This document shows positions 1 through 64,000 of a stretch of DNA of 64,000 nucleotides, in pieces. Made by a program: the position numbers and the translations under genes. The stretch spans positions 1 through 64,000 of the forward strand of contig NC_011898.1 of the NCBI RefSeq assembly GCF_000022065.1. Direction: 5' to 3'. This stretch comes from Ruminiclostridium cellulolyticum H10. GTDB taxonomy: Bacteria > Bacillota > Clostridia > Acetivibrionales > DSM-1351. Each line of letters begins with the position of its first letter. Positions within the stretch are counted from its first letter, which is position 1. The notes beneath the pieces are model-generated. The model saw nothing but the letters and a program-made list of their open reading frames with translations. It ran no database searches and had not been told where the DNA came from.

Positions 1-26
1 GTATAACCAAGGTGGGCGAAGGGGAC

Positions 27-1349
27 ATGAACGTGCAACTTAATGAAATATGGAATCGAACATTGGAATTATTAAAAGGTGAAATGACTGAAATCAGTTT
101 TAACACTTGGATTTTAACAATAGAACCTATATCAATTGATTCTAATACAATCACTTTAGGAGTACCTGCTGATTTTAATAAAGGTATCCTTGAAGCAAGA
201 TACTCATATCTGATAAAAAATGCATTAAGGCAAATTAGTCACAGAGACTATAATATTTATTTTGCTATACCTTCACAAACACCAGTTAAACCCGTAGCTC
301 AGGAATATACTGAAGACTCTAATATGTCATTCCTAAATCCTAAATATACATTTGATACATTTGTAATAGGAAACGGAAACAGGTTTGCCCATGCGGCATC
401 GCTGGCTGTTGCGGAGGCACCAGCAAAGGCATATAATCCTCTTTTTCTATATGGGGGAGTTGGTCTTGGAAAAACACATTTGATGCATGCCATAGGCCAT
501 TTTGTGTTAAGCCAGAATCCGGCACTGAAAGTTCTATATGTTTCATCAGAGAAATTTACAAATGAACTGATTAATGCAATTAGAGATGATAAAAATGAAG
601 AATTCAGATATAAATATAGAAATATTGATGTATTACTCATTGACGATATTCAGTTTATAGGCGGGAAAGAAAGAACTGAAGAAGAATTTTTCCATACTTT
701 TAATGCACTGTATGAAGCCAATAAACAGATAATTATATCAAGTGATAAGCCTCCTAAAGAAATTCCTACTCTTGAGGACAGACTAAGGTCCAGGTTCGAG
801 TGGGGACTGATTGCTGATATCGCTCCGCCTGATTTGGAAACCAGAATTGCTATTCTAAGGAAAAAGGCACAACTGGAAAACCTTGATGTACCTGATGACG
901 TTATGGTTTTTATAGCAGATAAAGTTGCTTCCAACATACGTGAACTTGAAGGTGCTTTGAATAGAGTAATAGCATATTCAACTCTAACTGAAAATATAAT
1001 AAACGTCGATATGGCGGTTGAAGCTCTTAAAGATATGCTCAACAATAGTAAAGCAATTATTATAAATTCGAAAACTATACAAGAAGCGGTCGCCAGGTAT
1101 TTTCATTTAAAAACTGATGATCTTAAATCTAAAAGAAGATCCAGGGACGTTTCTTTTCCTCGTCAAATAGCAATGTACCTCTGTCGTGATATGACAGATA
1201 TGTCTCTCCCCAAAATTGGAGATGAGTTCGGTGGTCGTGATCATACAACTGTTATACACGCGTGTGAAAAGATTAATAATGATCTTAATAACAGTACGGA
1301 ATTGAAAAGAACAGTTGAGGAAATAAAGAAAAATATAACTGGGGGTTAA
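27..1349 (+). CDS. dnaA: Chromosomal replication initiator protein DnaA
   Basis: DnaA binds 9-bp boxes at oriC and, as an ATP-bound filament, melts the adjacent AT-rich DNA and recruits the helicase. The 440-residue product has the family order: N-terminal domain I ([13 protein letters not shown]), variable linker, AAA+ domain with Walker [10 protein letters not shown] (about residue 143) and Walker B LLIDDIQF, and a C-terminal helix-turn-helix with the signature [13 protein letters not shown] chose ATG 27, preceded by AAGGTGG at 9-15. A GTG at 12 is in frame but has no ribosome-binding site within the window. It heads the conserved dnaA-dnaN-recF-gyrB cluster, and DnaA boxes lie just downstream. 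Identification is secure; only the start is slightly uncertain. Confidence 0.98.
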
Positions 1350-1597
1350 ATCTATAATTTAACAAAAGTTATACACAGTTTATGTTGATTTGGTGATCAA
1401 AATCTGTGTATAACTTAGTGTTCTTGATTAACTTCAAGTTATGTTGAAAAAAAGTCTCGATTGGTCAACATTTTATTAACAGCAGCTAGCTGTTGGTATA
1501 ACTAAATTAGACAAGTTATACACAGATTTAACACCCCCTACTACTATTATTACTATTTTTATATATTAATTATATTTAATAAAACGGAGGCACCTAA
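1350..1597. other. Probable oriC segment: dnaA-dnaN spacer with DnaA boxes and AT-rich stretch
   Basis: The spacer has three exact copies of the 9-mer TTATACACA, a one-base variant of the TTATCCACA consensus: 1369-1377 and 1516-1524 on plus, 1405-1413 on minus. Between them lies an inverted repeat AACAGC/GCTGTT (1478-1494). Bases 1530-1584 are almost entirely A/T apart from a short C run and would suit an unwinding element. In Bacillus-type origins, box clusters lie on both sides of dnaA; the upstream half would be outside this window. The position and boxes are seen directly; the origin role is inferred. Confidence 0.8.
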
Positions 1598-2698
1598 ATG
1601 AAAGTTATTTGTTCTAAAGAAAATTTACTTAACGGGATCAATATAGTTCAAAAAGCCGTTTCAACCAAAACAACTTTGCCAATACTTGAAGGAATTTTAC
1701 TTAATGCAGATGATAAATTCAAATTAACAGGTAATGACCTTGAAATTGGTATAGAATGTTATGTTGAAGCAGATATAAGGAGTACCGGCTGTATTGTTAT
1801 AAATTCTAAAATATTTGGAGATATTGTAAGAAGACTGCCTGATTCAGAAGTCCTTATCGAAGTTACGGGTAATAACCTTGTAATTGTTGAATGTGAAAAT
1901 TCACATTTTGAGATAAAAGGAATTAATCCATCAGGCTATCCATCACTACCTGTTGTGGAAAAGGAAAATATTTTAGAATTAACACAGAGTGACTTAAAGG
2001 ATATGATCAGACAAACTGTTTTTGCAGTAGGTTCTGATGAAAATAGACCTGTATTGACTGGATCTCTTATTGAGGTGAAAGACAAAGAATTGGTTATTGT
2101 ATCAATAGACGGATTTAGACTTGCACTTAGAAGAAAAAATTTAGAAAATGATATTAATGATTTTAGTGTTATTGTACCGGGAAAAACATTGAATGAAATA
2201 TCAAAAATCCTTCAACCAACTGATGAAGAGGTTTCTGTTTATAGTTCAAACAATCAGGTTGTTTTTGATGCTAAATCATGGAGGATTGTTTCAAGACTCA
2301 TAGAAGGGAAATTTTTAAATTATAATAGTTTATTAAATAAAGATTTTGAAACAAAAGTTATTATTAATATAAAAGAGTTTCAATCAAGCCTTGAAAGAGC
2401 TTCGCTTATATCTATGAATGATAAAAATAGTCCTGTAAAGCTGTTTATAGGTAATGATAAAATAATAATTACGTCTAATGCGGATCTTGGAAATGTACGT
2501 GAAGAGGTTAAAGCTGAAATAGAGGGGAATGCTCTGGAAATAGGCTATAATCCTGCTTTTTTAATTGATGCTTTAAAGGCAATAGACGAAGAAAGAGCAT
2601 CTATATATTTTATTACTACAAATGCACCATGTACTATGAGACCGCTTATTGAAAGTAACAATGCTTTTGCGTACTTAGTTCAAGCTGTAAGAATTTAA
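1598..2698 (+). CDS. dnaN: DNA polymerase III beta subunit (sliding clamp)
   Basis: The beta clamp forms a dimeric ring on DNA and tethers DNA polymerase III and repair enzymes. The 366-residue length is typical, with three repeated clamp folds. The N terminus MKVICSKENLLNGI and the C-terminal end NAFAYLVQAVRI (family: P-x-R pattern, here TMRPLIE then a hydrophobic tail) match DnaN. ATG 1598 follows GGAGG at 1586-1590. It sits directly after the oriC segment in the conserved order and 27 bases before the S4 protein. Confidence 0.97.
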   Translation: MKVICSKENLLNGINIVQKAVSTKTTLPILEGILLNADDKFKLTGNDLEIGIECYVEADIRSTGCIVINSKIFGDIVRRLPDSEVLIEVTGNNLVIVECENSHFEIKGINPSGYPSLPVVEKENILELTQSDLKDMIRQTVFAVGSDENRPVLTGSLIEVKDKELVIVSIDGFRLALRRKNLENDINDFSVIVPGKTLNEISKILQPTDEEVSVYSSNNQVVFDAKSWRIVSRLIEGKFLNYNSLLNKDFETKVIINIKEFQSSLERASLISMNDKNSPVKLFIGNDKIIITSNADLGNVREEVKAEIEGNALEIGYNPAFLIDALKAIDEERASIYFITTNAPCTMRPLIESNNAFAYLVQAVRI

Positions 2699-2725
2699 TT
2701 ATAGAACGAAATATTTGGAGGTTTT

Positions 2726-2941
2726 ATGGAGGAAGTTGGTATCAATACTGAGTTTATTAAGCTGGATCAATTTTTAAAATGGGTTGGTGCTTGTGATAAT
2801 GGAGCCTTGGCTAAGGGCTTTATAGTCGACGGTTTTGTCAAGGTTAATGGTAATGTTGAATTACAACGCGGGAAAAAGCTCAGAAACGGTGATACCGTAG
2901 AATTCAATCAAAAACAGTATAAAGTAATTCAAAATTGCTGA
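2726..2941 (+). CDS. yaaA: S4-domain RNA-binding protein, YaaA family
   Basis: This is a 71-residue protein made almost wholly of one S4 RNA-binding fold: FIKLDQFLKWVGACDNGALAKGFIVDGFVKVNGNVE. Small S4 proteins of this type lie between dnaN and recF across Firmicutes and have been linked to ribosome assembly, though their exact target is not settled. ATG 2726 follows TTGGAGG at 2714-2720. Its stop precedes the recF start by 13 bases, consistent with one operon. Confidence 0.9.
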   Translation: MEEVGINTEFIKLDQFLKWVGACDNGALAKGFIVDGFVKVNGNVELQRGKKLRNGDTVEFNQKQYKVIQNC

Positions 2942-2954
2942 ATGAGGTAATACA

Positions 2955-4073
2955 TTGATTGTCAAAAACCTGGTTTTAGAGAATTATAGAAACCATACAA
3001 ATACAAGAATCTTATTTTCTGATCGTTTTAATATTTTTTATGGTGATAATGGCCAAGGTAAAACAAATATCCTTGAAGCCATTTATTTATGTGCGTCCGG
3101 GAGATCTCACAGGACATCAAGGGACTCAGAATTAATAAAATTCGGTTGTGAAAACTTTAGTATTGCGGTTCATGTATCAAAAACCGGTGGTTTGGATAAG
3201 GATATTGAGATTAGTTATTATGAAAATCAAAAGAAGCAAATCAAGATAAATGATATTCCTATAAAAAAAATAGGTGCACTTATGGGAAATCTTTATGCTG
3301 TTTTGTTTTCCCCAGAAGATTTATTTATAGTAAAACAGGGACCTACTGAAAGAAGAAGGTTTGTTGATATTACACTCAGTCAGATAAAACCATCCTATTT
3401 TTATAATCTTCAACAAATGTCAAAGATTCTTAAACAACGAAATACATTACTCAAGAATATCAGCAGTAATCCCAAACTGATGGATACTGTTGATATATGG
3501 AATATGAGGTTAGCCGAAGTTGCAGCAGCTATTATTAAAGCAAGAAGAACTTTTTCAATAATGCTGTCTGGAATGGCTGAAAATCAGCATAATTTTCTTA
3601 CTGGTAAGAGTGAGAAAATTTCCTTTGATTATAGGTGTAGTTTTCAAATTTCAGGGCAGGATGATACAGAACAAATTGAAAAACTCTATCTGGTACAGCT
3701 TGAAAAAAGTATGCAGCGGGATATAGTCCTTGGATATACTACTGTAGGTCCTCATAGAGATGATTATGATATTATGATTAACGATAAGAGCCTGAAATTA
3801 TATGGTTCTCAGGGACAACAAAGATCCGCAGTTCTGTCATTGAAAATTGCCGAAATTGAGTTAGTAAAAAAGGCGACAAACCAATATCCTGTCCTACTTT
3901 TAGATGATGTTATGTCTGAATTGGATAAGAATAGGCAAAAATATTTAATGGACAGCATTAAGGAAGTTCAAACATTTATTACTTGTACAAATAAAGAGCA
4001 TTTTGGAAATTTATTATCAGCAAACAGTAATTTTTTTAAAATAGTTGGCGGAAATATTCATAGTTGCATGTAA
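2955..4073 (+). CDS. recF: DNA replication and repair protein RecF
   Basis: RecF is an SMC-like ATPase that helps load RecA at gapped DNA with RecO and RecR. The 372-residue protein starts with the family N terminus MIVKNLVLENYRNH, has Walker A GDNGQGKTNILEA (about residues 30-42), the QGPTERRRFVD region, an ABC-type signature near SQGQQRSAVLSLK and Walker B PVLLLDDVMSELD. The start is TTG 2955, supported by GAGG at 2944-2947; no ATG fits as well. It is in the canonical position between yaaA and remB. Confidence 0.97.
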   Translation: MIVKNLVLENYRNHTNTRILFSDRFNIFYGDNGQGKTNILEAIYLCASGRSHRTSRDSELIKFGCENFSIAVHVSKTGGLDKDIEISYYENQKKQIKINDIPIKKIGALMGNLYAVLFSPEDLFIVKQGPTERRRFVDITLSQIKPSYFYNLQQMSKILKQRNTLLKNISSNPKLMDTVDIWNMRLAEVAAAIIKARRTFSIMLSGMAENQHNFLTGKSEKISFDYRCSFQISGQDDTEQIEKLYLVQLEKSMQRDIVLGYTTVGPHRDDYDIMINDKSLKLYGSQGQQRSAVLSLKIAEIELVKKATNQYPVLLLDDVMSELDKNRQKYLMDSIKEVQTFITCTNKEHFGNLLSANSNFFKIVGGNIHSCM

Positions 4074-4140
4074 ACGATAATTTGCAATAACTAGTTTATT
4101 AATGTAAAATTGGGTTTAGAGATTTATGGAGGATTTAAGT

Positions 4141-4410
4141 ATGTTTTTGCATATTGGCGGAGATGTTGTTATTCCTATAAAAAATGTAATAGCAATTATG
4201 GATATAGATACAACAACAATTTCTAAGGATACGAGAGAATTTCTCAAAGTAGCGGAAGAAGAAGGATTTGTGAAGAGTATATCGGAGGATTTGCCGAAAT
4301 CATTTATTATTACGGAGACTGATAAAAAAAGTAAGATATATTTATCTCCGATATCATCGGTTACTTTACAAAAGAGATCAAAATATATAACTGATATTTC
4401 AAATATTTAA
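4141..4410 (+). CDS. remB: RemB/YaaB-family extracellular matrix regulator
   Basis: An 89-residue protein starting MFLHIGGDVVIPIKNVIAIMD, typical of the DUF370-related RemB (YaaB) family found between recF and gyrB. In Bacillus subtilis RemB, with RemA, promotes biofilm-matrix gene expression; the role in clostridia is not established. I start at ATG 4141, 8 bases after GGAGG (4128-4132). An in-frame ATG at 4126 overlaps that ribosome-binding site and is unlikely. It ends 31 bases before gyrB. Confidence 0.88.
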   Translation: MFLHIGGDVVIPIKNVIAIMDIDTTTISKDTREFLKVAEEEGFVKSISEDLPKSFIITETDKKSKIYLSPISSVTLQKRSKYITDISNI

Positions 4411-4414
4411 CTGA

Positions 4415-6370
<1,956 letters not shown>

Positions 6371-6380
6371 TGTATTATAA

Positions 6381-6408
6381 AAAAGAGGAGTATATACTCC
6401 TTTTTTTA
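6381..6408 (+). terminator. Rho-independent terminator after gyrB
   Basis: GGAG-TATATA-CTCC (6387-6400) forms a hairpin extended by A/T pairs and followed by seven T residues. It lies 10 bases past the gyrB stop and separates the dnaA-gyrB block from the segregation locus. Confidence 0.8.
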
Positions 6409-6427
6409 TTATAATTTTTCATTAAAA

Positions 6428-6443
6428 TGTTTCACGTGAAACA
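6428..6443. other. parS centromere site 1
   Basis: The 16-base palindrome TGTTTCACGTGAAACA is an exact match to the canonical bacterial parS sequence bound by ParB/Spo0J. It lies upstream of parA in non-coding DNA. Confidence 0.95.
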
Positions 6444-6486
6444 CTATAATGACACAATATTATAATATTTGATTTAAACTTGTGAA

Positions 6487-6502
6487 TGTTTCACGTGAAA
6501 CA
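6487..6502. other. parS centromere site 2
   Basis: This is a second exact TGTTTCACGTGAAACA, 59 bases after the first (start to start). The pair lies between gyrB and the parA promoter, where ParB spreading could also affect parAB expression. Confidence 0.95.
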
Positions 6503-6524
6503 TTTTACAAATTTATTATATTCT

Positions 6525-6553
6525 TTGTATTATCATATCTCATATGATATAAT
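6525..6553 (+). promoter_or_regulatory. Candidate parAB promoter with internal inverted repeat
   Basis: TTGTAT (6525-6530), a 17-base spacer and TATAAT (6548-6553) form a vegetative-type promoter 86 bases before parA. The spacer holds an inverted repeat ATCATAT-CTC-ATATGAT (6532-6548), placed where a repressor could block RNA polymerase. A second hairpin AACACC/GGTGTT followed by Ts (6575-6594) lies in the leader. The operator and attenuator roles are inferred. Confidence 0.65.
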
Positions 6554-6638
6554 TTTCAATTAGAGAACGAAGTGAACACCTTTTAGGGTGTTTTGTTAAT
6601 TATGTGGTTAATAAAGCTCGATAAGGAGTGAGGTTTTT

Positions 6639-7412
6639 TTGGCAAAAATAATAGCCATTGCTAACCAAAAGGGTGGCGTAGGGAAAACGACAACAGCCGT
6701 AAATTTAAGTTCATGCTTAGCGTATAAGGGTAAAAAGGTTTTGGTTATTGATATTGATCCACAAGGGAATACAACAAGCGGCCTGGGTATAGATAAAAAA
6801 AATATAAAACATTCTGTTTATGATGTTATTATAAATGATGAACCAATTGAGAATACATTATTAGAGGCATGCATAGACGGTTTAATGATATGTCCGTCAA
6901 ATATACAGCTTGCAGGAGCTGAAGTTGAACTTGTATCAATGATTTCAAGAGAAAACAGGCTTAAATCAGCATTATATTACATACGCAAGGAATTTGATTT
7001 TATTATAATAGATTGTCCTCCATCCCTAGGGTTGCTTACTTTAAACTCCCTCACTGCTTCAGATACGATTTTAGTTCCAATCCAATGTGAGTATTATGCA
7101 TTGGAAGGATTAAGTCAACTGATGAATACTGTAAAACTTGTTCAAAGGCATTTAAATCCACAATTAGAGGTTGAAGGTGTAGTTCTTACAATGTTTGATG
7201 CACGTACCAATCTGTCAATTCAAGTGGTAGAAGAAGTTAAAAAATATTTTGGTAATAGGGTATACAGGACAATTATCCCTCGAAATGTTAGATTAAGTGA
7301 GGCACCAAGTTTTGGTCTTCCAATAATCCTATATGATGCAAAGTCAAAGGGTGCCGAATGTTATATAGATTTAGCTGAAGAAGTTATAGAGTATACTGAA
7401 GAGGTGGTATAA
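6639..7412 (+). CDS. parA: Chromosome-partitioning ATPase ParA/Soj
   Basis: ParA (Soj) is a deviant-Walker ATPase that dimerises on DNA, is stimulated by ParB-parS, and in Bacillus also regulates DnaA. The 257-residue product has the deviant Walker A KGGVGKTTT near residue 11, DIDPQGNTTSG, Walker B-like DFIIIDCPPSLG and NVRLSEAPSFG. It starts at TTG 6639, with AAGGAG at 6623-6628. The stop is 5 bases before parB, so the two are co-transcribed. Confidence 0.96.
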   Translation: MAKIIAIANQKGGVGKTTTAVNLSSCLAYKGKKVLVIDIDPQGNTTSGLGIDKKNIKHSVYDVIINDEPIENTLLEACIDGLMICPSNIQLAGAEVELVSMISRENRLKSALYYIRKEFDFIIIDCPPSLGLLTLNSLTASDTILVPIQCEYYALEGLSQLMNTVKLVQRHLNPQLEVEGVVLTMFDARTNLSIQVVEEVKKYFGNRVYRTIIPRNVRLSEAPSFGLPIILYDAKSKGAECYIDLAEEVIEYTEEVV

Positions 7413-7417
7413 AACTT

Positions 7418-8263
7418 ATGATAAAAAAAGGTCTGGGTAGGGGACTTGGAGCACTAATCTCAAATGAGGCATTAGAAGAAGAATCAGGTATTTTACAACT
7501 GAGAATAAATGAATTGGAGCCTAATATAGGACAACCACGTAAAAATTTTGATGATGAGAAACTTGTACAGCTTGCTGAGTCTATAAAACAGCATGGTATA
7601 ATTCAACCTATTATCGTTAAAAAATCAGATAGTATTTATACAATAATTGCGGGTGAAAGAAGGTGGAGAGCCGCAAAATTAGCGGGTTTGACTAATGTAC
7701 CGGTTATTGTAAACAATTTTTCCAATAAACAGACTATGGAAGTTGCCCTTATAGAAAATCTTCAAAGAGAAGACCTGAACCCAATTGAAGAAGCAGAGGC
7801 TTTCCTGCACTTAATGGATGAGTATAATTTGACACAGGAGCAAATTGCCGCAACTATTGGGAAGAGCAGGCCTGCAATAGCAAATTCATTGAGATTACTA
7901 GGATTGAAAGATGATGTCAGAAAATACATTATTAGCGGTGAACTAACCAGTGGACATGCAAGAACATTGGTTATTATTCAAGATGAAGAGTTACAGAAAA
8001 AAGCTGCTGATTTTATAATTGAAAATAAATTAAGCGTAAGAGAAACTGAAAATTATGTAAAGAAGCTGTGTAAAGGGAATAATAAAGTTAGAAAAACGAC
8101 TGAGGTAAGTAACCCTGAATTAATAGATGTTGAAAATAAGCTAAAAAATATTTTAGGCACAAAGGTTAAATTACAATCAAAAAATAACAAAGGCAAAATA
8201 ACTATTGAATACTATTCTAATGATGAGTTGGAAAGATTATTAGATTTTTTTTATAAGATTTAA
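7418..8263 (+). CDS. parB: Chromosome-partitioning protein ParB/Spo0J
   Basis: ParB is a CTP-dependent DNA clamp that loads at parS and spreads, recruiting SMC condensin. The 281-residue protein shows KKGLGRGLGALIS at the N terminus, a ParB/Srx domain with GERRWRAAKLAG and ENLQREDLNPIEEA, a central helix-turn-helix (TQEQIAATIGKSRPAIANSL) and a C-terminal dimerisation domain. Its cognate parS sites lie about 0.9 kb upstream of parB. In Bacillus the homolog also affects sporulation through Soj. Confidence 0.96.
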   Translation: MIKKGLGRGLGALISNEALEEESGILQLRINELEPNIGQPRKNFDDEKLVQLAESIKQHGIIQPIIVKKSDSIYTIIAGERRWRAAKLAGLTNVPVIVNNFSNKQTMEVALIENLQREDLNPIEEAEAFLHLMDEYNLTQEQIAATIGKSRPAIANSLRLLGLKDDVRKYIISGELTSGHARTLVIIQDEELQKKAADFIIENKLSVRETENYVKKLCKGNNKVRKTTEVSNPELIDVENKLKNILGTKVKLQSKNNKGKITIEYYSNDELERLLDFFYKI

Positions 8264-8301
8264 AAAACGAGCTTTTAAAATCGATTTTAAGGCGTTTTTT
8301 T
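8264..8301 (+). terminator. Hairpin after parB, probable terminator
   Basis: An imperfect stem ACGAGCTTTTAAAAT/ATTTTAAGGCGT is followed by seven T residues. Its core TTAAAATCGATTTTAA (8275-8290) is a perfect 16-base palindrome. A similar short hairpin without a T tail is at 8364-8382. Confidence 0.6.
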
Positions 8302-8425
8302 GGGTGAGGTAATGATAAAATATTCCTTATAATTAAAGTTCTCAAAAATCGAAATAAGCGTCTTTTAAAACATGGTTTTAAATTAATCGATTACATGAAG
8401 TTAATCTACAAGGGAGCAGGTTAAG

Positions 8426-8956
8426 ATGAATGACTTTTTTAGGAATATATTAAATATAGATTTTGAGATATTAGTGCTTTTTGGAATTTGTTTTATTTTT
8501 ATTATAATTAATTGCTTTATGCTTATAGCAAACATCAAAAAGACTAATAAGCTAAAACTAAAATATAAAAAATTTATGAATGGGTTAAGTGACAGAAATA
8601 TTGAAGAGCTTTTAGAAACGTGTTTGAATACCACTAACTCTGTTAGTACCAAAAATAAAGAAATTGAACTGAAGATAAATAAAATTGAAAGAAGACTTTT
8701 TCAATGTATACAAAAGGTCGGAGTTGTCAGATTTAATGCATTTGATAATGTAGGAAGTGACCTGAGCTTTGCTATTGCTCTTCTTGACAATAACGATTCA
8801 GGTGTTGTTATAAGCGGAATATATGCAAGAGAAAGTTCTTCAACCTATTCCAAGCCGGTTGTATCCGGAAGTTCAAAGTATACTTTATCGGCAGAAGAGA
8901 TTCAAGCAATAGATATAGCAAAGAAAACAAATGTAGAGAGAAGCTATATTGAGTAA
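8426..8956 (+). CDS. DUF4446 family membrane protein
   Basis: A 176-residue protein with one N-terminal membrane segment (residues about 14-37), a basic coiled-coil linker (KINKIERRLFQC), then a compact domain containing VGVVRFNAFDNVGSDLSFAIALLD and SGVVISGIYARESSSTYSKPV. That conserved core marks the DUF4446 family, which commonly follows parB in clostridia. No function is established. The ATG has GGAG 11-16 bases upstream (AAGGGAGCAGG at 8410-8420). The position suggests a link to chromosome segregation or the cell cycle, but that is guilt by association only. Confidence 0.82.
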   Translation: MNDFFRNILNIDFEILVLFGICFIFIIINCFMLIANIKKTNKLKLKYKKFMNGLSDRNIEELLETCLNTTNSVSTKNKEIELKINKIERRLFQCIQKVGVVRFNAFDNVGSDLSFAIALLDNNDSGVVISGIYARESSSTYSKPVVSGSSKYTLSAEEIQAIDIAKKTNVERSYIE

Positions 8957-8999
8957 ATAATTAATTACTGTTTCCGGTATTTAAGTGGAGGCCTTTTAC

Positions 9000-9761
9000 A
9001 TGAACATTCATTTTCATAGTAATAAAGAAAATAAAAATGAAAAAAAACAAATATGGATGTATGCCGTAATTTTGTTTACAGGTGCGTTTATTATACTTTT
9101 ATTGACTGCATACAGCCAGGTAAAGTTTCAGAATAATATAAGCGACTATCAGAATAAACTTTCTTCGCAGGAAAAAGCGAAGCTTACTGCTGTAACAGAC
9201 TTAAAATCAGCTTTAAAGGAAAATGAAAGACTAAATAAAGAATTGGAATCTCTACGAAATAAATTGATAGAGTCTGAGCAGGAAATTGCTACCCAAAGCT
9301 CTAAAACAACTGATATAGAGTCAAAATACAATAGTTCTGTAATTGCAACTGATGCACTTATAGCTGCCATGGAGTATTACAATAATAAAGATTATGTAAA
9401 TGCTGCTGTTACACTTAAATATGATGTTAAAATTGAATATTTGAGTCCAAAGGTTATAAATACCTATAATGATTTAGTGGAAAAGAGCTATGGTAAAGCC
9501 TCCTTAAAGTCGTATAGGGATGGTTACAGAGACTATAAAAATAAAAATTATGCAGGGGCAATAATTAATTTAAACCGTGCAATTGATTTTTCAAAAAAGA
9601 ATGAATATTACATTGATGACGCATACTATTATTTAGCAAACTCATATTATAAGAGTTCAAACTTTACTGATGCAAAAAGAATAATAAATGCATTTCAAAC
9701 TGATTATCCGAAAAGTGAGTTTGCAAGAAGTATGAGAAATCTGTTGGAAAAAATATCGTAG
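9000..9761 (+). CDS. Membrane-anchored coiled-coil protein with TPR-like C-terminal domain
   Basis: A 253-residue protein of unknown function. It has a basic cytoplasmic start, one membrane segment (residues about 19-38), a coiled coil (about 45-105, rich in KLxxxEKxxLxA patterns), and a C-terminal helical region with TPR-like or YbgF-like repeats: DYVNAAVTLKYD, YKNKNYAGAIINLNRAI and YYYLANSYYKSSNFTDAKRII. I start at ATG 9000, 8 bases after GTGGAGG (8985-8991). It follows the DUF4446 gene by 43 bases and is probably co-transcribed. The architecture suggests an extracytoplasmic scaffold. Confidence 0.75.
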   Translation: MNIHFHSNKENKNEKKQIWMYAVILFTGAFIILLLTAYSQVKFQNNISDYQNKLSSQEKAKLTAVTDLKSALKENERLNKELESLRNKLIESEQEIATQSSKTTDIESKYNSSVIATDALIAAMEYYNNKDYVNAAVTLKYDVKIEYLSPKVINTYNDLVEKSYGKASLKSYRDGYRDYKNKNYAGAIINLNRAIDFSKKNEYYIDDAYYYLANSYYKSSNFTDAKRIINAFQTDYPKSEFARSMRNLLEKIS

Positions 9762-9818
9762 AAAATACAGTGGTATTTATTACTTTTCAAAAGTTGTGTA
9801 TTATTATAAAGTAAGGTG

Positions 9819-9847
9819 TTGACAAAAGTAAAAAATCATTGTAAAAT
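9819..9847 (+). promoter_or_regulatory. Promoter for the tRNA-Ser pair
   Basis: TTGACA (9819-9824), exactly 17 bases of spacer, then TAAAAT (9842-9847), ending 28 bases before the first tRNA. The -35 is perfect and the -10 has one mismatch, as expected for a strong stable-RNA promoter. Confidence 0.85.
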
Positions 9848-9875
9848 AAAACACGTCGCTTAACAAAACCAACAT

Positions 9876-9966
9876 GGAGAGATGGTCGAGTTGGTTTAAG
9901 GCACCGGTCTTGAAAACCGGCGTAGGTGTGAGCCTACCGTGAGTTCGAATCTCACTCTCTCCGCCA
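9876..9966 (+). tRNA. tRNA-Ser(TGA)
   Basis: The acceptor strands GGAGAGA and TCTCTCC pair, followed by discriminator G and an encoded CCA (9964-9966). The anticodon stem CCGGT/ACCGG encloses TGA at 9911-9913. A long variable arm (GTAGGTGTGAGCCTAC) and T arm GTGAGTTCGAATCTCAC confirm a class II serine tRNA, reading UCN codons. Confidence 0.97.
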
Positions 9967-9975
9967 AATAAATAT

Positions 9976-9997
9976 GAGCTGGCGATTTAGCCAGCTC
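9976..9997 (+). other. Spacer hairpin between the two tRNA genes
   Basis: GAGCTGGC-GATTTA-GCCAGCTC is a perfect 8-bp stem with a 6-base loop. No T run follows, so it is more likely a processing or spacer structure than a terminator. Confidence 0.6.
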
Positions 9998-10006
9998 AAG
10001 TTTAAT

Positions 10007-10098
10007 GGAGAAGTACCCAAGTAGGTCGAAGGGGACGGTTTGCTAAACCGTTAGTCTGGGCAACTGGAGCAAGGGTTCGAATCCCTTCTTCTCCGCCA
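10007..10098 (+). tRNA. tRNA-Ser(GCT)
   Basis: GGAGAAG pairs with CTTCTCC, with an encoded CCA at 10096-10098. The anticodon stem ACGGT/ACCGT encloses GCT at 10042-10044, reading AGC and AGU. The long variable arm (TAGTCTGGGCAACTGGAGC region) is typical of serine tRNAs. It is probably co-transcribed with the preceding tRNA-Ser(TGA). Confidence 0.96.
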
Positions 10099-10108
10099 CA
10101 TTTAGCTT

Positions 10109-10136
10109 AAAAGCCCGATTTTATCGGGCTTTTAAG
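10109..10136 (+). terminator. Terminator of the tRNA-Ser operon
   Basis: AAAAGCCCGA-TTTTA-TCGGGCTTTT forms a perfect 10-bp stem (10109-10118 with 10124-10133) ending in four Ts, 10 bases after the second tRNA. Confidence 0.88.
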
Positions 10137-10149
10137 CGTTTTATAGGAC

Positions 10150-10195
10150 AACAAGGACACCGTTTTAAAATTCATTTTAAAACGGTGTCCTTGTT
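10150..10195. repeat. Perfect 21-bp inverted repeat (hairpin, TTCA loop)
   Basis: Positions 10150-10170 and 10175-10195 are exact inverse complements with a four-base loop TTCA. The arms include AAGGACACCG and TTTTAAAA. It lies 17 bases beyond the tRNA terminator, downstream of pssA as well, and has only TTT after the stem. It may be a second terminator, a small structured RNA or a remnant of a small mobile repeat. Confidence 0.7.
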
Positions 10196-10316
10196 TGATA
10201 TTTAGAGGGAAACTATGAAATGTCTCCCTACATTGCTTCAATTAAACCCTTAACTCCTTCAAAAATCCACAGACTTAATAGCTTACGGTGAAGTTATTAA
10301 CATCTTTATAATAAAA

Positions 10317-10357
10317 TGTGGATAAAGGAATACAATTTTGATATAAAATGTGAATAA
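10317..10357. promoter_or_regulatory. Pair of DnaA-box-like sites in a direct repeat
   Basis: TGTGGATAA (10317-10325) is the exact complement of the consensus DnaA box TTATCCACA. TGTGAATAA (10349-10357) differs by one base. Each lies in a longer direct repeat beginning ATAAAATGTG. They sit about 9 kb from oriC in non-coding DNA between the tRNA operon and pssA. DnaA binding is inferred. Confidence 0.45.
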
Positions 10358-10360
10358 AAA

Positions 10361-10397
10361 AATACCCTAATTATTATTCTAATCAGGATATTTTTAA
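10361..10397 (-). terminator. Terminator of pssA
   Basis: On the minus strand a stem AATATCCTGATTA/TAATTAGGGTATT (10392-10380 with 10373-10361) is followed by a T run (10360-10354 region). It starts 11 bases beyond the pssA stop. Confidence 0.7.
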
Positions 10398-10402
10398 ATA
10401 AT

Positions 10403-10942
10403 TTACCTTTTTTTAATCTGGATTTTACTTATCATAAGGTAGGAAAGTAAAACAATAATTACTGCGGTTACTATAGTGTTAACTTTACTATAATTATTAT
10501 GCTCAATAGAAAAGCAGTTGTACAAATTAATTATGGATAAAAATGCACCTGCGATAGTTATAGGTACTCCTGAAAATACATTGTTAAAGGTAGTTACATT
10601 ATACCGGGCGAGTCTGTATGCTCCTGCAATAGGAAACATCACTGCCAGCAAATAGCCAATTATGGTCAAATCAAAAAAACTAATCTTCCAGGCAATTATT
10701 ATGGGAGCTACACCAAAAGAAATTAAGTCTGAAAGCGAATCTAATTCTTTACCAAGTTCACTTGTACTATCCAACATTCTTGCCACCTTACCGTCAAATC
10801 TGTCTGTCAATGCGGCCACCATAACTAAAAGGGATGCTTGTATCAGGTCATTTTTTATTGCAAATAGTAATGCAATAATGCCAAGCGAGAGATTTATAAA
10901 TGTCAGGAGGTTAGGCAAAGAATGCTTAATCGAGTTTTTCAA
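10403..10942 (-). CDS. pssA: CDP-diacylglycerol-serine O-phosphatidyltransferase
   Basis: The enzyme makes phosphatidylserine from CDP-diacylglycerol and serine, the first step to phosphatidylethanolamine. The 179-residue integral membrane protein carries the CDP-alcohol phosphotransferase signature DRFDGKVARMLDSTSELGKE plus LDSLSDLISFG, giving the DGxxARxxxxxxxxGxxxDxxxD pattern. It has several hydrophobic helices. I prefer TTG 10942, spaced correctly from GAGGGTGG; an in-frame GTG at 10951 lies inside that ribosome-binding site. No decarboxylase gene (psd) is adjacent. It is divergent from the HAD gene. Confidence 0.92.
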   Translation of the reverse strand: MKNSIKHSLPNLLTFINLSLGIIALLFAIKNDLIQASLLVMVAALTDRFDGKVARMLDSTSELGKELDSLSDLISFGVAPIIIAWKISFFDLTIIGYLLAVMFPIAGAYRLARYNVTTFNNVFSGVPITIAGAFLSIINLYNCFSIEHNNYSKVNTIVTAVIIVLLSYLMISKIQIKKR

Positions 10943-11176
10943 ATGATCCACCCTCTACTTTAAATAATTATTATGCTTACTCTTGTTAATATCTTTACTT
11001 AAAAAATACAAATAATTAAATATATATGATTTTTCATATATTATAGATTATAATTAATATCATAAAAATTAACAAGCTAATAAATTATGCATAACCTATT
11101 ATACGAATTAAAGTTTGATAAGTATGATAAACATTATTTATTGATAATATTAAAAGAGGATGGATGGCACATTACT

Positions 11177-11815
11177 ATGAACAATTTTAAGTATATTTTT
11201 TTTGATTTAGATGGAACTCTTATTGATACTGTCCCTTTAATTCTGGATTCATTTAACTACACGTTTAATTATCATTTCGGTGAAACACGTCCTGAGGAAG
11301 AGACAATAAGCTATATTGGAATGCCGTTAATCAATCACTTGAGAGATATTTATCCCGGTCATGAGGAGGAGCTTGCAAAGACCTACCGAGATTATAACGA
11401 TAAAAGACATGATAGTTGTATCGGAGTTTTTATAGGAATTTTTGAAACAATAAAAATCCTTTATGAAAAAGGCATTGTCATGGGAGTTGTAACTTCAAAA
11501 AGGCGGGAACTTGCTATAAGGGGATTAAAAATTTTTAATCTGGATCAATTCTTTATTTTTGTTAACGGGTCGGAGGATTCAAAAAAGCATAAACCTGATG
11601 GTGACCCATTGATTGTTGCAATGAATAGAGCCGGTGCTACAAACAAGGATGAGGTTCTTTATGTGGGAGATAGTCCTTTGGATATACTATGTGCTAAAAA
11701 TGCAGGAGTGAAAAGTGCAGCTGTTGCTTGGACATACAGTCAGAGATCTGATTTGGAAAAGGTTGAGCCGGATATATTTTTAGAGTGTCCTGCTGATATT
11801 TTCAAATATGTATAA
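11177..11815 (+). CDS. HAD-superfamily hydrolase, PpaX/phosphoglycolate-phosphatase type
   Basis: A 212-residue phosphatase of HAD subfamily IA. Motif I FDLDGTL is near residue 10, motif II VTSKRR near the middle, motif III lysine in SKKHKPDGDP, and motif IV VGDSPLDILCAKNAG. These place it with PpaX (pyrophosphatase acting after HPr kinase) or phosphoglycolate phosphatase; the substrate cannot be decided from sequence. ATG 11177 gives the usual family length; a longer frame from 11087 adds 30 atypical residues with no ribosome-binding site. Confidence 0.85.
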   Translation: MNNFKYIFFDLDGTLIDTVPLILDSFNYTFNYHFGETRPEEETISYIGMPLINHLRDIYPGHEEELAKTYRDYNDKRHDSCIGVFIGIFETIKILYEKGIVMGVVTSKRRELAIRGLKIFNLDQFFIFVNGSEDSKKHKPDGDPLIVAMNRAGATNKDEVLYVGDSPLDILCAKNAGVKSAAVAWTYSQRSDLEKVEPDIFLECPADIFKYV

Positions 11816-11879
11816 ATCTGTATAACAAATGAAGTTTGAGTAAAAAATAAAACTACTTAATTTTACAGGAGTGGTTTTA

Positions 11880-12416
11880 TTGGCAAAAACGTTGGTAGCT
11901 ATTTTTGAAGCCTATGAAATGGCTGAAAAAGCAGCCTACGAAATTCGTGACAAGGGGCTTAGAACGGACAATATATCAATAATAACAAAAACTGGAGACA
12001 ATATAAATAGATTCAGGTCAACAAAGGACGGAGATTTTGAAGAAAACAGAAAAAACAAGAATACTTTTTCCAGAGCCGGAAGTATAAGTACAAGAATATC
12101 TGACGGTATTGTCACCGGAGGTATTATTGGAGGTGTCATAGGTATATTAATCGGAGCAGGAAGCATGTTTATTAATGACATAGGCCTGGTTGCAGCTGCA
12201 GCACCGATAGGCGGTCTTTTTAGCGGGTTACTTGTAGGTGGAATAATAGGAGGCCTTATTGATTTTGGTGTTCCCAGAATTAAAAAAAAGGAGTATGAAA
12301 AATTAATTTCAAACGGAAAAGCTATTTTTAGTATGATGGTAGATGAAGACCGTTCTGAAGATATTTTAGAAATTTTAAAAAAGAACGGGGCATTGATGGT
12401 TGAAAAATATCAGTAG
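11880..12416 (+). CDS. Glycine-zipper protein with general-stress-protein-like N terminus
   Basis: A 178-residue protein with an N-terminal alpha/beta domain (MAKTLVAIFEAYEMAEKAAYEIRDKG) like the YflT/GSP17M general stress domain, a central glycine-zipper membrane region (about 77-130, GGIIGGVIGILIGAG and GGLFSGLLVGGIIGG) and a C-terminal MMVDEDRSEDILEIL segment. The fold resembles DUF1269-type stress proteins in which the ferredoxin-like domain is interrupted by glycine-rich helices. Start TTG 11880 is 8 bases after AGGAG. Function is unknown. Confidence 0.7.
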   Translation: MAKTLVAIFEAYEMAEKAAYEIRDKGLRTDNISIITKTGDNINRFRSTKDGDFEENRKNKNTFSRAGSISTRISDGIVTGGIIGGVIGILIGAGSMFINDIGLVAAAAPIGGLFSGLLVGGIIGGLIDFGVPRIKKKEYEKLISNGKAIFSMMVDEDRSEDILEILKKNGALMVEKYQ

Positions 12417-12439
12417 CGAATATTTCCCGATTTGCATAA

Positions 12440-12474
12440 ATAGTATTATAATGGGTCAATCATTATAATACTAT
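12440..12474. promoter_or_regulatory. 14-bp inverted repeat upstream of yaaL
   Basis: The arms (12440-12453, 12461-12474) are perfect inverse complements spaced by GGTCAAT. They contain TATAAT on both strands, and a third TATAAT follows at 12472-12477. There is no T tail, so an operator overlapping a promoter is more likely than a terminator. Confidence 0.45.
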
Positions 12475-12495
12475 AATGTATTAAGGAGATTAATT

Positions 12496-12750
12496 ATGGA
12501 AATATCGCTTAATAAGGCAATAAATAATGTGGTTAAAACATCGGAAGCGAAAGCATTGGCCAATGAAAGAGTTATTCTCCTGAAAGAAATAGAAAAGGTA
12601 AAGGGTGAATTGCAAAAGGCTTATAAAAACTTTGACTATGTAAATGATTCACTAATGGTTGACTACTATACATACCAGATAAAAGCGTATGAAACAATGT
12701 TTGAATTTCTGATAAAGAAGGCAAAGGCCATGGGCATTAGCGAATTGTAA
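12496..12750 (+). CDS. yaaL: YaaL/DUF2508 family protein
   Basis: An 84-residue, largely helical, charged protein. NERVILLKEIEKVKGELQKAYKNFDYV and the YYTYQIKAYETMFEFLIKKAK segment match the DUF2508 family typified by Bacillus YaaL. YaaL genes are neighbours of bofA in Bacillus, as here. Function is unknown. The ATG follows AAGGAG at 12482-12487. A strong hairpin separates it from bofA, so read-through is probably limited. Confidence 0.85.
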   Translation: MEISLNKAINNVVKTSEAKALANERVILLKEIEKVKGELQKAYKNFDYVNDSLMVDYYTYQIKAYETMFEFLIKKAKAMGISEL

Positions 12751-12760
12751 CAAGATACGG

Positions 12761-12800
12761 AAAAAGGACTTTATTCCTCAAGTGAATAAAGTCCTTTTTT
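12761..12800 (+). terminator. Terminator after yaaL
   Basis: AAAAAGGACTTTATTC (12761-12776) pairs with GAATAAAGTCCTTTTT (12784-12799) around loop CTCAAGT, giving a 16-bp stem that ends in Ts. Confidence 0.9.
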
Positions 12801-12879
12801 ATTTTTTGCAGAATATTTAACTGACATAATTAATATATTTTTATAAGCAGGGACAAACCTTGTATGAAAGGGTGGTACT

Positions 12880-13071
12880 ATGAATATAGGAAAAGTGGTT
12901 AAAAAACTTTTCATTAACATAATTCTTGGCGTAATTCTATTAATAATTATTAATTTTGTAGGATTATATTTTGGTTTTAACATAGCACTTAATATTTATT
13001 CTGCTTTGATAATCGGAATGCTAGGAGTACCCGGACTAATACTTCTTATATTATTACAATTTATGGTATAA
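12880..13071 (+). CDS. bofA: Pro-sigma-K processing inhibitor BofA family
   Basis: A 63-residue protein with two membrane segments (about 9-30 and 36-60) and the family end motif GMLGVPGLILLILLQ. BofA holds the intramembrane protease SpoIVFB inactive in the mother cell until the forespore signal arrives, delaying sigma-K activation. Many clostridia keep BofA even where SpoIVFB or the pro-sequence differs. It has a ribosome-binding site AAGGGTGG (12867-12874). The yaaL-bofA order supports the call. Confidence 0.85.
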   Translation: MNIGKVVKKLFINIILGVILLIIINFVGLYFGFNIALNIYSALIIGMLGVPGLILLILLQFMV

Positions 13072-13260
13072 AATCTTAAAGTTAAATAAATTACTTGTAA
13101 TATTATTTATATTTTACTAGTAATGTGTAGTTTAAAGTAAATTATGTAAACATGAGTATTTGTGTTATTAAAAAGAAATAGGGTGCTGCTAATTATTGAT
13201 TTTATAGGGGTTTTTGAGATAAATGTTGTATACAAAGAACAAAACAAAGGCTGTACAACC

Positions 13261-13289
13261 TTTACAAATGGGCAAAAAAATGATAGAAT
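13261..13289 (+). promoter_or_regulatory. Candidate nifJ promoter
   Basis: TTTACA (13261-13266), 17 bases, TAGAAT (13284-13289), ending 44 bases before the nifJ start. Both hexamers have one mismatch to consensus. An inverted repeat TTGTATACAA lies just upstream (13226-13235). Confidence 0.6.
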
Positions 13290-13333
13290 ATGTCATTGAA
13301 TAGTGTTTCTAGTTATTAAGGAGGTAAGTTAAA

Positions 13334-16300
13334 ATGTCAAGACATAAACAATCGATGGATGGCAATACAGCTGCCGCACACGTAGCCTATGCTTTTACTG
13401 ATGTTGCTGCCATTTACCCAATTACACCTTCAAGTCCAATGGCCGATTCTGTTGACCAATGGTCTGCTGCAGGTAGGGAAAACATTTTTGGTAATCAGGT
13501 TAAAGTTGTTGAACTTCAGTCTGAGGCAGGAGCTGCGGGAACTGTTCACGGTTCTTTAGCTGCAGGTGCTCTTACAACAACATTCACAGCTTCACAAGGT
13601 CTTCTTTTGATGATTCCTAATATGTACAAAATCGCAGGTGAATTACTTCCTAGCGTATTCCACGTTTCTGCACGTACAGTCGCTACACATGCTTTGAACA
13701 TCTTTGGTGACCATAGTGACGTATATGCTTGCCGTCAAACTGGTTTTGCAATGTTGGCTGAATCAAACCCACAGGAAGTAATGGATTTAAGTGCAGTTGC
13801 ACACCTTGCAACTCTTGAAGGAAAAGTTCCTTTTATAAACTTCTTTGATGGTTTCCGTACATCCCACGAAGTTCAAAAAATTGACACATGGGATTACGCA
13901 GATCTAAAAGAAATGTGTGACATGGATTCTGTAAGGGCTTTTCGTGACCATGCATTGACTCCAGAAAAACCATCAATGCGCGGTTCACATGAAAATGGAG
14001 ATATATTCTTCCAGCACCGTGAAGCATGTAACACCACATATGATAAATTACCGGCTATTGTTGAAAAATACATGGCTAAGGTTAACGCAAAGCTTGGTAC
14101 AAATTATGATTTATTCAATTATTACGGAGCACCGGATGCTGACCGTGTTATAATTGCTATGGGTTCATTCTGTGATGTAGCTGAAGAAGTAATAGATTAT
14201 TTAACAGCTGCAGGCGAGAAGGTTGGACTTATCAAGGTACGTTTGTATCGTCCATGGGTATCCAGTAGTCTTCTTAAGGTTCTTCCTGAGACAGTCAAGA
14301 AAATTGCAGTACTTGATCGTTCAAAAGAACCTGGAGCATTAGGCGATCCTTTATATCTTGACGTTGCTACAACTCTTCGTGAAGCAGGACTTAATGATAT
14401 AGTTGTAACTAATGGTCGTTATGGGCTCGGTTCAAAGGATACTCCTCCTTCATCAGTATTTGCTGTATTCACTGAATTAAAGAAGGATGCTCCTAAGCCA
14501 CGTTTTACAATCGGTATAGTGGATGATGTTACATATTTAAGCTTACCTGAAGTTAAACCAGCACCTATAACTGCTGCTGCAGGTACAGTTGAATGTAAGT
14601 TCTGGGGTCTCGGTGGAGATGGTACAGTTGGAGCTAATAAGAACTCAACCAAGATTATCGGTGACCACACAGACAAATATATTCAAGCATATTTCCAATA
14701 TGACTCTAAGAAAACAGGTGGTGTAACAATCTCCCATCTTAGATTCGGTGACAAGCCAATCAAGAGTCCATATTACGTAAATCAGGCTGACTTTGTTGCA
14801 TGTCACAATCCGTCTTACATCGTTAAGGGTTTCAAGATAGTTCAAGATGTTAAGCCAGGCGGAATTTTCATGATTAACTGCCAGTGGTCAGACGAAGAAT
14901 TAAATTCAAAATTTAATGCTGCTACAAAGAAATATATTGCAGACAATAATATTCAGTTGTATACAATAAACGCTATTGATAAAGCTGCCGAAATTGGTAT
15001 GGGTAAACGTACTAATACTATACTTCAATCAGCATTCTTTAAATTAGCAAACGTAATGCCAATAGACGATGCAATTAAATTTATGAAGGAAGCTGCAAAG
15101 AAATCCTATGGTAAGAAGGGTGATGCTATTGTAGAAATGAACTACAAGGCGATCGATGCAGGTGTAAGTGCACTTCATAAAGTTACAGTTCCTGCTTCAT
15201 GGTCTAACCCTGAAGCTGACCCGGCTGAACCTAAGCTCGATGGACGTCCTGAATTAGTTGATATGGTTAAGAATCTGCTTAACCCAATATCATTAATGGA
15301 TGGTGACAGCCTGCCGGTATCTGCTTTCGCTAATATTGCAGACGGACAATTTGAAATGGGTGCTTCCGCATATGAAAAGCGTGGTACTGCCGTATTGGTT
15401 CCAGAATGGGATGCAAGCTTATGTTTACAATGTAATAGCTGTGCATTTGTATGTTCACATGCAACTATTCGTCCATTCATGCTGAGTGAAGATGAAATAA
15501 AGGCAGCACCTTCTAACATAAAATTAGCTGATACCAGGCCAAAAGCTAGTGAATACAAGTTCACTATGAGCGTATCTCCTTTGGATTGTATGGGTTGCGG
15601 TGAATGTATTACTGTATGTCCTGTTAAGGAAAAAGCAATTAAGATGGTACCTCAAGAATCACAAGCTCAAGAACAACCGGTATTTGATTATCTGGTTGCT
15701 AATGTTGGAAAGAAACCAGGAATGCCTGCTGATACTACTGTTAAGGGATCACAGTTCAACCAACCGCTGCTCGAATTCTCAGGAAGCTGTGCAGGATGTG
15801 CTGAAACATCATATGCTCGTTTAGTAACTCAGTTATTCGGTGAGCAAATGTATATTTCAAATGCTACAGGATGTTCTTCAATCTGGGGAGGTCCTGCTGC
15901 AACCAGCCCATATACAGTAAATAAGGATTCACAAATGGGTCCGGCATGGGCAAACTCATTGTTTGAAGATAACGCTGAGCATGGCTACGGTATGCAACTG
16001 GGACAGAAGGTTCTCCGTGAACAGGCGATTGCCAAGATAGAAAAGCTTGCTGTATCTGATAAGGCATCTGATGAATTGAAGGCTGCAATTGCTAAATTCA
16101 TTGAGACAAAGGATATGACAAGAGAAAATACACCTGCTACAAAGGCATTGGTTGTAGAACTTGAAAAAGCTGCTGCTGCTGGATGTGACCTTTCCAAGGA
16201 AATACTTGAAAAGAAACAGTATCTTTCTAAGAAATCTGTATGGATTCTTGGTGGTGACGGATGGGCATATGATATCGGTTTCGGTGGACTTGACCATGTA

Positions 16301-16885
16301 CTTGCTTCAGGAGAGAATGTAAACGTTATGGTATTTGATACAGAAATGTACTCAAATACAGGCGGACAGGTATCCAAAGCTTCCAACATAGGTGGAGTTT
16401 GTCAGTTTGCTGCATCAGGTAAGGAGATAGGTAAGAAGAGTCTTGCTGAAATTGCTATGACCTATGGTTACGTGTATGTAGCACAGATTGCTCTTGGTGC
16501 TAATCCGAATCAGACAATTAAAGTTATTGCTGAAGCAGAAGCTTATAACGGACCATCATTGATAATTTGCTATGCTCCTTGTGAACTCCATGGAGTTAAG
16601 GGTGGTATGAATCATTGTCAGGATGAAATGAAGAAAGCCGTAGCTTCTGGATACTGGAATCTGTTCTCATTTAACCCTGCTCTTAAGGCTGAAGGAAAGA
16701 ATCCATTTACTTTAACCTCCAAGCCGGGTGATGGAACATATCAGGATTTCTTGAATAATGAAACACGTTACACTCGTTTACAGCGTTCATTCCCAGAGCG
16801 TGCAGAAAGACTCTTTAAGGAATCTGAGAAAGCTGCTAAGGAACGTTACGAGCATTTGGTAAAGTTAGTAGAGCTTTATAAATAA
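13334..16885 (+). CDS. nifJ: Pyruvate:ferredoxin (flavodoxin) oxidoreductase
   Basis: This single-chain enzyme of 1183 residues converts pyruvate and CoA to acetyl-CoA and CO2, reducing ferredoxin. It is the main pyruvate-oxidising step in clostridial fermentation and supplies electrons to hydrogenases. Order: N-terminal pyrimidine-binding domain (AAHVAYAFTDVAAIYPITPSS), gamma domain (WGLGGDGTVGANKNSTKI), a two-cluster ferredoxin domain (CLQCNSCAFVCSH and CMGCGECITVCP), and the TPP domain (SGSCAGCAETSY, GGDGWAYDIGFGGLDH, NTGGQ). AAGGAGG lies 9-15 bases before the ATG. Its sequence is less A/T rich at third positions than its neighbours, consistent with high expression. Confidence 0.97.
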   Translation: MSRHKQSMDGNTAAAHVAYAFTDVAAIYPITPSSPMADSVDQWSAAGRENIFGNQVKVVELQSEAGAAGTVHGSLAAGALTTTFTASQGLLLMIPNMYKIAGELLPSVFHVSARTVATHALNIFGDHSDVYACRQTGFAMLAESNPQEVMDLSAVAHLATLEGKVPFINFFDGFRTSHEVQKIDTWDYADLKEMCDMDSVRAFRDHALTPEKPSMRGSHENGDIFFQHREACNTTYDKLPAIVEKYMAKVNAKLGTNYDLFNYYGAPDADRVIIAMGSFCDVAEEVIDYLTAAGEKVGLIKVRLYRPWVSSSLLKVLPETVKKIAVLDRSKEPGALGDPLYLDVATTLREAGLNDIVVTNGRYGLGSKDTPPSSVFAVFTELKKDAPKPRFTIGIVDDVTYLSLPEVKPAPITAAAGTVECKFWGLGGDGTVGANKNSTKIIGDHTDKYIQAYFQYDSKKTGGVTISHLRFGDKPIKSPYYVNQADFVACHNPSYIVKGFKIVQDVKPGGIFMINCQWSDEELNSKFNAATKKYIADNNIQLYTINAIDKAAEIGMGKRTNTILQSAFFKLANVMPIDDAIKFMKEAAKKSYGKKGDAIVEMNYKAIDAGVSALHKVTVPASWSNPEADPAEPKLDGRPELVDMVKNLLNPISLMDGDSLPVSAFANIADGQFEMGASAYEKRGTAVLVPEWDASLCLQCNSCAFVCSHATIRPFMLSEDEIKAAPSNIKLADTRPKASEYKFTMSVSPLDCMGCGECITVCPVKEKAIKMVPQESQAQEQPVFDYLVANVGKKPGMPADTTVKGSQFNQPLLEFSGSCAGCAETSYARLVTQLFGEQMYISNATGCSSIWGGPAATSPYTVNKDSQMGPAWANSLFEDNAEHGYGMQLGQKVLREQAIAKIEKLAVSDKASDELKAAIAKFIETKDMTRENTPATKALVVELEKAAAAGCDLSKEILEKKQYLSKKSVWILGGDGWAYDIGFGGLDHVLASGENVNVMVFDTEMYSNTGGQVSKASNIGGVCQFAASGKEIGKKSLAEIAMTYGYVYVAQIALGANPNQTIKVIAEAEAYNGPSLIICYAPCELHGVKGGMNHCQDEMKKAVASGYWNLFSFNPALKAEGKNPFTLTSKPGDGTYQDFLNNETRYTRLQRSFPERAERLFKESEKAAKERYEHLVKLVELYK

Positions 16886-16905
16886 TATCATTTAAAAAAG
16901 CTTTT

Positions 16906-16944
16906 AAAACCCCACAGGGATGTTAAGTCCTGTGGGGTTTTTTT
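16906..16944 (+). terminator. Terminator of nifJ
   Basis: AAAACCCCACAGG pairs with CCTGTGGGGTTTT across a short loop and is followed by more Ts, 20 bases past the stop. Confidence 0.92.
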
Positions 16945-17238
16945 GTGCTTGTAGGCCTACTGTATGTTTACTTTCCATAATTACACATACCTTAAATAAT
17001 ATTTCCATTAACTGTCTACTAATAATCCTCTGTTGAAATGTACATATTACTAACAAATAAATAGCAACCTATGCATAAAAAAATAAGTTTTAATTCTACA
17101 AATCCTATACTTTTCATATAATTTAGTATCGCATTTTGCTTAATAGTCATTTTATGCTTTAAAAATAGTCTTATTAAATAAAATGTACACGCTGTTAAAG
17201 TTTGCACAAACGGCAAAAAACAGCTCTTGGAGGCCATT
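16945..17238. other. Non-coding stretch before the CotS-like gene
   Basis: About 290 A/T-rich bases. No convincing gene is present: a 72-codon minus-strand frame has no ribosome-binding site or recognisable domain. The only functional element I can support is TTGGAGG at 17227-17233, the ribosome-binding site of the next gene. Confidence 0.6.
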
Positions 17239-18222
17239 ATGAACGAATTTGAAAGGGAATTACAACTTAACTACAATCTAAAAATAAAAAGTTTAACTAA
17301 TTTCAGAGATATGTTTCTGGCAGATACGGATATAGGCAAGAAACTTATAAAAATAGCATCGGTTAAACGGGAAAGAATCAATTTTATAGGGGAAGTAAAA
17401 GAGCATTTATTCAATAACGGTTTTATACATATAGATAGAAATATCCCGACCGTTAAAGGTGATTACAGTATTCAGTTTAATGAACAAACGGTTTACATAA
17501 CTGATTATATAGAAGGAAGGGAATGTAACCTTGAAAGTAAAGAAGAGACAATAGGGTGTGCAGGACTTCTTGCTAAAATGCATAGGGCCTCGTACGGGTT
17601 TGTATGCTCTGAAAACAGTCTTGGAAGAAGTGAGCTGGGAAGACTGCCGGGAAGCTATAGAAAACGTTTAGATGAGATTAAGAAGCTCAGAAAGAACGCA
17701 CAAAAGGGGAGAATGAAATTTGACAATCTGGTATCAAAAAATATTGATTATTTTTATGAGGTTGGGGAACAAGCACTAGACTTACTTCTTATATCAGATT
17801 ATTACGGTCTTGTTGAAGAGGCTCAGAAAAATAGGACAATTTCTCACCATGATTTCAATCATCATAATATTTATATTCAGAATAATGAAATGTTTCTCAT
17901 TAATTTCGAACACTGCTGTTACGACTTAAAGGTTTATGACCTGATAAACCTTCTTAGGAGAAAAATGCGTAAATGTAACTGGGATATCAATGAAGCCGTA
18001 ATTATACTAAATGAATACAGCCGTTATGAAGCACTAAGCGGAAGTGATATGGTTCTTATGAAAATCATGCTGATGTTTCCTCAGAAGTTCTGGAGAGTAA
18101 TAAATAAATATTATAACAGCAGGAAAAGCTGGTCGGAACAAAGTTATCTGCTTAGAATACAGGAAGTTATCGATGAGGCACAGTGCCACAGAGTATTTCT
18201 GGAGAAATTTAGTGCTTTGTAA
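17239..18222 (+). CDS. CotS-family spore coat protein, kinase-like fold
   Basis: A 327-residue protein with the aminoglycoside-phosphotransferase/CotS fold. A catalytic-loop-like HHDFNHHN lies at residues 203-210, matching HxDxxxxN. The following metal-binding motif, usually IDFD, reads INFE (221-224), so the aspartate is replaced by asparagine. A helical C-terminal region (RKMRKCNWDINEAVIIL, FPQKFWRVINKYY) matches CotS/YsxE/YutH relatives. CotS proteins are mother-cell spore-coat components. ATG 17239 follows GGAGG by 5 bases. It may be a pseudokinase or an unusual kinase. Confidence 0.78.
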   Translation: MNEFERELQLNYNLKIKSLTNFRDMFLADTDIGKKLIKIASVKRERINFIGEVKEHLFNNGFIHIDRNIPTVKGDYSIQFNEQTVYITDYIEGRECNLESKEETIGCAGLLAKMHRASYGFVCSENSLGRSELGRLPGSYRKRLDEIKKLRKNAQKGRMKFDNLVSKNIDYFYEVGEQALDLLLISDYYGLVEEAQKNRTISHHDFNHHNIYIQNNEMFLINFEHCCYDLKVYDLINLLRRKMRKCNWDINEAVIILNEYSRYEALSGSDMVLMKIMLMFPQKFWRVINKYYNSRKSWSEQSYLLRIQEVIDEAQCHRVFLEKFSAL

Positions 18223-18245
18223 TAATCCCAATGTTAAACAAAATA

Positions 18246-18264
18246 GCCGGCCTGATGGCCGGCC
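18246..18264. terminator. GC-rich hairpin between convergent genes
   Basis: GCCGGCC-TGAT-GGCCGGC forms a very stable 7-bp stem between the cotS-like gene and fhs, which converge. T runs are weak on both sides, so termination strength is uncertain. Confidence 0.65.
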
Positions 18265-18288
18265 TAAAACGTTTATATTTAGCTTTAT

Positions 18289-19959
18289 TTAAAATAGTCC
18301 AGTAATAACACCCGATTCATTTATATCAATTCTTTCTGCTGCCGGTACCTTTGGCAGACCGGGCATTGTCATAATATCTCCGGTAAGTACTACTAAAAAC
18401 CCGGCTCCTGCAGAAATCCGAACTTCCTTTACTGTTACGTCAAAGTCTTGGGGTCTCCCAAGAAGTGCAGGATTATCAGATAGAGAATACTGAGTTTTTG
18501 CCATACAAATAGGAAGTCTGTCCAGTCCCATTTCTTCTATCTTAGCAATAGACTTTTCTGCGGCCGCATTATAAATAACGTTTCTGCCTCCGTAAATCTT
18601 TGAAACTATTTGTTGAACTTTTTCCTTTATGGGGAGTTTTTCATCATATATAGGTGCAAAATTTGAAACAGTAGAATCTGTTAGTGCCACAAGCTTTTCT
18701 GCCAGCTCTATTCCGCCTTCACCGCCTTTTAAAAATACATCTGAAAAGGCGACCTCGACACCTAGAGAACTACATTTTTCCTGAATCAGCTTTATTTCAG
18801 CCTCGGTATCGGTATCAAAATGATTAATGGCAACCATAACAGGTACACCAAACTGTTTCAGATTTTCGATATGCTTCTCTGCATTTGCAAAGCCCTTGGA
18901 TAAAGCGTCAATATTCTCTTCTTTCAGGTCTTCTTTTCTTACACCGCCGTTATATTTTAGAGCCCTTATTGTAGCAACAAGAACAACTGCATCCGGCTTG
19001 AATCCTGCAAATCTACACTTAATATCAAAAAACTTCTCTGCACCAAGGTCTGCACCAAAGCCTGCTTCGGTAATAACGTAGTCACTCAGTTTCAGTGCAA
19101 GTTTTGTTGCTGAAATACTATTACAACCGTGAGCTATATTTGCAAAAGGTCCGCCGTGCATTAAAGCAGGGGTTCCTTCAAGTGTTTGTACAAGGTTAGG
19201 CTTAATAGCATCCTTCAGTAGCAGTGTCATTGCACCATCAACCTTTAAGTCATGGGCTGTTACAGGTTTGCCTTCGTAAGTATAGCCAATAATTATACGT
19301 CCAAGCCTTTTCTTGAGATCTTTAATATCAAGTGCCAGACAGAGAATTGCCATTATTTCAGAAGCGACGGTAATGTTAAAACCGTCTTCTCTTGGGACAC
19401 CGTTTATTTTTCCCCCGAGTCCTACAATTACGTTTCTTAATGCCCTGTCGTTCATATCCATGCAACGCTTCCAGACAATTTGACGGGAATCAATATTCAA
19501 CATATTTCCTTGCTGAAGATGGTTGTCTATAGCAGCTGAAAGCAAATTATTTGCCGCAGTTATTGCATGCATATCTCCAGTAAAGTGGAGGTTTATGTCT
19601 TCCATGGGAACAACCTGTGCGTAACCTCCTCCAGCAGCTCCTCCCTTAATACCCATTACCGGACCCATTGATGGTTCTCTCAAAGCTATAACTGCATTTT
19701 TACCTATCCTTGCCATAGCTTGTCCAAGACCCACAGTGGTTGTGGTTTTTCCTTCTCCTGCCGGAGTAGGGTTTATAGCGGTTACAAGAACCAGCTTGCC
19801 ATCCTTTTTATTCTTAACCTTATCCCAAAGCTTATCTGATAACTTGGCTTTATAATTACCATAAAACTCAATATCTTCGGTGTCAATACCGAGATTTTTT
19901 GCTATATCTGCAATATGATGCATTTTACATCTCTGAGCAATTTGTATATCAGTTTGCAA
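18289..19959 (-). CDS. fhs: Formate-tetrahydrofolate ligase
   Basis: The enzyme makes 10-formyl-tetrahydrofolate from formate, ATP and tetrahydrofolate, feeding one-carbon metabolism and purine synthesis. In acetogens it is part of the methyl branch of the Wood-Ljungdahl pathway, but no other genes of that pathway are nearby. The 556-residue length is typical. Visible motifs are the P-loop [36 protein letters not shown], and the C-terminal [19 protein letters not shown] 19959 (MQTDIQIAQ) is spaced 8 bases after GGAAGGGG; a longer frame from TTG 19977 starts at that ribosome-binding site. Confidence 0.97.
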
Positions 19960-20052
19960 TATAATTTCCCCTTCCAAATATGGTTATTATTTTTAAAATA
20001 TAGTATTTTAATCTATCTAACAGATTTTAATAATTAACTTAAATATGAAAAT

Positions 20053-20081
20053 ATTATATAACTTAAATAGACTTCATACAA
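20053..20081 (-). promoter_or_regulatory. Candidate fhs promoter
   Basis: On the minus strand TTGTAT (20081-20076), 17 bases, then TATAAT (20058-20053). It lies about 95 bases before the fhs start. I looked for a tetrahydrofolate riboswitch in this leader and saw none. Confidence 0.65.
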
Positions 20082-20227
20082 TAGTTCACAGACAAGGCCC
20101 AAAAATCATAGTATAAAATATAGAGACTAAAAAAATATATAATTAATTGCTGAATTACTAAATTTATTATAGATTTAATAATTATTTATATATTTGGCAT
20201 ACTATAACTTGAAGGGAAAGAATAATT

Positions 20228-20431
20228 ATGAGGGAGATTGAAATAGGAAGCCTAGTATATAGAAAATCTTATGAGAAGGATGTCCTTTTTAGGGTATGTG
20301 ACATCAAAAACTGTGATGGTAGAAAAATAATTATTCTTAAAGGTGTAGATGTTAGATTAATTGCTGATGCAGAGGAAGATGATCTGGATATTATAGATGT
20401 ACATGAGGATGAACAGCATAAGGTTATGTAA
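20228..20431 (+). CDS. Short YabG N-terminal-domain-like protein
   Basis: A 67-residue product, EIGSLVYRKSYEKDVLFRVCDI followed by KGVDVRLIADAEEDDLDIID, that matches by eye the N-terminal domain of the sporulation protease YabG (about 290 residues). The protease part is absent: after the stop only 148 bases remain before veg, and none of them reads as YabG. The next gene is veg; yabG-veg adjacency is known in Bacillus. A CATACTATA element (20199-20207) resembles a sigma-E/sigma-K -10, though it is very close to the start. Either a truncated yabG or a separate small protein. Confidence 0.6.
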   Translation: MREIEIGSLVYRKSYEKDVLFRVCDIKNCDGRKIIILKGVDVRLIADAEEDDLDIIDVHEDEQHKVM

Positions 20432-20485
20432 TTGATAATGATTTTCAAAGGCACCCCCTGGAGCAGGTTTATATACAAAAAATGC

Positions 20486-20514
20486 TTGACATAACGGCAA
20501 TACGCTTGTATAAT
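20486..20514 (+). promoter_or_regulatory. veg promoter P1 (perfect consensus)
   Basis: TTGACA (20486-20491), exactly 17 bases, TATAAT (20509-20514). Both hexamers are exact sigma-A consensus. It ends 65 bases before the veg start and is followed by a second promoter. Confidence 0.88.
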
Positions 20515-20523
20515 ATATTATTT

Positions 20524-20552
20524 TTGACAAGCGTACGAATATGTGCTATAAT
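20524..20552 (+). promoter_or_regulatory. veg promoter P2 (perfect consensus)
   Basis: A second TTGACA (20524-20529), 17 bases, TATAAT (20547-20552), 38 bases downstream of the first and in the same orientation. The second spacer also has TG shortly before the -10 (TGCTATAAT). A leader of about 20 bases precedes veg. Confidence 0.9.
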
Positions 20553-20579
20553 AAATTAAACTGATGATGAGGTGATACC

Positions 20580-20846
20580 ATGATAGACAAAGGAGAGCTT
20601 TTTCAGATAAAAAGAGATATCGAAGGCTGTGTTGGTGAAAAGGTACAGCTCACAGCAAACAAAGGACGTAAAAAATCTTTTATACGTGAAGGCGTCTTGG
20701 AAAATACTTACCCAAGTATTTTCGTAGTAAAGTTTGAAAACGAGTATGATAATACCAGAAGAGTTTCATATAGCTACACAGATATATTGACAAAAGCTGT
20801 TGAACTAGTTGTATGTAAAGATGATAAAAAGATTCAGGTATGTTAA
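20580..20846 (+). CDS. veg: Veg protein (biofilm/sporulation-associated, DUF1021)
   Basis: An 88-residue protein matching Veg: IKRDIEGCVGEKVQLTANKGRKKS, VLENTYPSIFVVKFEN, and RVSYSYTDILTKAVELVV. Veg has an SH3-like fold. In B. subtilis it is very highly transcribed and stimulates biofilm gene expression by acting against SinR; a clostridial role is not shown. ATG 20580 follows GAGGTGAT. The tandem consensus promoters and a long terminator make it a strong monocistronic unit. Confidence 0.93.
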   Translation: MIDKGELFQIKRDIEGCVGEKVQLTANKGRKKSFIREGVLENTYPSIFVVKFENEYDNTRRVSYSYTDILTKAVELVVCKDDKKIQVC

Positions 20847-20920
20847 TCGTTAATCTTGTTAAAGATTTTTATTAATCCTTAGGTTTAATGTTATAAGCTT
20901 TCTGAGAACTTAATAATATA

Positions 20921-20970
20921 ACAAAACAAAAAGGGGATACAAATATTTGTGTCCTCTTTTTGTTTTGTAA
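20921..20970 (+). terminator. Terminator of veg
   Basis: Positions 20921-20943 pair with 20946-20968 over 23 positions, with two wobble pairs and a 2-base loop. The right arm is T-rich (CTCTTTTTGTTTTG). The stem is nearly symmetrical and may act in both directions. Confidence 0.8.
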
Positions 20971-21119
20971 ATTATTGTAGACGAATAAAATACAATAAAA
21001 AGTGTTTTTAAGGAATATTCCCATAACATAAAAAATATATATTACATAGTACATAGTTGTTTGTTTTCATATTGATGAGTGTGATATGCAATATTTAAGG
21101 ATAAGGGGAGGTTGGAAAA

Positions 21120-22688
21120 ATGTCTCTGGAGCTGTTAAAACAGGCATTTAAAGTAAGCAATTTATTAGGTGAGGATACAATAGATAATGTTATTGAAAAT
21201 GATATAATTGTTCCGGATGTTAAACCGGATATTGCCAAGATACTTCTTCTGGATGGGGATGTTTTCGTTACCGGGTGTGATACAGGTACTGACAGGGCCG
21301 TAGTTTCAGGCTGCCTGCTGGTAAAGATTCTATATATTTCAGAAGATGAGAATAGAAGCGTTAAAAGTATTACGACAAATATTCCATTTTCTTATACTTT
21401 GGATATCCCCGGTGTAAGAAGCGGTGTAAAAAGCAGAGCAAAGGGTACAATTGAGCATATAGATTACACCCTCCTTAATGAAAGAAAAGTAAATATTAAA
21501 GCTATTATATCAATTAACTGCAAGGTAACTGATGAAATAGAAAGGGAGATATCTTCAGGTATAACAGGTATAGATGATATTCAGGTTTTGAAGGATGATA
21601 TAGATATAAATACCTATCTGGGCAGTAACAAGGTAAACTTTATACTTAAAGAGGATATGGAGCTGCCATCTACTAAGCCTTCTGTTGCTGAAATTCTAAG
21701 AAATGATTTGAAGATTTCAGGAAAGGATTTTAAAATAACAGACGGAAATGTGGTAGTAAAAGGTGATATTAATATTGCTACCTTGTACATAGCAGATGAT
21801 GAAACCAGAAGTATGCAGTATATGGAGAATGAGCTGACTTTTACGCAGTTTATTGAACTGGAGGATGTTAAGGAGGATACTTCTGTTAATGTGGATTTTG
21901 ATTTGATCGATTACAAGATTGAACCTTTTGAGGACAGTGACGGAGAAAATAGAAATCTCAGGGCTGAAGCCACTATAAATATTTATGTAACCGGCCTGTG
22001 TAAGAGGTCTTATGAGGTGCTATCAGACGCCTACAGTCCAATAATTAGAATCAATCTTGAAAAACAGCAATTCTCAATTGATGAAACCGTCTCGGAAAAC
22101 AGAAGCCAGCTTATTGTAAAGGATACATTGAATTTTGAGGATTTCAACCCGGAAGTGCGTGAGATATTTAATGTCATTAGCAGATGCAGTGTATCTGAAA
22201 CCCACTTAGAGGATGAAAAATTAAATATAGAGGGTTCAGTGCTTAATAATGTTATATATTTGTCCAACGACGAAGAACAGCCTGTATTCTGTCATAGCAA
22301 GGAAATTCCCTTTAAACACGTTGTTGAGATAAAGGGACTGAAAAATGATATGAAGGTTGATACTAATGTGGAAATTGAACATTGCAATTATAGTATGCTT
22401 TCATCGGATCAGGTGGAAATCCGCTGTGCGATAGGAATTAATGCCAGAGTTGAAACAAATAAGGTTATTCCCATCATAAACAAAGCTACGGAAGGTATCA
22501 TAGATGAGAAGAAACTACTTTCTATGCCTAGTGTAATAATATATATTGTGCAACCCGGTGATAGTTTGTGGAAAATAGCAAAAAAATACTCTACAACTGT
22601 GGAAAATCTTCTTATGGTAAATAATTTAAACGATAAGGACGTTTTAATGCCGGGGCAGCAGCTGCTTATTTTAAAAAGGGCAATGTAA
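21120..22688 (+). CDS. sipL: SipL-like spore morphogenesis protein (SPOCS/DUF3794 repeats and LysM)
   Basis: A 522-residue protein with repeated DUF3794/SPOCS modules (VPDVKPDIAKILLLDGDVFVT; LPSTKPSVAEILRNDLKISG; FNPEVREIFNVISRCSVSE), each followed by a beta-rich stretch, and a C-terminal LysM domain from about residue 474 (YIVQPGDSLWKIAKKYSTT). In Clostridioides difficile SipL binds SpoIVA through its LysM domain and is needed to encase the forespore. AGGGGAGG lies 11-18 bases before the ATG. It is a single gene with its own terminator. Confidence 0.9.
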   Translation: MSLELLKQAFKVSNLLGEDTIDNVIENDIIVPDVKPDIAKILLLDGDVFVTGCDTGTDRAVVSGCLLVKILYISEDENRSVKSITTNIPFSYTLDIPGVRSGVKSRAKGTIEHIDYTLLNERKVNIKAIISINCKVTDEIEREISSGITGIDDIQVLKDDIDINTYLGSNKVNFILKEDMELPSTKPSVAEILRNDLKISGKDFKITDGNVVVKGDINIATLYIADDETRSMQYMENELTFTQFIELEDVKEDTSVNVDFDLIDYKIEPFEDSDGENRNLRAEATINIYVTGLCKRSYEVLSDAYSPIIRINLEKQQFSIDETVSENRSQLIVKDTLNFEDFNPEVREIFNVISRCSVSETHLEDEKLNIEGSVLNNVIYLSNDEEQPVFCHSKEIPFKHVVEIKGLKNDMKVDTNVEIEHCNYSMLSSDQVEIRCAIGINARVETNKVIPIINKATEGIIDEKKLLSMPSVIIYIVQPGDSLWKIAKKYSTTVENLLMVNNLNDKDVLMPGQQLLILKRAM

Positions 22689-22700
22689 ATATATAACCAT

Positions 22701-22742
22701 AAAAGGGTTCTTGGGATGGTACCTCAGGAATCCTTTTGTTTT
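22701..22742 (+). terminator. Terminator of sipL
   Basis: AAAAGGGTTCTTGGG pairs with CCTCAGGAATCCTTTT, with several G-T pairs, and is followed by a T-rich run, 12 bases after the stop. Confidence 0.75.
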
Positions 22743-22823
22743 CCGTTCTGGTAAAACTAATGTATTTATTTTTTATAATTTAATTTTTATAAATTGCCCA
22801 AGGCTTGTTCTGATTGAATTTTA

Positions 22824-22852
22824 TTGATATAAAAATGTATTTTGTATATAAT
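22824..22852 (+). promoter_or_regulatory. Candidate ispE promoter
   Basis: TTGATA (22824-22829), 17 bases, TATAAT (22847-22852), 31 bases before the ispE start. Confidence 0.72.
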
Positions 22853-22883
22853 GTACTTAAATAAAATACGAAGGATATGTATA

Positions 22884-23735
22884 ATGATTACATTAAATGC
22901 ACATGCAAAGATAAACTTATCTCTGGATGTACTAAGTAAAAGACAAGACGGTTATCATAACCTAAAAATGATTATGCAGACCTTACAACTGCATGATACC
23001 ATAACTATTCAGGAAATAAAATCGGGCATTGAGATAGAATGTGAAGCAGCATATGTACCAAATAATAGTTCTAATATAGCCTATAAGGCTGCAGAAAAGA
23101 TGGTTGTTAAATATGGTCTGGATGCGGGGGTGCGAATCTCTATAGATAAAAAAATTCCTGTTGCCGCCGGACTGGCCGGAGGAAGCACAGATGCAGCAGC
23201 GGTTCTAAAAGGGGTAAATTCTCTGTTCAAGCTTGGGCTTGACCAACAGGAACTTATGGAGATTGGAAAGACTATAGGAGCAGATATTCCATATTGTATA
23301 CGTGGAGGAACTGCACTGGCCGAAGGTATAGGGGAATTAATTACTCCTCTGCCAAGAATGGAACCTATTCCTGTTTTGCTAGTAAAACCGAGATTTGGTG
23401 TTTCCACAGCATCAGTTTTTAAAAGTCTTGAAATAGATAAAATCACTGACAGACCAAAAACGGAGTTACTTATAAATGCATTACAAAGGAAAGATACACA
23501 TTTTATAGCAAATAACCTATGTAACGTACTTGAAAGTGTGACAGCTGCGAGGTATCCTCTTATAGATAAAATTAAAAAGGATTTGATCACCAAAGGGGCG
23601 ATCGGTAGTATTATGAGTGGGAGCGGACCTACTGTTTTCGGACTATTTGATGATACTGAGGTAGCTAAAAAGGCTTTTGGCATATTAAAAAAAAGTAGAA
23701 ATGACTGTATATTGACATATATTACTAATGATTAA
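22884..23735 (+). CDS. ispE: 4-diphosphocytidyl-2-C-methyl-D-erythritol kinase
   Basis: IspE phosphorylates CDP-methylerythritol in the MEP pathway to isoprenoids. The 283-residue GHMP kinase has the N-terminal AHAKINLSLDVLSKRQDGYH, the ATP loop PVAAGLAGGSTDAAAVL and C-terminal GSIMSGSGPTVFGLFD. ATG 22884 follows AAGGAT (22871-22876); an in-frame ATG at 22842 lies inside the promoter and is rejected. A GntR regulator follows 16 bases after the stop and is probably in the same transcript. Confidence 0.96.
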   Translation: MITLNAHAKINLSLDVLSKRQDGYHNLKMIMQTLQLHDTITIQEIKSGIEIECEAAYVPNNSSNIAYKAAEKMVVKYGLDAGVRISIDKKIPVAAGLAGGSTDAAAVLKGVNSLFKLGLDQQELMEIGKTIGADIPYCIRGGTALAEGIGELITPLPRMEPIPVLLVKPRFGVSTASVFKSLEIDKITDRPKTELLINALQRKDTHFIANNLCNVLESVTAARYPLIDKIKKDLITKGAIGSIMSGSGPTVFGLFDDTEVAKKAFGILKKSRNDCILTYITND

Positions 23736-23751
23736 GGGAGGATCATAAATA

Positions 23752-24438
23752 ATGGCTGGTAAATTATCAAAAATTAATTTAAATGATTATAAACCATTAA
23801 GGGAAGTTATTTTTAATTCATTAAGAGAGGCTATTATAATAGGGGAATTACGCCCGGGAGAGAGACTTATGGAGGTTCAGCTTGCAGAAAAAATGGGTGT
23901 CAGCAGAACACCTGTCAGAGAAGCTATAAGAAAGCTTGAACTGGAAGGGCTTGTTGATATGATCCCAAGGAAGGGTGCCCATGTTGCAGAGCTTTCCATC
24001 AAGGACATAATGGATGTTCTTGAGGTTAGAGCGTCGTTGGATGGTTTGGCCACTTCCCTGGCTGCCGAAAGAATTACTGATGATGAGCTAAAAGAATTAA
24101 AACATATAAACTCACAGTTTGCTAACTATATCGAAAAAGAAAATCTCAACGGCTCCATTAAGAAGGATGCAGAGTTTCATGATATTATTTACAGAGCATC
24201 AAGAAACGATAAGCTGATCTCTATAATAAACAATTTAAGGGAGCAGGTTCAGAGATTCAGGGTTATATATCTTAAAGATTATAATAATTCAAAGAACCTT
24301 ATAAAAGAACACAATGACATATACGAGGCTGTTAGTTCAAGGTCAATGGAAAATGCCAGAAATATAGCGAAAACACATATCATTAATCAGGAATCTACAA
24401 TTCTTTCTTCTTTGAAAATGCAAAAAGGGAATAGTTGA
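23752..24438 (+). CDS. GntR-family transcriptional regulator (FCD/FadR subgroup)
   Basis: A 228-residue regulator with an N-terminal winged helix-turn-helix (LAEKMGVSRTPVREAIRKLELEGLV, about residues 43-67) and an all-helical C-terminal FCD ligand-binding domain (VLEVRASLDGLATSLAAERI, DAEFHDIIYRAS, EHNDIYEAVSSRSMENARNIAKTHI). The conserved Asp and His residues that bind metal or carboxylates in FCD domains are visible. ispE-GntR adjacency recurs in clostridia. The ligand is unknown. GGGAGG lies 10-15 bases before the ATG. Confidence 0.9.
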   Translation: MAGKLSKINLNDYKPLREVIFNSLREAIIIGELRPGERLMEVQLAEKMGVSRTPVREAIRKLELEGLVDMIPRKGAHVAELSIKDIMDVLEVRASLDGLATSLAAERITDDELKELKHINSQFANYIEKENLNGSIKKDAEFHDIIYRASRNDKLISIINNLREQVQRFRVIYLKDYNNSKNLIKEHNDIYEAVSSRSMENARNIAKTHIINQESTILSSLKMQKGNS

Positions 24439-24515
24439 TGCTTTACCAGACATTTTTGTATTTTTTGTATATAATAAGAGTAGGCTATTACTTATATAAA
24501 TAAAGAGGATAAAAT

Positions 24516-26117
24516 ATGTGGTTTAATGAATTTTTATCAAAATACAAATCAGGTATATCCCATGAGTTCCTGTTTTATTTCAATGTAAAGGACACTATGG
24601 ATAATACAAGGAATTTTTTCAGATATATAGATGACGAATTTATAAAGCAGAGAAATTTCGGAATAGTAGCCTTTTATGATATTTCCAGAGGCTTAACTTT
24701 TCTGGCCCCTGAAATGGAAAGGGAATTTAAAAAGATTGCCGGCAATGAGGCATCCAAACTGTTTTTTTCGTTGCCGTCCAGAATTTTTCCTTTTATAGAT
24801 ATTGCTCTTAAAAGCACAAAAATGGCACTGTTTATAGACCATGCCGAAAAAATAGTGCCTTCAGGTGATATTGGAAGTATGACTCTTGAAGAGAGGATGG
24901 CTCTTATATGGATGACGGAATGGTCTGTTAATTCAAAGATTTCATCCGTTGGCAGTACTATATTTATGCTTGCAGACAACCTTGCTGATATAAGCCGTGA
25001 ATTTTTGAACTCTTCCTACAGAATAGAGCCTATACTAGTGGAACTTCCGGGGGAAGACGAAAGAAAAAACTACATTGAATTTCTGCTTCAAGACAAATCT
25101 ACTTCGTCTGAAATCTCTATTGACGAGTTTGCAAAGCTTTCATCAGGACTTAGCAGGAAAAGTATAAAAGATATAAAGTTAAAGGCAGAGGCAGAAGGTG
25201 TACCTATTACTTTTGATTTCATAAAGGAAAAAAAACACGGGGTTTTACAAAAGGAATACGGAGATGTCCTTGATTTTATATATCCCGAGATATCTTTTGA
25301 GGATATAGGAGGAATGGAAGCTGCTAAAAGCTATCTAACTAAGAATATAATAGAGCCTATTAGAAGAGGTGACTCAAGAAGAGTCCCCATGGGAATACTG
25401 TTATGCGGACCGTCAGGAACGGGAAAAACGTTATTGGTTGAGGCATTGGCAAAATCAAGCGGATTTAATTGTGTAAAGATAGATATGTCCCGGATATTGG
25501 GTCAATATGTAGGTGAAAGTGAAAAGAACTTCAAAAAATGTTTGCTGGGTGCTAAATCACAGGAACCTGTTATAGTTTTTGTTGATGAAATTGATACCGC
25601 TTTCAGAAGAGGCGAATCCGGTGACAGCGGTGTGAGCAGGAATATTTTCAGTGAATTTTTACAATTTACAAGTAATACAAATAATAGGGGGAAAATAATT
25701 TTTATTGCTGCAACAAACAGGCCTGACCTCTTGGATGCTGCCTTGAAAAGGGCGGGAAGATTTGATAAGAAAATACCTGTACTTCTACCTGAAAAAGAGG
25801 AACGTGCCGAGATTTTCAGAATAATTATTAAGAAATACGGAATTAATACTGATATTCAGGATTTTGTTCCATATTCCGAAATGGCTGAAAACTACACCGG
25901 AGCGGAGATAGATACAGTTGTCAGGAAAGCATATGAATTGGCCTGCAATATGAAGGAAAATCATCCTGTTATTACAGATACCATCCTAAAAGAGGCTCTT
26001 AAAAAGTGTCGGCCAAGTACTCAGGAGATAGAATTCATGACAGAACTTGCTATTGCAGAATGCGATGATATTGATCTGCTTCCGGAAAAATATTGGCCCA
26101 GGTTTGATAGGACTTAG
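24516..26117 (+). CDS. Tandem AAA+ ATPase, first domain degenerate (Ycf46/CDC48-like)
   Basis: A 533-residue protein. Residues 1-200 look like a worn AAA domain: there is no P-loop, but ALFIDHAEK (104-112) resembles Walker B and IFMLADN (149-155) resembles sensor 1. Residues about 255-500 are a complete classic AAA domain of the FtsH/CDC48 type: SFEDIGGMEAAK, Walker A GPSGTGKT (298-305), Walker B VIVFVDEID (352-360), ATNRPDLLDAAL and arginine fingers RAGRFD. The layout matches chloroplast Ycf46-like ATPases. No protease or membrane segment is present. It precedes pspA, which suggests a role in membrane-stress remodelling. Substrate unknown. Confidence 0.85.
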   Translation: MWFNEFLSKYKSGISHEFLFYFNVKDTMDNTRNFFRYIDDEFIKQRNFGIVAFYDISRGLTFLAPEMEREFKKIAGNEASKLFFSLPSRIFPFIDIALKSTKMALFIDHAEKIVPSGDIGSMTLEERMALIWMTEWSVNSKISSVGSTIFMLADNLADISREFLNSSYRIEPILVELPGEDERKNYIEFLLQDKSTSSEISIDEFAKLSSGLSRKSIKDIKLKAEAEGVPITFDFIKEKKHGVLQKEYGDVLDFIYPEISFEDIGGMEAAKSYLTKNIIEPIRRGDSRRVPMGILLCGPSGTGKTLLVEALAKSSGFNCVKIDMSRILGQYVGESEKNFKKCLLGAKSQEPVIVFVDEIDTAFRRGESGDSGVSRNIFSEFLQFTSNTNNRGKIIFIAATNRPDLLDAALKRAGRFDKKIPVLLPEKEERAEIFRIIIKKYGINTDIQDFVPYSEMAENYTGAEIDTVVRKAYELACNMKENHPVITDTILKEALKKCRPSTQEIEFMTELAIAECDDIDLLPEKYWPRFDRT

Positions 26118-26264
26118 GCCGATAATATATGGTATTTTATAAATAAATATTTACATTACTGTGTTTTTATTATAAATTTAAAGTATCTTATATCGAGTTC
26201 ATAAATTTTATTTTAATTTAGTAGGAAAAATAGTATTTATATACTTTTAAGGAGGAATAGGATA

Positions 26265-26996
26265 ATGGGTTTATTTAGTAGACTGGGACAAATGTTTAGA
26301 GGATTTTTCGGTTTATTTGTTGGAAATCTTGAAGAAAGAAATCCTGAAGCATTGTTTGAGGATATAAAGAACCAGATAGACAAAGCAAGGCGTCAGGCTG
26401 AGCAGCAAATTATTGAAATTCAAACAAGTGCCGAAATGATCAAAATAGAGATGAAAACAGCCGAGAAAAATCTTATTGCTATAAAAGCAAGGGTTGAGTC
26501 TGCACAAAGGGTCGGAGATAAGGAGCTTCTGGTTGAACTTCTGGTTCAGGAAGAGGAATATCAGACTGTATATGAGACTCATAAAGCAACCTATGAAAAC
26601 GCAATGGTGCAGGTTGAAAAGATACGTGAAGACTACAAGATTTTTGAATCTGAGATGAACGGAAAACTCAATGAATTGAAAACTCTTAAATCACAGGCCA
26701 AAATGGCTAATCTCCGTGAAAATATCAACTCTGTTAATGCACAGTACACCTCAAAGAACAGTCGTGTGGGCAATGTAAACGACAGTCTTGACAGGGCACG
26801 TGATATCGTGAATAAAAAGACTGCAAGAGCGAATGCAGTGGAATCACTTAATCAGGATAATCTGGATATGAAACTTAAAAAGTTGGATATGAATTCCGCA
26901 AGAGATAGGGCAAGAGCAAGGGCAGAAGCACTTCTCGGAGGAGATAACGGTGGATTTGAGGTCAAAGAAAAAACCGATAACAAGATATCAAACTAA
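26265..26996 (+). CDS. pspA: PspA/IM30 family membrane-stress protein
   Basis: A 243-residue, nearly all-helical protein with the PspA layout: N-terminal amphipathic region MGLFSRLGQMFRGFFGLFVG, then long coiled-coil helices (NPEALFEDIKNQIDKARRQ, then EEYQTVYETHKATYENAM). ESCRT-III-like PspA proteins polymerise on damaged membranes. No PspF, PspBC or LiaFSR genes are near. Instead an AAA+ ATPase precedes it and a GNAT enzyme and a membrane coiled-coil protein follow. AAGGAGG lies 8-14 bases before the ATG. The 147-base upstream gap suggests its own promoter, which I could not define. Confidence 0.9.
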   Translation: MGLFSRLGQMFRGFFGLFVGNLEERNPEALFEDIKNQIDKARRQAEQQIIEIQTSAEMIKIEMKTAEKNLIAIKARVESAQRVGDKELLVELLVQEEEYQTVYETHKATYENAMVQVEKIREDYKIFESEMNGKLNELKTLKSQAKMANLRENINSVNAQYTSKNSRVGNVNDSLDRARDIVNKKTARANAVESLNQDNLDMKLKKLDMNSARDRARARAEALLGGDNGGFEVKEKTDNKISN

Positions 26997-27020
26997 TTTA
27001 ATGAATAAGGATAGTGCAAA

Positions 27021-27515
27021 ATGGATACACATATTAGAGAAGCAATAGAAGAAGATTTACCCAAGATTACAGATATTTACAATTGGGCTATTAAAAATAC
27101 TACTGCTTCATTTGATATAAACCCGCAAACCATAGAGCAACGAGCTGTATGGTTTTCCCATTATGGGGGTGACCGCTTTCCTTTAATTGTATATATAGAA
27201 GATGGAGAGGTTGCAGGTTACGCAAGTCTTTCTGAGTTTAGGACGAAGGAAGGCTACAAAAACACCTGTGAGCTGTCTGTATATGTACAGCCTGATTTTC
27301 AGAAGCAGGGTATAGGAAAAAAACTTATGGATTATATCATACAGCTTGGGAGAGATGTGGGGTACCATAATATTATTTCATGTATTACAACGGATAATAT
27401 AATAAGTATTCAAATGCACGAAAAAAAAGGTTTTAAGCTATGCGGTGAATTGAAGGAGGTCGGGTATAAATTTGGAAGGTACCTTGATTGCCTTTTTTAT
27501 CAGCTTTTGCTATAG
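27021..27515 (+). CDS. GNAT N-acetyltransferase, phosphinothricin-acetyltransferase-like
   Basis: A 164-residue GNAT enzyme. N-terminal IREAIEEDLPKITDIYNWAIKNTTASFD is characteristic of the Pat/YwnH group that acetylates phosphinothricin or methionine sulfoximine/sulfone. The acetyl-CoA motif is VQPDFQKQGIGKKLMDYII (Q/RxxGxG/A). The C terminus CITTDNIISIQMHEKKGFKLCGELKEVGYKFGRYLD completes the fold. The natural substrate is not known. It lies 24 bases after pspA and 30 before the next gene, so it is probably co-transcribed, although its job there is unclear. Confidence 0.85.
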   Translation: MDTHIREAIEEDLPKITDIYNWAIKNTTASFDINPQTIEQRAVWFSHYGGDRFPLIVYIEDGEVAGYASLSEFRTKEGYKNTCELSVYVQPDFQKQGIGKKLMDYIIQLGRDVGYHNIISCITTDNIISIQMHEKKGFKLCGELKEVGYKFGRYLDCLFYQLLL

Positions 27516-27545
27516 GAATAATTTTTTATATGAGCAGAGGGAGTC

Positions 27546-28373
27546 ATGAATTCTAATTTATTTGTCAGTGCACTTTTAAGATTCAGAAATTTTTCAACTT
27601 TACTAATATGGACAGCTATAGTCAACCTTGTTAGCGGAAATGGCCAGGTTCAGAATATGATTGCGTCTCAAACCGCCGATTACTCCTTAGTTCTTGCAGG
27701 GGCTTACGGAACGGGGGTTTTGGTGTACGTTGCTATGGTTATGCAAAGCATGTTCAGCAACAACTACAAGGAGGAAGTTAAACGGAAGGAAAAGAGAAAA
27801 GAAATTAATGATCTGAATCGACAATGCAACAGGCTTTCCGTACAGGCAAGGAACTATGGAAACCCGATTCAGAAACAAAAATTAAGAAAAATAATGCAGG
27901 ATAAAAACGATATTTTTAACTCTCAAAAACGAGGCGATGAATACAGCTATCTTAAAGAAAAAATAGTTGAACAGAGCCTGAAGCTTGTTATTTCCTATAC
28001 AAAGCTTATGATGAATTATTCAATCAGAAGCAAGGAATTATCTGAAATTAATATCAATCAATTGATGAATAAAATCAATGCAAACCGCAGGAAGATAAGT
28101 TTTATGAAAGATGACAGGATGCTTGATGATATTAACAATGTTATAGAAATGGATGAAAAGGCAATACAAAGAGTCAAGGATGAAAGGAACGAGTTAGAAA
28201 GAATTCATGCTAGACTTGACTATATAGAAAGTATGTTGAATATGTTCAAACATCAAATAATTTCAAGCATCGAATCAGAAGAAATGGTTGAAAAATTAGA
28301 GACAGCTGTGAACGAGGCAACAGCGCTTGACAGCGTGTTACAAGAAAGAAGAAGAAATCAGATAAGTTTGTAA
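27546..28373 (+). CDS. Unknown membrane protein with long coiled coil
   Basis: A 275-residue protein I do not recognise. It has two hydrophobic segments near the N terminus (about 16-30 and 46-69), then about 200 residues of charged helical sequence with coiled-coil character (KEEVKRKEKRKEINDLNRQ; ERIHARLDYIESMLNMFKHQ). No catalytic motif is visible. Both ends of the hairpin may be cytoplasmic. Its place between pspA and fapA and its shape suggest a membrane-tethered partner of the PspA polymer, but that is inference. GAGGGAG lies 6-12 bases before the ATG. Confidence 0.7.
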   Translation: MNSNLFVSALLRFRNFSTLLIWTAIVNLVSGNGQVQNMIASQTADYSLVLAGAYGTGVLVYVAMVMQSMFSNNYKEEVKRKEKRKEINDLNRQCNRLSVQARNYGNPIQKQKLRKIMQDKNDIFNSQKRGDEYSYLKEKIVEQSLKLVISYTKLMMNYSIRSKELSEININQLMNKINANRRKISFMKDDRMLDDINNVIEMDEKAIQRVKDERNELERIHARLDYIESMLNMFKHQIISSIESEEMVEKLETAVNEATALDSVLQERRRNQISL

Positions 28374-28446
28374 TACAGACTGAGAGTGAGATAATTTAGA
28401 CAACCGGCATTTGTAGCGTTTTATATGAAACCAAGGGGGATTTCAA

Positions 28447-30024
28447 ATGTCAGTAAATATCGCTATCTATTCTTCTCCGTACATTAGCATAACGCAGCGG
28501 GATGATGGGTATTACATACAGTCCTTTAAAAAAGGATTGAGTATAGATGAGTTTCAAAAAATTCTTAATTCACATCCCGAAATCAAAGTGACAAATTTCA
28601 CAACAATAAAAAATGCACTTGTACTGGCACCACAAGACCCCAGAAGATTTGCCAGTGCAAAAGAAAGAATAAGCATTGAAGTATCCGGAGATGAATTGAG
28701 GGCTTTTGTGACCGTTAATGTAGGGCAACCAGAAGTTTTAGGGACAGAAATAGTAAAAGAGGTAGTTCTTGAACTAAACCGTAGAGGTGTTGTCTATGGT
28801 ATTAAAAAGGACGTGCTCTTAAATTTGGTTGCCGGAAAAACGGTACTAATAGCTGAGGGTGAACCTCCTCAGAATGGTGTCAATTCCCAGAACAGATTAT
28901 ATCAAATAAAAGAAGCTAAACCGGAAATTAAAGAAGACGGTACTGCGGATCACTATGACCTTAACCTTATAAACATGGTATCTGCGGGAGAGTGGCTAGG
29001 TGAAAAAATCCATGCTACTCCGGGAAAAGAGGGAAAAACCGTATACGGTAATCCCATAAAACCTCTACCCGGTAAGGACTATCCGATTTTTTTTGATCGT
29101 AAAACAGTAAAAGCAGTAGAGGAAGAGGGCAAGACAACTCTATACGCTACGAGGAATGGAGCAGTTTACTTTGCAGGTGATAGCATAAGTGTATCCAATC
29201 ATTTAGAAATTGATGAAAATGTAGGAGTTAAAACCGGGAACGTTGATTTTGACGGCTACTTAACCGTTAAAGGAACAATTGAGGATAACTATACTGTCAC
29301 TACTACAAAAGATATCGAAGTACTAAGTGACTACGGTGTGGGAAGTTGTAAAGAAATAAGCAGTCGAGAGGGTAGTATTTACATAAGGGGCGGTATAGCC
29401 GGTAAAGGTAAAACTGTTATAAAATGCAAAAAAAATCTATATCTGAAATTTGTTGCTGATGCAGAAATAATTTGTGATGGAAGCGTACATGTAGGATTTT
29501 ACTGCCTAAACAGCAATATTATAGCCAAGGAAGTCATTTTGGAATCGCTGAAGGGTCAGATAATAGGCGGAAATATAACAGCAGATATAAGGGTGCTTGC
29601 AGCTACATACGGTACTCCAAGCGAGAAAAGAACTAACATTTGTGTAAAAGGGTTTGATAGAATTGCTCTTAAAGATTCACTTGAACAACTGGTACAGGAA
29701 ATAGATCAACTCAAAACTTCCATGAATCAATATAAACAACAAATTTCTATTTTTAACATATCAGATGCCGTAAAATCAAGGAAAAGCGAGTATGAAAAGC
29801 TTAATGAAAATTACAACAATATAAGAGCTGAGTTGCAGGTAAAGGAGGAGTTAAGAAAGAATATAGCAGGCTATCTTAAAGTCAAGGGAGAAGGAGAAAT
29901 TTCAATTCTTAAAAAGGCTTTTCCAAATACCTTTTTTGAAATTAAGCGAATCCAGAAGGAAATTCAGACACCTATACTTAGAACAAGCTTTTACTATAGC
30001 GAAGGCACGATAAAAGAACTATAA
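28447..30024 (+). CDS. FapA (DUF342) family protein
   Basis: A 525-residue protein with the FapA layout: an N-terminal region, an extended DUF342 beta-helix-like middle (GEKIHATPGKEGKTVYGNP; NVDFDGYLTVKGTIEDNYTV; SYIRGGIAGKGKT-like turns; IIGGNITADIRVLAATYGT) and a C-terminal coiled coil (EQLVQEIDQLKTSMNQYKQQ). FapA proteins are named from flagellar assembly loci, but no flagellar gene is here. Polymer-like DUF342 folds relate to bactofilin-type scaffolds. AAGGGGGA precedes the ATG. It precedes the triple-GAF gene by 45 bases. Confidence 0.85.
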   Translation: MSVNIAIYSSPYISITQRDDGYYIQSFKKGLSIDEFQKILNSHPEIKVTNFTTIKNALVLAPQDPRRFASAKERISIEVSGDELRAFVTVNVGQPEVLGTEIVKEVVLELNRRGVVYGIKKDVLLNLVAGKTVLIAEGEPPQNGVNSQNRLYQIKEAKPEIKEDGTADHYDLNLINMVSAGEWLGEKIHATPGKEGKTVYGNPIKPLPGKDYPIFFDRKTVKAVEEEGKTTLYATRNGAVYFAGDSISVSNHLEIDENVGVKTGNVDFDGYLTVKGTIEDNYTVTTTKDIEVLSDYGVGSCKEISSREGSIYIRGGIAGKGKTVIKCKKNLYLKFVADAEIICDGSVHVGFYCLNSNIIAKEVILESLKGQIIGGNITADIRVLAATYGTPSEKRTNICVKGFDRIALKDSLEQLVQEIDQLKTSMNQYKQQISIFNISDAVKSRKSEYEKLNENYNNIRAELQVKEELRKNIAGYLKVKGEGEISILKKAFPNTFFEIKRIQKEIQTPILRTSFYYSEGTIKEL

Positions 30025-30069
30025 ACACAATCACTGCAGCAAAGTTTAATTGTTGGGAGGTTAGAGCAT

Positions 30070-31995
30070 ATGAAATACCAGTCAATACTACAAAGGCTTG
30101 AAGATGAGAAGAGAGATGAAGTTTTATCTGCAAAATTATATAGGTATACCGGACTAATGCAGGCTATAGAGTACTTTTCACAAAAACTTGTGTTTAAACA
30201 GATAATTGAGGCTGCTTTTGATTTTATAAATGAATTGTTGCTTGTAAACAACTCTATAGTGTATGTTCTTGAAGAGGGTAAATACACTGCCAAGAAGGTT
30301 AAGGGTTTTAAAGATTACCCAAAAGAAATAGAAGCCACAAGTACACTTGAGAACCTTGCTGCTTTATATGGAAATGTCCTGTATGAAAAAGATAAAATAG
30401 CCAGGTTTTTTGACATGGAAATGGTTTCAAATATGGGTATAAATGCCGTAGTGCCTCTGATTATAGAAGAACACCTATATGGTTTTATAATGATAAATGG
30501 AAAGGATTTTGTAGATGATGAGTATATTATATCAGAGTCCCTGATGCGTCTTATAAATACTGCCCTTGAAAACTACAGCAGATATGAGAAACTGGCTAAA
30601 GTAAATAAGGAGCTTGATGAAAAGGTATTTAACCTTTTTGCAATAAATCAGTCATCAAAGGTATTGCTAAGTGAATTACGAATCAATACTTTATATAACT
30701 TGTCTGTAGAATTATTTTCCGAATTAACAAGGAGTATGGTCACAAGCTTTATTTTATATGATGAAAGAAGTGGAAGATATGTTTTAAAGGGTTTTAAGGA
30801 TGTTTTTTACAAGATTAAGGATGCTTTTATTAGTCTTTCTCTTAATCAAACCTACAAAATTGATCCTAATAAGGTTATTATAGATCTAGGAAATCCAGAT
30901 GACAGTCATTACTTTTACAATCTGTTTGAAGATTCTGCTATTCAGGTAGATAAACTTGAGGCAAAGTATATTGTCATAATTATAAAAGAAAGTGAGATTC
31001 TTGGTTTTGTCACTTTGAGTAAAACCGTTACTGGTGACAATTATAGCAGCGGTGTATTTGAACTTATAGAAAGCCTTGCTTCATCAATGTATATTGCTGT
31101 AAGCAACGCTAATCTATTTAAACAGGTAAATGAGCAGAAACAAATTATTCAAAGAAAGTTGGATAAACTTATTTGTTTGAATAAATTAATAAAAAATATA
31201 AGCAGTTCATTAAGGATAGATACACTTATGGAAGTTGCAGCTAAAACCCTTGAAATTTCTTTTAATTTGCAAAAGGGACTGCTTTGTCTTTATGATAAGG
31301 ACTCAGATGAGTTTAGTATATCGGAATCAATCGGTTTAGACGGTAATTTAAACAAAAACATACTCCCAAATAACAAATGGAGGCGTGTTTTTGAGGGTGA
31401 CTGTGTTTATGAAATCGGGAAGGATAAAGTAGCCGAATATATTGGATATGAGGTAGCTGAAAGGGTCGGTGAGGCTCAGGGAATACTAATTGTACCTATA
31501 TATGTAGATACTTTGGAAGTTGAGCTGTCGGGAGTAATTATTATTTTCAAGTACGATGGTTTGCTTTTAGATAATGAAGAAAATCTTATAACTCTTGAAA
31601 CAATTGCAGGACACATAGCCCCGGTGTTAAAGAATCTATCGGTTATTCAGATGCAGCAGCGGTTCATGCTGCCGAATTTTATAGAACTCTTCAAAAATGA
31701 GTTAAAGGGTGAAATCAGGGATGCAATGGATTATAATATAAACTTATCGGTTATACAGGTAGAGGATAAAAGAGATTTTATTTTCAAAGGTACAAGTATT
31801 ATTGATAGTATAAAAGAGAACTTCAAAAAGGTTTATCCATTTTCATATAACAATGTATTTATTATTGAAAATGAAGACGAAAATATTGAAGAGCGTATAA
31901 AAAGATGTACGGGAATTTCTGATCTAAAAATCAGGAAGATGGTCCTAGGGAAGGACTTTAAAGATTTTGCAAATTTCTTTGATCTTTTCAGATAA
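30070..31995 (+). CDS. Multi-GAF-domain sensory protein without output domain
   Basis: A 641-residue protein built from at least three GAF-like regions: about 20-180 (FDFINELLLVNNSIVYVLEEGKYTAKKVKGF), about 200-350 (ELTRSMVTSFILYDERSGRYVLKGF) and about 370-530 (ISFNLQKGLLCLYDKDSDEFSISESIGLD). Helical linkers join them. No kinase, cyclase, phosphodiesterase, HTH or sigma-54 domain follows; the C-terminal 110 residues are short and unassigned (GIRD-type, perhaps a degenerate GGDEF). GAF domains bind small molecules or cyclic nucleotides, but the ligand is unknown. TTGGGAGG lies 10-17 bases before the ATG. Confidence 0.75.
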   Translation: MKYQSILQRLEDEKRDEVLSAKLYRYTGLMQAIEYFSQKLVFKQIIEAAFDFINELLLVNNSIVYVLEEGKYTAKKVKGFKDYPKEIEATSTLENLAALYGNVLYEKDKIARFFDMEMVSNMGINAVVPLIIEEHLYGFIMINGKDFVDDEYIISESLMRLINTALENYSRYEKLAKVNKELDEKVFNLFAINQSSKVLLSELRINTLYNLSVELFSELTRSMVTSFILYDERSGRYVLKGFKDVFYKIKDAFISLSLNQTYKIDPNKVIIDLGNPDDSHYFYNLFEDSAIQVDKLEAKYIVIIIKESEILGFVTLSKTVTGDNYSSGVFELIESLASSMYIAVSNANLFKQVNEQKQIIQRKLDKLICLNKLIKNISSSLRIDTLMEVAAKTLEISFNLQKGLLCLYDKDSDEFSISESIGLDGNLNKNILPNNKWRRVFEGDCVYEIGKDKVAEYIGYEVAERVGEAQGILIVPIYVDTLEVELSGVIIIFKYDGLLLDNEENLITLETIAGHIAPVLKNLSVIQMQQRFMLPNFIELFKNELKGEIRDAMDYNINLSVIQVEDKRDFIFKGTSIIDSIKENFKKVYPFSYNNVFIIENEDENIEERIKRCTGISDLKIRKMVLGKDFKDFANFFDLFR

Positions 31996-32021
31996 CACTT
32001 AATTAACAGGTGGTGTCGGTT

Positions 32022-32426
32022 GTGGAAATGCTTTTAGGAACGGATATAATAGAGGTTGACAGAATAAAGAGAGCAATTGAAAACGGTGGGAGAAAGTTTT
32101 CAGAAAAAGTATTTACTCTCAATGAAATCGAATACTGTGAAAGCAGGAAAGCAGGAAAATATCAGAGCTATGCTGCCAGATTTGCAGCAAAAGAGGCTGT
32201 TTCAAAAGCTTTTGGAACAGGTATAGGAAAAAATGCGGCTTTTAGTGAAATTGAAATTTTAAAGGATTCTCTTGGTAAACCTTACGTAAGACTATCCGGC
32301 AAAGCGAAGGAATTTTATGATTCTCTCGGCACAGCAGGAATATCAGTAAGCCTATCCCACTGTAGGGCATATGCTGTAGCATATGCAGTAATTTCACTGG
32401 GGGACAGCTTCAAAAATAAAATATAA
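32022..32426 (+). CDS. acpS: Holo-[acyl-carrier-protein] synthase
   Basis: AcpS transfers 4'-phosphopantetheine from CoA to a serine of acyl carrier protein. The 134-residue protein has LLGTDIIEVDRI with the metal-binding Asp, and YAARFAAKEAVSKAFGTGIG, the second signature, then SLSHCRAYAVAYAV. I start at GTG 32022, 8 bases after AGGTGG (32008-32013); ATG 32028 is an alternative and the longer frame from 32010 overlaps the ribosome-binding site. Confidence 0.95.
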   Translation: MEMLLGTDIIEVDRIKRAIENGGRKFSEKVFTLNEIEYCESRKAGKYQSYAARFAAKEAVSKAFGTGIGKNAAFSEIEILKDSLGKPYVRLSGKAKEFYDSLGTAGISVSLSHCRAYAVAYAVISLGDSFKNKI

Positions 32427-32452
32427 AGTATACATTTCGTTGGAGGTTGTGT

Positions 32453-33592
32453 GTGAAACAGGTGTCGTTTATACATACAGCGGATATACACCTTGATGCA
32501 CCTTTTTCGTCACTGGGAGATAAGGAAAAAGCGGATATCCGGAGGCAGGAACTGGAAGACGGTCTTAAAAACATAATTGATAGAGTAAGAATTCAAAATG
32601 TAGATTTATTAATAATAAGCGGGGATTTTTTTGAGGACAGCCACATAAGGGGTTCTACAATAATCGGAGTTAAAAACCTGTTTTCAGAACTTTACGGAAC
32701 AGAGGTTATAATTATTCCGGGAAATCACGACCCTTTGAAAGAAAACTCATTTTATCACACCATAGGTTGGGGTGAAAATGTACATATTCTTACGGATTCG
32801 AATCAGGTATTGTTCTTAAAAAAGTGCAATACCTGTATTTATAACATGGGGGCAATCGGTAATGTAGCAGGGGATTTTTCAAATATTAAGGAAAAAGATA
32901 TTTCAGCTGACACATTCAACATATTGGTTTTTCATGGTACGATTGATATGCCTTTTGAGGAAAGTAATTATAATTCCATAGGATCTAAGGACATTTTTGA
33001 ACTGGGCATGGATTATGTTGCCCTTGGTCACATGCACAATTATATCAGGTTTCAGAACAGGACAAGCTTAATGATAAACCCGGGAAGTCCTATACCAATG
33101 GGCTTTGATGAAGAGGGAGTACACGGCTTTATTCAGGGAAAGATAATGTATACAGATGATAATAAAAAACTTGTAGAAGCGGATTTTGTGCCATTTTCCA
33201 GTAGAAATTACTATAACATAGAATTGGATGTTACTGGGTGTAACAGAAATGAAGAAATTATTCAAAAATTATCAACGGATGATAACATAAATTTTTCTAA
33301 TAAGGATTTATATAGTCTTACTCTAAGAGGATTTATTCCAAAGGATTTTACACCTGATATAAAGTATTTAATGGAGTTATTAAAAAATAAATGTTTTTAT
33401 GTAAGGATAAAGAACGAAACTTCAATTCAGTTTGATTATGAACAGTATCTTGAAGACCCCGGCATAAAGGGTGAGTTTGTCAGGATGCTTATGGATATGC
33501 AGGAAAATGAAGATTCACAAGATAGGAAAGAGATTTTGTACATGGCTATACAGTATGGGCTGCAGGCCATGGAAAACAACAGGGTAGACTGA
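32453..33592 (+). CDS. yhaO: YhaO-type metallophosphoesterase (SbcD-like)
   Basis: A 379-residue calcineurin-like phosphoesterase. The metal-binding motifs are HTADIHLD (near the start), SGDFFED, IPGNHDP, VFHGT and ALGHMHNY, in the order of Mre11/SbcD nucleases. B. subtilis YhaO pairs with YhaN, and the same pairing is here: the ATPase gene starts 20 bases downstream. GTG 32453 is 6 bases after GGAGG. A true SbcD is encoded separately at 55.9 kb, so the two systems coexist. Confidence 0.85.
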   Translation: MKQVSFIHTADIHLDAPFSSLGDKEKADIRRQELEDGLKNIIDRVRIQNVDLLIISGDFFEDSHIRGSTIIGVKNLFSELYGTEVIIIPGNHDPLKENSFYHTIGWGENVHILTDSNQVLFLKKCNTCIYNMGAIGNVAGDFSNIKEKDISADTFNILVFHGTIDMPFEESNYNSIGSKDIFELGMDYVALGHMHNYIRFQNRTSLMINPGSPIPMGFDEEGVHGFIQGKIMYTDDNKKLVEADFVPFSSRNYYNIELDVTGCNRNEEIIQKLSTDDNINFSNKDLYSLTLRGFIPKDFTPDIKYLMELLKNKCFYVRIKNETSIQFDYEQYLEDPGIKGEFVRMLMDMQENEDSQDRKEILYMAIQYGLQAMENNRVD

Positions 33593-33612
33593 CAGGGGGA
33601 TATTTACCGGGT

Positions 33613-35607
33613 ATGAAAATCAAAAGGCTCCATGTAAGGGGATTTGGTAAGCTTCAGGATTTCAATTGTGATTTTTCAGATGGTTTGAATGTAATATATG
33701 GACATAATGAGAGCGGTAAATCAACTCTTATGGCGTTTATAAAGGCCATACTGTATGGAGTTAAGGGCGGAAGAACCGGTAAAAACGGTGTGTTGCCTGA
33801 CAGCAGGAGATATATGCCATGGAACAGCAGCCAGTACGGCGGGTACATGAATATTGAGTTGAATGATGGCTGTTTATACAGGATTGACAGAAATTTTTTA
33901 ACCAATGAAGTAAACATTTTTGATTCTTCTTTTAACGATATCTCTGTAAATTTTATTGACGGAAGGGATATAAATAGTGTTGGTGAAAAGCTGGTAGGAC
34001 TTAATGAAAGCCTTTTTGAAAGAACTGTTTTCATTAAGCAGATGGGAACCAGGATTGATACTTCAACGTCAAAAGACCTTGTGGACAGAATCTCAAATAT
34101 TCAGCAGAGTGGATTTGAGGATATATCATATATAAAGGCACAAAATGCTCTTAAAGAGGCATTAAAGCGTCAGGTTGGAACAGATAGAAGTTATACAAGG
34201 CCACTGGATATTATAAATCAACGTTTGGCCGAATTACAGGAGAAAAAGATTAACCTGTTGAATGAAGAAAAAAGGCTTGAGGAATTAAGGGAAAAACAGC
34301 AGGATATATCTATGAAAATTAATGAATTAAAGTTTAAGTACAGACTTCTAAACAGGATAATTGATTATTGCAAGCTTAAGGAAAGACTACAATTCCTAAA
34401 TGAAAAAAATGAAGAAATATACTTTCTTGAAGAATCTGCCCGTCAGGTGCAAGAAAATATTACTAAGCTTGAGGAGGATAAAAAGTCAGTAATACTTCAT
34501 TTAAATAACAATCAAGTGGCCAGGGGTAAAAAGTTAAGATCAATAGATGTATTCTTGATGATATGTATTACTGCAACGTTAACAGTAGGTTTAGCAGCAG
34601 TTGTTTTTAACATTTTGAGTCCTTTATTTACCTTGATACCTTTCTTACCAGCCTTAGCCTCTCTTGTTCTTAGGATAGGGATCGTAAAGAGAGAAGAAGA
34701 AGAGTTTAAAACAAACAAGACAAAAGAATTAAATCGCCAGCTTTTAGAGTTTGATGAAAGAATAACTCAAAATAAGACTCAGTATCAAAAACTTACAGAC
34801 AGAATTGAAAATATTAATACTGTTGTTGGATCGGAGGTTCCGGCAGTTCTTGAAAGTAAAATTGTGGGCGATTACATCAATATTATGAGGGATAAACAAA
34901 ATGTAGAAGACCAACTTACTCAAAATGAGAAAGAACTCATTGATGAGCTTTCCAAGGATTCACATGGTAGTTTGTTGGTAAAGGCTTTCAGTATAAATAA
35001 AACTGTTATTCTCGATCTTCAAAGATTGGAGGATGAGTATAGTGAAGTCGCACGTATGGTAGAAAACGGGAATAATATAAGTATATCTGATATTGATAAT
35101 GAGATAAGCAGGTTGAGCAGTCAGAAAAAAAGTTTGGAGTCAAAAGGAGAAGCTCTCAAAATTGCGATAATTACATTGGAGGCAGCGGCAGAGCAGGTTA
35201 GGAAAAAATACGTACCTTTAATGAACAGGGTATTAAATAGTACCTTTTCTAATCTTACGTCTAAAAAGTACAATGATGTAAGAACGGGAGATAATCTCAA
35301 AATTATGTTGGATAACCCGGAAACACAAACTCTTGTTCCTGTTTCAACATTAAGTGATGGTACAATAGACCAGATATATCTTGCATTAAGGGTTGCAATA
35401 TCGGAGACAGTTCTTCAAAATCATGAGTGTATGCCGTTTATAATGGATGAGCCATTTGCACAGTATGACGATGAGAGAACATTTAACGCACTAAAATATA
35501 TAGCCCATATAAGCAATAAACAACAGGTAATCATTTTTACCTGTAAAAAGAGGGAAGTTGAACTTATTAGTAGCGAATTCCCTTGTAAAATCTGTTCATT
35601 GACATAG
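33613..35607 (+). CDS. yhaN: YhaN-type SMC-like ATPase with a membrane hairpin
   Basis: A 664-residue SbcC/Rad50-like protein. Head half one: IKRLHVRGFGKLQDF and Walker A GHNESGKST (30-38). Head half two: a signature-like LSDGTIDQIYLALRVA (about 575) and Walker B MPFIMDEPFAQYD (about 604). Coiled coils separate them, and where SbcC has its zinc hook there is instead a strongly hydrophobic stretch (about 305-357, VFLMICITATLTVGLAAVVF and LFTLIPFLPALASLVL) with the look of two membrane helices. No CxxC hook is present. It is probably the ATPase partner of the preceding phosphoesterase, anchored at the membrane. Confidence 0.85.
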   Translation: MKIKRLHVRGFGKLQDFNCDFSDGLNVIYGHNESGKSTLMAFIKAILYGVKGGRTGKNGVLPDSRRYMPWNSSQYGGYMNIELNDGCLYRIDRNFLTNEVNIFDSSFNDISVNFIDGRDINSVGEKLVGLNESLFERTVFIKQMGTRIDTSTSKDLVDRISNIQQSGFEDISYIKAQNALKEALKRQVGTDRSYTRPLDIINQRLAELQEKKINLLNEEKRLEELREKQQDISMKINELKFKYRLLNRIIDYCKLKERLQFLNEKNEEIYFLEESARQVQENITKLEEDKKSVILHLNNNQVARGKKLRSIDVFLMICITATLTVGLAAVVFNILSPLFTLIPFLPALASLVLRIGIVKREEEEFKTNKTKELNRQLLEFDERITQNKTQYQKLTDRIENINTVVGSEVPAVLESKIVGDYINIMRDKQNVEDQLTQNEKELIDELSKDSHGSLLVKAFSINKTVILDLQRLEDEYSEVARMVENGNNISISDIDNEISRLSSQKKSLESKGEALKIAIITLEAAAEQVRKKYVPLMNRVLNSTFSNLTSKKYNDVRTGDNLKIMLDNPETQTLVPVSTLSDGTIDQIYLALRVAISETVLQNHECMPFIMDEPFAQYDDERTFNALKYIAHISNKQQVIIFTCKKREVELISSEFPCKICSLT

Positions 35608-35659
35608 AGGCCATAAAAAAATATAGTATTTCTATAAGAGGATTAATTAAGAGGAAGTT

Positions 35660-36586
35660 ATGAGAAAACATTTAATTATATATATTTTTGCTGTTACAAC
35701 AGCTATTATCTTAACATTGGCAGGATGTGGTAATAGGGACATTCCTGTCACAAAAAATGAACAATACGTAAGCGGTATTACTTGGGATAATGCTGCGATT
35801 ATAAATGACGCCGTTGTTGATGTATTCAGCCGTAATGACATTCTGAGTACAAGGATAACACAGGCTCTTTTTAACCAGATTGTAAAGATTGTTTCTCAAG
35901 AAGGCTCATGGACCAGGATTATGTTGCTGGATGGAACTACGGGGTGGGTTAAGACCAAATACATTAGTAGGGACACAAGTTGCGTTACCGACGGAAGTAT
36001 TAACAACAAAATAGTTGTAACGGCCAAAACAGTGTATGTTTACATAGGAACCGACAACGACATTAAATACAAGCAGGTAGTTCTGGGAACAGAACTTTAC
36101 TCTGTGAGTAAAACAAAAACAGGTTATGATGTCCTTCTTCCCAATAATAAAAAAGGCTGGGTTGAGGATGGCGGAGTTATAGCCGTTCCCGTTTCACAGA
36201 ACAGTATACCCAAAACTTCTGCACAAGGATTTATACAAACCGTCAGTAAATTTGAAGGAACCATATATATAATAGGAGGTGTCAGCAGGTGGGGTATCGA
36301 CTCCCCGGGTTTATGCTATATCAGCAGTAGGATTAACGGTGTGGAAATACCCCGTAATATCAAGGAGATGGCAAAGACGGGGACAGGTGTTACGCTTGAC
36401 GAAATGAAACCCGGAGACCTTCTTATGTTCAGTACGGACAATGTAAAAAAGGACGTCTCTGGTGTAGGGGTTTACAAGGGAAACAACGAATTTATTCATT
36501 CTAGCCCTTCCAGGGGTGTTGTAACTGATTCCTTGGAGGACAGCTATTACAAAAATCGAATAGTTGATATAAGAAGGATTTTCTAG
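35660..36586 (+). CDS. Lipoprotein with SH3-like repeats and a degenerate NlpC/P60 domain
   Basis: A 308-residue lipoprotein: signal peptide with lipobox LAGC (Cys23), two SH3b-like segments (about 53-103, ending TTGWVKTKYIS; about 122-170, ending KKGWVEDGG), and a C-terminal NlpC/P60 fold (about 190-308). The usual catalytic DCSG reads DSPG (214-217), and the usual HVGIY reads GVGVY (268-272), so both the Cys and the His are lost. It is therefore probably a non-hydrolytic peptidoglycan-binding protein. It ends 5 bases from the convergent glycosyltransferase gene. Confidence 0.82.
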   Translation: MRKHLIIYIFAVTTAIILTLAGCGNRDIPVTKNEQYVSGITWDNAAIINDAVVDVFSRNDILSTRITQALFNQIVKIVSQEGSWTRIMLLDGTTGWVKTKYISRDTSCVTDGSINNKIVVTAKTVYVYIGTDNDIKYKQVVLGTELYSVSKTKTGYDVLLPNNKKGWVEDGGVIAVPVSQNSIPKTSAQGFIQTVSKFEGTIYIIGGVSRWGIDSPGLCYISSRINGVEIPRNIKEMAKTGTGVTLDEMKPGDLLMFSTDNVKKDVSGVGVYKGNNEFIHSSPSRGVVTDSLEDSYYKNRIVDIRRIF

Positions 36587-36591
36587 TAAAT

Positions 36592-37704
36592 TCAGCCCGT
36601 TACAAGCTTGCCAAGTAAAGCAGCTATGTCATGGGCTGAATGTGGTTTTCCCAGTTCTTTAGAGTTTTCTCTCATTATCTTCAAAGTATAAGGATCATTA
36701 GTTACCTGTGACAAAATACTTACAAGATTATTAAAGCTGTCTATTTTATTTGCTACTCCACTTCTAATAAGGAAGTTGGCATTTCCCTCCTCTTGTCCCG
36801 GTATTGGTGATATTATAAAAATAGGTAAACCCTTGACCAATGCTTCAGATACAGTCATGCCACCCGGCTTTGTTATTAAAAGGTCAGAAATATCCATCAG
36901 TTCATTAACCCTGTCGGTATAACTGAGGATAAGTACCTTTTTGCTGCTTTGAGCAGCATATTCTTCAAGCTGGAATTTAAGCTTCTGATTGGTGCCTGTT
37001 ACTGCAATTATTTGAATATCTACATTACAGTCTAAAAGTGACGCCATTGTTTTTTCAATATTTCCGAAGCCCATTCCGCCGCCCATTACAAGAACAGTAA
37101 ACTTGTCCTCCATACCATATTTTAACAGCAAATCTTTCTTATTTGTGGAAGCTAGAAATTTTGGTGACACAGGAATACCATAGGGAAAAATAATGTTGTC
37201 CGGAATACCTCTGCGTATCATCTCCGATTTCATATTGTCATTAGCTACAATGAATGCGTCCATACCGCTATCAAGCCATAATGAATGAACCACATAGTCT
37301 GTAAGTATTGCCATGGTAGGAATATTGAGCTTATTCTTTCTTTTCAAAGACGATAACATTTGCATGGGAAATGGGTGAGTACATACTACAGCTGAAGGCT
37401 TATAATCATTTATAAGAGATTTTAACTTATATGACAGCAGTTTATTTACAGCTTTACTAGTATCATATATACCTGTTCCGGTGCCGGAGGCAGTATAAAT
37501 CATGCTGTAAAGCTTGGGATTTCGTTTTAGAGTACCCAAATAGCTACTTACAACAATTTTATCTATTACAGGATTGATATATTTCAATGCATCAAGAACA
37601 TCAACTTTCCAGTCGGGAAACTGTCTCTCAATGGACTCCTTCAGTGCTTCAGCGGCCTTCATATGACCAGTTCCAACAGAAACATACAGTATCAATACCC
37701 TCAT
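36592..37704 (-). CDS. MGDG-synthase-family glycosyltransferase (UgtP/MurG fold)
   Basis: A 370-residue GT28-type glycosyltransferase. The N-terminal MGDG-synthase domain has VLILYVSVGTGHMKAAEAL and VCTHPFPM; the C-terminal domain has VMGGGMGFGNIEKT and the nucleotide-sugar site DLLITKPGGMTVSEAL and PIPGQEEGNANFL. Relatives transfer glucose or galactose to diacylglycerol to make glycolipids and lipoteichoic-acid anchors; the donor here is not known. I use ATG 37704, 6 bases after GGAG, not the TTG at 37740. Confidence 0.88.
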   Translation of the reverse strand: MRVLILYVSVGTGHMKAAEALKESIERQFPDWKVDVLDALKYINPVIDKIVVSSYLGTLKRNPKLYSMIYTASGTGTGIYDTSKAVNKLLSYKLKSLINDYKPSAVVCTHPFPMQMLSSLKRKNKLNIPTMAILTDYVVHSLWLDSGMDAFIVANDNMKSEMIRRGIPDNIIFPYGIPVSPKFLASTNKKDLLLKYGMEDKFTVLVMGGGMGFGNIEKTMASLLDCNVDIQIIAVTGTNQKLKFQLEEYAAQSSKKVLILSYTDRVNELMDISDLLITKPGGMTVSEALVKGLPIFIISPIPGQEEGNANFLIRSGVANKIDSFNNLVSILSQVTNDPYTLKIMRENSKELGKPHSAHDIAALLGKLVTG

Positions 37705-37903
37705 AAAACACTCCGTTTTCATATCATTTATCTGTTCCAATTATCCGATTATCCGAATCAATTACATTTTTGACAGGTTGCCGGTTATTAATACATATTT
37801 TTATAAAGAAATAACATATTTTGAGCACAACGAATATTTTTGAGAAATTAACCAAAAATAATATTGCATGAAGTTTGGAAGATAATCGAAAGGAGGTACA
37901 GAT

Positions 37904-38599
37904 TTGAGAAAATATAAAATAATTGCTTTATTTTTATTAATAGTATTCAGCCTTACAATTGTAGATGAAGGTAGGATATTTTTAACAAGCTCAGCACCCT
38001 CCCTAAAAATCGGGGATAGAGGTGAGGAAGTAAAGGATATGCAGCAAGAATTAAAGAATTGGGGTTACTTTGACGGAAATGTAGACGGAAGATTCGGCTA
38101 TGATACATTGAGGTCAGTTCTCAGTTATCAGAGGCAATATGGACTAAAAGCCAATGGTATAGCTGACAGAACTACCCTCCTGACAATGGGACTTGCGGAG
38201 CTTATTGAGTCAGGCACTGCAAATGCTGCTGCAACATCAAACATATCAAATGAACAGCTCCTTGCAAGGGCTATAAATGGCGAAGCCAGAGGAGAGCCTT
38301 TTGAAGGTCAGGTGGCAGTAGGAGCTGTAATTTTAAACAGAGTTAATAATTCAAAGTTTCCAAAAACAGTTGCGGGTGTTATATACCAGCCAGGTGCATT
38401 TACAGCAGTATCGGACGGACAAATAAATGTTCCGATAGATCCTAAATCAACAGTTGTAAAGGCAGCAAGAGATGCTTTGGCAGGCTGGGATCCTACAGAC
38501 GGATGCCTTTATTATTGGAATCCGGCTACAGCTACCAGTAAATGGATTTGGTCTAGAAAAGTAAGATACAAAGTTGGTAAGCACTGGTTTGGTGTATAA
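37904..38599 (+). CDS. sleB: Spore cortex-lytic enzyme SleB
   Basis: SleB is a lytic transglycosylase that degrades muramic-lactam-containing cortex peptidoglycan at germination. The 231-residue precursor has a signal sequence, a peptidoglycan-binding domain (about 34-92, LKIGDRGEEVKDMQQEL) and a hydrolase-2 domain (from about 117, LARAINGEARGEPFEGQVAV, GAVILNRV) with the catalytic Glu in NGEARG. It starts at TTG 37904, 6 bases after a near-perfect AAGGAGGT. ypeB follows by 15 bases, the standard sleB-ypeB operon. Expression is expected in the forespore under sigma-G; I could not define that promoter. Confidence 0.95.
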   Translation: MRKYKIIALFLLIVFSLTIVDEGRIFLTSSAPSLKIGDRGEEVKDMQQELKNWGYFDGNVDGRFGYDTLRSVLSYQRQYGLKANGIADRTTLLTMGLAELIESGTANAAATSNISNEQLLARAINGEARGEPFEGQVAVGAVILNRVNNSKFPKTVAGVIYQPGAFTAVSDGQINVPIDPKSTVVKAARDALAGWDPTDGCLYYWNPATATSKWIWSRKVRYKVGKHWFGV

Positions 38600-38614
38600 T
38601 ACGGAGGTGACAAA

Positions 38615-40006
38615 ATGGCTGAAAATGGCTTTCATTTAAATGATAGAAGAAGATCATGGGCAGTACCCCTTGCAATAGTAGCAATACTAGCCTTAGTTGG
38701 AGTATCCCTATGGGGATATTATCAGAACAGGCAGTTAAAAAGGTTGCAGGTTCTGATGACGAACCAGTATAACAGAGCTTTTGTAGATTTGTCTGATTAT
38801 GTTGATAACGTTGAGACTCTTATGGCAAAATCTCTGGTAACATCAACACCTGTAAGTACATCGAAGATGCTGGAGGAGGTGTGGAGACAAGCAAATCTTG
38901 CACAAACAAATATGGGACAGCTTCCGATAGCACCTCCAATACTTGAAAAGACATCTAACTTCCTTACACAAGCGGGAGATATGGCGTACTCTCTTAATAA
39001 CAAGACCATGAATGGAATCCCGTTGAATGACAAAGAATATGGTGCTTTGCAAAAGCTTCATGGATATGCAGTTTCCCTCCAAAAGAACCTGCATGGAATC
39101 GAAGATCAGATTACTAATGGGAAAATGACATGGGATAAATATACCAACAAGGGTAAATTCATGGTGGCCTCGACGTCAAAAGACCCAAAAACAGGTCAGT
39201 TTGAGAATATTGATAAGACCTTTCAGGAGTATCCTACTCTTATATATGATGGTCCTTACTCAGACCATATGCTTAAATCAAAGCCTCAGGGCTTAGGCGA
39301 TAAAAAAGTATCTGTTTCAGATGCCAAAAATATTGCTATAAACTTCATAGGTAAGAATAAAGTAAGTGATGTAAAGCAGTTGGAAAACAATGACCTTGGG
39401 AATATTAAAACTTACAGGTTCAAGGTTATGTATAAGGATCGTAAGGAAAGCGAGTATGCAGAGGTTGAGGTTACTCAGCAAGGAGGACAAGTTTACCTTA
39501 TGCTTAGTAACAGGAATATCGGTAAGGATACTGTAAATATGGGAAAAGCAAAGAAGCTTGCAAAAGATTTCTTGGACTCAAAGGGCTACAAGAATATGGT
39601 AGATACCTACTACCAGAAGGTTGATGGTACAGCTGTAATAAGCTATGCATACAAGCAGGGCGGTGTAATTGTTTATCCTGATCTTATTAAGGTAAAAATA
39701 GCATTGGACAACGGAGAAATAATAGGTATTGAGTCAAAGGGCTATCTTTATAACCATAGGGTGAGAACTATTCCTAAAACTAATATTACTCTGGAACAAG
39801 CACGTGCCAAGGTTAATAATAAGATTAAAATTGACAGGCAGGGTGAAGCTATTATTCCCACCAATTATAAGACAGAAAAATATTGTTACGAGTTTATGGG
39901 GAAGGTGAACGGGCGTAATTTTATTATTTATATTAACGCCTTAACCGGGGCTGAAGAGGATGTATTAATGCTGGTAACGACGCCTGAAGGTACACTTACT
40001 ATGTAA
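38615..40006 (+). CDS. ypeB: Germination protein YpeB
   Basis: A 463-residue protein with one N-terminal membrane anchor (about 16-34), a helical region (about 40-190) and C-terminal PepSY-like repeats (GKDTVNMGKAKKLAKDFLDSKGY; ITLEQARAKVNNKIKID). YpeB keeps SleB stable and inactive in the dormant spore and is cleaved at germination; the two proteins depend on each other. AAGGAGGT-type ribosome-binding sequence ACGGAGGTGA (38600-38609) precedes the ATG. Confidence 0.95.
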   Translation: MAENGFHLNDRRRSWAVPLAIVAILALVGVSLWGYYQNRQLKRLQVLMTNQYNRAFVDLSDYVDNVETLMAKSLVTSTPVSTSKMLEEVWRQANLAQTNMGQLPIAPPILEKTSNFLTQAGDMAYSLNNKTMNGIPLNDKEYGALQKLHGYAVSLQKNLHGIEDQITNGKMTWDKYTNKGKFMVASTSKDPKTGQFENIDKTFQEYPTLIYDGPYSDHMLKSKPQGLGDKKVSVSDAKNIAINFIGKNKVSDVKQLENNDLGNIKTYRFKVMYKDRKESEYAEVEVTQQGGQVYLMLSNRNIGKDTVNMGKAKKLAKDFLDSKGYKNMVDTYYQKVDGTAVISYAYKQGGVIVYPDLIKVKIALDNGEIIGIESKGYLYNHRVRTIPKTNITLEQARAKVNNKIKIDRQGEAIIPTNYKTEKYCYEFMGKVNGRNFIIYINALTGAEEDVLMLVTTPEGTLTM

Positions 40007-40028
40007 AGTTTAACAGACATATATTATT

Positions 40029-40066
40029 GAAAAAGACTTGAAAGTATCTGTTCAAGTCTTTTTCTG
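40029..40066 (+). terminator. Terminator of sleB-ypeB
   Basis: GAAAAAGACTTGAA (40029-40042) pairs perfectly with TTCAAGTCTTTTTC (40051-40064), an arm that includes five Ts. Confidence 0.9.
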
Positions 40067-40168
40067 TATAATTCAATGTTGCTATTAATTTAAAATTACA
40101 TTAGAATTCAAATTATCAGGTGCTTCTATTGATATTATTGTAGTATTGAAGAAGGAGATGAACAATAT

Positions 40169-40603
40169 ATGGAGCCAAAGGAGTTGAATTTGCTTCTTAT
40201 AAAGGTTGGGGCCATACACAGGAGAAAATCTGCAAACGAATTTATGAAACAGGAACTTTCATCTGGACAACCGAGGATATTAAATTACTTATTTCAAAAC
40301 AACGGCTGTATACAAAGGGAGATTGCTGTTGACTTTAACATGGAACCTGCATCTATAACAAGCGTTCTAAACAGCATGGAAAAAGCGGGACTTATAGTCA
40401 GGGAACCTGTTAAGGGGGACAAACGTGCATTGGAAGTACGGCTTACAGACAAAGGATATGAGAAGAAAAAAGTTGTTGATGATATATTTATAAAGGTAGA
40501 AGATGCATGTTTCCAAAATTTTAATGAAGAGGAAAAGCTTCAGGCAAAGAATTTTCTGAAAAGAATTCACAATAACCTGTTAAAATGGGAACCAGATAAC
40601 TAA
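40169..40603 (+). CDS. MarR-family transcriptional regulator
   Basis: A 144-residue winged-helix regulator: SGQPRILNYLFQNNGCIQREIA, recognition region PASITSVLNSMEKAGLIVREP, and the wing DKRALEVRLTDKGYE. MarR proteins are dimers that usually repress nearby genes and are released by small ligands. It precedes peptide deformylase by 25 bases and probably shares a transcript, which is an uncommon pairing. No clear operator was found in the 160-base upstream gap. Confidence 0.9.
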   Translation: MEPKELNLLLIKVGAIHRRKSANEFMKQELSSGQPRILNYLFQNNGCIQREIAVDFNMEPASITSVLNSMEKAGLIVREPVKGDKRALEVRLTDKGYEKKKVVDDIFIKVEDACFQNFNEEEKLQAKNFLKRIHNNLLKWEPDN

Positions 40604-40628
40604 CACTGAGATAACGGAGGAAGTATTT

Positions 40629-41084
40629 ATGGCATTAAGAAATATTCGCACTTTGGATGATGAAGTTTTACGTAAAAAATGCAGGCCTGTGGATGAAGTC
40701 AATGATAAAGTAAGAGAACTGCTAAAAGATATGGCCGATACCATGTACAACACAGGAAATGGAGCAGGACTGGCAGCACCTCAGGTGGGTATTCTTAAAA
40801 GGATTGTTGTTATAGATATGGGTGATGGCTTAATAAATCTTGTGAATCCGGAAATTGTAGAACAAAAAGGGAGTCAGGAAGTAATTGAGGGTTGTCTTAG
40901 TATACTCGGCAAGTGGGGTAAAGTTATCAGACCGACTGAAGTTAAAGTAAAGGCATTAAATGAAAAAGGTGAAGAGGTTATAATAACTGGTAAGAAGGAT
41001 ATGGCAAAATGCTTATGTCATGAGATAGATCATCTTGATGGTATTCTTTTTACAGATAAAGTAACGGAATACATAGAGGATTAA
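40629..41084 (+). CDS. def: Peptide deformylase
   Basis: Peptide deformylase removes the N-formyl group from nascent proteins. The 151-residue product has all three motifs: GAGLAAPQ, EGCLS and HEIDH, which together hold the catalytic metal (Cys plus two His) and Glu. In many genomes def adjoins fmt or priA; here it follows a MarR gene instead, so it may be one of two def copies. CGGAGG lies 10-15 bases before the ATG. Confidence 0.95.
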   Translation: MALRNIRTLDDEVLRKKCRPVDEVNDKVRELLKDMADTMYNTGNGAGLAAPQVGILKRIVVIDMGDGLINLVNPEIVEQKGSQEVIEGCLSILGKWGKVIRPTEVKVKALNEKGEEVIITGKKDMAKCLCHEIDHLDGILFTDKVTEYIED

Positions 41085-41189
41085 ATTTATTGCCTAAATA
41101 ACAGGCGTTACTGGAACATTTTTCATATAATCAAGTCTAATAATATATAGCAGAAAATTATATAACATTAAGTACAGGAGATGATTTAT

Positions 41190-42203
41190 ATGAAAAGAAC
41201 TGTTTCTGCATTAATACTGATGGGTGCTTTAGCTTTATCTAGTACATTTGCGTTTGCCCAGCCAACAGACAATATAGAGAATAAATTTAATGACATATCA
41301 GGGCACTGGTGTAATTCAGCGGTACAGATGCTTATAGGCAAAAATGTTTTGCCGTTTACAGGTGACGAGTTTAGTCCTGCCAAAGCAATAACCAAAGGTG
41401 AATTTGTATCCCTTCTGCATGATGCTTTGGGTATCCGGATAGAGTACTTTGCAGCACCCCAGATAAAGGATTATTTTGAGGATGTAGATCAGAATGCATC
41501 TTATACAACGGATTTGATTGATCTTGTGACTGCAAATATTATAGAAAAGGGAGGGAATTTTAATCCCGGAGCTTCTTTTTCCAGAGAAGAAATGATTCAT
41601 TATGTAATGAATGCATACAAGTATCAGATGGGTGACAAATACGCTCTCATAAATATAAAGCCTCCTTTCTTTAATGACGACAAAGATGTATCTCCGGAGT
41701 TCGGAGGGGACGTTGGCAGAGCTGCACACTACAAACTCATATCAGGCTCAAAGGGAATGTTTCATCCTAAAGCTAACACAACAAGAGGAGAGGCAGCCGT
41801 TGTTATAAGCAAGCTGGTTAGCCTTCTTGAAAAACAGAACCCTGTTGTTACAGTTTCATCGGAGGCAGATATTAAGGATGATTCTATAGTAATGAAAGTA
41901 ACTATTACAAATAATTCCAAAGGGGCAGTCAGCCTTATCCATTCATCAGGGCAGAAGTATGATTTTGTGCTTCTGGACTCTGATAAAAAAGAACTTTACA
42001 GATGGTCATCAGATAAAATGTTTACTATGGCTTTAATGTACTCAAAGATAGAAGCAGGTAAATCGGTTGTTTATACTGAAACTTTGAGCGGAGAACAATA
42101 CAACACTATAAAGGATAAGATAGTCTCAATGAAAGCTTACGTACTGGGGAATTCTGATGAATTTACTTTTGATACTAAAGGATATGAGATTATACTTAAA
42201 TAG
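41190..42203 (+). CDS. Secreted S-layer-homology protein with BsuPI-like domain
   Basis: A 337-residue protein with a signal peptide (1-23, ending AFA), three SLH repeats (about 33-205, with FNDISGHWCNSAV, FEDVDQNASYTTDLI and VGRAAHYKLISGSKGMFHPKA) and a C-terminal BsuPI domain (about 225-330, VTITNNSKGAVSLIHSSGQKYDF, SDKKELYRWS, GKSVVYTETL). SLH domains bind pyruvylated cell-wall polymer; BsuPI is named from a Bacillus intracellular proteinase inhibitor. Start ATG 41190 is 9 bases after AGGAG; the ATG at 41181 is directly adjacent to it. Function unknown. Confidence 0.8.
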   Translation: MKRTVSALILMGALALSSTFAFAQPTDNIENKFNDISGHWCNSAVQMLIGKNVLPFTGDEFSPAKAITKGEFVSLLHDALGIRIEYFAAPQIKDYFEDVDQNASYTTDLIDLVTANIIEKGGNFNPGASFSREEMIHYVMNAYKYQMGDKYALINIKPPFFNDDKDVSPEFGGDVGRAAHYKLISGSKGMFHPKANTTRGEAAVVISKLVSLLEKQNPVVTVSSEADIKDDSIVMKVTITNNSKGAVSLIHSSGQKYDFVLLDSDKKELYRWSSDKMFTMALMYSKIEAGKSVVYTETLSGEQYNTIKDKIVSMKAYVLGNSDEFTFDTKGYEIILK

Positions 42204-42233
42204 GTTTACCTACAAGTTAAATTGGTAAATTAT

Positions 42234-42262
42234 AAAGGGAGACGTAAAATGTCTCCCTTTTT
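42234..42262 (+). terminator. Terminator of the SLH-BsuPI gene
   Basis: AAAGGGAGAC-GTAAAAT-GTCTCCCTTT is a perfect 10-bp stem followed by TT, about 30 bases after the stop. Confidence 0.88.
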
Positions 42263-42368
42263 CATATAATAAAATACATATCTTTAAAAAAAATTGAAAT
42301 GTAATGAGGATAATAGTAATATTATATTGGATGTATAATTACATATATAAACCAATGGGAGGAACCAA

Positions 42369-43385
42369 GTGGAAAATAACATTGATAGACAGCTTTCTTC
42401 AATCAGGACTGATGAGAATAAAAAAAGATTGCCGGGTCCTGTTGCCTCAGGACTGCTTTTTTCCATAGTAACTATTTTACTGACCTTCGGTGGCCCTATT
42501 CTAAAAATAAATAACAGATATCTTAAAAGCGGAATGGGAGAACTGCTTTTTATCCTGCTGCCTGTAGTAGCCTTTTTAATTATTGGAAGATATGACATAA
42601 AAAGGACATTGAATCTTAGAAGAACAAGGCCTCTTAATTATTTGCTTGTTGTTCTCGTAACGCTGTTTGGAATGCCTGTGGTAGGTGTTCTTAATGCAAT
42701 AACTTTTGTAGTAATAAGGGCAATCTTCGGAAGAAACCTTCCTACACCTCGGATAATTGTAAATGATGTACCTACCCTTTTAATAGCTTTACTGGTTATA
42801 GGAGTTTCGGCAGCAGTATGTGAGGAAATTATGTTCCGTGGTCTTATACAAAAAGGTTACCGTAAATATGGAATCGCCCTTTCTCTGGGTATAACATCTG
42901 TATTGTTCGGCCTTCTGCACCGTGATATTCAAAAGGCTGTAAGTACGATTCTTCTTGGTGCATTAATAGGGTTTATTGTATATAGAACAGGAAGCATTTT
43001 TACAGGAATGGTTGCCCATTTTACCAATAATGCTTCGGCCGTAATTTTATCTTTCATGGCCTCAAAAATGTCGGGTTACTTAAATGGAGAGAGTATACAG
43101 CAAACACAAAGTTTTGATTTTTCGAATTTGCCTGTAGCTTCTATAGGAATTGTTTTCTTATTCTATGCTATAATTTATATGGGCTTAGTTTCAGGTTTTG
43201 TAGCTTTACTGTATGCATTCTATAGAAGTACAAAGAAGGATGTTAAGGCAATGGAGGAAGAAGCGGTCCAATATGAATTTACCAATGAAAAAATCAGTTT
43301 ACCAGCAGTTTTGAGTATGCTGCCGGGACTTTTGATTATTTTATTTACATTTTTGTACCAGATAATGAAATTGAAATGGGGTTAA
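42369..43385 (+). CDS. CPBP-family intramembrane metalloprotease
   Basis: A 338-residue polytopic protein with about eight hydrophobic segments. The CPBP/Abi (CAAX-protease) motifs are EEIMFRGLI (motif 1, EExxxR), FGLLHRD (motif 2, FxxxH) and GMVAHFTNNA (motif 3, HxxxN). These residues form the metal site of Rce1-like glutamic proteases. Bacterial members act in bacteriocin immunity or signal-peptide processing; the substrate here is unknown. It starts at GTG 42369 after GGGAGGA. Confidence 0.9.
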   Translation: MENNIDRQLSSIRTDENKKRLPGPVASGLLFSIVTILLTFGGPILKINNRYLKSGMGELLFILLPVVAFLIIGRYDIKRTLNLRRTRPLNYLLVVLVTLFGMPVVGVLNAITFVVIRAIFGRNLPTPRIIVNDVPTLLIALLVIGVSAAVCEEIMFRGLIQKGYRKYGIALSLGITSVLFGLLHRDIQKAVSTILLGALIGFIVYRTGSIFTGMVAHFTNNASAVILSFMASKMSGYLNGESIQQTQSFDFSNLPVASIGIVFLFYAIIYMGLVSGFVALLYAFYRSTKKDVKAMEEEAVQYEFTNEKISLPAVLSMLPGLLIILFTFLYQIMKLKWG

Positions 43386-43386
43386 A

Positions 43387-43424
43387 AGTAAAAATAATTG
43401 GGCTATAGCCCAATTATTTTTACT
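43387..43424. terminator. Bidirectional terminator, perfect 38-base palindrome
   Basis: The sequence is a perfect palindrome with 19-base arms centred on GGGCTA-TAGCCC and flanked by A and T runs. It serves the CPBP gene and the convergent dnaC, and overlaps the dnaC stop codon. Confidence 0.92.
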
Positions 43425-44433
43425 GAAGAAGTCTGATATCCTTTCCTGCTAAAACCAACCTGTCAAAGTAACCTACAATCCTTGATGTTATACGCTCTGT
43501 ATACAGTTCATAAAGCTTTTTGGGCCCTATATTTGTGGAAATGATAGTTTTGCAGGTTCGGACTGAACTTTGAGATTGCCGACTGTTTAGAATATTTAAT
43601 AATTCCGCATATCTCGCATCACTTAGCGGCTCGGTACCGAGGTCATCTATTATTAGCAGTTCCACCGAAAAAATACTCTGGTATCTATCATCGATAAAAT
43701 CATCTTCCTTGAAGGTTCTCATTTTATGCCCAGTTATAATATCAAACAGAGCAGGAGCTGTAAGATACAAAACGGTTCTGCCCTGATTTATAAGCTCTCT
43801 TGCAATGCAAAACGACAAAAATGTTTTCCCAACACCAGTACGCCCATTGAAAAAAAGATTTTTTTGGTTTGGATCATCTATATTTTTAATAAATTTGATA
43901 CAGCTTTCCTTTATGCTATTTATATTTTCCCTTGGTGATATGGTAATACCATACTTGGCTTCATCTATTTCGTCAGGGTACAACATTTCGTTAAAATTAT
44001 CAAAACATTCATTACCGTTAACGCTTATATTTGACTGAGAGAACAAATGGCTTATAATTTGCTGTCTATAACATGAACATCTTTGTGAACCTGAGGTGTC
44101 AGTTATATATCCCGTATCTTTACACTTTTCACACTGATACGGTGGCTTAAAGAAGTCCGTACTTATATTGTTTTTAACCAGAAGCTTATTTCTGGCATTA
44201 GACAGTTCCCTTATTTTTTCCGTTAGTTCCTCCAAAATAAATTTTTTGTCTCCACTTTCAGATAATATGAGACGGTTATACTTTATTCCAAACTGGTTTA
44301 TCATAGCTTCAATTTTATAAAGCTCGGGTATTTTTGTATATACCTGCTCTTTTCTTTGATCCACAATATCTGTGGCGACTTTTTGGCGTCTCTCATACTC
44401 TCTAGCAATAATGCTATGTATATCCCTATTCAT
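43420..44433 (-). CDS. dnaC: Helicase loader DnaC/DnaI-type ATPase
   Basis: A 337-residue AAA+ loader that delivers replicative helicase to DNA. The N-terminal half is helical and ends in a zinc-ribbon-like CEKCKDTGYI...CSC (CxxC, then CxC). The ATPase part has Walker A GRTGVGKT, LLIIDDLGTEP (Walker B) and STNIGPKKLYELYTERITSR, with the arginine finger. It follows dnaD by 32 bases on the same strand. AGAGG lies 8-12 bases before the ATG. Confidence 0.92.
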   Translation of the reverse strand: MNRDIHSIIAREYERRQKVATDIVDQRKEQVYTKIPELYKIEAMINQFGIKYNRLILSESGDKKFILEELTEKIRELSNARNKLLVKNNISTDFFKPPYQCEKCKDTGYITDTSGSQRCSCYRQQIISHLFSQSNISVNGNECFDNFNEMLYPDEIDEAKYGITISPRENINSIKESCIKFIKNIDDPNQKNLFFNGRTGVGKTFLSFCIARELINQGRTVLYLTAPALFDIITGHKMRTFKEDDFIDDRYQSIFSVELLIIDDLGTEPLSDARYAELLNILNSRQSQSSVRTCKTIISTNIGPKKLYELYTERITSRIVGYFDRLVLAGKDIRLLQ

Positions 44434-44465
44434 AAACTACCTCTTTCATCCTTTCATGTGGTTAC

Positions 44466-45452
44466 CTATTTCGAGGTGTTTGTAAAAAAGTTTTCAAAAT
44501 ATTCATCACCATAATCCCTTTGCTCAAAATTATCCCTTTGAGATGGCTTAGTCTTGGCCCTCTGCGTACTCTGACCTGACCGCGGCTGGGACTTGATACT
44601 ATTTTCATAACCATGTATATCTTCGGCAGTTACAAGTCCAAGATCATGCCAACGGGTTAATACACTATTGAGAAATTTAAAGTCAGGATTGGTTTTTCCT
44701 ACGGTTTTTTTCAAAGCCAGTTCAATAACATCAAACCCATACTTGTAATCAATAACCCATCTTTCAACATATTCACTCTCGTATTCTGTCAGTGCCCTTC
44801 TCAGACGAAGCTTTTTGATAATAGTTCCTTTAATGCCACGTACCTGTGCCATATCTTCAAAGTATTTTTCAAGATCAAAAAAGTTCTGAATGCCCCTCCT
44901 GTGCCAGTTTGTTGCAACTGCCTCTATATAGCTCTTGTGGAAGGTATTGTTGTCATGGCAGTACTTGAAAAGGGTGTACATTACGTCCTCATCAAACTTG
45001 TATATCGTAAACCAGTTATCTATAGTAAGATACCAATTTGGGGCCATAAGCCCCTGAAAGAACTTTGAATTAATTGCAGCCAGTGTGTTGTTTCTACTTT
45101 TATTCTTCTCAAAGTTCTCATTAGCCTGCTCTGGTGTAGAGATTGCCTTTAGCTTATACATTCTGTTTATTTCAGCTTCTTTTAGGTCGTTAAGCTGTAT
45201 TTTGTCTTCTACCCAGGTGATAACTTCCAAGTTATCAAGATTGGTCAAGGCAGACTTAACCTCATCCAGAGACAGATTAAGAGTTTTTGCAAGTTCGTCA
45301 GAGGTTACCTTCTTATTGTGTTTGCATAAGAACAACATGTAAATATAAACCTTTACACATGTGCTATCCATGGAAGGCATATACTGGCTAATAAAAATAT
45401 CTGACACCAATGTGTCAGAGTAAAGTAGTGACTTGAAATCCTCAAAATACAT
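44466..45452 (-). CDS. dnaD: DnaD-domain replication protein
   Basis: A 328-residue protein with an N-terminal winged helix (VTSDELAKTLNLSLDEVKSALTNLDNLEVI) and tandem DnaD/DnaB-like C-terminal domains (about 120-290, with YIEAVATNWHRRGI and FKFLNSVLTRWHDLGLVTAEDI). DnaD proteins bind DNA and DnaA and help load the helicase in primosome assembly. The C-terminal 40 residues are rich in Ser, Gln and Arg, an unstructured tail. GGGAG lies 7-11 bases before ATG 45452. With dnaC it forms an operon on the minus strand. Confidence 0.92.
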   Translation of the reverse strand: MYFEDFKSLLYSDTLVSDIFISQYMPSMDSTCVKVYIYMLFLCKHNKKVTSDELAKTLNLSLDEVKSALTNLDNLEVITWVEDKIQLNDLKEAEINRMYKLKAISTPEQANENFEKNKSRNNTLAAINSKFFQGLMAPNWYLTIDNWFTIYKFDEDVMYTLFKYCHDNNTFHKSYIEAVATNWHRRGIQNFFDLEKYFEDMAQVRGIKGTIIKKLRLRRALTEYESEYVERWVIDYKYGFDVIELALKKTVGKTNPDFKFLNSVLTRWHDLGLVTAEDIHGYENSIKSQPRSGQSTQRAKTKPSQRDNFEQRDYGDEYFENFFTNTSK

Positions 45453-45572
45453 TTTGACTCCCGTAAACGTTATTTATTATATAAATTTTGAATTAATAAT
45501 ATTAATATAATTATAACATATAAAAGACTGTTAATTTATTTGTAATAATTATAAAATATCAAATATTCTGTT

Positions 45573-45608
45573 TTGTTATAAATAATAGTTGGTATATACA
45601 TACTAACC
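45573..45608 (+). promoter_or_regulatory. Candidate ferritin promoter with operator-like repeat
   Basis: TTGTTA (45573-45578), 16 bases, TATACA (45595-45600). An imperfect inverted repeat GTTGGTAT-ATAC-ATACTAAC (45589-45608, one mismatch) covers the -10. It does not match Fur or PerR consensus sites by eye. Confidence 0.4.
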
Positions 45609-45661
45609 TTAAAAGTAAAAGTTAAAAACGACAAAATCCATTAAGGCTAAGGAGGACTAGT

Positions 45662-46177
45662 ATGATTAGTGAAAAGATGAATGATTTATTAAATAGGCAG
45701 GTTCAGAAAGAATTCTATTCTGCCTACTTATATCTTGGTTTTGAAGCATATTTCCAACATCAGAATCTGGATGGCTTTGCAAATTTTTTCCGCGTACAGG
45801 TTCAGGAAGAACGTGACCACGCAATGAAAATTTTTAACTATATAACTCAGGCAGGAGGAAAGGTTAAGCTATATCAGGTTGATGAACCTGAAGACAATTT
45901 CAATAGTGCCGAGGAGATATTTGAACAAACGTTAAAGCATGAACAAGAGGTTACAAAATCCATATACAATCTGGTAGATAATGCACTTGCCGAAAAGGAT
46001 CACGGAACAAATACGTTTTTGCAGTGGTTTGTAACAGAGCAAGTTGAGGAGGAAGCAACGGTTGACAAGGTGCTGAGAAAACTGCAGCTGATAAAGAATG
46101 ATCCCCATGCTTTGCTTATGCTTGATGCGGAGCTTGCTACAAGAGTGTACACAGCACCGGCTGCCGAAACAGTCTGA
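45662..46177 (+). CDS. ftnA: Ferritin (non-haem)
   Basis: A 171-residue ferritin that oxidises and stores iron. The ferroxidase-centre pattern is visible: EFYSAYLYL (Glu, Tyr), EERDHAMKIFNYI (ExxH) and the QWFVTEQVEEEATVD segment. It lacks a haem-binding Met typical of bacterioferritin. AAGGAGGA lies 6-13 bases before the ATG. It stands alone, divergent from dnaD and convergent with oppA. Confidence 0.93.
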   Translation: MISEKMNDLLNRQVQKEFYSAYLYLGFEAYFQHQNLDGFANFFRVQVQEERDHAMKIFNYITQAGGKVKLYQVDEPEDNFNSAEEIFEQTLKHEQEVTKSIYNLVDNALAEKDHGTNTFLQWFVTEQVEEEATVDKVLRKLQLIKNDPHALLMLDAELATRVYTAPAAETV

Positions 46178-46194
46178 CATTTTTCATTTTTACA

Positions 46195-46231
46195 AAAAAC
46201 ATCCCGGTTCAGCGTGAACCGGGATGTTTTT
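46195..46231. terminator. Bidirectional terminator between ftnA and oppA
   Basis: AAAAACATCCCGGTTC-AGCGT-GAACCGGGATGTTTTT is a perfect 16-bp stem with A and T flanks, serving the convergent ferritin and oppA genes. Confidence 0.93.
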
Positions 46232-46248
46232 ACATTAACTTAATTTTT

Positions 46249-47865
46249 TTATTTGAATGATGCCCATTGTAAATAAATAAAACCGAGCTTGGTTACTACA
46301 TAGTCTTGTAAGTTCTTATCTATAATGAGTGGATCAGTATAGAAGAATAGTGGTGCAACTCCTGCCTCTTCCATGAGAAGGTTTTCTGCGTCATGGTACA
46401 ATTGCATGCGCTTTGCAGGATCGGTTTCTTTTCTGGCATCAGCGATTGCCTTATCATATGCAGCGTTATTATATTTTGAGTTATTCTGAGGGTTATTTGA
46501 AGTTATCAGATCCATAAATGTTGAAGGATCCATGTAGTCTCCAATCCAACCGTCACGAGCGATATCAAACAAACCATTCTTTCTGGACTCTTGGAATACA
46601 TTCCATTCCTGTGCTTGAATTTCAACTTCGATTCCCAGATTTGTCTTTAACTGTTGTTGAATTGCTTCAGCAACTGCTTCATGACCTGAACCTGTGTTTA
46701 AACCAAAGGTTATTTTAGGGAATCCTTTTCCATCTGGATATCCAGCTTCAGCTAAGAGTTTCTTTGCTTCAGCAACATTCTTCTCATAATCTTCAGGTTT
46801 AACAGAGTAGAAATCTCCGCCTTTTGTACGGAAATCAGGGTCTTGGCTGACATCAGCTATACCGTATGGTACAAATCCTGATGCAGGAGTTTCGCCTGCT
46901 TTTCTAACCTTTTCAGTGATGTAGTTACGGTCAATTGCAAGAGATACTGCTTTTCTAACCTTTGGGTTATCAAATGGTGCTTTAGTATTGAGCAGATCCA
47001 GATAGTAAGTTCCAAGCTGTGGGAAAATCTGAAGATTTCCGGCATCTTTCTCTGCTGGAATTTCATCATGCGGTATATTTCTTGCGAAAGATAACTGTTT
47101 GTTCTTGAAAGCACCAAGAATAGCATTTGGATCATTCATTAACAACCATTCAATCTTTGGTGCAACTACATTGTCTTTACCCCAGTAGTTTTCGTTCTTT
47201 TCAAATACCAGCTTTGATGAGTGCTTCCAATCTGTCATAACATATGGACCATTTCCTATATAAGTCTTTGGATCAAGAGTCCATTTGTCAGGATTTTTTG
47301 ATACAACATCTTCTCTCAATGGAACAAGAGTTGGGAAGGCTACGATTTCAGTAAAGAATGGGCAAACATTCTCCAGAGTTACTTCAAGTGTATTATCATC
47401 AATAGCCTTAATTCCTAATGTATTGATATCAGCACCATTAGTGTTGATAGCTTCACCATTCTTAACAAAATACAGGTAATAAGCATAGTCGGAAGCTGTT
47501 TTTGGATCAACTGCTCTCTTCCATGAGTAAACAAAATCATTTGCAGTTACAGCTTTACCGTCTGACCATTTTGCATCCTTACGGATATGGAATGTATAAA
47601 CTTTGTTATCTGCACTTACATCCCATTTTTCAGCAGTTCCCGGAACGATTTTACCTTCTTTGTCATAAGTGGTTAAACCCTCAAACGCATAGTTAATATA
47701 AGTACCGCCATCCAGAGATTTATTAAGTGAAGGATCTATAGATGCTGGCTCTGATGCGATACTTGCAGTTATGCCTTTAGTATCATTGGAAGAAGGACTT
47801 CCACAACCGGCAAATACGGTTATTATAGTTGCCAGCGAAAGCACAAGAGCTAATATTCTTTTCAT
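46249..47865 (-). CDS. oppA: Oligopeptide ABC transporter substrate-binding lipoprotein
   Basis: A 538-residue SBP family 5 lipoprotein. MKRILALVLSLATIITVFAGC is the signal peptide with lipobox VFAGC. The mature part has the family signature around AEKWDVSADNKVYTFHIRKDAKWSDG, VENVCPFF-type and TYYLDLLNTKAPFDNPKVR. It captures peptides for the OppBCDF importer. I start at ATG 47865, 8 bases after AGGGGGTA; a longer frame to 47994 adds a tail without signal-peptide character. It is the last gene of the operon, 185 bases after oppF. Confidence 0.93.
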   Translation of the reverse strand: MKRILALVLSLATIITVFAGCGSPSSNDTKGITASIASEPASIDPSLNKSLDGGTYINYAFEGLTTYDKEGKIVPGTAEKWDVSADNKVYTFHIRKDAKWSDGKAVTANDFVYSWKRAVDPKTASDYAYYLYFVKNGEAINTNGADINTLGIKAIDDNTLEVTLENVCPFFTEIVAFPTLVPLREDVVSKNPDKWTLDPKTYIGNGPYVMTDWKHSSKLVFEKNENYWGKDNVVAPKIEWLLMNDPNAILGAFKNKQLSFARNIPHDEIPAEKDAGNLQIFPQLGTYYLDLLNTKAPFDNPKVRKAVSLAIDRNYITEKVRKAGETPASGFVPYGIADVSQDPDFRTKGGDFYSVKPEDYEKNVAEAKKLLAEAGYPDGKGFPKITFGLNTGSGHEAVAEAIQQQLKTNLGIEVEIQAQEWNVFQESRKNGLFDIARDGWIGDYMDPSTFMDLITSNNPQNNSKYNNAAYDKAIADARKETDPAKRMQLYHDAENLLMEEAGVAPLFFYTDPLIIDKNLQDYVVTKLGFIYLQWASFK

Positions 47866-47944
47866 TTTTGAATACCCCCTATTATTTTTTAAAATAAATA
47901 TTAGTTTAAATCCATTTTTGCAACACAAATATTTTCTCGTCGAT

Positions 47945-47972
47945 AAAAAGGTTTTATACAGACCTTTATTTA
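47945..47972 (-). terminator. Weak hairpin in the oppF-oppA gap
   Basis: On the minus strand AAAGGT pairs with ACCTTTTT across about 9 bases, ending in a T run. It could reduce read-through into oppA or protect an oppA transcript end. Strength is low. Confidence 0.35.
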
Positions 47973-48050
47973 ATGTTCCGAATGTCGACCTCACCGGAGC
48001 ATACGAGTTTCTAAATATTACTTCCTTGCAATATGGAAAAATTTAATCGA

Positions 48051-49049
48051 TTATATTTCTCCTGCAAAATGGCATGATACAAAATGTCCATTACCATGAT
48101 CTGCCAATTCAGGAGTTTTTTTGGAGCAAACATCTTTTGCATATGGACATCTTGTCCTGAATTTGCAGCCTGACGGCGGATTAACAGGAGAAGGTATTTC
48201 TCCTTTAAGGATAATACGGTTACGCTTCTTTGCAGTATCAGGATTGGGTTCGGGAATAGCTGTCAGCAATGCCCTTGTATAAGGGTGCATAGGATTTTTA
48301 TACAATTCCTCAGACTCAACCAACTCAACTATATGTCCAAGATACATAACACCAACTCTGTCACATGTATGCCTTACTACACCAAGATCATGGGATATAA
48401 ATAGGTATGTGAGGTCTAGCCTGTCCTGCATTTCTTCAAGTGTATTAATTATCTGTGCTCTTATAGAGACATCCAATGCCGAAACAGGTTCATCACAGAC
48501 TATAAAGTCCGGCTGTACTGCGATTGCTCTGGCAATACCTATTCTTTGACGCTGACCCCCCGAAAATTCATGAGGGTATCGGGATGCATGCTCTGTATTA
48601 AGTCCTACAAGTGTTAAAAGTTCTCTAACCTTATCTGCTCTGTCACTTTTGGAGCTTGCCAAACCATGTATATCCAATGCTTCTCCAACAATATCGGATA
48701 CTGTCATACGTGGGTCCAGTGAAGCATACGGATCCTGAAAGATATACTGCATTTTCTTTCTGTATGGAAGCAATTTCTTTCCTTGGAATTTAGTTATATC
48801 TACGCCGTCAATTTTTACACTTCCGCTTGTAGGATTATAAATTCTCAGCATAGAACGTCCTAGGGTGGTTTTACCTGAACCTGATTCTCCAACCAGACCA
48901 AGGGTTTCACCTTTAAAAATATCAAAACTTACATCGTCTACCGCTTTTACATATGCCTTTTTTCCATCAGTGTTTTTAATTGTGAAATATTGCTTTAAAT
49001 TTCTTATTTCAACCAATGGTGATTTATTTCCATTTGAGTTATTTTCCAT
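48051..49049 (-). CDS. oppF: Oligopeptide ABC transporter ATP-binding protein OppF
   Basis: A 332-residue ABC ATPase: Walker [14 protein letters not shown], signature [16 protein letters not shown], Walker [13 protein letters not shown], and the C-terminal oligopeptide/dipeptide extension with [12 protein letters not shown], which in family members can bind an iron-sulfur cluster. It pairs with OppD. ATG 49049 overlaps the end of oppD by 11 bases; GGAGG lies 10 bases before it. Confidence 0.95.
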
Positions 49050-50049
49050 TTTTATGTTCCTCCACACTTTCTTTTGCCCTCTCATCCATCAACCAGCAAG
49101 AAGTAGTATGGCCATCAGCATCTTTATAGGCTTCAGGCATGTTGCTAATACAGACTTTCAGGCATTCCTCACATCTTGGGGCAAAGGCACATCCGGAGGG
49201 GAGATGAAGCAAATCAATTGGGTTTCCCATAATAGGAATTAGCTTCGAACCCTTGGCGTTCAAGTCGGGCAATGAACGTAGAAGTCCTTTGGTATAAGGA
49301 TGGTGTGGGTTTTTAAATATGCTGTATACTGACCCCTGTTCAACTATTTTCCCACCGTACATAACAATAATATCATCAGCCATATCTGCTACTATTCCCA
49401 AATCATGAGTAATCAGAACAATGGCCATACCGGTTTTTTTCTGTATATCTTTTAGTAGTTCAAGAATCTGTGCTTGTATGGTAACATCAAGTGCTGTTGT
49501 CGGTTCATCAGCAATCAGCAGCTTTGGCTCACCTGCAAGTGCCATGGCAATCATAGCCCTTTGCCTCATACCTCCTGAGAATTCATGTGGATATTGAGAA
49601 AGCCTTTTTTCAGGCTCATTTATACCTACAAGTGATAAAAGATCCATTGATCTTTTCTTGACATCATCCTTGGATATTTTCCCATACTTGTGGTATAGGG
49701 ATTCCGCAATCTGGTTGCCTATAGTAAAAACAGGGTTAAGACAAGTCATTGGGTCCTGAAATATCATTGCTATTTCATTCCCTGCCATGGCAAGACGTTC
49801 CTGTTTTGACATTTTGGAAACATCTTTACCGTTAAAAGTAATGCTTCCGCCTACAATCTTTCCGGGCTTATCGATTAGTCCAATAACAGAATAAGATGAA
49901 ACACTTTTTCCTGAACCTGACTCTCCTACGATACCCAGAACTTTACCGGGTTCAAGTGAATAGCTTATCCCGTTTACAGCTTTAACTTCACCTGCCGGGG
50001 TAAAAAATGAGACCTTTAAATCGTTTATTTCAAGTAGTTTATTATTCAT
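49039..50049 (-). CDS. oppD: Oligopeptide ABC transporter ATP-binding protein OppD
   Basis: A 336-residue ABC ATPase: Walker [18 protein letters not shown], signature [17 protein letters not shown], Walker [15 protein letters not shown], and a C-terminal extension with [14 protein letters not shown] (four Cys). It drives peptide import with OppF. GTGAGG lies about 8 bases before the ATG. The gene ends inside the start of oppF, indicating translational coupling. Confidence 0.95.
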
Positions 50050-50185
50050 ACCAATTACCTCACCTGCCCCTTTAAAGGCATCTAATAATTATCTAAAACT
50101 GTATATCCAATAATTTAAGATATACCCGTATCTTTCAAAATTAACCTTCTAATTATTACAAATTGTAACAAAAAATAACAAAAGA

Positions 50186-51181
50186 TTACTTTTTCATTCT
50201 TGGGTCTAAAGCATCCCTCAGTCCGTCACCAAAAAGGTTGAAGGACAGTATAATAACACTTATAGCTGCTGCCGGGAAGATAAGCATATAAGGATATGAA
50301 TATATTCCCTTCAAAGCTGTTTGAGAAAGAGAACCCAGTGAAGCCATAGGTGATGATACACCAAGACCTATAAAGCTAAGGAAAGATTCTGTAAATATTG
50401 CTTCCGGTATTTTAAGAGTAGTTACAACTATTATCTGACCAATACAATTGGGAATCAGATGTTTGAATATGATAGACCTATTGCTTGCACCAAGTACTTT
50501 GGCAGCCAAAACAAATTCCTGCTCTTTAAGTGCCAGAATCTGGCCACGTACTATTCTGGCCATATCTACCCAGTATAAAAGAGCCATAACCAGAAATATA
50601 CTTATAAGACCAACACCCATACTATTGAGAAATGCAGGTGCATGGCCTGACTGAATATAAATATCAATAGGTTTCTTTAATACAACCTGCAAAAGAATAA
50701 CTATAAGAATTGTGGGAATAGAATATACAATGTCAACAATTCTCATCATAATATTATCAACCCAACCTCCAAAAAATCCGGAAATTGCACCGTAGATAAT
50801 ACCGATAATTGATATCATTATTGCCGCAACTACACCAACAGCAAGGGAAATTCTTGCACCTATCATTGTTCTGGTGAACAGGTCTCTTCCGAGGCTGTCA
50901 GTACCGAATATATGTTGCATGCTTGGCTTTAAATTTTCCTGACCCTTATTAATCTGCTCATATGTGTATGGAGAAATTATTGGTCCGATAATAGCAGCCA
51001 GAATAATCAAAATTATAACAACGAGAGCTCCGGTAGCCACTTTATTAGCTCTTAGTCTGTTCCACGCATCCCTCCAATAACTTACAGACGGACGCATAAT
51101 CTCAGTTGTTGCCTTTTCCTCATCTGTGGCAGGCAAAAATAAATTCTTTTCTAAAACTTTTGTATCATTCATAGTGTTCAT
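50186..51181 (-). CDS. oppC: Oligopeptide ABC transporter permease OppC
   Basis: A 331-residue permease with about six membrane helices, an N-terminal OppC domain (RDAWNRLRANKVATGALVVI, GTDSLGRDLFTRTMIGARIS) and the binding-protein-dependent EAA-like loop AAKVLGASNRSIIFKHLIPN that contacts the ATPase. ATG 51181 is preceded by GGGGCGGGTGA. It starts 16 bases after the oppB stop. Confidence 0.93.
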   Translation of the reverse strand: MNTMNDTKVLEKNLFLPATDEEKATTEIMRPSVSYWRDAWNRLRANKVATGALVVIILIILAAIIGPIISPYTYEQINKGQENLKPSMQHIFGTDSLGRDLFTRTMIGARISLAVGVVAAIMISIIGIIYGAISGFFGGWVDNIMMRIVDIVYSIPTILIVILLQVVLKKPIDIYIQSGHAPAFLNSMGVGLISIFLVMALLYWVDMARIVRGQILALKEQEFVLAAKVLGASNRSIIFKHLIPNCIGQIIVVTTLKIPEAIFTESFLSFIGLGVSSPMASLGSLSQTALKGIYSYPYMLIFPAAAISVIILSFNLFGDGLRDALDPRMKK

Positions 51182-51197
51182 TATTGTCACCCGCCCC

Positions 51198-52121
51198 TTA
51201 ATTGATAATATCGATTCTAGGATCAATGAATCTGTATACTACATCAACAATGAAATTCATTAATATAAGAATTGTTCCGAAGAAAATTGTTACTCCCATT
51301 ACAGTAGTATAATCTCTTCCCGTGATGCTGGTTACAAAAGTACTTCCCAGACCCGGAATAGAGAATATGGATTCAATTACAAATGAGCCTGTCAGAACTG
51401 ATGCAACCATTGGTCCTGCATAAGTTACTACTGGAAGGATTCCATTTCTTAAAGCGTGTTTAAAAATAACAACTTTGTCGGATAGGCCCTTTGCTCTTGC
51501 TGTCCTGATGTAGTCCTGATTTATAACGTCCAGCATTGATGAACGCATGAGCCTCGTTATAAAACTCAGAGGGAAGAAGGATAGTGCAAAGCCCGGTAAA
51601 ATATAGCTTGAAATAGTACTTAAATCACTGATTGTAGGCAGTATTCGGAGCTGTACACCAAATATTATCATACTAAGAGTTGCAACAACAAAGCTTGGAA
51701 CTGCAATTCCAATGGTAACAACGACCATAATAAGCCTGTCTACCGCAGTATTCTTTTTAAGTGCACTTAAAACACCAAGAACAGTCCCGGAAATAATTGC
51801 CAGGGCACTGGCAAAAACACCAAGTCTCAGCGAATAAGGGAACTTTTGAGCGATAATGTCCTTAACATCCTGGCCAATCAACTGTATGGACTGTCCAAAA
51901 TCCCCACGAAGCACGTTTTTTGCATAATTTACATATTGAACCCCCAAAGGCTTGTCCAAACCATATTTTGCATTCAGGTTTGCTAACATTTCCGCTGTCA
52001 TCTTCTTTTCACCTATAAATGGATTACCCGGAACAAGATGCATTAAAAAAAATGTAATAGTAAACATAATCCATAAAGTTAAAAGTGAGAGCAGCAGCCT
52101 CTTAAATACATACTTTCCCAT
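51198..52121 (-). CDS. oppB: Oligopeptide ABC transporter permease OppB
   Basis: A 307-residue permease starting GKYVFKRLLLSLLTLW with HLVPGNPF, the OppB N-terminal region, and the EAA-like loop TARAKGLSDKVVIFKHALRN. It begins the operon. Its ribosome-binding site is AGGAGG 6-11 bases before the ATG, and a GC hairpin AACCGC/GCGGTT (52133-52155) lies just upstream of it in the leader. Confidence 0.93.
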   Translation of the reverse strand: MGKYVFKRLLLSLLTLWIMFTITFFLMHLVPGNPFIGEKKMTAEMLANLNAKYGLDKPLGVQYVNYAKNVLRGDFGQSIQLIGQDVKDIIAQKFPYSLRLGVFASALAIISGTVLGVLSALKKNTAVDRLIMVVVTIGIAVPSFVVATLSMIIFGVQLRILPTISDLSTISSYILPGFALSFFPLSFITRLMRSSMLDVINQDYIRTARAKGLSDKVVIFKHALRNGILPVVTYAGPMVASVLTGSFVIESIFSIPGLGSTFVTSITGRDYTTVMGVTIFFGTILILMNFIVDVVYRFIDPRIDIIN

Positions 52122-52623
52122 AAAAACCTCCTAACCGCGAACATGTAATGCGGTTTTTTTAAGTGTATATTAGTTAATATCAGTAAAAATCGTTGTTGCA
52201 CAAAAATTACAGACCAATTTGAACACAAAAAAACAATCAACCTGAATAATGGCTGAATAACTACATTGTCATTTTTGGAAAAACAAATTGATGTGTACCT
52301 GCTTTAGATATCAAAAAATGTTGTTATATGGGCGAAATTATACACCAAAATAATTAAAAGTTCAATAATTTATTGATATATTGCTAACTGTCAATTATTG
52401 TATTTAGACGGGTTTCAAAGGATTTGTTAATTGTAACCAATCAAAGAGATTAAGTTTTGGTAAAAATACCCATTAATTCGTTAAATAAATAATACGTTAA
52501 CATAATAAAGCAATAAATAAATAAGGATTTATTAAAGTAAAGCGATAATACATTACAATAATAAAATATGTTCAGTGATGATTGGTGACATTATTTATTA
52601 GACTATAGATTAGAATTCATATA
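52122..52623 (-). promoter_or_regulatory. Leader and upstream region of the opp operon
   Basis: About 500 bases of A/T-rich non-coding DNA. The only promoter-like pair I see on the minus strand is TTGACA (52394-52389), 16 bases, TAAATT (52372-52367), which would leave a leader of about 240 bases. A hairpin AACCGC/GCGGTT (52133-52155) sits next to the oppB ribosome-binding site and could affect its translation. No gene is convincing here. Confidence 0.35.
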
Positions 52624-52660
52624 AAAAAAGTAGCCGGCTAATTTAGCCTGCTACTTTTTT
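52624..52660. terminator. Terminator of the chemoreceptor gene (near-symmetrical)
   Basis: Positions 52624-52640 pair with 52644-52660 over 17 bases with one mismatch and an ATT loop, with A and T runs at the ends. It lies 10 bases past the MCP stop and could act in both directions. Confidence 0.88.
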
Positions 52661-52669
52661 GACAGAAAT

Positions 52670-54397
52670 TTATAGTCTGAATTTATTGATTTCACCATCC
52701 AATTGTTGAGCCATGACGGATAAATCACTTGAAGCTTTTGCTATTATCTCCATTGCGGATAGCTGCTGCTGACATGAGGCTGAAATTTCTTCGGAGCTTG
52801 CCGCGGATTCTTCTGCTAAAGTTGACAAATCATGAGTATGACTTGAAATCTCCTTGGATGCTTTGTCAATTGTGTTTAGCATTTCAGATACTTTTTTAGT
52901 TTTATCTGCAATAACTTCTACAGATATTTTTATTTTATCAAAAGCTTGTTTTGTAGTGTCAACAGCGGATGACTGCTCGGCCTCTAGTTCTTTTGCCCTT
53001 TCCATTTTATCTGCTGTCATAGCATTGTTTGCTATTATTGCCTGAACTATGGAATTAATCTCTTTAGCGGCGTTGGAGGACTCTTCAGCCAGTTTGCGTA
53101 CTTCATCTGCAACCACTGCAAAGCCCTTACCGGCTGTCCCTGCTCTGGCAGCTTCTATAGCCGCATTCAATGACAATAGATTTGTCTGGGATGCTAAAGA
53201 GTTTATTACATCGGTTATGCTGCCCACCTTAATAACAGATTTGCTTAAGTCTTCCAATGACCTGTTTACCTCTTCAGAGACAGAAGTACTCTCCAGTACC
53301 TTTTCAGACGTTAATACTATGGCATTGTAGCCTTCTGTAACAGCTTCAAGTGACAGTATTACCGCTTTCTCATTTTCGATGGTAGCATCATTGGCTTGTG
53401 ATATGTGCTCTACAATTTCTGTAATATGCTCACTGGTCTTGCTTACAACTTCTGACTGGTTGGCATTACCTTTTGCGATTTCATCAAGTGATGCGGTTAC
53501 CTGAGTAATGCTCTTTGTGCTTTCGGCAGTAGAAGTAGTCAACTCTTCAGAATTTGCAGCCATGGTACCTGATATATTGTGAAGTTCGGTAATAGTATTA
53601 TTCAATGAGTGTCTCATATCTGATATGGAATTAATTATTATTCCGATTTCATCTTTTCGATTAATCATTGAATTGTATGATTCATCAAAAACCAAATCAA
53701 AACCAGCTGTTTTCCTTATAATGGAAACAATGGTTGATATAGGACCTGTTATTGATCTGGCAATTACAATTCCTATTATTATACATACCATAGAAACGGC
53801 TATCATCAAAATAATCAGAAAAAGGGATGCTTGTCTTGCGGATTCAAGACTCTTCGCATAAACATCCGAGGCTTCTTTTATGTTGGCATTTATAAGGCTG
53901 GTTACACTGGCTTCAAGTTTTCGAAACAGAGTATCACCGTTATCACTGTATATGGCTGATGCCTCCTGGGTGTTACCTGATGTGGATAATTCAATAATTT
54001 TGTTCTTGATTTCTTTCCACGCTGTTATGTTCTCTTTTATGGATGCATATATCTTGTCTTCGTCAGAACCTAAATTTGTAGTAGAAATTTTTTTAATGTT
54101 AATATCAAGATTTTTTTCTTTTTCTATAATGTCACTTAGAACGGCCATTTGGTAACTCGTATTATCAGACGCAATAAGCCTTAAGATGTTTGTAAAATCG
54201 GTCATTAGAGCAGTTCCAGCGTTACTTAGACTTGCAACTTGATTAAGATTATCATTATACATGGTGTCAAGAGCTCTTTGTGCCTTTCGGGTCTGAAACC
54301 AGCCCATACTCCCAACAAGAACCATACCAATAATCATTGCAAATATCAATAACACAAGCTTTACTCTTATCTTAGCATTATCCATTAGTTTAAACAT
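52670..54397 (-). CDS. Methyl-accepting chemotaxis protein
   Basis: A 575-residue receptor: membrane helix (about 10-32, [21 protein letters not shown]), a four-helix-bundle sensor (about 35-190), a second membrane helix (about 193-215), HAMP (about 215-270) and a signalling domain with the hairpin tip [30 protein letters not shown]. Such receptors control CheA. No che genes are nearby. ATG 54397 is preceded by AAGGGGGA; a longer frame to 54448 lacks support. Confidence 0.93.
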
Positions 54398-54677
54398 GGT
54401 ACATATCCCCCTTATAATCCTAAAAAAATAACTATTTGGAAAGTACATTAAGGAAAACTAAAATGCCAAAAGTAAAACTTTAGATTAACTTAAGTTGAAC
54501 ATACCATTAGTTTATACAATGGCAATTACACTTAAATTACAAAGTAGAATTATATATTTTACTTACATTAAATAGTATACTATTTAATATGGAAATATGT
54601 CAAATATTTTACATAATAATTATTATTTTCTATAAATATGTTAAGAAATAACAAAAAATGACAGATTATTAAAAAAT
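54398..54677. other. A/T-rich gap upstream of the chemoreceptor gene
   Basis: About 280 bases with no gene. It should hold the MCP promoter on the minus strand, but I cannot point to clear hexamers. I see no sigma-28-type (TAAA-15-GCCGATAA) motility promoter. Confidence 0.5.
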
Positions 54678-54709
54678 AAAAACCTCTGAGAATATTCTCA
54701 AAGGTTTTT
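54678..54709 (-). terminator. Terminator of tRNA-Arg
   Basis: A 16-bp stem (54694-54709 with 54678-54693) with one mismatch, directly abutting the encoded CCA of the tRNA and ending in Ts on the minus strand. Confidence 0.85.
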
Positions 54710-54785
54710 GGCGCGCCCGGCAGAGATCGAATCCACAACCTTCTGGTCCGTAGCCAGACGCTCTATCCAATTGAGCTACGGGCGC
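54709..54785 (-). tRNA. tRNA-Arg(ACG)
   Basis: Read on the minus strand, GCGCCCG pairs with CGGGCGC, discriminator G, encoded CCA (54711-54709). The D arm is GCTCAATTGGATAGAGC, the anticodon stem TCTGG/CCAGA encloses CTACGGA with ACG, and the T arm is GTGGATTCGATCTC. Anticodon ACG (inosine after modification) reads CGN codons. Confidence 0.96.
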
Positions 54786-54999
54786 ATACTATACAGCGTC
54801 AAGAACTGCATGACGCACATAATATAATAATACATTTCAAGTTAAAAAGCAACAATTTCACAAAAATATTTTTTGACAGTAATGTCATAGCTATACTGGA
54901 AACTTCTATATTTTAATAAGCAACTTAATTTATGATAAAATATAATTGCTTAACAAGAATGAAAAAAATTATCCTGAACATTACCTATAGGAGGTAGAA

Positions 55000-55911
55000 A
55001 TGAAACACGTCTTTATTATAAACCCGGCGGCAGGAAAAGGAAGAGCTTTAAAACTTATACCGATAATCCAAGAATATTTTAAGGGAAAATCTGATGAGTA
55101 TTTGATAAAGGTAACGGAGTATCCCGGACATGCAACAAAAATTGCCCGGGAATATGCACAGGGTGAGGTATGTAGGATATATTCGCTGGGAGGAGACGGG
55201 ACTGTTAATGAGGTAGTAAACGGAATAGCCGGGACTAATGCTTCTCTTGGAGTTATACCGGCCGGGTCCGGTAACGATTTTATAAGAAGCATCTGTGGGG
55301 AGTATAATGTCAGGGAAGTTGTCGCCGATACCATCGGTGGAGAGGAAAGAAGAATTGACCTGGCAATGGCAAACGGAAAATATTTCATAAATATATCTTC
55401 TATAGGGTTTGATGCAGACGTAGTTTATAATGCACAGAAATTTAAAAGGCTACCCTGTGTAACTGGGAGTATGGCGTATCTGTTTTCATTGATATACACA
55501 ATTTTTAAAAACAAAATAAATGAGGTAATAGTTACGATAGACGACAAGAAAATCAATCTTAAAATACTTTTGGCTGCAGTTGCCAATGGAAGATTCTATG
55601 GCGGAGGGATGTTGCCTGCACCGGATGCTGTTCTTGATGATGGTTTGTTGGATATATGTCTGGTGCAGGAAGTCAACAGACTAAAAATGTTAACCTTGTT
55701 TCCAAAGTATATGAAGGGCGAGCATGGACAAATAAAATACGTGAGTTTTCTAAGGGGCAGGAAAATAAAAATCGAGAGTAAAAAAACTATTTCACTGAAT
55801 ATAGACGGAGAAATTCTTACAGGAAAGGATATTGAGTTTGAAATACTAAAAGGTGCTATTAATGTCATTTATCCCGTTGGGACAATAAAGGAATGTGTAG
55901 CTAATTTTTAA
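55000..55911 (+). CDS. Diacylglycerol kinase-family lipid kinase (YegS/DagK)
   Basis: A 303-residue DAGKc-fold lipid kinase: IINPAAGKGRA, SLGGDGTVNEVVNGI (GGDGT motif) and LGVIPAGSGNDFIRS (GSGND motif). DagK in Firmicutes recycles diacylglycerol left over from lipoteichoic-acid synthesis; YegS-type enzymes act on other lipids, and the sequence alone does not decide. ATAGGAGG precedes the ATG. It is followed by sbcD after 17 bases. Confidence 0.9.
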   Translation: MKHVFIINPAAGKGRALKLIPIIQEYFKGKSDEYLIKVTEYPGHATKIAREYAQGEVCRIYSLGGDGTVNEVVNGIAGTNASLGVIPAGSGNDFIRSICGEYNVREVVADTIGGEERRIDLAMANGKYFINISSIGFDADVVYNAQKFKRLPCVTGSMAYLFSLIYTIFKNKINEVIVTIDDKKINLKILLAAVANGRFYGGGMLPAPDAVLDDGLLDICLVQEVNRLKMLTLFPKYMKGEHGQIKYVSFLRGRKIKIESKKTISLNIDGEILTGKDIEFEILKGAINVIYPVGTIKECVANF

Positions 55912-55928
55912 ATCGGAGGAGGGGTAAA

Positions 55929-57095
55929 ATGAAAATAATTCACACAGGGGACTGGCATATTGGGAAGATAGTAAATGAGTTCAGTATGCTGGAGGATCAG
56001 GAATATATACTCAATCAGCTAATATCTGTTATTGAAAATGAAAAACCTGATGCACTGATAATCGCAGGGGACATTTTTGACAGGAGTATACCACCTGTGG
56101 ACGCAGTAGAACTGGTAGATAAGGTTTTCAACATAGTACTTCTTGATCTCAGAGTTCCGATTTTTGCAATAGCAGGAAACCATGACAGTGCCGAGCGTTT
56201 GTCCTTCGCCAGCAGAATTTTAACAAATAATGGACTACATATAGCAGGGAGCTTTGACGGTAATATACGTAAGGTAATTTTAGAGGATGGCTTCGGGCCG
56301 GTCAACTTTTATCTTATTCCTTACTCGGATCCCCGCACAATAAGGAACATTCTACAGGACAATGAAATATCTACCCACGATGATGCAATGAAAAAGCTTG
56401 TTGAAAAAGTTGGACAAGCTGAGAATGAAAACAAAAGAAGTGTAATGATAACACACGGATACATAACATATATGGGAGGGCAGGCAGATATTATAAGTGA
56501 ATCGGAAAGGCCTCTTAGTATAGGAGGAACGGATATAGTTAACTCAAATTACTTTAATTCGTTCAGCTACACTGCACTGGGCCATCTCCATGCACCTCAA
56601 AGGGCTGGTGCTGATAATATAAGGTATTCCGGCTCGTTACTTAAATATTCCTTTTCAGAGGTCAACCAAAAAAAGGGAATAAATGTAGTTGAAATTGACG
56701 GCGACGGGAATTCCTGCGTAAAGCTAACTGAACTAAAACCTAAAAGAGATATGCGTATTATAAAAGGTCCCCTTGAGGAGCTTTTAAAGTCAGAGGTGTA
56801 CAAGGACACAAATACTGATGACTATATCTATGCAATATTAACAGACAAAGGTGAGCTTATTGACCCTATATCCAAGCTAAGAAGCGTTTACCCTAATGTA
56901 ATGGGACTCACAAAGGAAATCGGAATCAGCAGGGATGATAACAAGACCTCTGCTTCCGAGGGCTATAAATCCAAATCCAAATTAGAATTGTTTCAAGAGT
57001 TCTATAGCTCTATACAAGGAGAACCTCTAAGTTTTGAGGAATTGAAAATAATTGAAAAGGTAATAGGAGAGGTAGAAACAGGAGGGTATAAATGA
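55929..57095 (+). CDS. sbcD: Exonuclease SbcD (Mre11-like)
   Basis: A 388-residue phosphoesterase with motifs HTGDWHIGK, AGDIFDRS, IAGNHDS, ITHGY and ALGHLHAPQ. SbcD is the nuclease of the SbcCD complex that cleaves DNA hairpins and protein-blocked ends. GGAGGAGG lies 7-14 bases before the ATG. Its end overlaps the sbcC start by 4 bases (ATGA), indicating translational coupling. Confidence 0.96.
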   Translation: MKIIHTGDWHIGKIVNEFSMLEDQEYILNQLISVIENEKPDALIIAGDIFDRSIPPVDAVELVDKVFNIVLLDLRVPIFAIAGNHDSAERLSFASRILTNNGLHIAGSFDGNIRKVILEDGFGPVNFYLIPYSDPRTIRNILQDNEISTHDDAMKKLVEKVGQAENENKRSVMITHGYITYMGGQADIISESERPLSIGGTDIVNSNYFNSFSYTALGHLHAPQRAGADNIRYSGSLLKYSFSEVNQKKGINVVEIDGDGNSCVKLTELKPKRDMRIIKGPLEELLKSEVYKDTNTDDYIYAILTDKGELIDPISKLRSVYPNVMGLTKEIGISRDDNKTSASEGYKSKSKLELFQEFYSSIQGEPLSFEELKIIEKVIGEVETGGYK

Positions 57096-60000
57096 AACCG
57101 TTAAAACTTACAATCAGTGCCTTTGGGCCGTATGCAGGAAAACAGTTTATTGATTTTACTACCCTTACTGAGCAAATATTCGTAATATCAGGCCCTACAG
57201 GTGCAGGTAAAACTACCATTTTTGACGCAATCAGCTTTGCTCTTTTTGGAGAAGCCTCCGGAAGCAGCCGGGATAGGGACAGCCTTAGAAGTGATTTTGC
57301 AGAACCGGACACGGAAACATTTGTTGAGTTGGAATTTGAATTAAAAGGCAAAATATATAAAATAAGGAGAATGCCCCAACAGCAGCAAAGGAAGCTAAGG
57401 GGAGAGGGTTATACATTAAGAAATGCCGATGCGGAGCTTTTGATGCCGAATGGAACGCTTATTACAAAAATTGTAAATGTAGATGAAAGAATAAATCAGC
57501 TTCTTGGTATTGATAAATCACAATTCAAGCAAATTGTAATGCTTCCCCAGGGCGAGTTCAGAAAGCTGCTGGAATCTGACAGCAGTGATAGGGAAGTTAT
57601 ATTCAGAAAGATATTTGGAACAGAGGATTTTGCCGAAATTCAGAAAAGGATAGATGATGACAGGGCAAGCTTAGAAAAGTCTGTTCATGATTTGAAAACA
57701 CAAATAAATACCCACATAAGTCATTTTGATGTAGGTGAAGACCAAACATTGGTTGACATGAGGAATAGCAAAAATATAAATCTGGAGCAATTTATTTATT
57801 CTGTTGAACGGCTGCTGCAAAAGGATAAATCTATAATAGATGAAATTAAGGCGGAGTTAACTGAAACGATAAAAGCACAGGGAATGCTCAAGGAAGAGAT
57901 TACAAAATGCACAGAGGTAAACAGAAAGCTTTCAGACAGGGAACAAACAAAACAACAGTATGAGGCTCTTTTGTCAAAGGGTAACGAATACAGTCAAAAG
58001 GAAAAAAACCTCGAATATGCAAGAAAAGCCCTGCCCATAAGTGAAGTTGACGAGCAGTGCAGAAAAGTAAAGCAGACGTTGGAAGTAAAAGCCGGCGAAT
58101 TGGAACTGGCAAGGCAGGAGCTTGAGAAAAGGACTTGTGAGTTTAAAAGTATAGCGGAAAGCTTAAATACCTATAAAGATTTGGAGCCGGAGAACAAAAA
58201 GAATGAGACCGAGCTTGCATTATTAGAGAAAATGCTTCCAAAGGTTATCGAATATGAGAAGGGGTTAAAACATTTAAATGCTGCCCGAGCAGAATACACT
58301 CAATTGACAGGAGAATTTGAGAGGATTCAGAGGGAGCTTGAGACAAATAAAATAAAGGAAAGTCAACAGGCGGAAACTCTAAAACTGATTTATACTACCG
58401 AGGCTGAATGTATAAGCCTTGAGAAGCAAATATCAGAAAACAGAAAGCTGCTTATAGAGCTTGATGGAATCAGAAAGTTGATGGGGATATGTCAGGAAGA
58501 ACAAAACAGTCTTGAAAACAAGAGAGCGGAATTTGCTTCCTTTGAAAAGAACTTTTGCGATTTCAGGAGCAGGCTTGAAGTGATGGAGGATAATTATATA
58601 CGGGGGCAGGCAGGAATTCTTGCCGGAACATTGAAAGAGAATACTCCCTGTCCTGTTTGCGGAGCCTATGACCATCCAAAGCCCGCAGAAATGCCTTCTA
58701 GTATTCCTTCTCAAGAGCAGATAAGGGATAGCAAAGCAGAGTTTTCAAAATTAACGGAACTTAGGACGGAAAAGTCAAAGGCTATTTCTGAATTAAACGG
58801 AAGTGTAGAAAGCAAATACAAAGAGATAATTATCAGACTCAAAGCACTTGATGATATTATAAAAATAGACAATTATGCGGAATTGGTGGGAAGTGGACGT
58901 TTTGAAACGGTATTGGGGCAAATAAACGCAACGGGAACCGGACTTAAGGAGAAAACCGTTGAATTGAAGGCTCAGTACAATTCAAAAAAAGAGTTTACAG
59001 GCAAAAAGGACGCATACGAAAAGGAACAAACACAAATCCGTGATAAGGTTAAAATACAGGAAGAATCTGTTCAGAAGATGACTGCACAAAAAACGGGAAT
59101 ATTAGAGAGTATTACAAAATTCCAAACGGAAGCACAAGTTATTGAGAAGGAGATCTCAGAAGATATACGCTCCGCATCAAAGTTAAAAGCGAGAATTGAG
59201 GAGCAAAAGACAAAAATAGCTGATTTTCAGAAAGAATACAACCAACTCAAAAAACTTCACGAATCCTCAAGGGAAGCTGTGAGCAATGCAGAGAAGGAAG
59301 TGGCAGTGAGAGTATCCTCAGTAGATGAAAGTCGAGAGGAAATCACAAGACAAGAAAGGCTTTTAAAGGAAAAGCTTGCGAGTTCTAAATTTGGGGACTA
59401 TGAGCAATTTTTGAGAATGAAAAAAACCCAGCAGGAAATTGATATTCTCCAGCAAGAGATAACTATGTATTACCGAAGCTTAAATTCACTCAAGGATTTG
59501 TATCGGCACCTGGAGGAGGAAACAAAGGGGCTTGAAAAACAGGATATTTTGCTACTAAACACCCGTTATGCAGAGCTTGAGCAAAGGCAGCAGGTGCTTC
59601 AGGAACAGCATAATTTAGTGTTCTCCAGATATAACAATAACTCAAGAACAATAAAGCAGCTGACTGGTACCATGGAAAAATTAAAACAGCTGGAGTGCAA
59701 ATACGGTATAATTGCGAAGCTGGCTAAAGTTGCAAAAGGAGATAATCCTCAGAGGATAACCTTTGAGAGATATGTGCTGGCAGCTTACTTTGACGAGATT
59801 ATAATTGCCGCAAACTACAGGTTAACCAGAATGACCGGCTCAAGATACCTTTTAAAGCGAAAAGAGGAAAAAGGCAAGGGTAGAGCCCAGCAGGGACTGG
59901 AATTAGAGGTTTTCGACAACTATACGGGAAAGGCCCGTCATGTAAAAACCCTTTCGGGAGGAGAGGGTTTTAAGGCTTCACTCGCTTTGGCTCTTGGTCT

Positions 60001-60241
60001 GGCTGACGTGGTACAGTCCTATTCCGGGGGAATAAGCCTTGATACCTTGTTTGTGGATGAGGGTTTTGGGTCCCTTGACCCGGAATCCCTTGACGGTGCT
60101 ATAGAATGCCTAACTGAAATCCAAAAAACAGGTCGTTTGGTAGGAGTAATATCACATGTAACTGAAATAAAAGAGAGAATAAATTCAGTATTAGAAGTAA
60201 TCTCAAGCAAAGAAGGAAGCTTTATAAAATTTAATATATAG
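57092..60241 (+). CDS. sbcC: Exonuclease subunit SbcC (Rad50-like)
   Basis: A 1049-residue SMC-like ATPase: KPLKLTISAFGPYAGKQ and Walker A GPTGAGKTTIFDAI at the N terminus, long coiled coils (about 180-500 and 590-880), zinc hook CPVCG (about 520), and the C-terminal head with signature LSGGEGFKASLALALGLADV and Walker B LFVDEGFGSLDPESL. It works with SbcD. It ends in front of a terminator shared with glgB. Confidence 0.96.
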   Translation: MKPLKLTISAFGPYAGKQFIDFTTLTEQIFVISGPTGAGKTTIFDAISFALFGEASGSSRDRDSLRSDFAEPDTETFVELEFELKGKIYKIRRMPQQQQRKLRGEGYTLRNADAELLMPNGTLITKIVNVDERINQLLGIDKSQFKQIVMLPQGEFRKLLESDSSDREVIFRKIFGTEDFAEIQKRIDDDRASLEKSVHDLKTQINTHISHFDVGEDQTLVDMRNSKNINLEQFIYSVERLLQKDKSIIDEIKAELTETIKAQGMLKEEITKCTEVNRKLSDREQTKQQYEALLSKGNEYSQKEKNLEYARKALPISEVDEQCRKVKQTLEVKAGELELARQELEKRTCEFKSIAESLNTYKDLEPENKKNETELALLEKMLPKVIEYEKGLKHLNAARAEYTQLTGEFERIQRELETNKIKESQQAETLKLIYTTEAECISLEKQISENRKLLIELDGIRKLMGICQEEQNSLENKRAEFASFEKNFCDFRSRLEVMEDNYIRGQAGILAGTLKENTPCPVCGAYDHPKPAEMPSSIPSQEQIRDSKAEFSKLTELRTEKSKAISELNGSVESKYKEIIIRLKALDDIIKIDNYAELVGSGRFETVLGQINATGTGLKEKTVELKAQYNSKKEFTGKKDAYEKEQTQIRDKVKIQEESVQKMTAQKTGILESITKFQTEAQVIEKEISEDIRSASKLKARIEEQKTKIADFQKEYNQLKKLHESSREAVSNAEKEVAVRVSSVDESREEITRQERLLKEKLASSKFGDYEQFLRMKKTQQEIDILQQEITMYYRSLNSLKDLYRHLEEETKGLEKQDILLLNTRYAELEQRQQVLQEQHNLVFSRYNNNSRTIKQLTGTMEKLKQLECKYGIIAKLAKVAKGDNPQRITFERYVLAAYFDEIIIAANYRLTRMTGSRYLLKRKEEKGKGRAQQGLELEVFDNYTGKARHVKTLSGGEGFKASLALALGLADVVQSYSGGISLDTLFVDEGFGSLDPESLDGAIECLTEIQKTGRLVGVISHVTEIKERINSVLEVISSKEGSFIKFNI

Positions 60242-60257
60242 CAAAATGTTAAGTGTG

Positions 60258-60291
60258 AAAAAGGCTCTTGAGTGAAACTCAGGAGTCTTTA
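60258..60291. terminator. Bidirectional terminator between sbcC and glgB
   Basis: AAAAAGGCTCTTGAGT-GAA-ACTCAGGAGTCTTT forms a stem of about 15 bp with wobble pairs. It overlaps the glgB stop codon. Confidence 0.75.
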
Positions 60292-62507
60292 AAAATTGGT
60301 TTAAAAATAAGCACGCCGAAAGACGGTATTGTAAGGCAAAGCTTAAAGGGCCTTCCATGCAGGGAATCGCTAATCGCCGTATATATTTTATTTGAGTCAT
60401 CGGGGTCATAGCCGCCATACTTTTCATAGTTACTGTTCATAACAAGCTCATATTCAAGGTCAAAGGGAACACCGATACAATAATTATAATTTACCGCAGG
60501 TGTAAAGTTACAAACAAATATAAGCATATCGTGATAGTCCCTGCCCTTCCTTATGAAGGAGACCACACTGTGGTCATTATCGTTGCAGTCTATCCACTCA
60601 AATCCGTCATAGCTCAAATCTACCTCATACAAAGCCTTGCTTTCTCTATATAAAGTATTCAAATCCTTGACATAGGTTTGTAATTTTTTATGCATTTCAT
60701 AATCCAACAGATGCCAGTCCAGACCTTTTTTATCGTTCCATTCGATGAACTGTCCATATTCGCCGCCCATAAATAAAAGCTTTTTACCCGGGTGACCATA
60801 AGTGTAACCATAGGTAGCCCTTAGTCCTGCAAATTTCTGCCAGTAGTCTCCGGGTTGTTTACTCAGCATAGAGTATTTGCCATGTACAACCTCGTCATGA
60901 GACAGCACAAGAATATAATTTTCAGTGAAAGCGTACATTAATGAAAAAGTTATAAGATGGTGATGATATTTCCTATAAATAGGATCCATATTTATATACT
61001 TAAGGAAATCATTCATCCAGCCCATATTCCATTTAAAGGTAAACCCAAGACCTCCCATATATGGAGGCTTTGTTATCATAGGCCATGAAGAGGACTCCTC
61101 GGCGACCATTATAATACCCTTAAAATATCCAAAAACGGTGGTGTTGAGCTGTTTAAGAAAGTCCGCAGCCTCAAGGTTCAGATTTCCCCCGTATTTGTTT
61201 GGTATCCACTGTCCGGGTTTTTTGGCATAGTCCAGATAAATCATAGATGCAACAGCATCTACTCTTAAACCGTCAATATGATACTTTTCAAACCAGAATA
61301 CAGCATTTGAAATGAGAAAATTCCTTACCTCATTTCTTCCATGGTTGAATACCAGCGTTCCCCATTCGGGATGTTCCCCCTGTCTTGGATCTTCATGTTC
61401 ATATAAGGCAGTCCCGTCAAAACGTGCCAAGCCATGGGCGTCTTTTGGAAAATGTGCCGGAACCCAGTCCAATAACACTCCTATATCATTCTGATGGCAC
61501 TTATCTACAAAATACATGAAGTCTTCAGGTTTTCCGTAACGGCTCGTGACCGCATAATACCCTGTAACCTGATATCCCCATGAACCGTCATAAGGATGCT
61601 CTGCAACAGGCAATAGTTCAATATGAGTATATCCCATATACTTTATATATGGGACAAGTCTATCAGCAATAACTCTGTAATTCAGGTATATGTCTCCGTT
61701 TTCGTCAGGTTCTCCGGAGGTTGACCAAGTGCCGGGGTGAAGCTCATATATAGACATTGGGCAATTGAAAACATCATTTTCTTCCCGTTGAGCCATCCAT
61801 TGAGTATCACCCCAGGAATAATTGTCTATATTCATAACAATTGAAGCAGTTGCAGGCCTTTTTTCAGCGTAATATGCATATGGGTCGGCTTTAAAAATCA
61901 GACTGCCGTCAGGAGTCATAATTTCATATTTGTATAAGTCCCCTTCAGAAGTAAGGGGGATAAATAATTCCCATATTCCGGAGGAACCCAGTTCACGCAT
62001 CTGGTGTCTTCGTCCGTCCCATTGATTAAAATCTCCTACAACACTCACTCGCTTAGCACATGGGGCCCAAACCGCAAAAAGTGTTCCATTAACATTGTTA
62101 TGGGTCATAACATGTGCACCGAGCTTTTCATAAATTCTGTGATGATTGCCTTGATTAAAGAGATGTGTGTCAAATTCGGATATAACAGGCCAGAAGCTGT
62201 AAGGGTCATGAGTAATAAAACTATTTCCGGACAGATCTGTTATTTTTAGCTGATATTCAAAAATGTCACATCTGTCCGGGAATATTATTTCAAACATTCC
62301 ATTGCCGCACTCCATTTTCATAGGAAATGAAGTGCCTGCGGATACATCCACAAGCTCAACCATTTTTGCGGTAGGTTGAAAAGCTCTGACAACGGTTTGA
62401 AGGTTCTTACCTTCTACACCCAAAAGGTGCATACCCAGGTATGAATGAGGATCTTTACATTCACCGTTTATAATACTTGTAGCTGTTTCAGCATAAATTT
62501 TTCTCAT
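60279..62507 (-). CDS. glgB: 1,4-alpha-glucan branching enzyme
   Basis: GlgB adds alpha-1,6 branches to glycogen. The 742-residue length fits the long form with two N-terminal domains: CBM48-type modules (DPHSYLGMHLL; TLFAVWAPCAKRVSVVGDFNQWDGR), the GH13 catalytic domain (GVLLDWVPAHFPKD, GLRVDAVASMIYLDY with the nucleophile Asp, MVAEESSSWP with the acid/base Glu, VLSHDEVVHGK) and a C-terminal beta domain. ATG 62507 is 6 bases after GAGGTG. No other glg gene is adjacent, so it is an isolated glycogen gene here. Confidence 0.96.
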   Translation of the reverse strand: MRKIYAETATSIINGECKDPHSYLGMHLLGVEGKNLQTVVRAFQPTAKMVELVDVSAGTSFPMKMECGNGMFEIIFPDRCDIFEYQLKITDLSGNSFITHDPYSFWPVISEFDTHLFNQGNHHRIYEKLGAHVMTHNNVNGTLFAVWAPCAKRVSVVGDFNQWDGRRHQMRELGSSGIWELFIPLTSEGDLYKYEIMTPDGSLIFKADPYAYYAEKRPATASIVMNIDNYSWGDTQWMAQREENDVFNCPMSIYELHPGTWSTSGEPDENGDIYLNYRVIADRLVPYIKYMGYTHIELLPVAEHPYDGSWGYQVTGYYAVTSRYGKPEDFMYFVDKCHQNDIGVLLDWVPAHFPKDAHGLARFDGTALYEHEDPRQGEHPEWGTLVFNHGRNEVRNFLISNAVFWFEKYHIDGLRVDAVASMIYLDYAKKPGQWIPNKYGGNLNLEAADFLKQLNTTVFGYFKGIIMVAEESSSWPMITKPPYMGGLGFTFKWNMGWMNDFLKYINMDPIYRKYHHHLITFSLMYAFTENYILVLSHDEVVHGKYSMLSKQPGDYWQKFAGLRATYGYTYGHPGKKLLFMGGEYGQFIEWNDKKGLDWHLLDYEMHKKLQTYVKDLNTLYRESKALYEVDLSYDGFEWIDCNDNDHSVVSFIRKGRDYHDMLIFVCNFTPAVNYNYCIGVPFDLEYELVMNSNYEKYGGYDPDDSNKIYTAISDSLHGRPFKLCLTIPSFGVLIFKPIFKDS

Positions 62508-62579
62508 GTAACACCTCTGGTTTGATAACGTCAAAAAATGTTCCTATAACAATATTATAACAAAATAAGGTATAGCATA

Positions 62580-63638
62580 CTATTTTTTTCGAGGCCATTT
62601 ACTTTCAGGCACATTACGGTATACATCTTCAAGTTTATGAAAGCCTGCACTTATAACAGTGTCAACAAGGGTATCCTTTGTGACTACGACAGGTTCCACC
62701 ATCTCATAGGGAATATCACTTTCACCGTCATTAATAAATTTATTGCAGGCATAATAATCATTATTCAAAAGTCCCAGTACAACGTCAATTGCCTTTTCGG
62801 CTAATTGATCTATAGGTTTGTAAACGGTCAGCAACTGAGTACCTTCAGCTACTCTCTGACAACCTGAAATATCGGCGTCATGCCCGGCAACAGGAACTTT
62901 TCCTGCCAATCGCCTTTGAGAAAGAGCCTTGATTGCTGCGCCGGCAAGACTGTCATTGGCGGCAATAATAGCATCAATCTTTTTTCCGTCCCGAAGAGCC
63001 TTGTCCACACACTTAAAGGCATCCTCCGGTTTCCAGTCATTTGCCCACACTTCGTCAACGATTTTTATGGACCCTTCGTATAAGTATTTGCCTAAAATAT
63101 TTTTAAAACCCTTGTTATACATAAAGCTATTGTAATCTGTTTTAGCTCCATTAATTAATATGTAGTTCCCTTTAGGTACTTTGGATACCATCAGGGATGC
63201 CATATATTCTCCAACTCTTATGTTATCAAAAGATACATAGAAATCAGTGTTTGAATTTTTAATCAGTCTGTCATAGCAGATTACCCTTATTCCCTTATTT
63301 CTGGCAAGCTGAACAGCCTGCTGAGACTTTTCGGCGTCCTGTGGAACGATTACAAGAATGTCAATATCCTTTGACAACAGACTTTTAACCTGGGAAATTT
63401 GGTCATTTATATTATTGTTTGCATTTCGGAAAAGAATTTCTGCTCCTTTGGCTTGGGCCTTGGCCCTGAGAGCTTCTATGTCTCTGTGCCAACGTTCCTC
63501 TTGGAGGGTTGCCATGGAGAGACCAATAGTAATTTTATCAGGTTTATCGATTGGGTTTTTGTAAGAGCAACCGGCTAAAAGAACCATAGTAATCAGACTT
63601 GCAAGTAGTAGAAATATTTTTAGTTGCTTAATCCACAC
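62580..63638 (-). CDS. Sugar ABC substrate-binding lipoprotein, XylF-like
   Basis: A 352-residue periplasmic-binding-protein-like I lipoprotein. A signal peptide ends with lipobox LLAGC; the mature part has IGLSMATLQEERWHRD, DILVIVPQDAEKSQQAV, GIRVICYDRLI and AIIAANDSLAGAAIKAL, close to D-xylose-binding XylF. No permease or ATPase gene is adjacent, which is unusual for an importer component. It may serve a sensor or a transporter elsewhere. I chose GTG 63638; a GTG at 63650 is in frame but only one base from AAGGGCG. Confidence 0.85.
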   Translation of the reverse strand: MWIKQLKIFLLLASLITMVLLAGCSYKNPIDKPDKITIGLSMATLQEERWHRDIEALRAKAQAKGAEILFRNANNNINDQISQVKSLLSKDIDILVIVPQDAEKSQQAVQLARNKGIRVICYDRLIKNSNTDFYVSFDNIRVGEYMASLMVSKVPKGNYILINGAKTDYNSFMYNKGFKNILGKYLYEGSIKIVDEVWANDWKPEDAFKCVDKALRDGKKIDAIIAANDSLAGAAIKALSQRRLAGKVPVAGHDADISGCQRVAEGTQLLTVYKPIDQLAEKAIDVVLGLLNNDYYACNKFINDGESDIPYEMVEPVVVTKDTLVDTVISAGFHKLEDVYRNVPESKWPRKK

Positions 63639-63874
63639 TAAACGAAACACCGCCCTTGTTAAAAATGGAAGTTTCCTGAATATTTCTGATTTTTTAAAGT
63701 CTCTGCATTCAATGCTATCAAGGAGGACAAACCGATATGGTGAATTACAAGCCTTGATAATATATTAACAAATATAAGGTTATCAAAAAAAACCAAAAAA
63801 TACAATATTTATTTGTGAAATTTAAACAATAAAAAATTTAAAAGTTATTGGATTATACTGACAAAAATTGAGCC

Positions 63875-63903
63875 TTGCTTACTTCAACTTTCTGTGATAA
63901 AAT
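63875..63903 (+). promoter_or_regulatory. Promoter for the gene at the right edge
   Basis: TTGCTT (63875-63880), 17 bases, then an extended -10, TGATAAAAT (63895-63903, core TAAAAT). It would start a leader of about 85 bases. Confidence 0.65.
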
Positions 63904-63940
63904 ACAGAATTGAATGTTACAAATAAATTTAAGATAACAT

Positions 63941-63996
63941 CCTTGCTCTGTACTCATGATACAGGGCCGCTAAAGTCCGAGGGGAGGTGACCAATA
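63941..63996 (+). promoter_or_regulatory. Structured leader and strong ribosome-binding site, possibly rpsF leader
   Basis: CTCTGTA-CTCATGA-TACAGGG forms a hairpin (63945-63965), followed by CCGCTAAAGTCCGAG and the strong ribosome-binding site GGGGAGGTGA (63981-63990). A CCG element in a hairpin next to the start is a mark of S6:S18-binding rpsF leaders. The match here is by eye only. Confidence 0.35.
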
Positions 63997-64000
63997 ATGT
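63997..64000 (+). CDS. Start of a gene cut by the window edge (possibly rpsF)
   Basis: ATG at 63997-63999 lies 6 bases after GGGGAGGTGA. Only one codon is visible, so the protein cannot be identified from the window. Ribosomal protein S6 (rpsF) is a guess from the leader shape. Confidence 0.4.

Follow-up and report, generated by a model that had tools for sequence, protein, structure and literature searches.

PspA proteins bind membranes and polymerise through an amphipathic first helix, and how bacteria dismantle such ESCRT-III-related coats is the question raised by a locus in Ruminiclostridium cellulolyticum H10, where a trio of genes offers a candidate answer. The accessible part of a 2023 review (PMC7615534) describes a clear Vps4 homologue as lacking in bacteria, and the available sections of Liu 2021 (PMC8281802) leave open whether any ATPase serves PspA or Vipp1 in the manner of Vps4. 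The association of PspA with an AAA+ ATPase, and its Vps4-like interpretation, are already published: the consulted sections of Ravi et al. 2024 (PMC11237479) describe PspA alongside a protein with two AAA domains, the N-terminal copy being inactive, and propose ATP-dependent membrane remodelling like that of Snf7/Vps4; both the kind of gene pair and the proposal coincide with those here. No mention was found in those sections of the motif in the PspA tail or of the genes being absent together, nor a recognisable description of the third protein (CC) reported below. They do refer to Snf7 homologues with a TM segment and a PBPB-OmpA protein, and this may be a reference to the CC family. A literature search retrieved that study; among the papers listed it showed no experimental work on the pair and, judged by titles and the beginnings of abstracts, no expression data or earlier work on the locus. 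A term search of Popp 2022 (PMC9239133) found no mention of clostridia, and a Clostridium proteomics paper (PMC7797090) mentions phage shock.

A conserved three-gene core

The window, the whole 64,000-nucleotide stretch analysed, contains six plus-strand open reading frames between positions 24516 and 31995, just as a sequence-only reading had placed them, separated by intergenic gaps of 147, 24, 30, 73 and 45 bp. They encode, in order, a tandem AAA+ ATPase, PspA, a GNAT acetyltransferase, CC, FapA and a GAF-domain protein. The stable unit is three genes, those for the ATPase, PspA and CC, and the remaining three come and go. The trio is complete in 51 of the 58 genomes from the order, at a single locus each time. 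The ATPase and PspA genes are adjacent in 52/52 order loci having both, the window included, with a gap of 73-441 bp; PspA and CC are neighbours in 51/51, again counting the window, with GNAT lying between them in 16. Among 391 genomes sampled from the class, the ATPase and CC are found in an identical set of 25, and PspA is always present. PspA itself is matched in 34 class genomes, nine of which lack this ATPase. Six carriers lie outside the order, four with the trio together and two with the ATPase gene on a separate contig. In one genome, G055, the same locus holds a PspA with neither ATPase, CC nor the tail motif.

PspA and its C-terminal extension

The 243 aa PspA/IM30 protein (26265..26996, plus strand) scores 42.7 bits against PF04012, above the curated cut-off of 33.9, and is the only PspA match in the genome, which bears out its initial identification. 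The same family is matched by 41/41 PspA proteins at E<=0.001, although the orthologue at locus L090, when scanned singly, falls just below the cut-off at 33.5 bits. A hydrophobic moment of 0.59 over residues 1-18 of the window protein, calculated from sequence only, indicates an amphipathic N-terminal helix.

A newly found feature is a C-terminal extension of PspA bearing a near-invariant GFEV[KR]E[KR] motif, present in all 56 carrier proteins examined. In the window it reads GFEVKEK (residues 230-236; 26952..26972, plus strand), and sequence comparison shows the preceding linker (residues 223-229; 26931..26951, plus strand) to be mostly variable. Among 55 sequences the motif is encoded by 36 different DNA spellings, and its surroundings are variable. 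It was first noticed in the order and then met in 6/6 carriers outside it, and is absent from 11/11 PspA proteins lacking the ATPase and CC (ten proteins of nine genomes, plus that of locus L129). The motif is tripled in one lineage, and another has a second, variant copy. We read it as a putative docking tag, with a role like that which the MIM plays in ESCRT-III.

In the PspA tree the carriers amount essentially to a single clade, their label requiring only one or two changes, so both the presence/absence pattern and the link between the motif and the ATPase and CC rest on very few evolutionary events.

A probable tandem ATPase lacking Walker A in its first half

The candidate PspA remodeller is a 533 aa protein (24516..26117, plus strand) with a degenerate N-terminal half and an intact C-terminal ATPase, the Pfam AAA match covering residues 294-422 (E 2.8e-39). 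Motifs were surveyed in 47 of the 53 available orthologues. Walker A is absent from the first 250 residues in 47/47 (24516..25265, plus strand, in the window), and in the second half Walker A, Walker B, the pore loop and sensor 1 are intact in 47/47, with the Arg-finger motif intact in 46/47. The pore loop is aromatic and invariant throughout. Of the proposed tandem AAA+ architecture, then, the intact second domain stands, whereas the first half is putatively AAA-like and has no Walker A; its mean column identity is 78-83% across the 47 orthologues, and it is a candidate receptor for the PspA tail.

The active AAA+ module (residues 256-504; 25281..26027, plus strand) resembles both ATPase domains of an archaeal VCP-like ATPase by sequence comparison, and the protein as a whole is nearest the CDC48/VCP type, yet under the NCBIfam curated cut-offs. 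Two distant relatives (33-34%) have no PspA within the DNA stretch examined.

An anti-phage function, suggested by PADLOC matches to IetA/TRIP13, was rejected, as these matches span the common ATPase domain alone. It is also opposed by database records: CC and PspA are unmatched among plasmid records and PspA among phage records, and the 26 phage records that match the ATPase, none over 80% of its length, have identities of 27-32% among the matches listed (5 of 26).

A predicted membrane-anchored helical protein

CC (275 aa; 27546..28373, plus strand), first described as an unfamiliar membrane coiled-coil protein, matched no known family in domain and family scans. Its predicted structure (pLDDT 85) has two membrane-type helices at residues 13-31 and 46-70, followed by a helical bundle at 72-274; CC is predicted to be a membrane-anchored helical bundle without clear relative. 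The idea that it is itself a PspA relative was rejected, profile comparison revealing no similarity, and Snf7 does not occur among the Pfam matches of 48 CC members at E<=0.01. A Foldseek fold search placed designed helical proteins and CAMP factors on top and BAR-type bundles next; its best 50 matches are generic helical bundles with no ESCRT-III chain among them, a result that excludes nothing. Paralogues of CC are found elsewhere without PspA and so, as with the distant ATPase relatives, both families also have other lives.

Comparison with known systems

ESCRT-III with Vps4/CdvC, in archaea and eukaryotes, shares with the trio a polymer of the same superfamily, an AAA+ ATPase encoded next door and a short C-terminal tag on the polymer. 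Unlike Vps4, the trio's ATPase is a putative tandem protein whose first half lacks Walker A, and has no Pfam match at E<=0.1 to either the C-terminal oligomerisation domain Vps4_C or the N-terminal MIT domain, the latter being missing from its Pfam list of 19 families. The GFEVKEK tag is likened to the MIM by role and not by MIM sequence.

The E. coli PspF-PspA system likewise combines PspA with an AAA+ partner, and a C-terminal part of PspA aids binding, according to the accessible text of PMC6003685. However, PspF is a transcription activator, whereas the clostridial ATPase is CDC48/VCP-like, and E. coli PspA ends at residue 222, ahead of the clostridial extension. The YdjFGHI and LiaIH systems of B. 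subtilis also pair a PspA-type protein with membrane-bound partners (PMC11237479), but their band-7, TPM and LiaI/LiaF domains are absent from the six proteins here. The usual Psp partners (PspF, PspBC, LiaFSR) are indeed missing from the six proteins scanned, as first supposed, and PspF, PspB and PspC were found in none of these or of four flanking proteins.

A model for the trio and its alternatives

We give about even chances to the trio being a three-part, ESCRT-III/Vps4-like membrane module in which the ATPase remodels tagged PspA and CC acts as the anchor. The anatomy, the adjacency, the common species sets, the joint absence and the tag's conservation, together with its lack where the ATPase and CC are missing, are what we observe; each binding and remodelling step, and the binding partner of the tag, are what we infer. 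PspA would coat the inner face of the membrane, binding by its amphipathic first helix and then polymerising, and would display the GFEVKEK tag on its C-terminal extension. The tag would be bound by the tandem ATPase, most likely through its inactive N-terminal half, and the active half would thread PspA subunits through its pore, such that the coat is disassembled or remodelled. CC, with its two N-terminal helices in the membrane, could position the ATPase, PspA or both at this site. The earlier proposal of the ATPase as a good candidate for remodelling PspA is supported by the 52/52 adjacency, the identical species sets of the ATPase and CC, the joint absence of the genes and the conserved PspA tail.

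The fuller version, a bacterial counterpart of ESCRT-III/Vps4 in which the tag is read by the inactive half of a CDC48-type tandem ATPase and coats are dismantled at sites marked by CC, is more tentative, falling somewhat short of an even chance. If true, it would represent a dedicated bacterial machine for PspA disassembly that has a recruitment code of its own and arose separately from the MIT-MIM pair. Given a candidate ATPase, a short, deletable tag and the natural contrast of G055, a single peptide and a single truncation in a harmless cellulolytic clostridium would put the question within reach of a test.

Rather unlikely, in our judgement, is that the tag binds CC, which would tether PspA to the membrane, leaving the ATPase to act on CC or on a PspA-CC complex. 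Because the ATPase, CC and tag occur or are missing as a set, the presence/absence pattern cannot tell the tag's potential partners apart, and CC appears membrane-anchored in its predicted structure; against this, CC has paralogues without PspA, and its mean column identity is 51% (48 sequences) versus 82% for the whole ATPase (47 sequences), while the tag is near-invariant.

Remodelling of PspA by the ATPase is also to be weighed against the reverse relation, in which the ATPase is inhibited or held by PspA until membrane stress releases it to act on another client. There is a precedent in E. coli, where inhibition of the AAA+ protein PspF by PspA depends partly on the C-terminal part of PspA (PMC6003685, in the text available), yet we consider this improbable here: the ATPase is CDC48/VCP-like rather than enhancer-binding, and its conserved pore loop is expected for substrate threading. 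Furthermore, across the 58 genomes of the order FEVKEK is encoded at five places outside PspA and a reversed control pattern matches 26 times, giving no sign of further clients bearing this exact tag.

It is less probable still that the three are mere neighbours in a stable chromosomal block. The genes ispE, gntR, acpS, yhaO and yhaN adjoin in many of the same loci, which makes adjacency by itself weak evidence, but ispE-gntR-acpS remain together without the trio in 4/4 genomes lacking the ATPase, PspA and CC, and the species sets of the ATPase and CC are identical, with the PspA tail tracking both. A tree of flanking genes has weak deep branches and a midpoint root, such that absence of the trio may be loss or reflect that it was never gained. 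The partial rate correlation between the ATPase and CC is 0.78, compared with 0.71 for the ATPase and YhaO as control (21 genomes).

Facultative genes at the locus

Domain matches confirm the identities proposed for the facultative, non-core GNAT (27021..27515) and FapA (DUF342; 28447..30024), both on the plus strand. The facultative GAF-domain protein (30070..31995, plus strand) had been described as a triple GAF, of which the first domain is supported (GAF_3, residues 42-168) and the other two are not, Pfam giving no GAF match outside those residues. GAF families are the sole Pfam matches in 9/9 orthologues scanned, and a PDB profile search returned nothing significant (best E 0.12). The protein is found in 25/58 order genomes and adjoins a FapA in all 25.

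Neighbours were counted at 53 loci (the window and L077-L128), two of them cut at the trio by contig ends. The order of all six genes, proposed to be conserved as a single module for envelope surveillance, with GAF as ligand sensor, FapA as scaffold and GNAT as modifier, is contiguous in 11/11 genomes of the genus and recurs at L089 and L092, but such a module is very hard to credit, since the trio is conserved while GNAT (16/53), FapA (25/53) and GAF (16/53) are variably present and, of the 25 genomes that encode the GAF protein, 9 have the FapA-GAF pair away from the trio. In a look for a separate pspA promoter, a stretch of DNA ahead of the gene showed partial conservation within the genus. 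AEY64321.1, the example in the published description of the ATPase-PspA pair (Ravi 2024), is presumably a protein from this same genus.

Conservation of the AAA-PspA-CC gene order

The sequence-only reading proposed an envelope-surveillance module of six contiguous plus-strand ORFs, all of which are real and lie side by side in a genome comprised of a single contig of 4,068,724 bases, the window being its first 64 kb. These encode a tandem AAA+ ATPase (AAA, 24516-26117), PspA (26265-26996), a GNAT protein (27021-27515), a predicted membrane-anchored helical protein (CC, 27546-28373), the DUF342 protein FapA (28447-30024) and a GAF protein (30070-31995). The proposed domain assignments hold with the exception of a triple GAF, there being evidence for one GAF domain only. 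Across the Acetivibrionales the order AAA-PspA-CC is kept, but a GNAT gene lies between PspA and CC in only 16 of 53 loci, FapA 3' of CC in 25 and the GAF gene next after in 16 (the window plus L077-L128, two of which are cut at the trio and hence uninformative for all three neighbours).

Among the 58 genomes of the order, AAA (E<=1e-30) and PspA are each found in 53 and CC in 51, every genome with CC having the complete trio. Of the seven without CC, G045, G046, G047 and G056 have none of the three genes, G055 has PspA without AAA and CC, and in G025 and G052 the locus is interrupted by a contig end. Across the locus set (L077-L129, 53 loci, the last being that of G055) and the window, all 52 loci with both AAA and PspA have them as neighbours, separated by 73-441 bp, and CC adjoins PspA in 51/51. 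AAA-PspA-CC is a real, conserved three-gene module. FapA is present in 57 genomes, with several paralogues, and the GAF protein in 25; the GAF gene adjoins a FapA gene in all 25, nine of which have the pair away from the trio.

Second copies of CC occur in 11 genomes of the order, with no PspA or AAA nearby in any of the six loci examined (L261-L266). One such paralogue (L264:4874-5668) is adjoined by minC-minD-minE plus M23 and M50 peptidase genes (Pfam), and a solute-binding/OmpA protein is encoded beside those of L262 and L265.

The ATPase and distribution beyond the order

The C-terminal half of AAA matches both ATPase domains of VCP-like ATPase. All 47 aligned sequences have Walker A, Walker B, sensor 1 and the pore loop GQYVGESE there, and 46 have the Arg-finger motif, while none has a Walker A within its first 250 residues. 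Mean column identity is 78-83% over those residues and 93% in the core. A conserved, non-catalytic N-terminal half beside a working motor suggests a candidate binding module; neither MIT nor Vps4_C domains were found by Pfam.

In a sample of 391 Clostridia genomes (AAA E<=1e-60, CC E<=1e-6, PspA E<=1e-10), AAA and CC occur in an identical set of 25, 19 within the order and six outside. PspA is present in all 25, at 61-100% identity, and at 33-42% in nine further genomes. The three genes are in a row in four of the six outside carriers, and AAA is on a separate contig in the other two. When species genomes were scanned with the AAA alignment in a pattern-seeded search, 47 loci came up, of which 45 share 60-94% identity, the related records including Ruminiclostridium, Acetivibrio, Pseudobacteroides, Anaerobacterium and Herbivorax. 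The other two are distant relatives of the tandem AAA (33-34% identity) from an Acidobacteria MAG (L218:7974-9644) and Fusibacter tunisiensis (L219:7992-9551), with no PspA or CC in the stretch examined around either, that of Fusibacter ending 0.9 kb past the gene. Within a wider ATPase family, the trio thus has the look of a specialisation of clostridia.

The portion of Ravi 2024 (PMC11237479) consulted here describes PspA together with an ATPase whose first AAA+ domain, of two, is inactive, and suggests that the pair remodels membranes at the expense of ATP; the AAA-PspA pair is therefore not new, and a remodelling function for the trio is plausible and in part already published. That portion holds no mention of a PspA tail motif. 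What is added here is the three-gene unit, with its joint absence, and the PspA tail.

The C-terminal tail of PspA

The Pfam match of the window PspA stops at residue 221, and E. coli PspA ends at residue 222 (PMC6003685, excerpt). In carriers of AAA and CC, the domain is followed by a linker of 6-7 residues and then GFEV[KR]E[KR], a motif noticed in the order alignment and afterwards tested outside it. It is present in 56/56 carrier PspA proteins, 50 from the order (window counted) and all six from outside; L101 (contig end), L125 (frameshift) and L129 (without AAA and CC) were left out beforehand. The motif is absent from the L129 protein in the order alignment and, with tails read by eye, from all 10 PspA proteins of nine genomes without AAA and CC. 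Flanking residues vary more than the motif. At the DNA level, the 55 instances fitting the search expression are spelled in 36 different ways, the 56th reading FEVRER. The L103 protein (L103:3979-4764) has three tandem copies in a 27-bp repeat, the units of which have diverged to 21-22/27 bases with F/L-E-V-K-E-K/R preserved, and that of L122 has a second, diverged copy. A search of the 58 genomes for DNA encoding FEVKEK gave 54 matches (49 in PspA, in 48 genomes, and five elsewhere, in putative reading frames), against 26 to the reversed control pattern. On the basis of this conservation, the varied spellings, the repeat drift, the split between carriers and non-carriers and the FEVKEK counts, the tail is taken as a short motif under selection, with a predicted role in binding. 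As carriers form essentially a single clade in the PspA tree (42 rows), the agreement of the tail with its proposed partners may reflect no more than one or two evolutionary events. The tail offers a sharp test of the proposed remodelling function.

Gain or loss of the trio

In all four genomes lacking the three genes altogether, the series ispE, gntR, acpS is preserved, with gntR and acpS 0.1-1 kb apart, and yhaO and yhaN come next in three; in G055, PspA sits between gntR and acpS. When three flanking genes are used to build a 25-row tree rooted at its midpoint, these trio-less genomes nest among carriers, which favours loss, though deep support is weak. In the window, a phosphoesterase and SMC-type ATPase pair 3' of acpS (32447-35607), which we take to be YhaO/YhaN-like, is followed closely downstream by genes for an NlpC/P60 protein (35660-36586) and the sporulation protein YpeB (38615-40006). 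Between gntR and AAA, six loci (L083, L089, L094, L096, L113 and L115) have an opposite-strand ORF of 68-69 aa resembling, by eye, a heavy-metal-binding (HMA) domain, and a candidate MobA-like nucleotidyltransferase, likewise identified by eye, lies between gntR and the trio in L090, L094 and L113.
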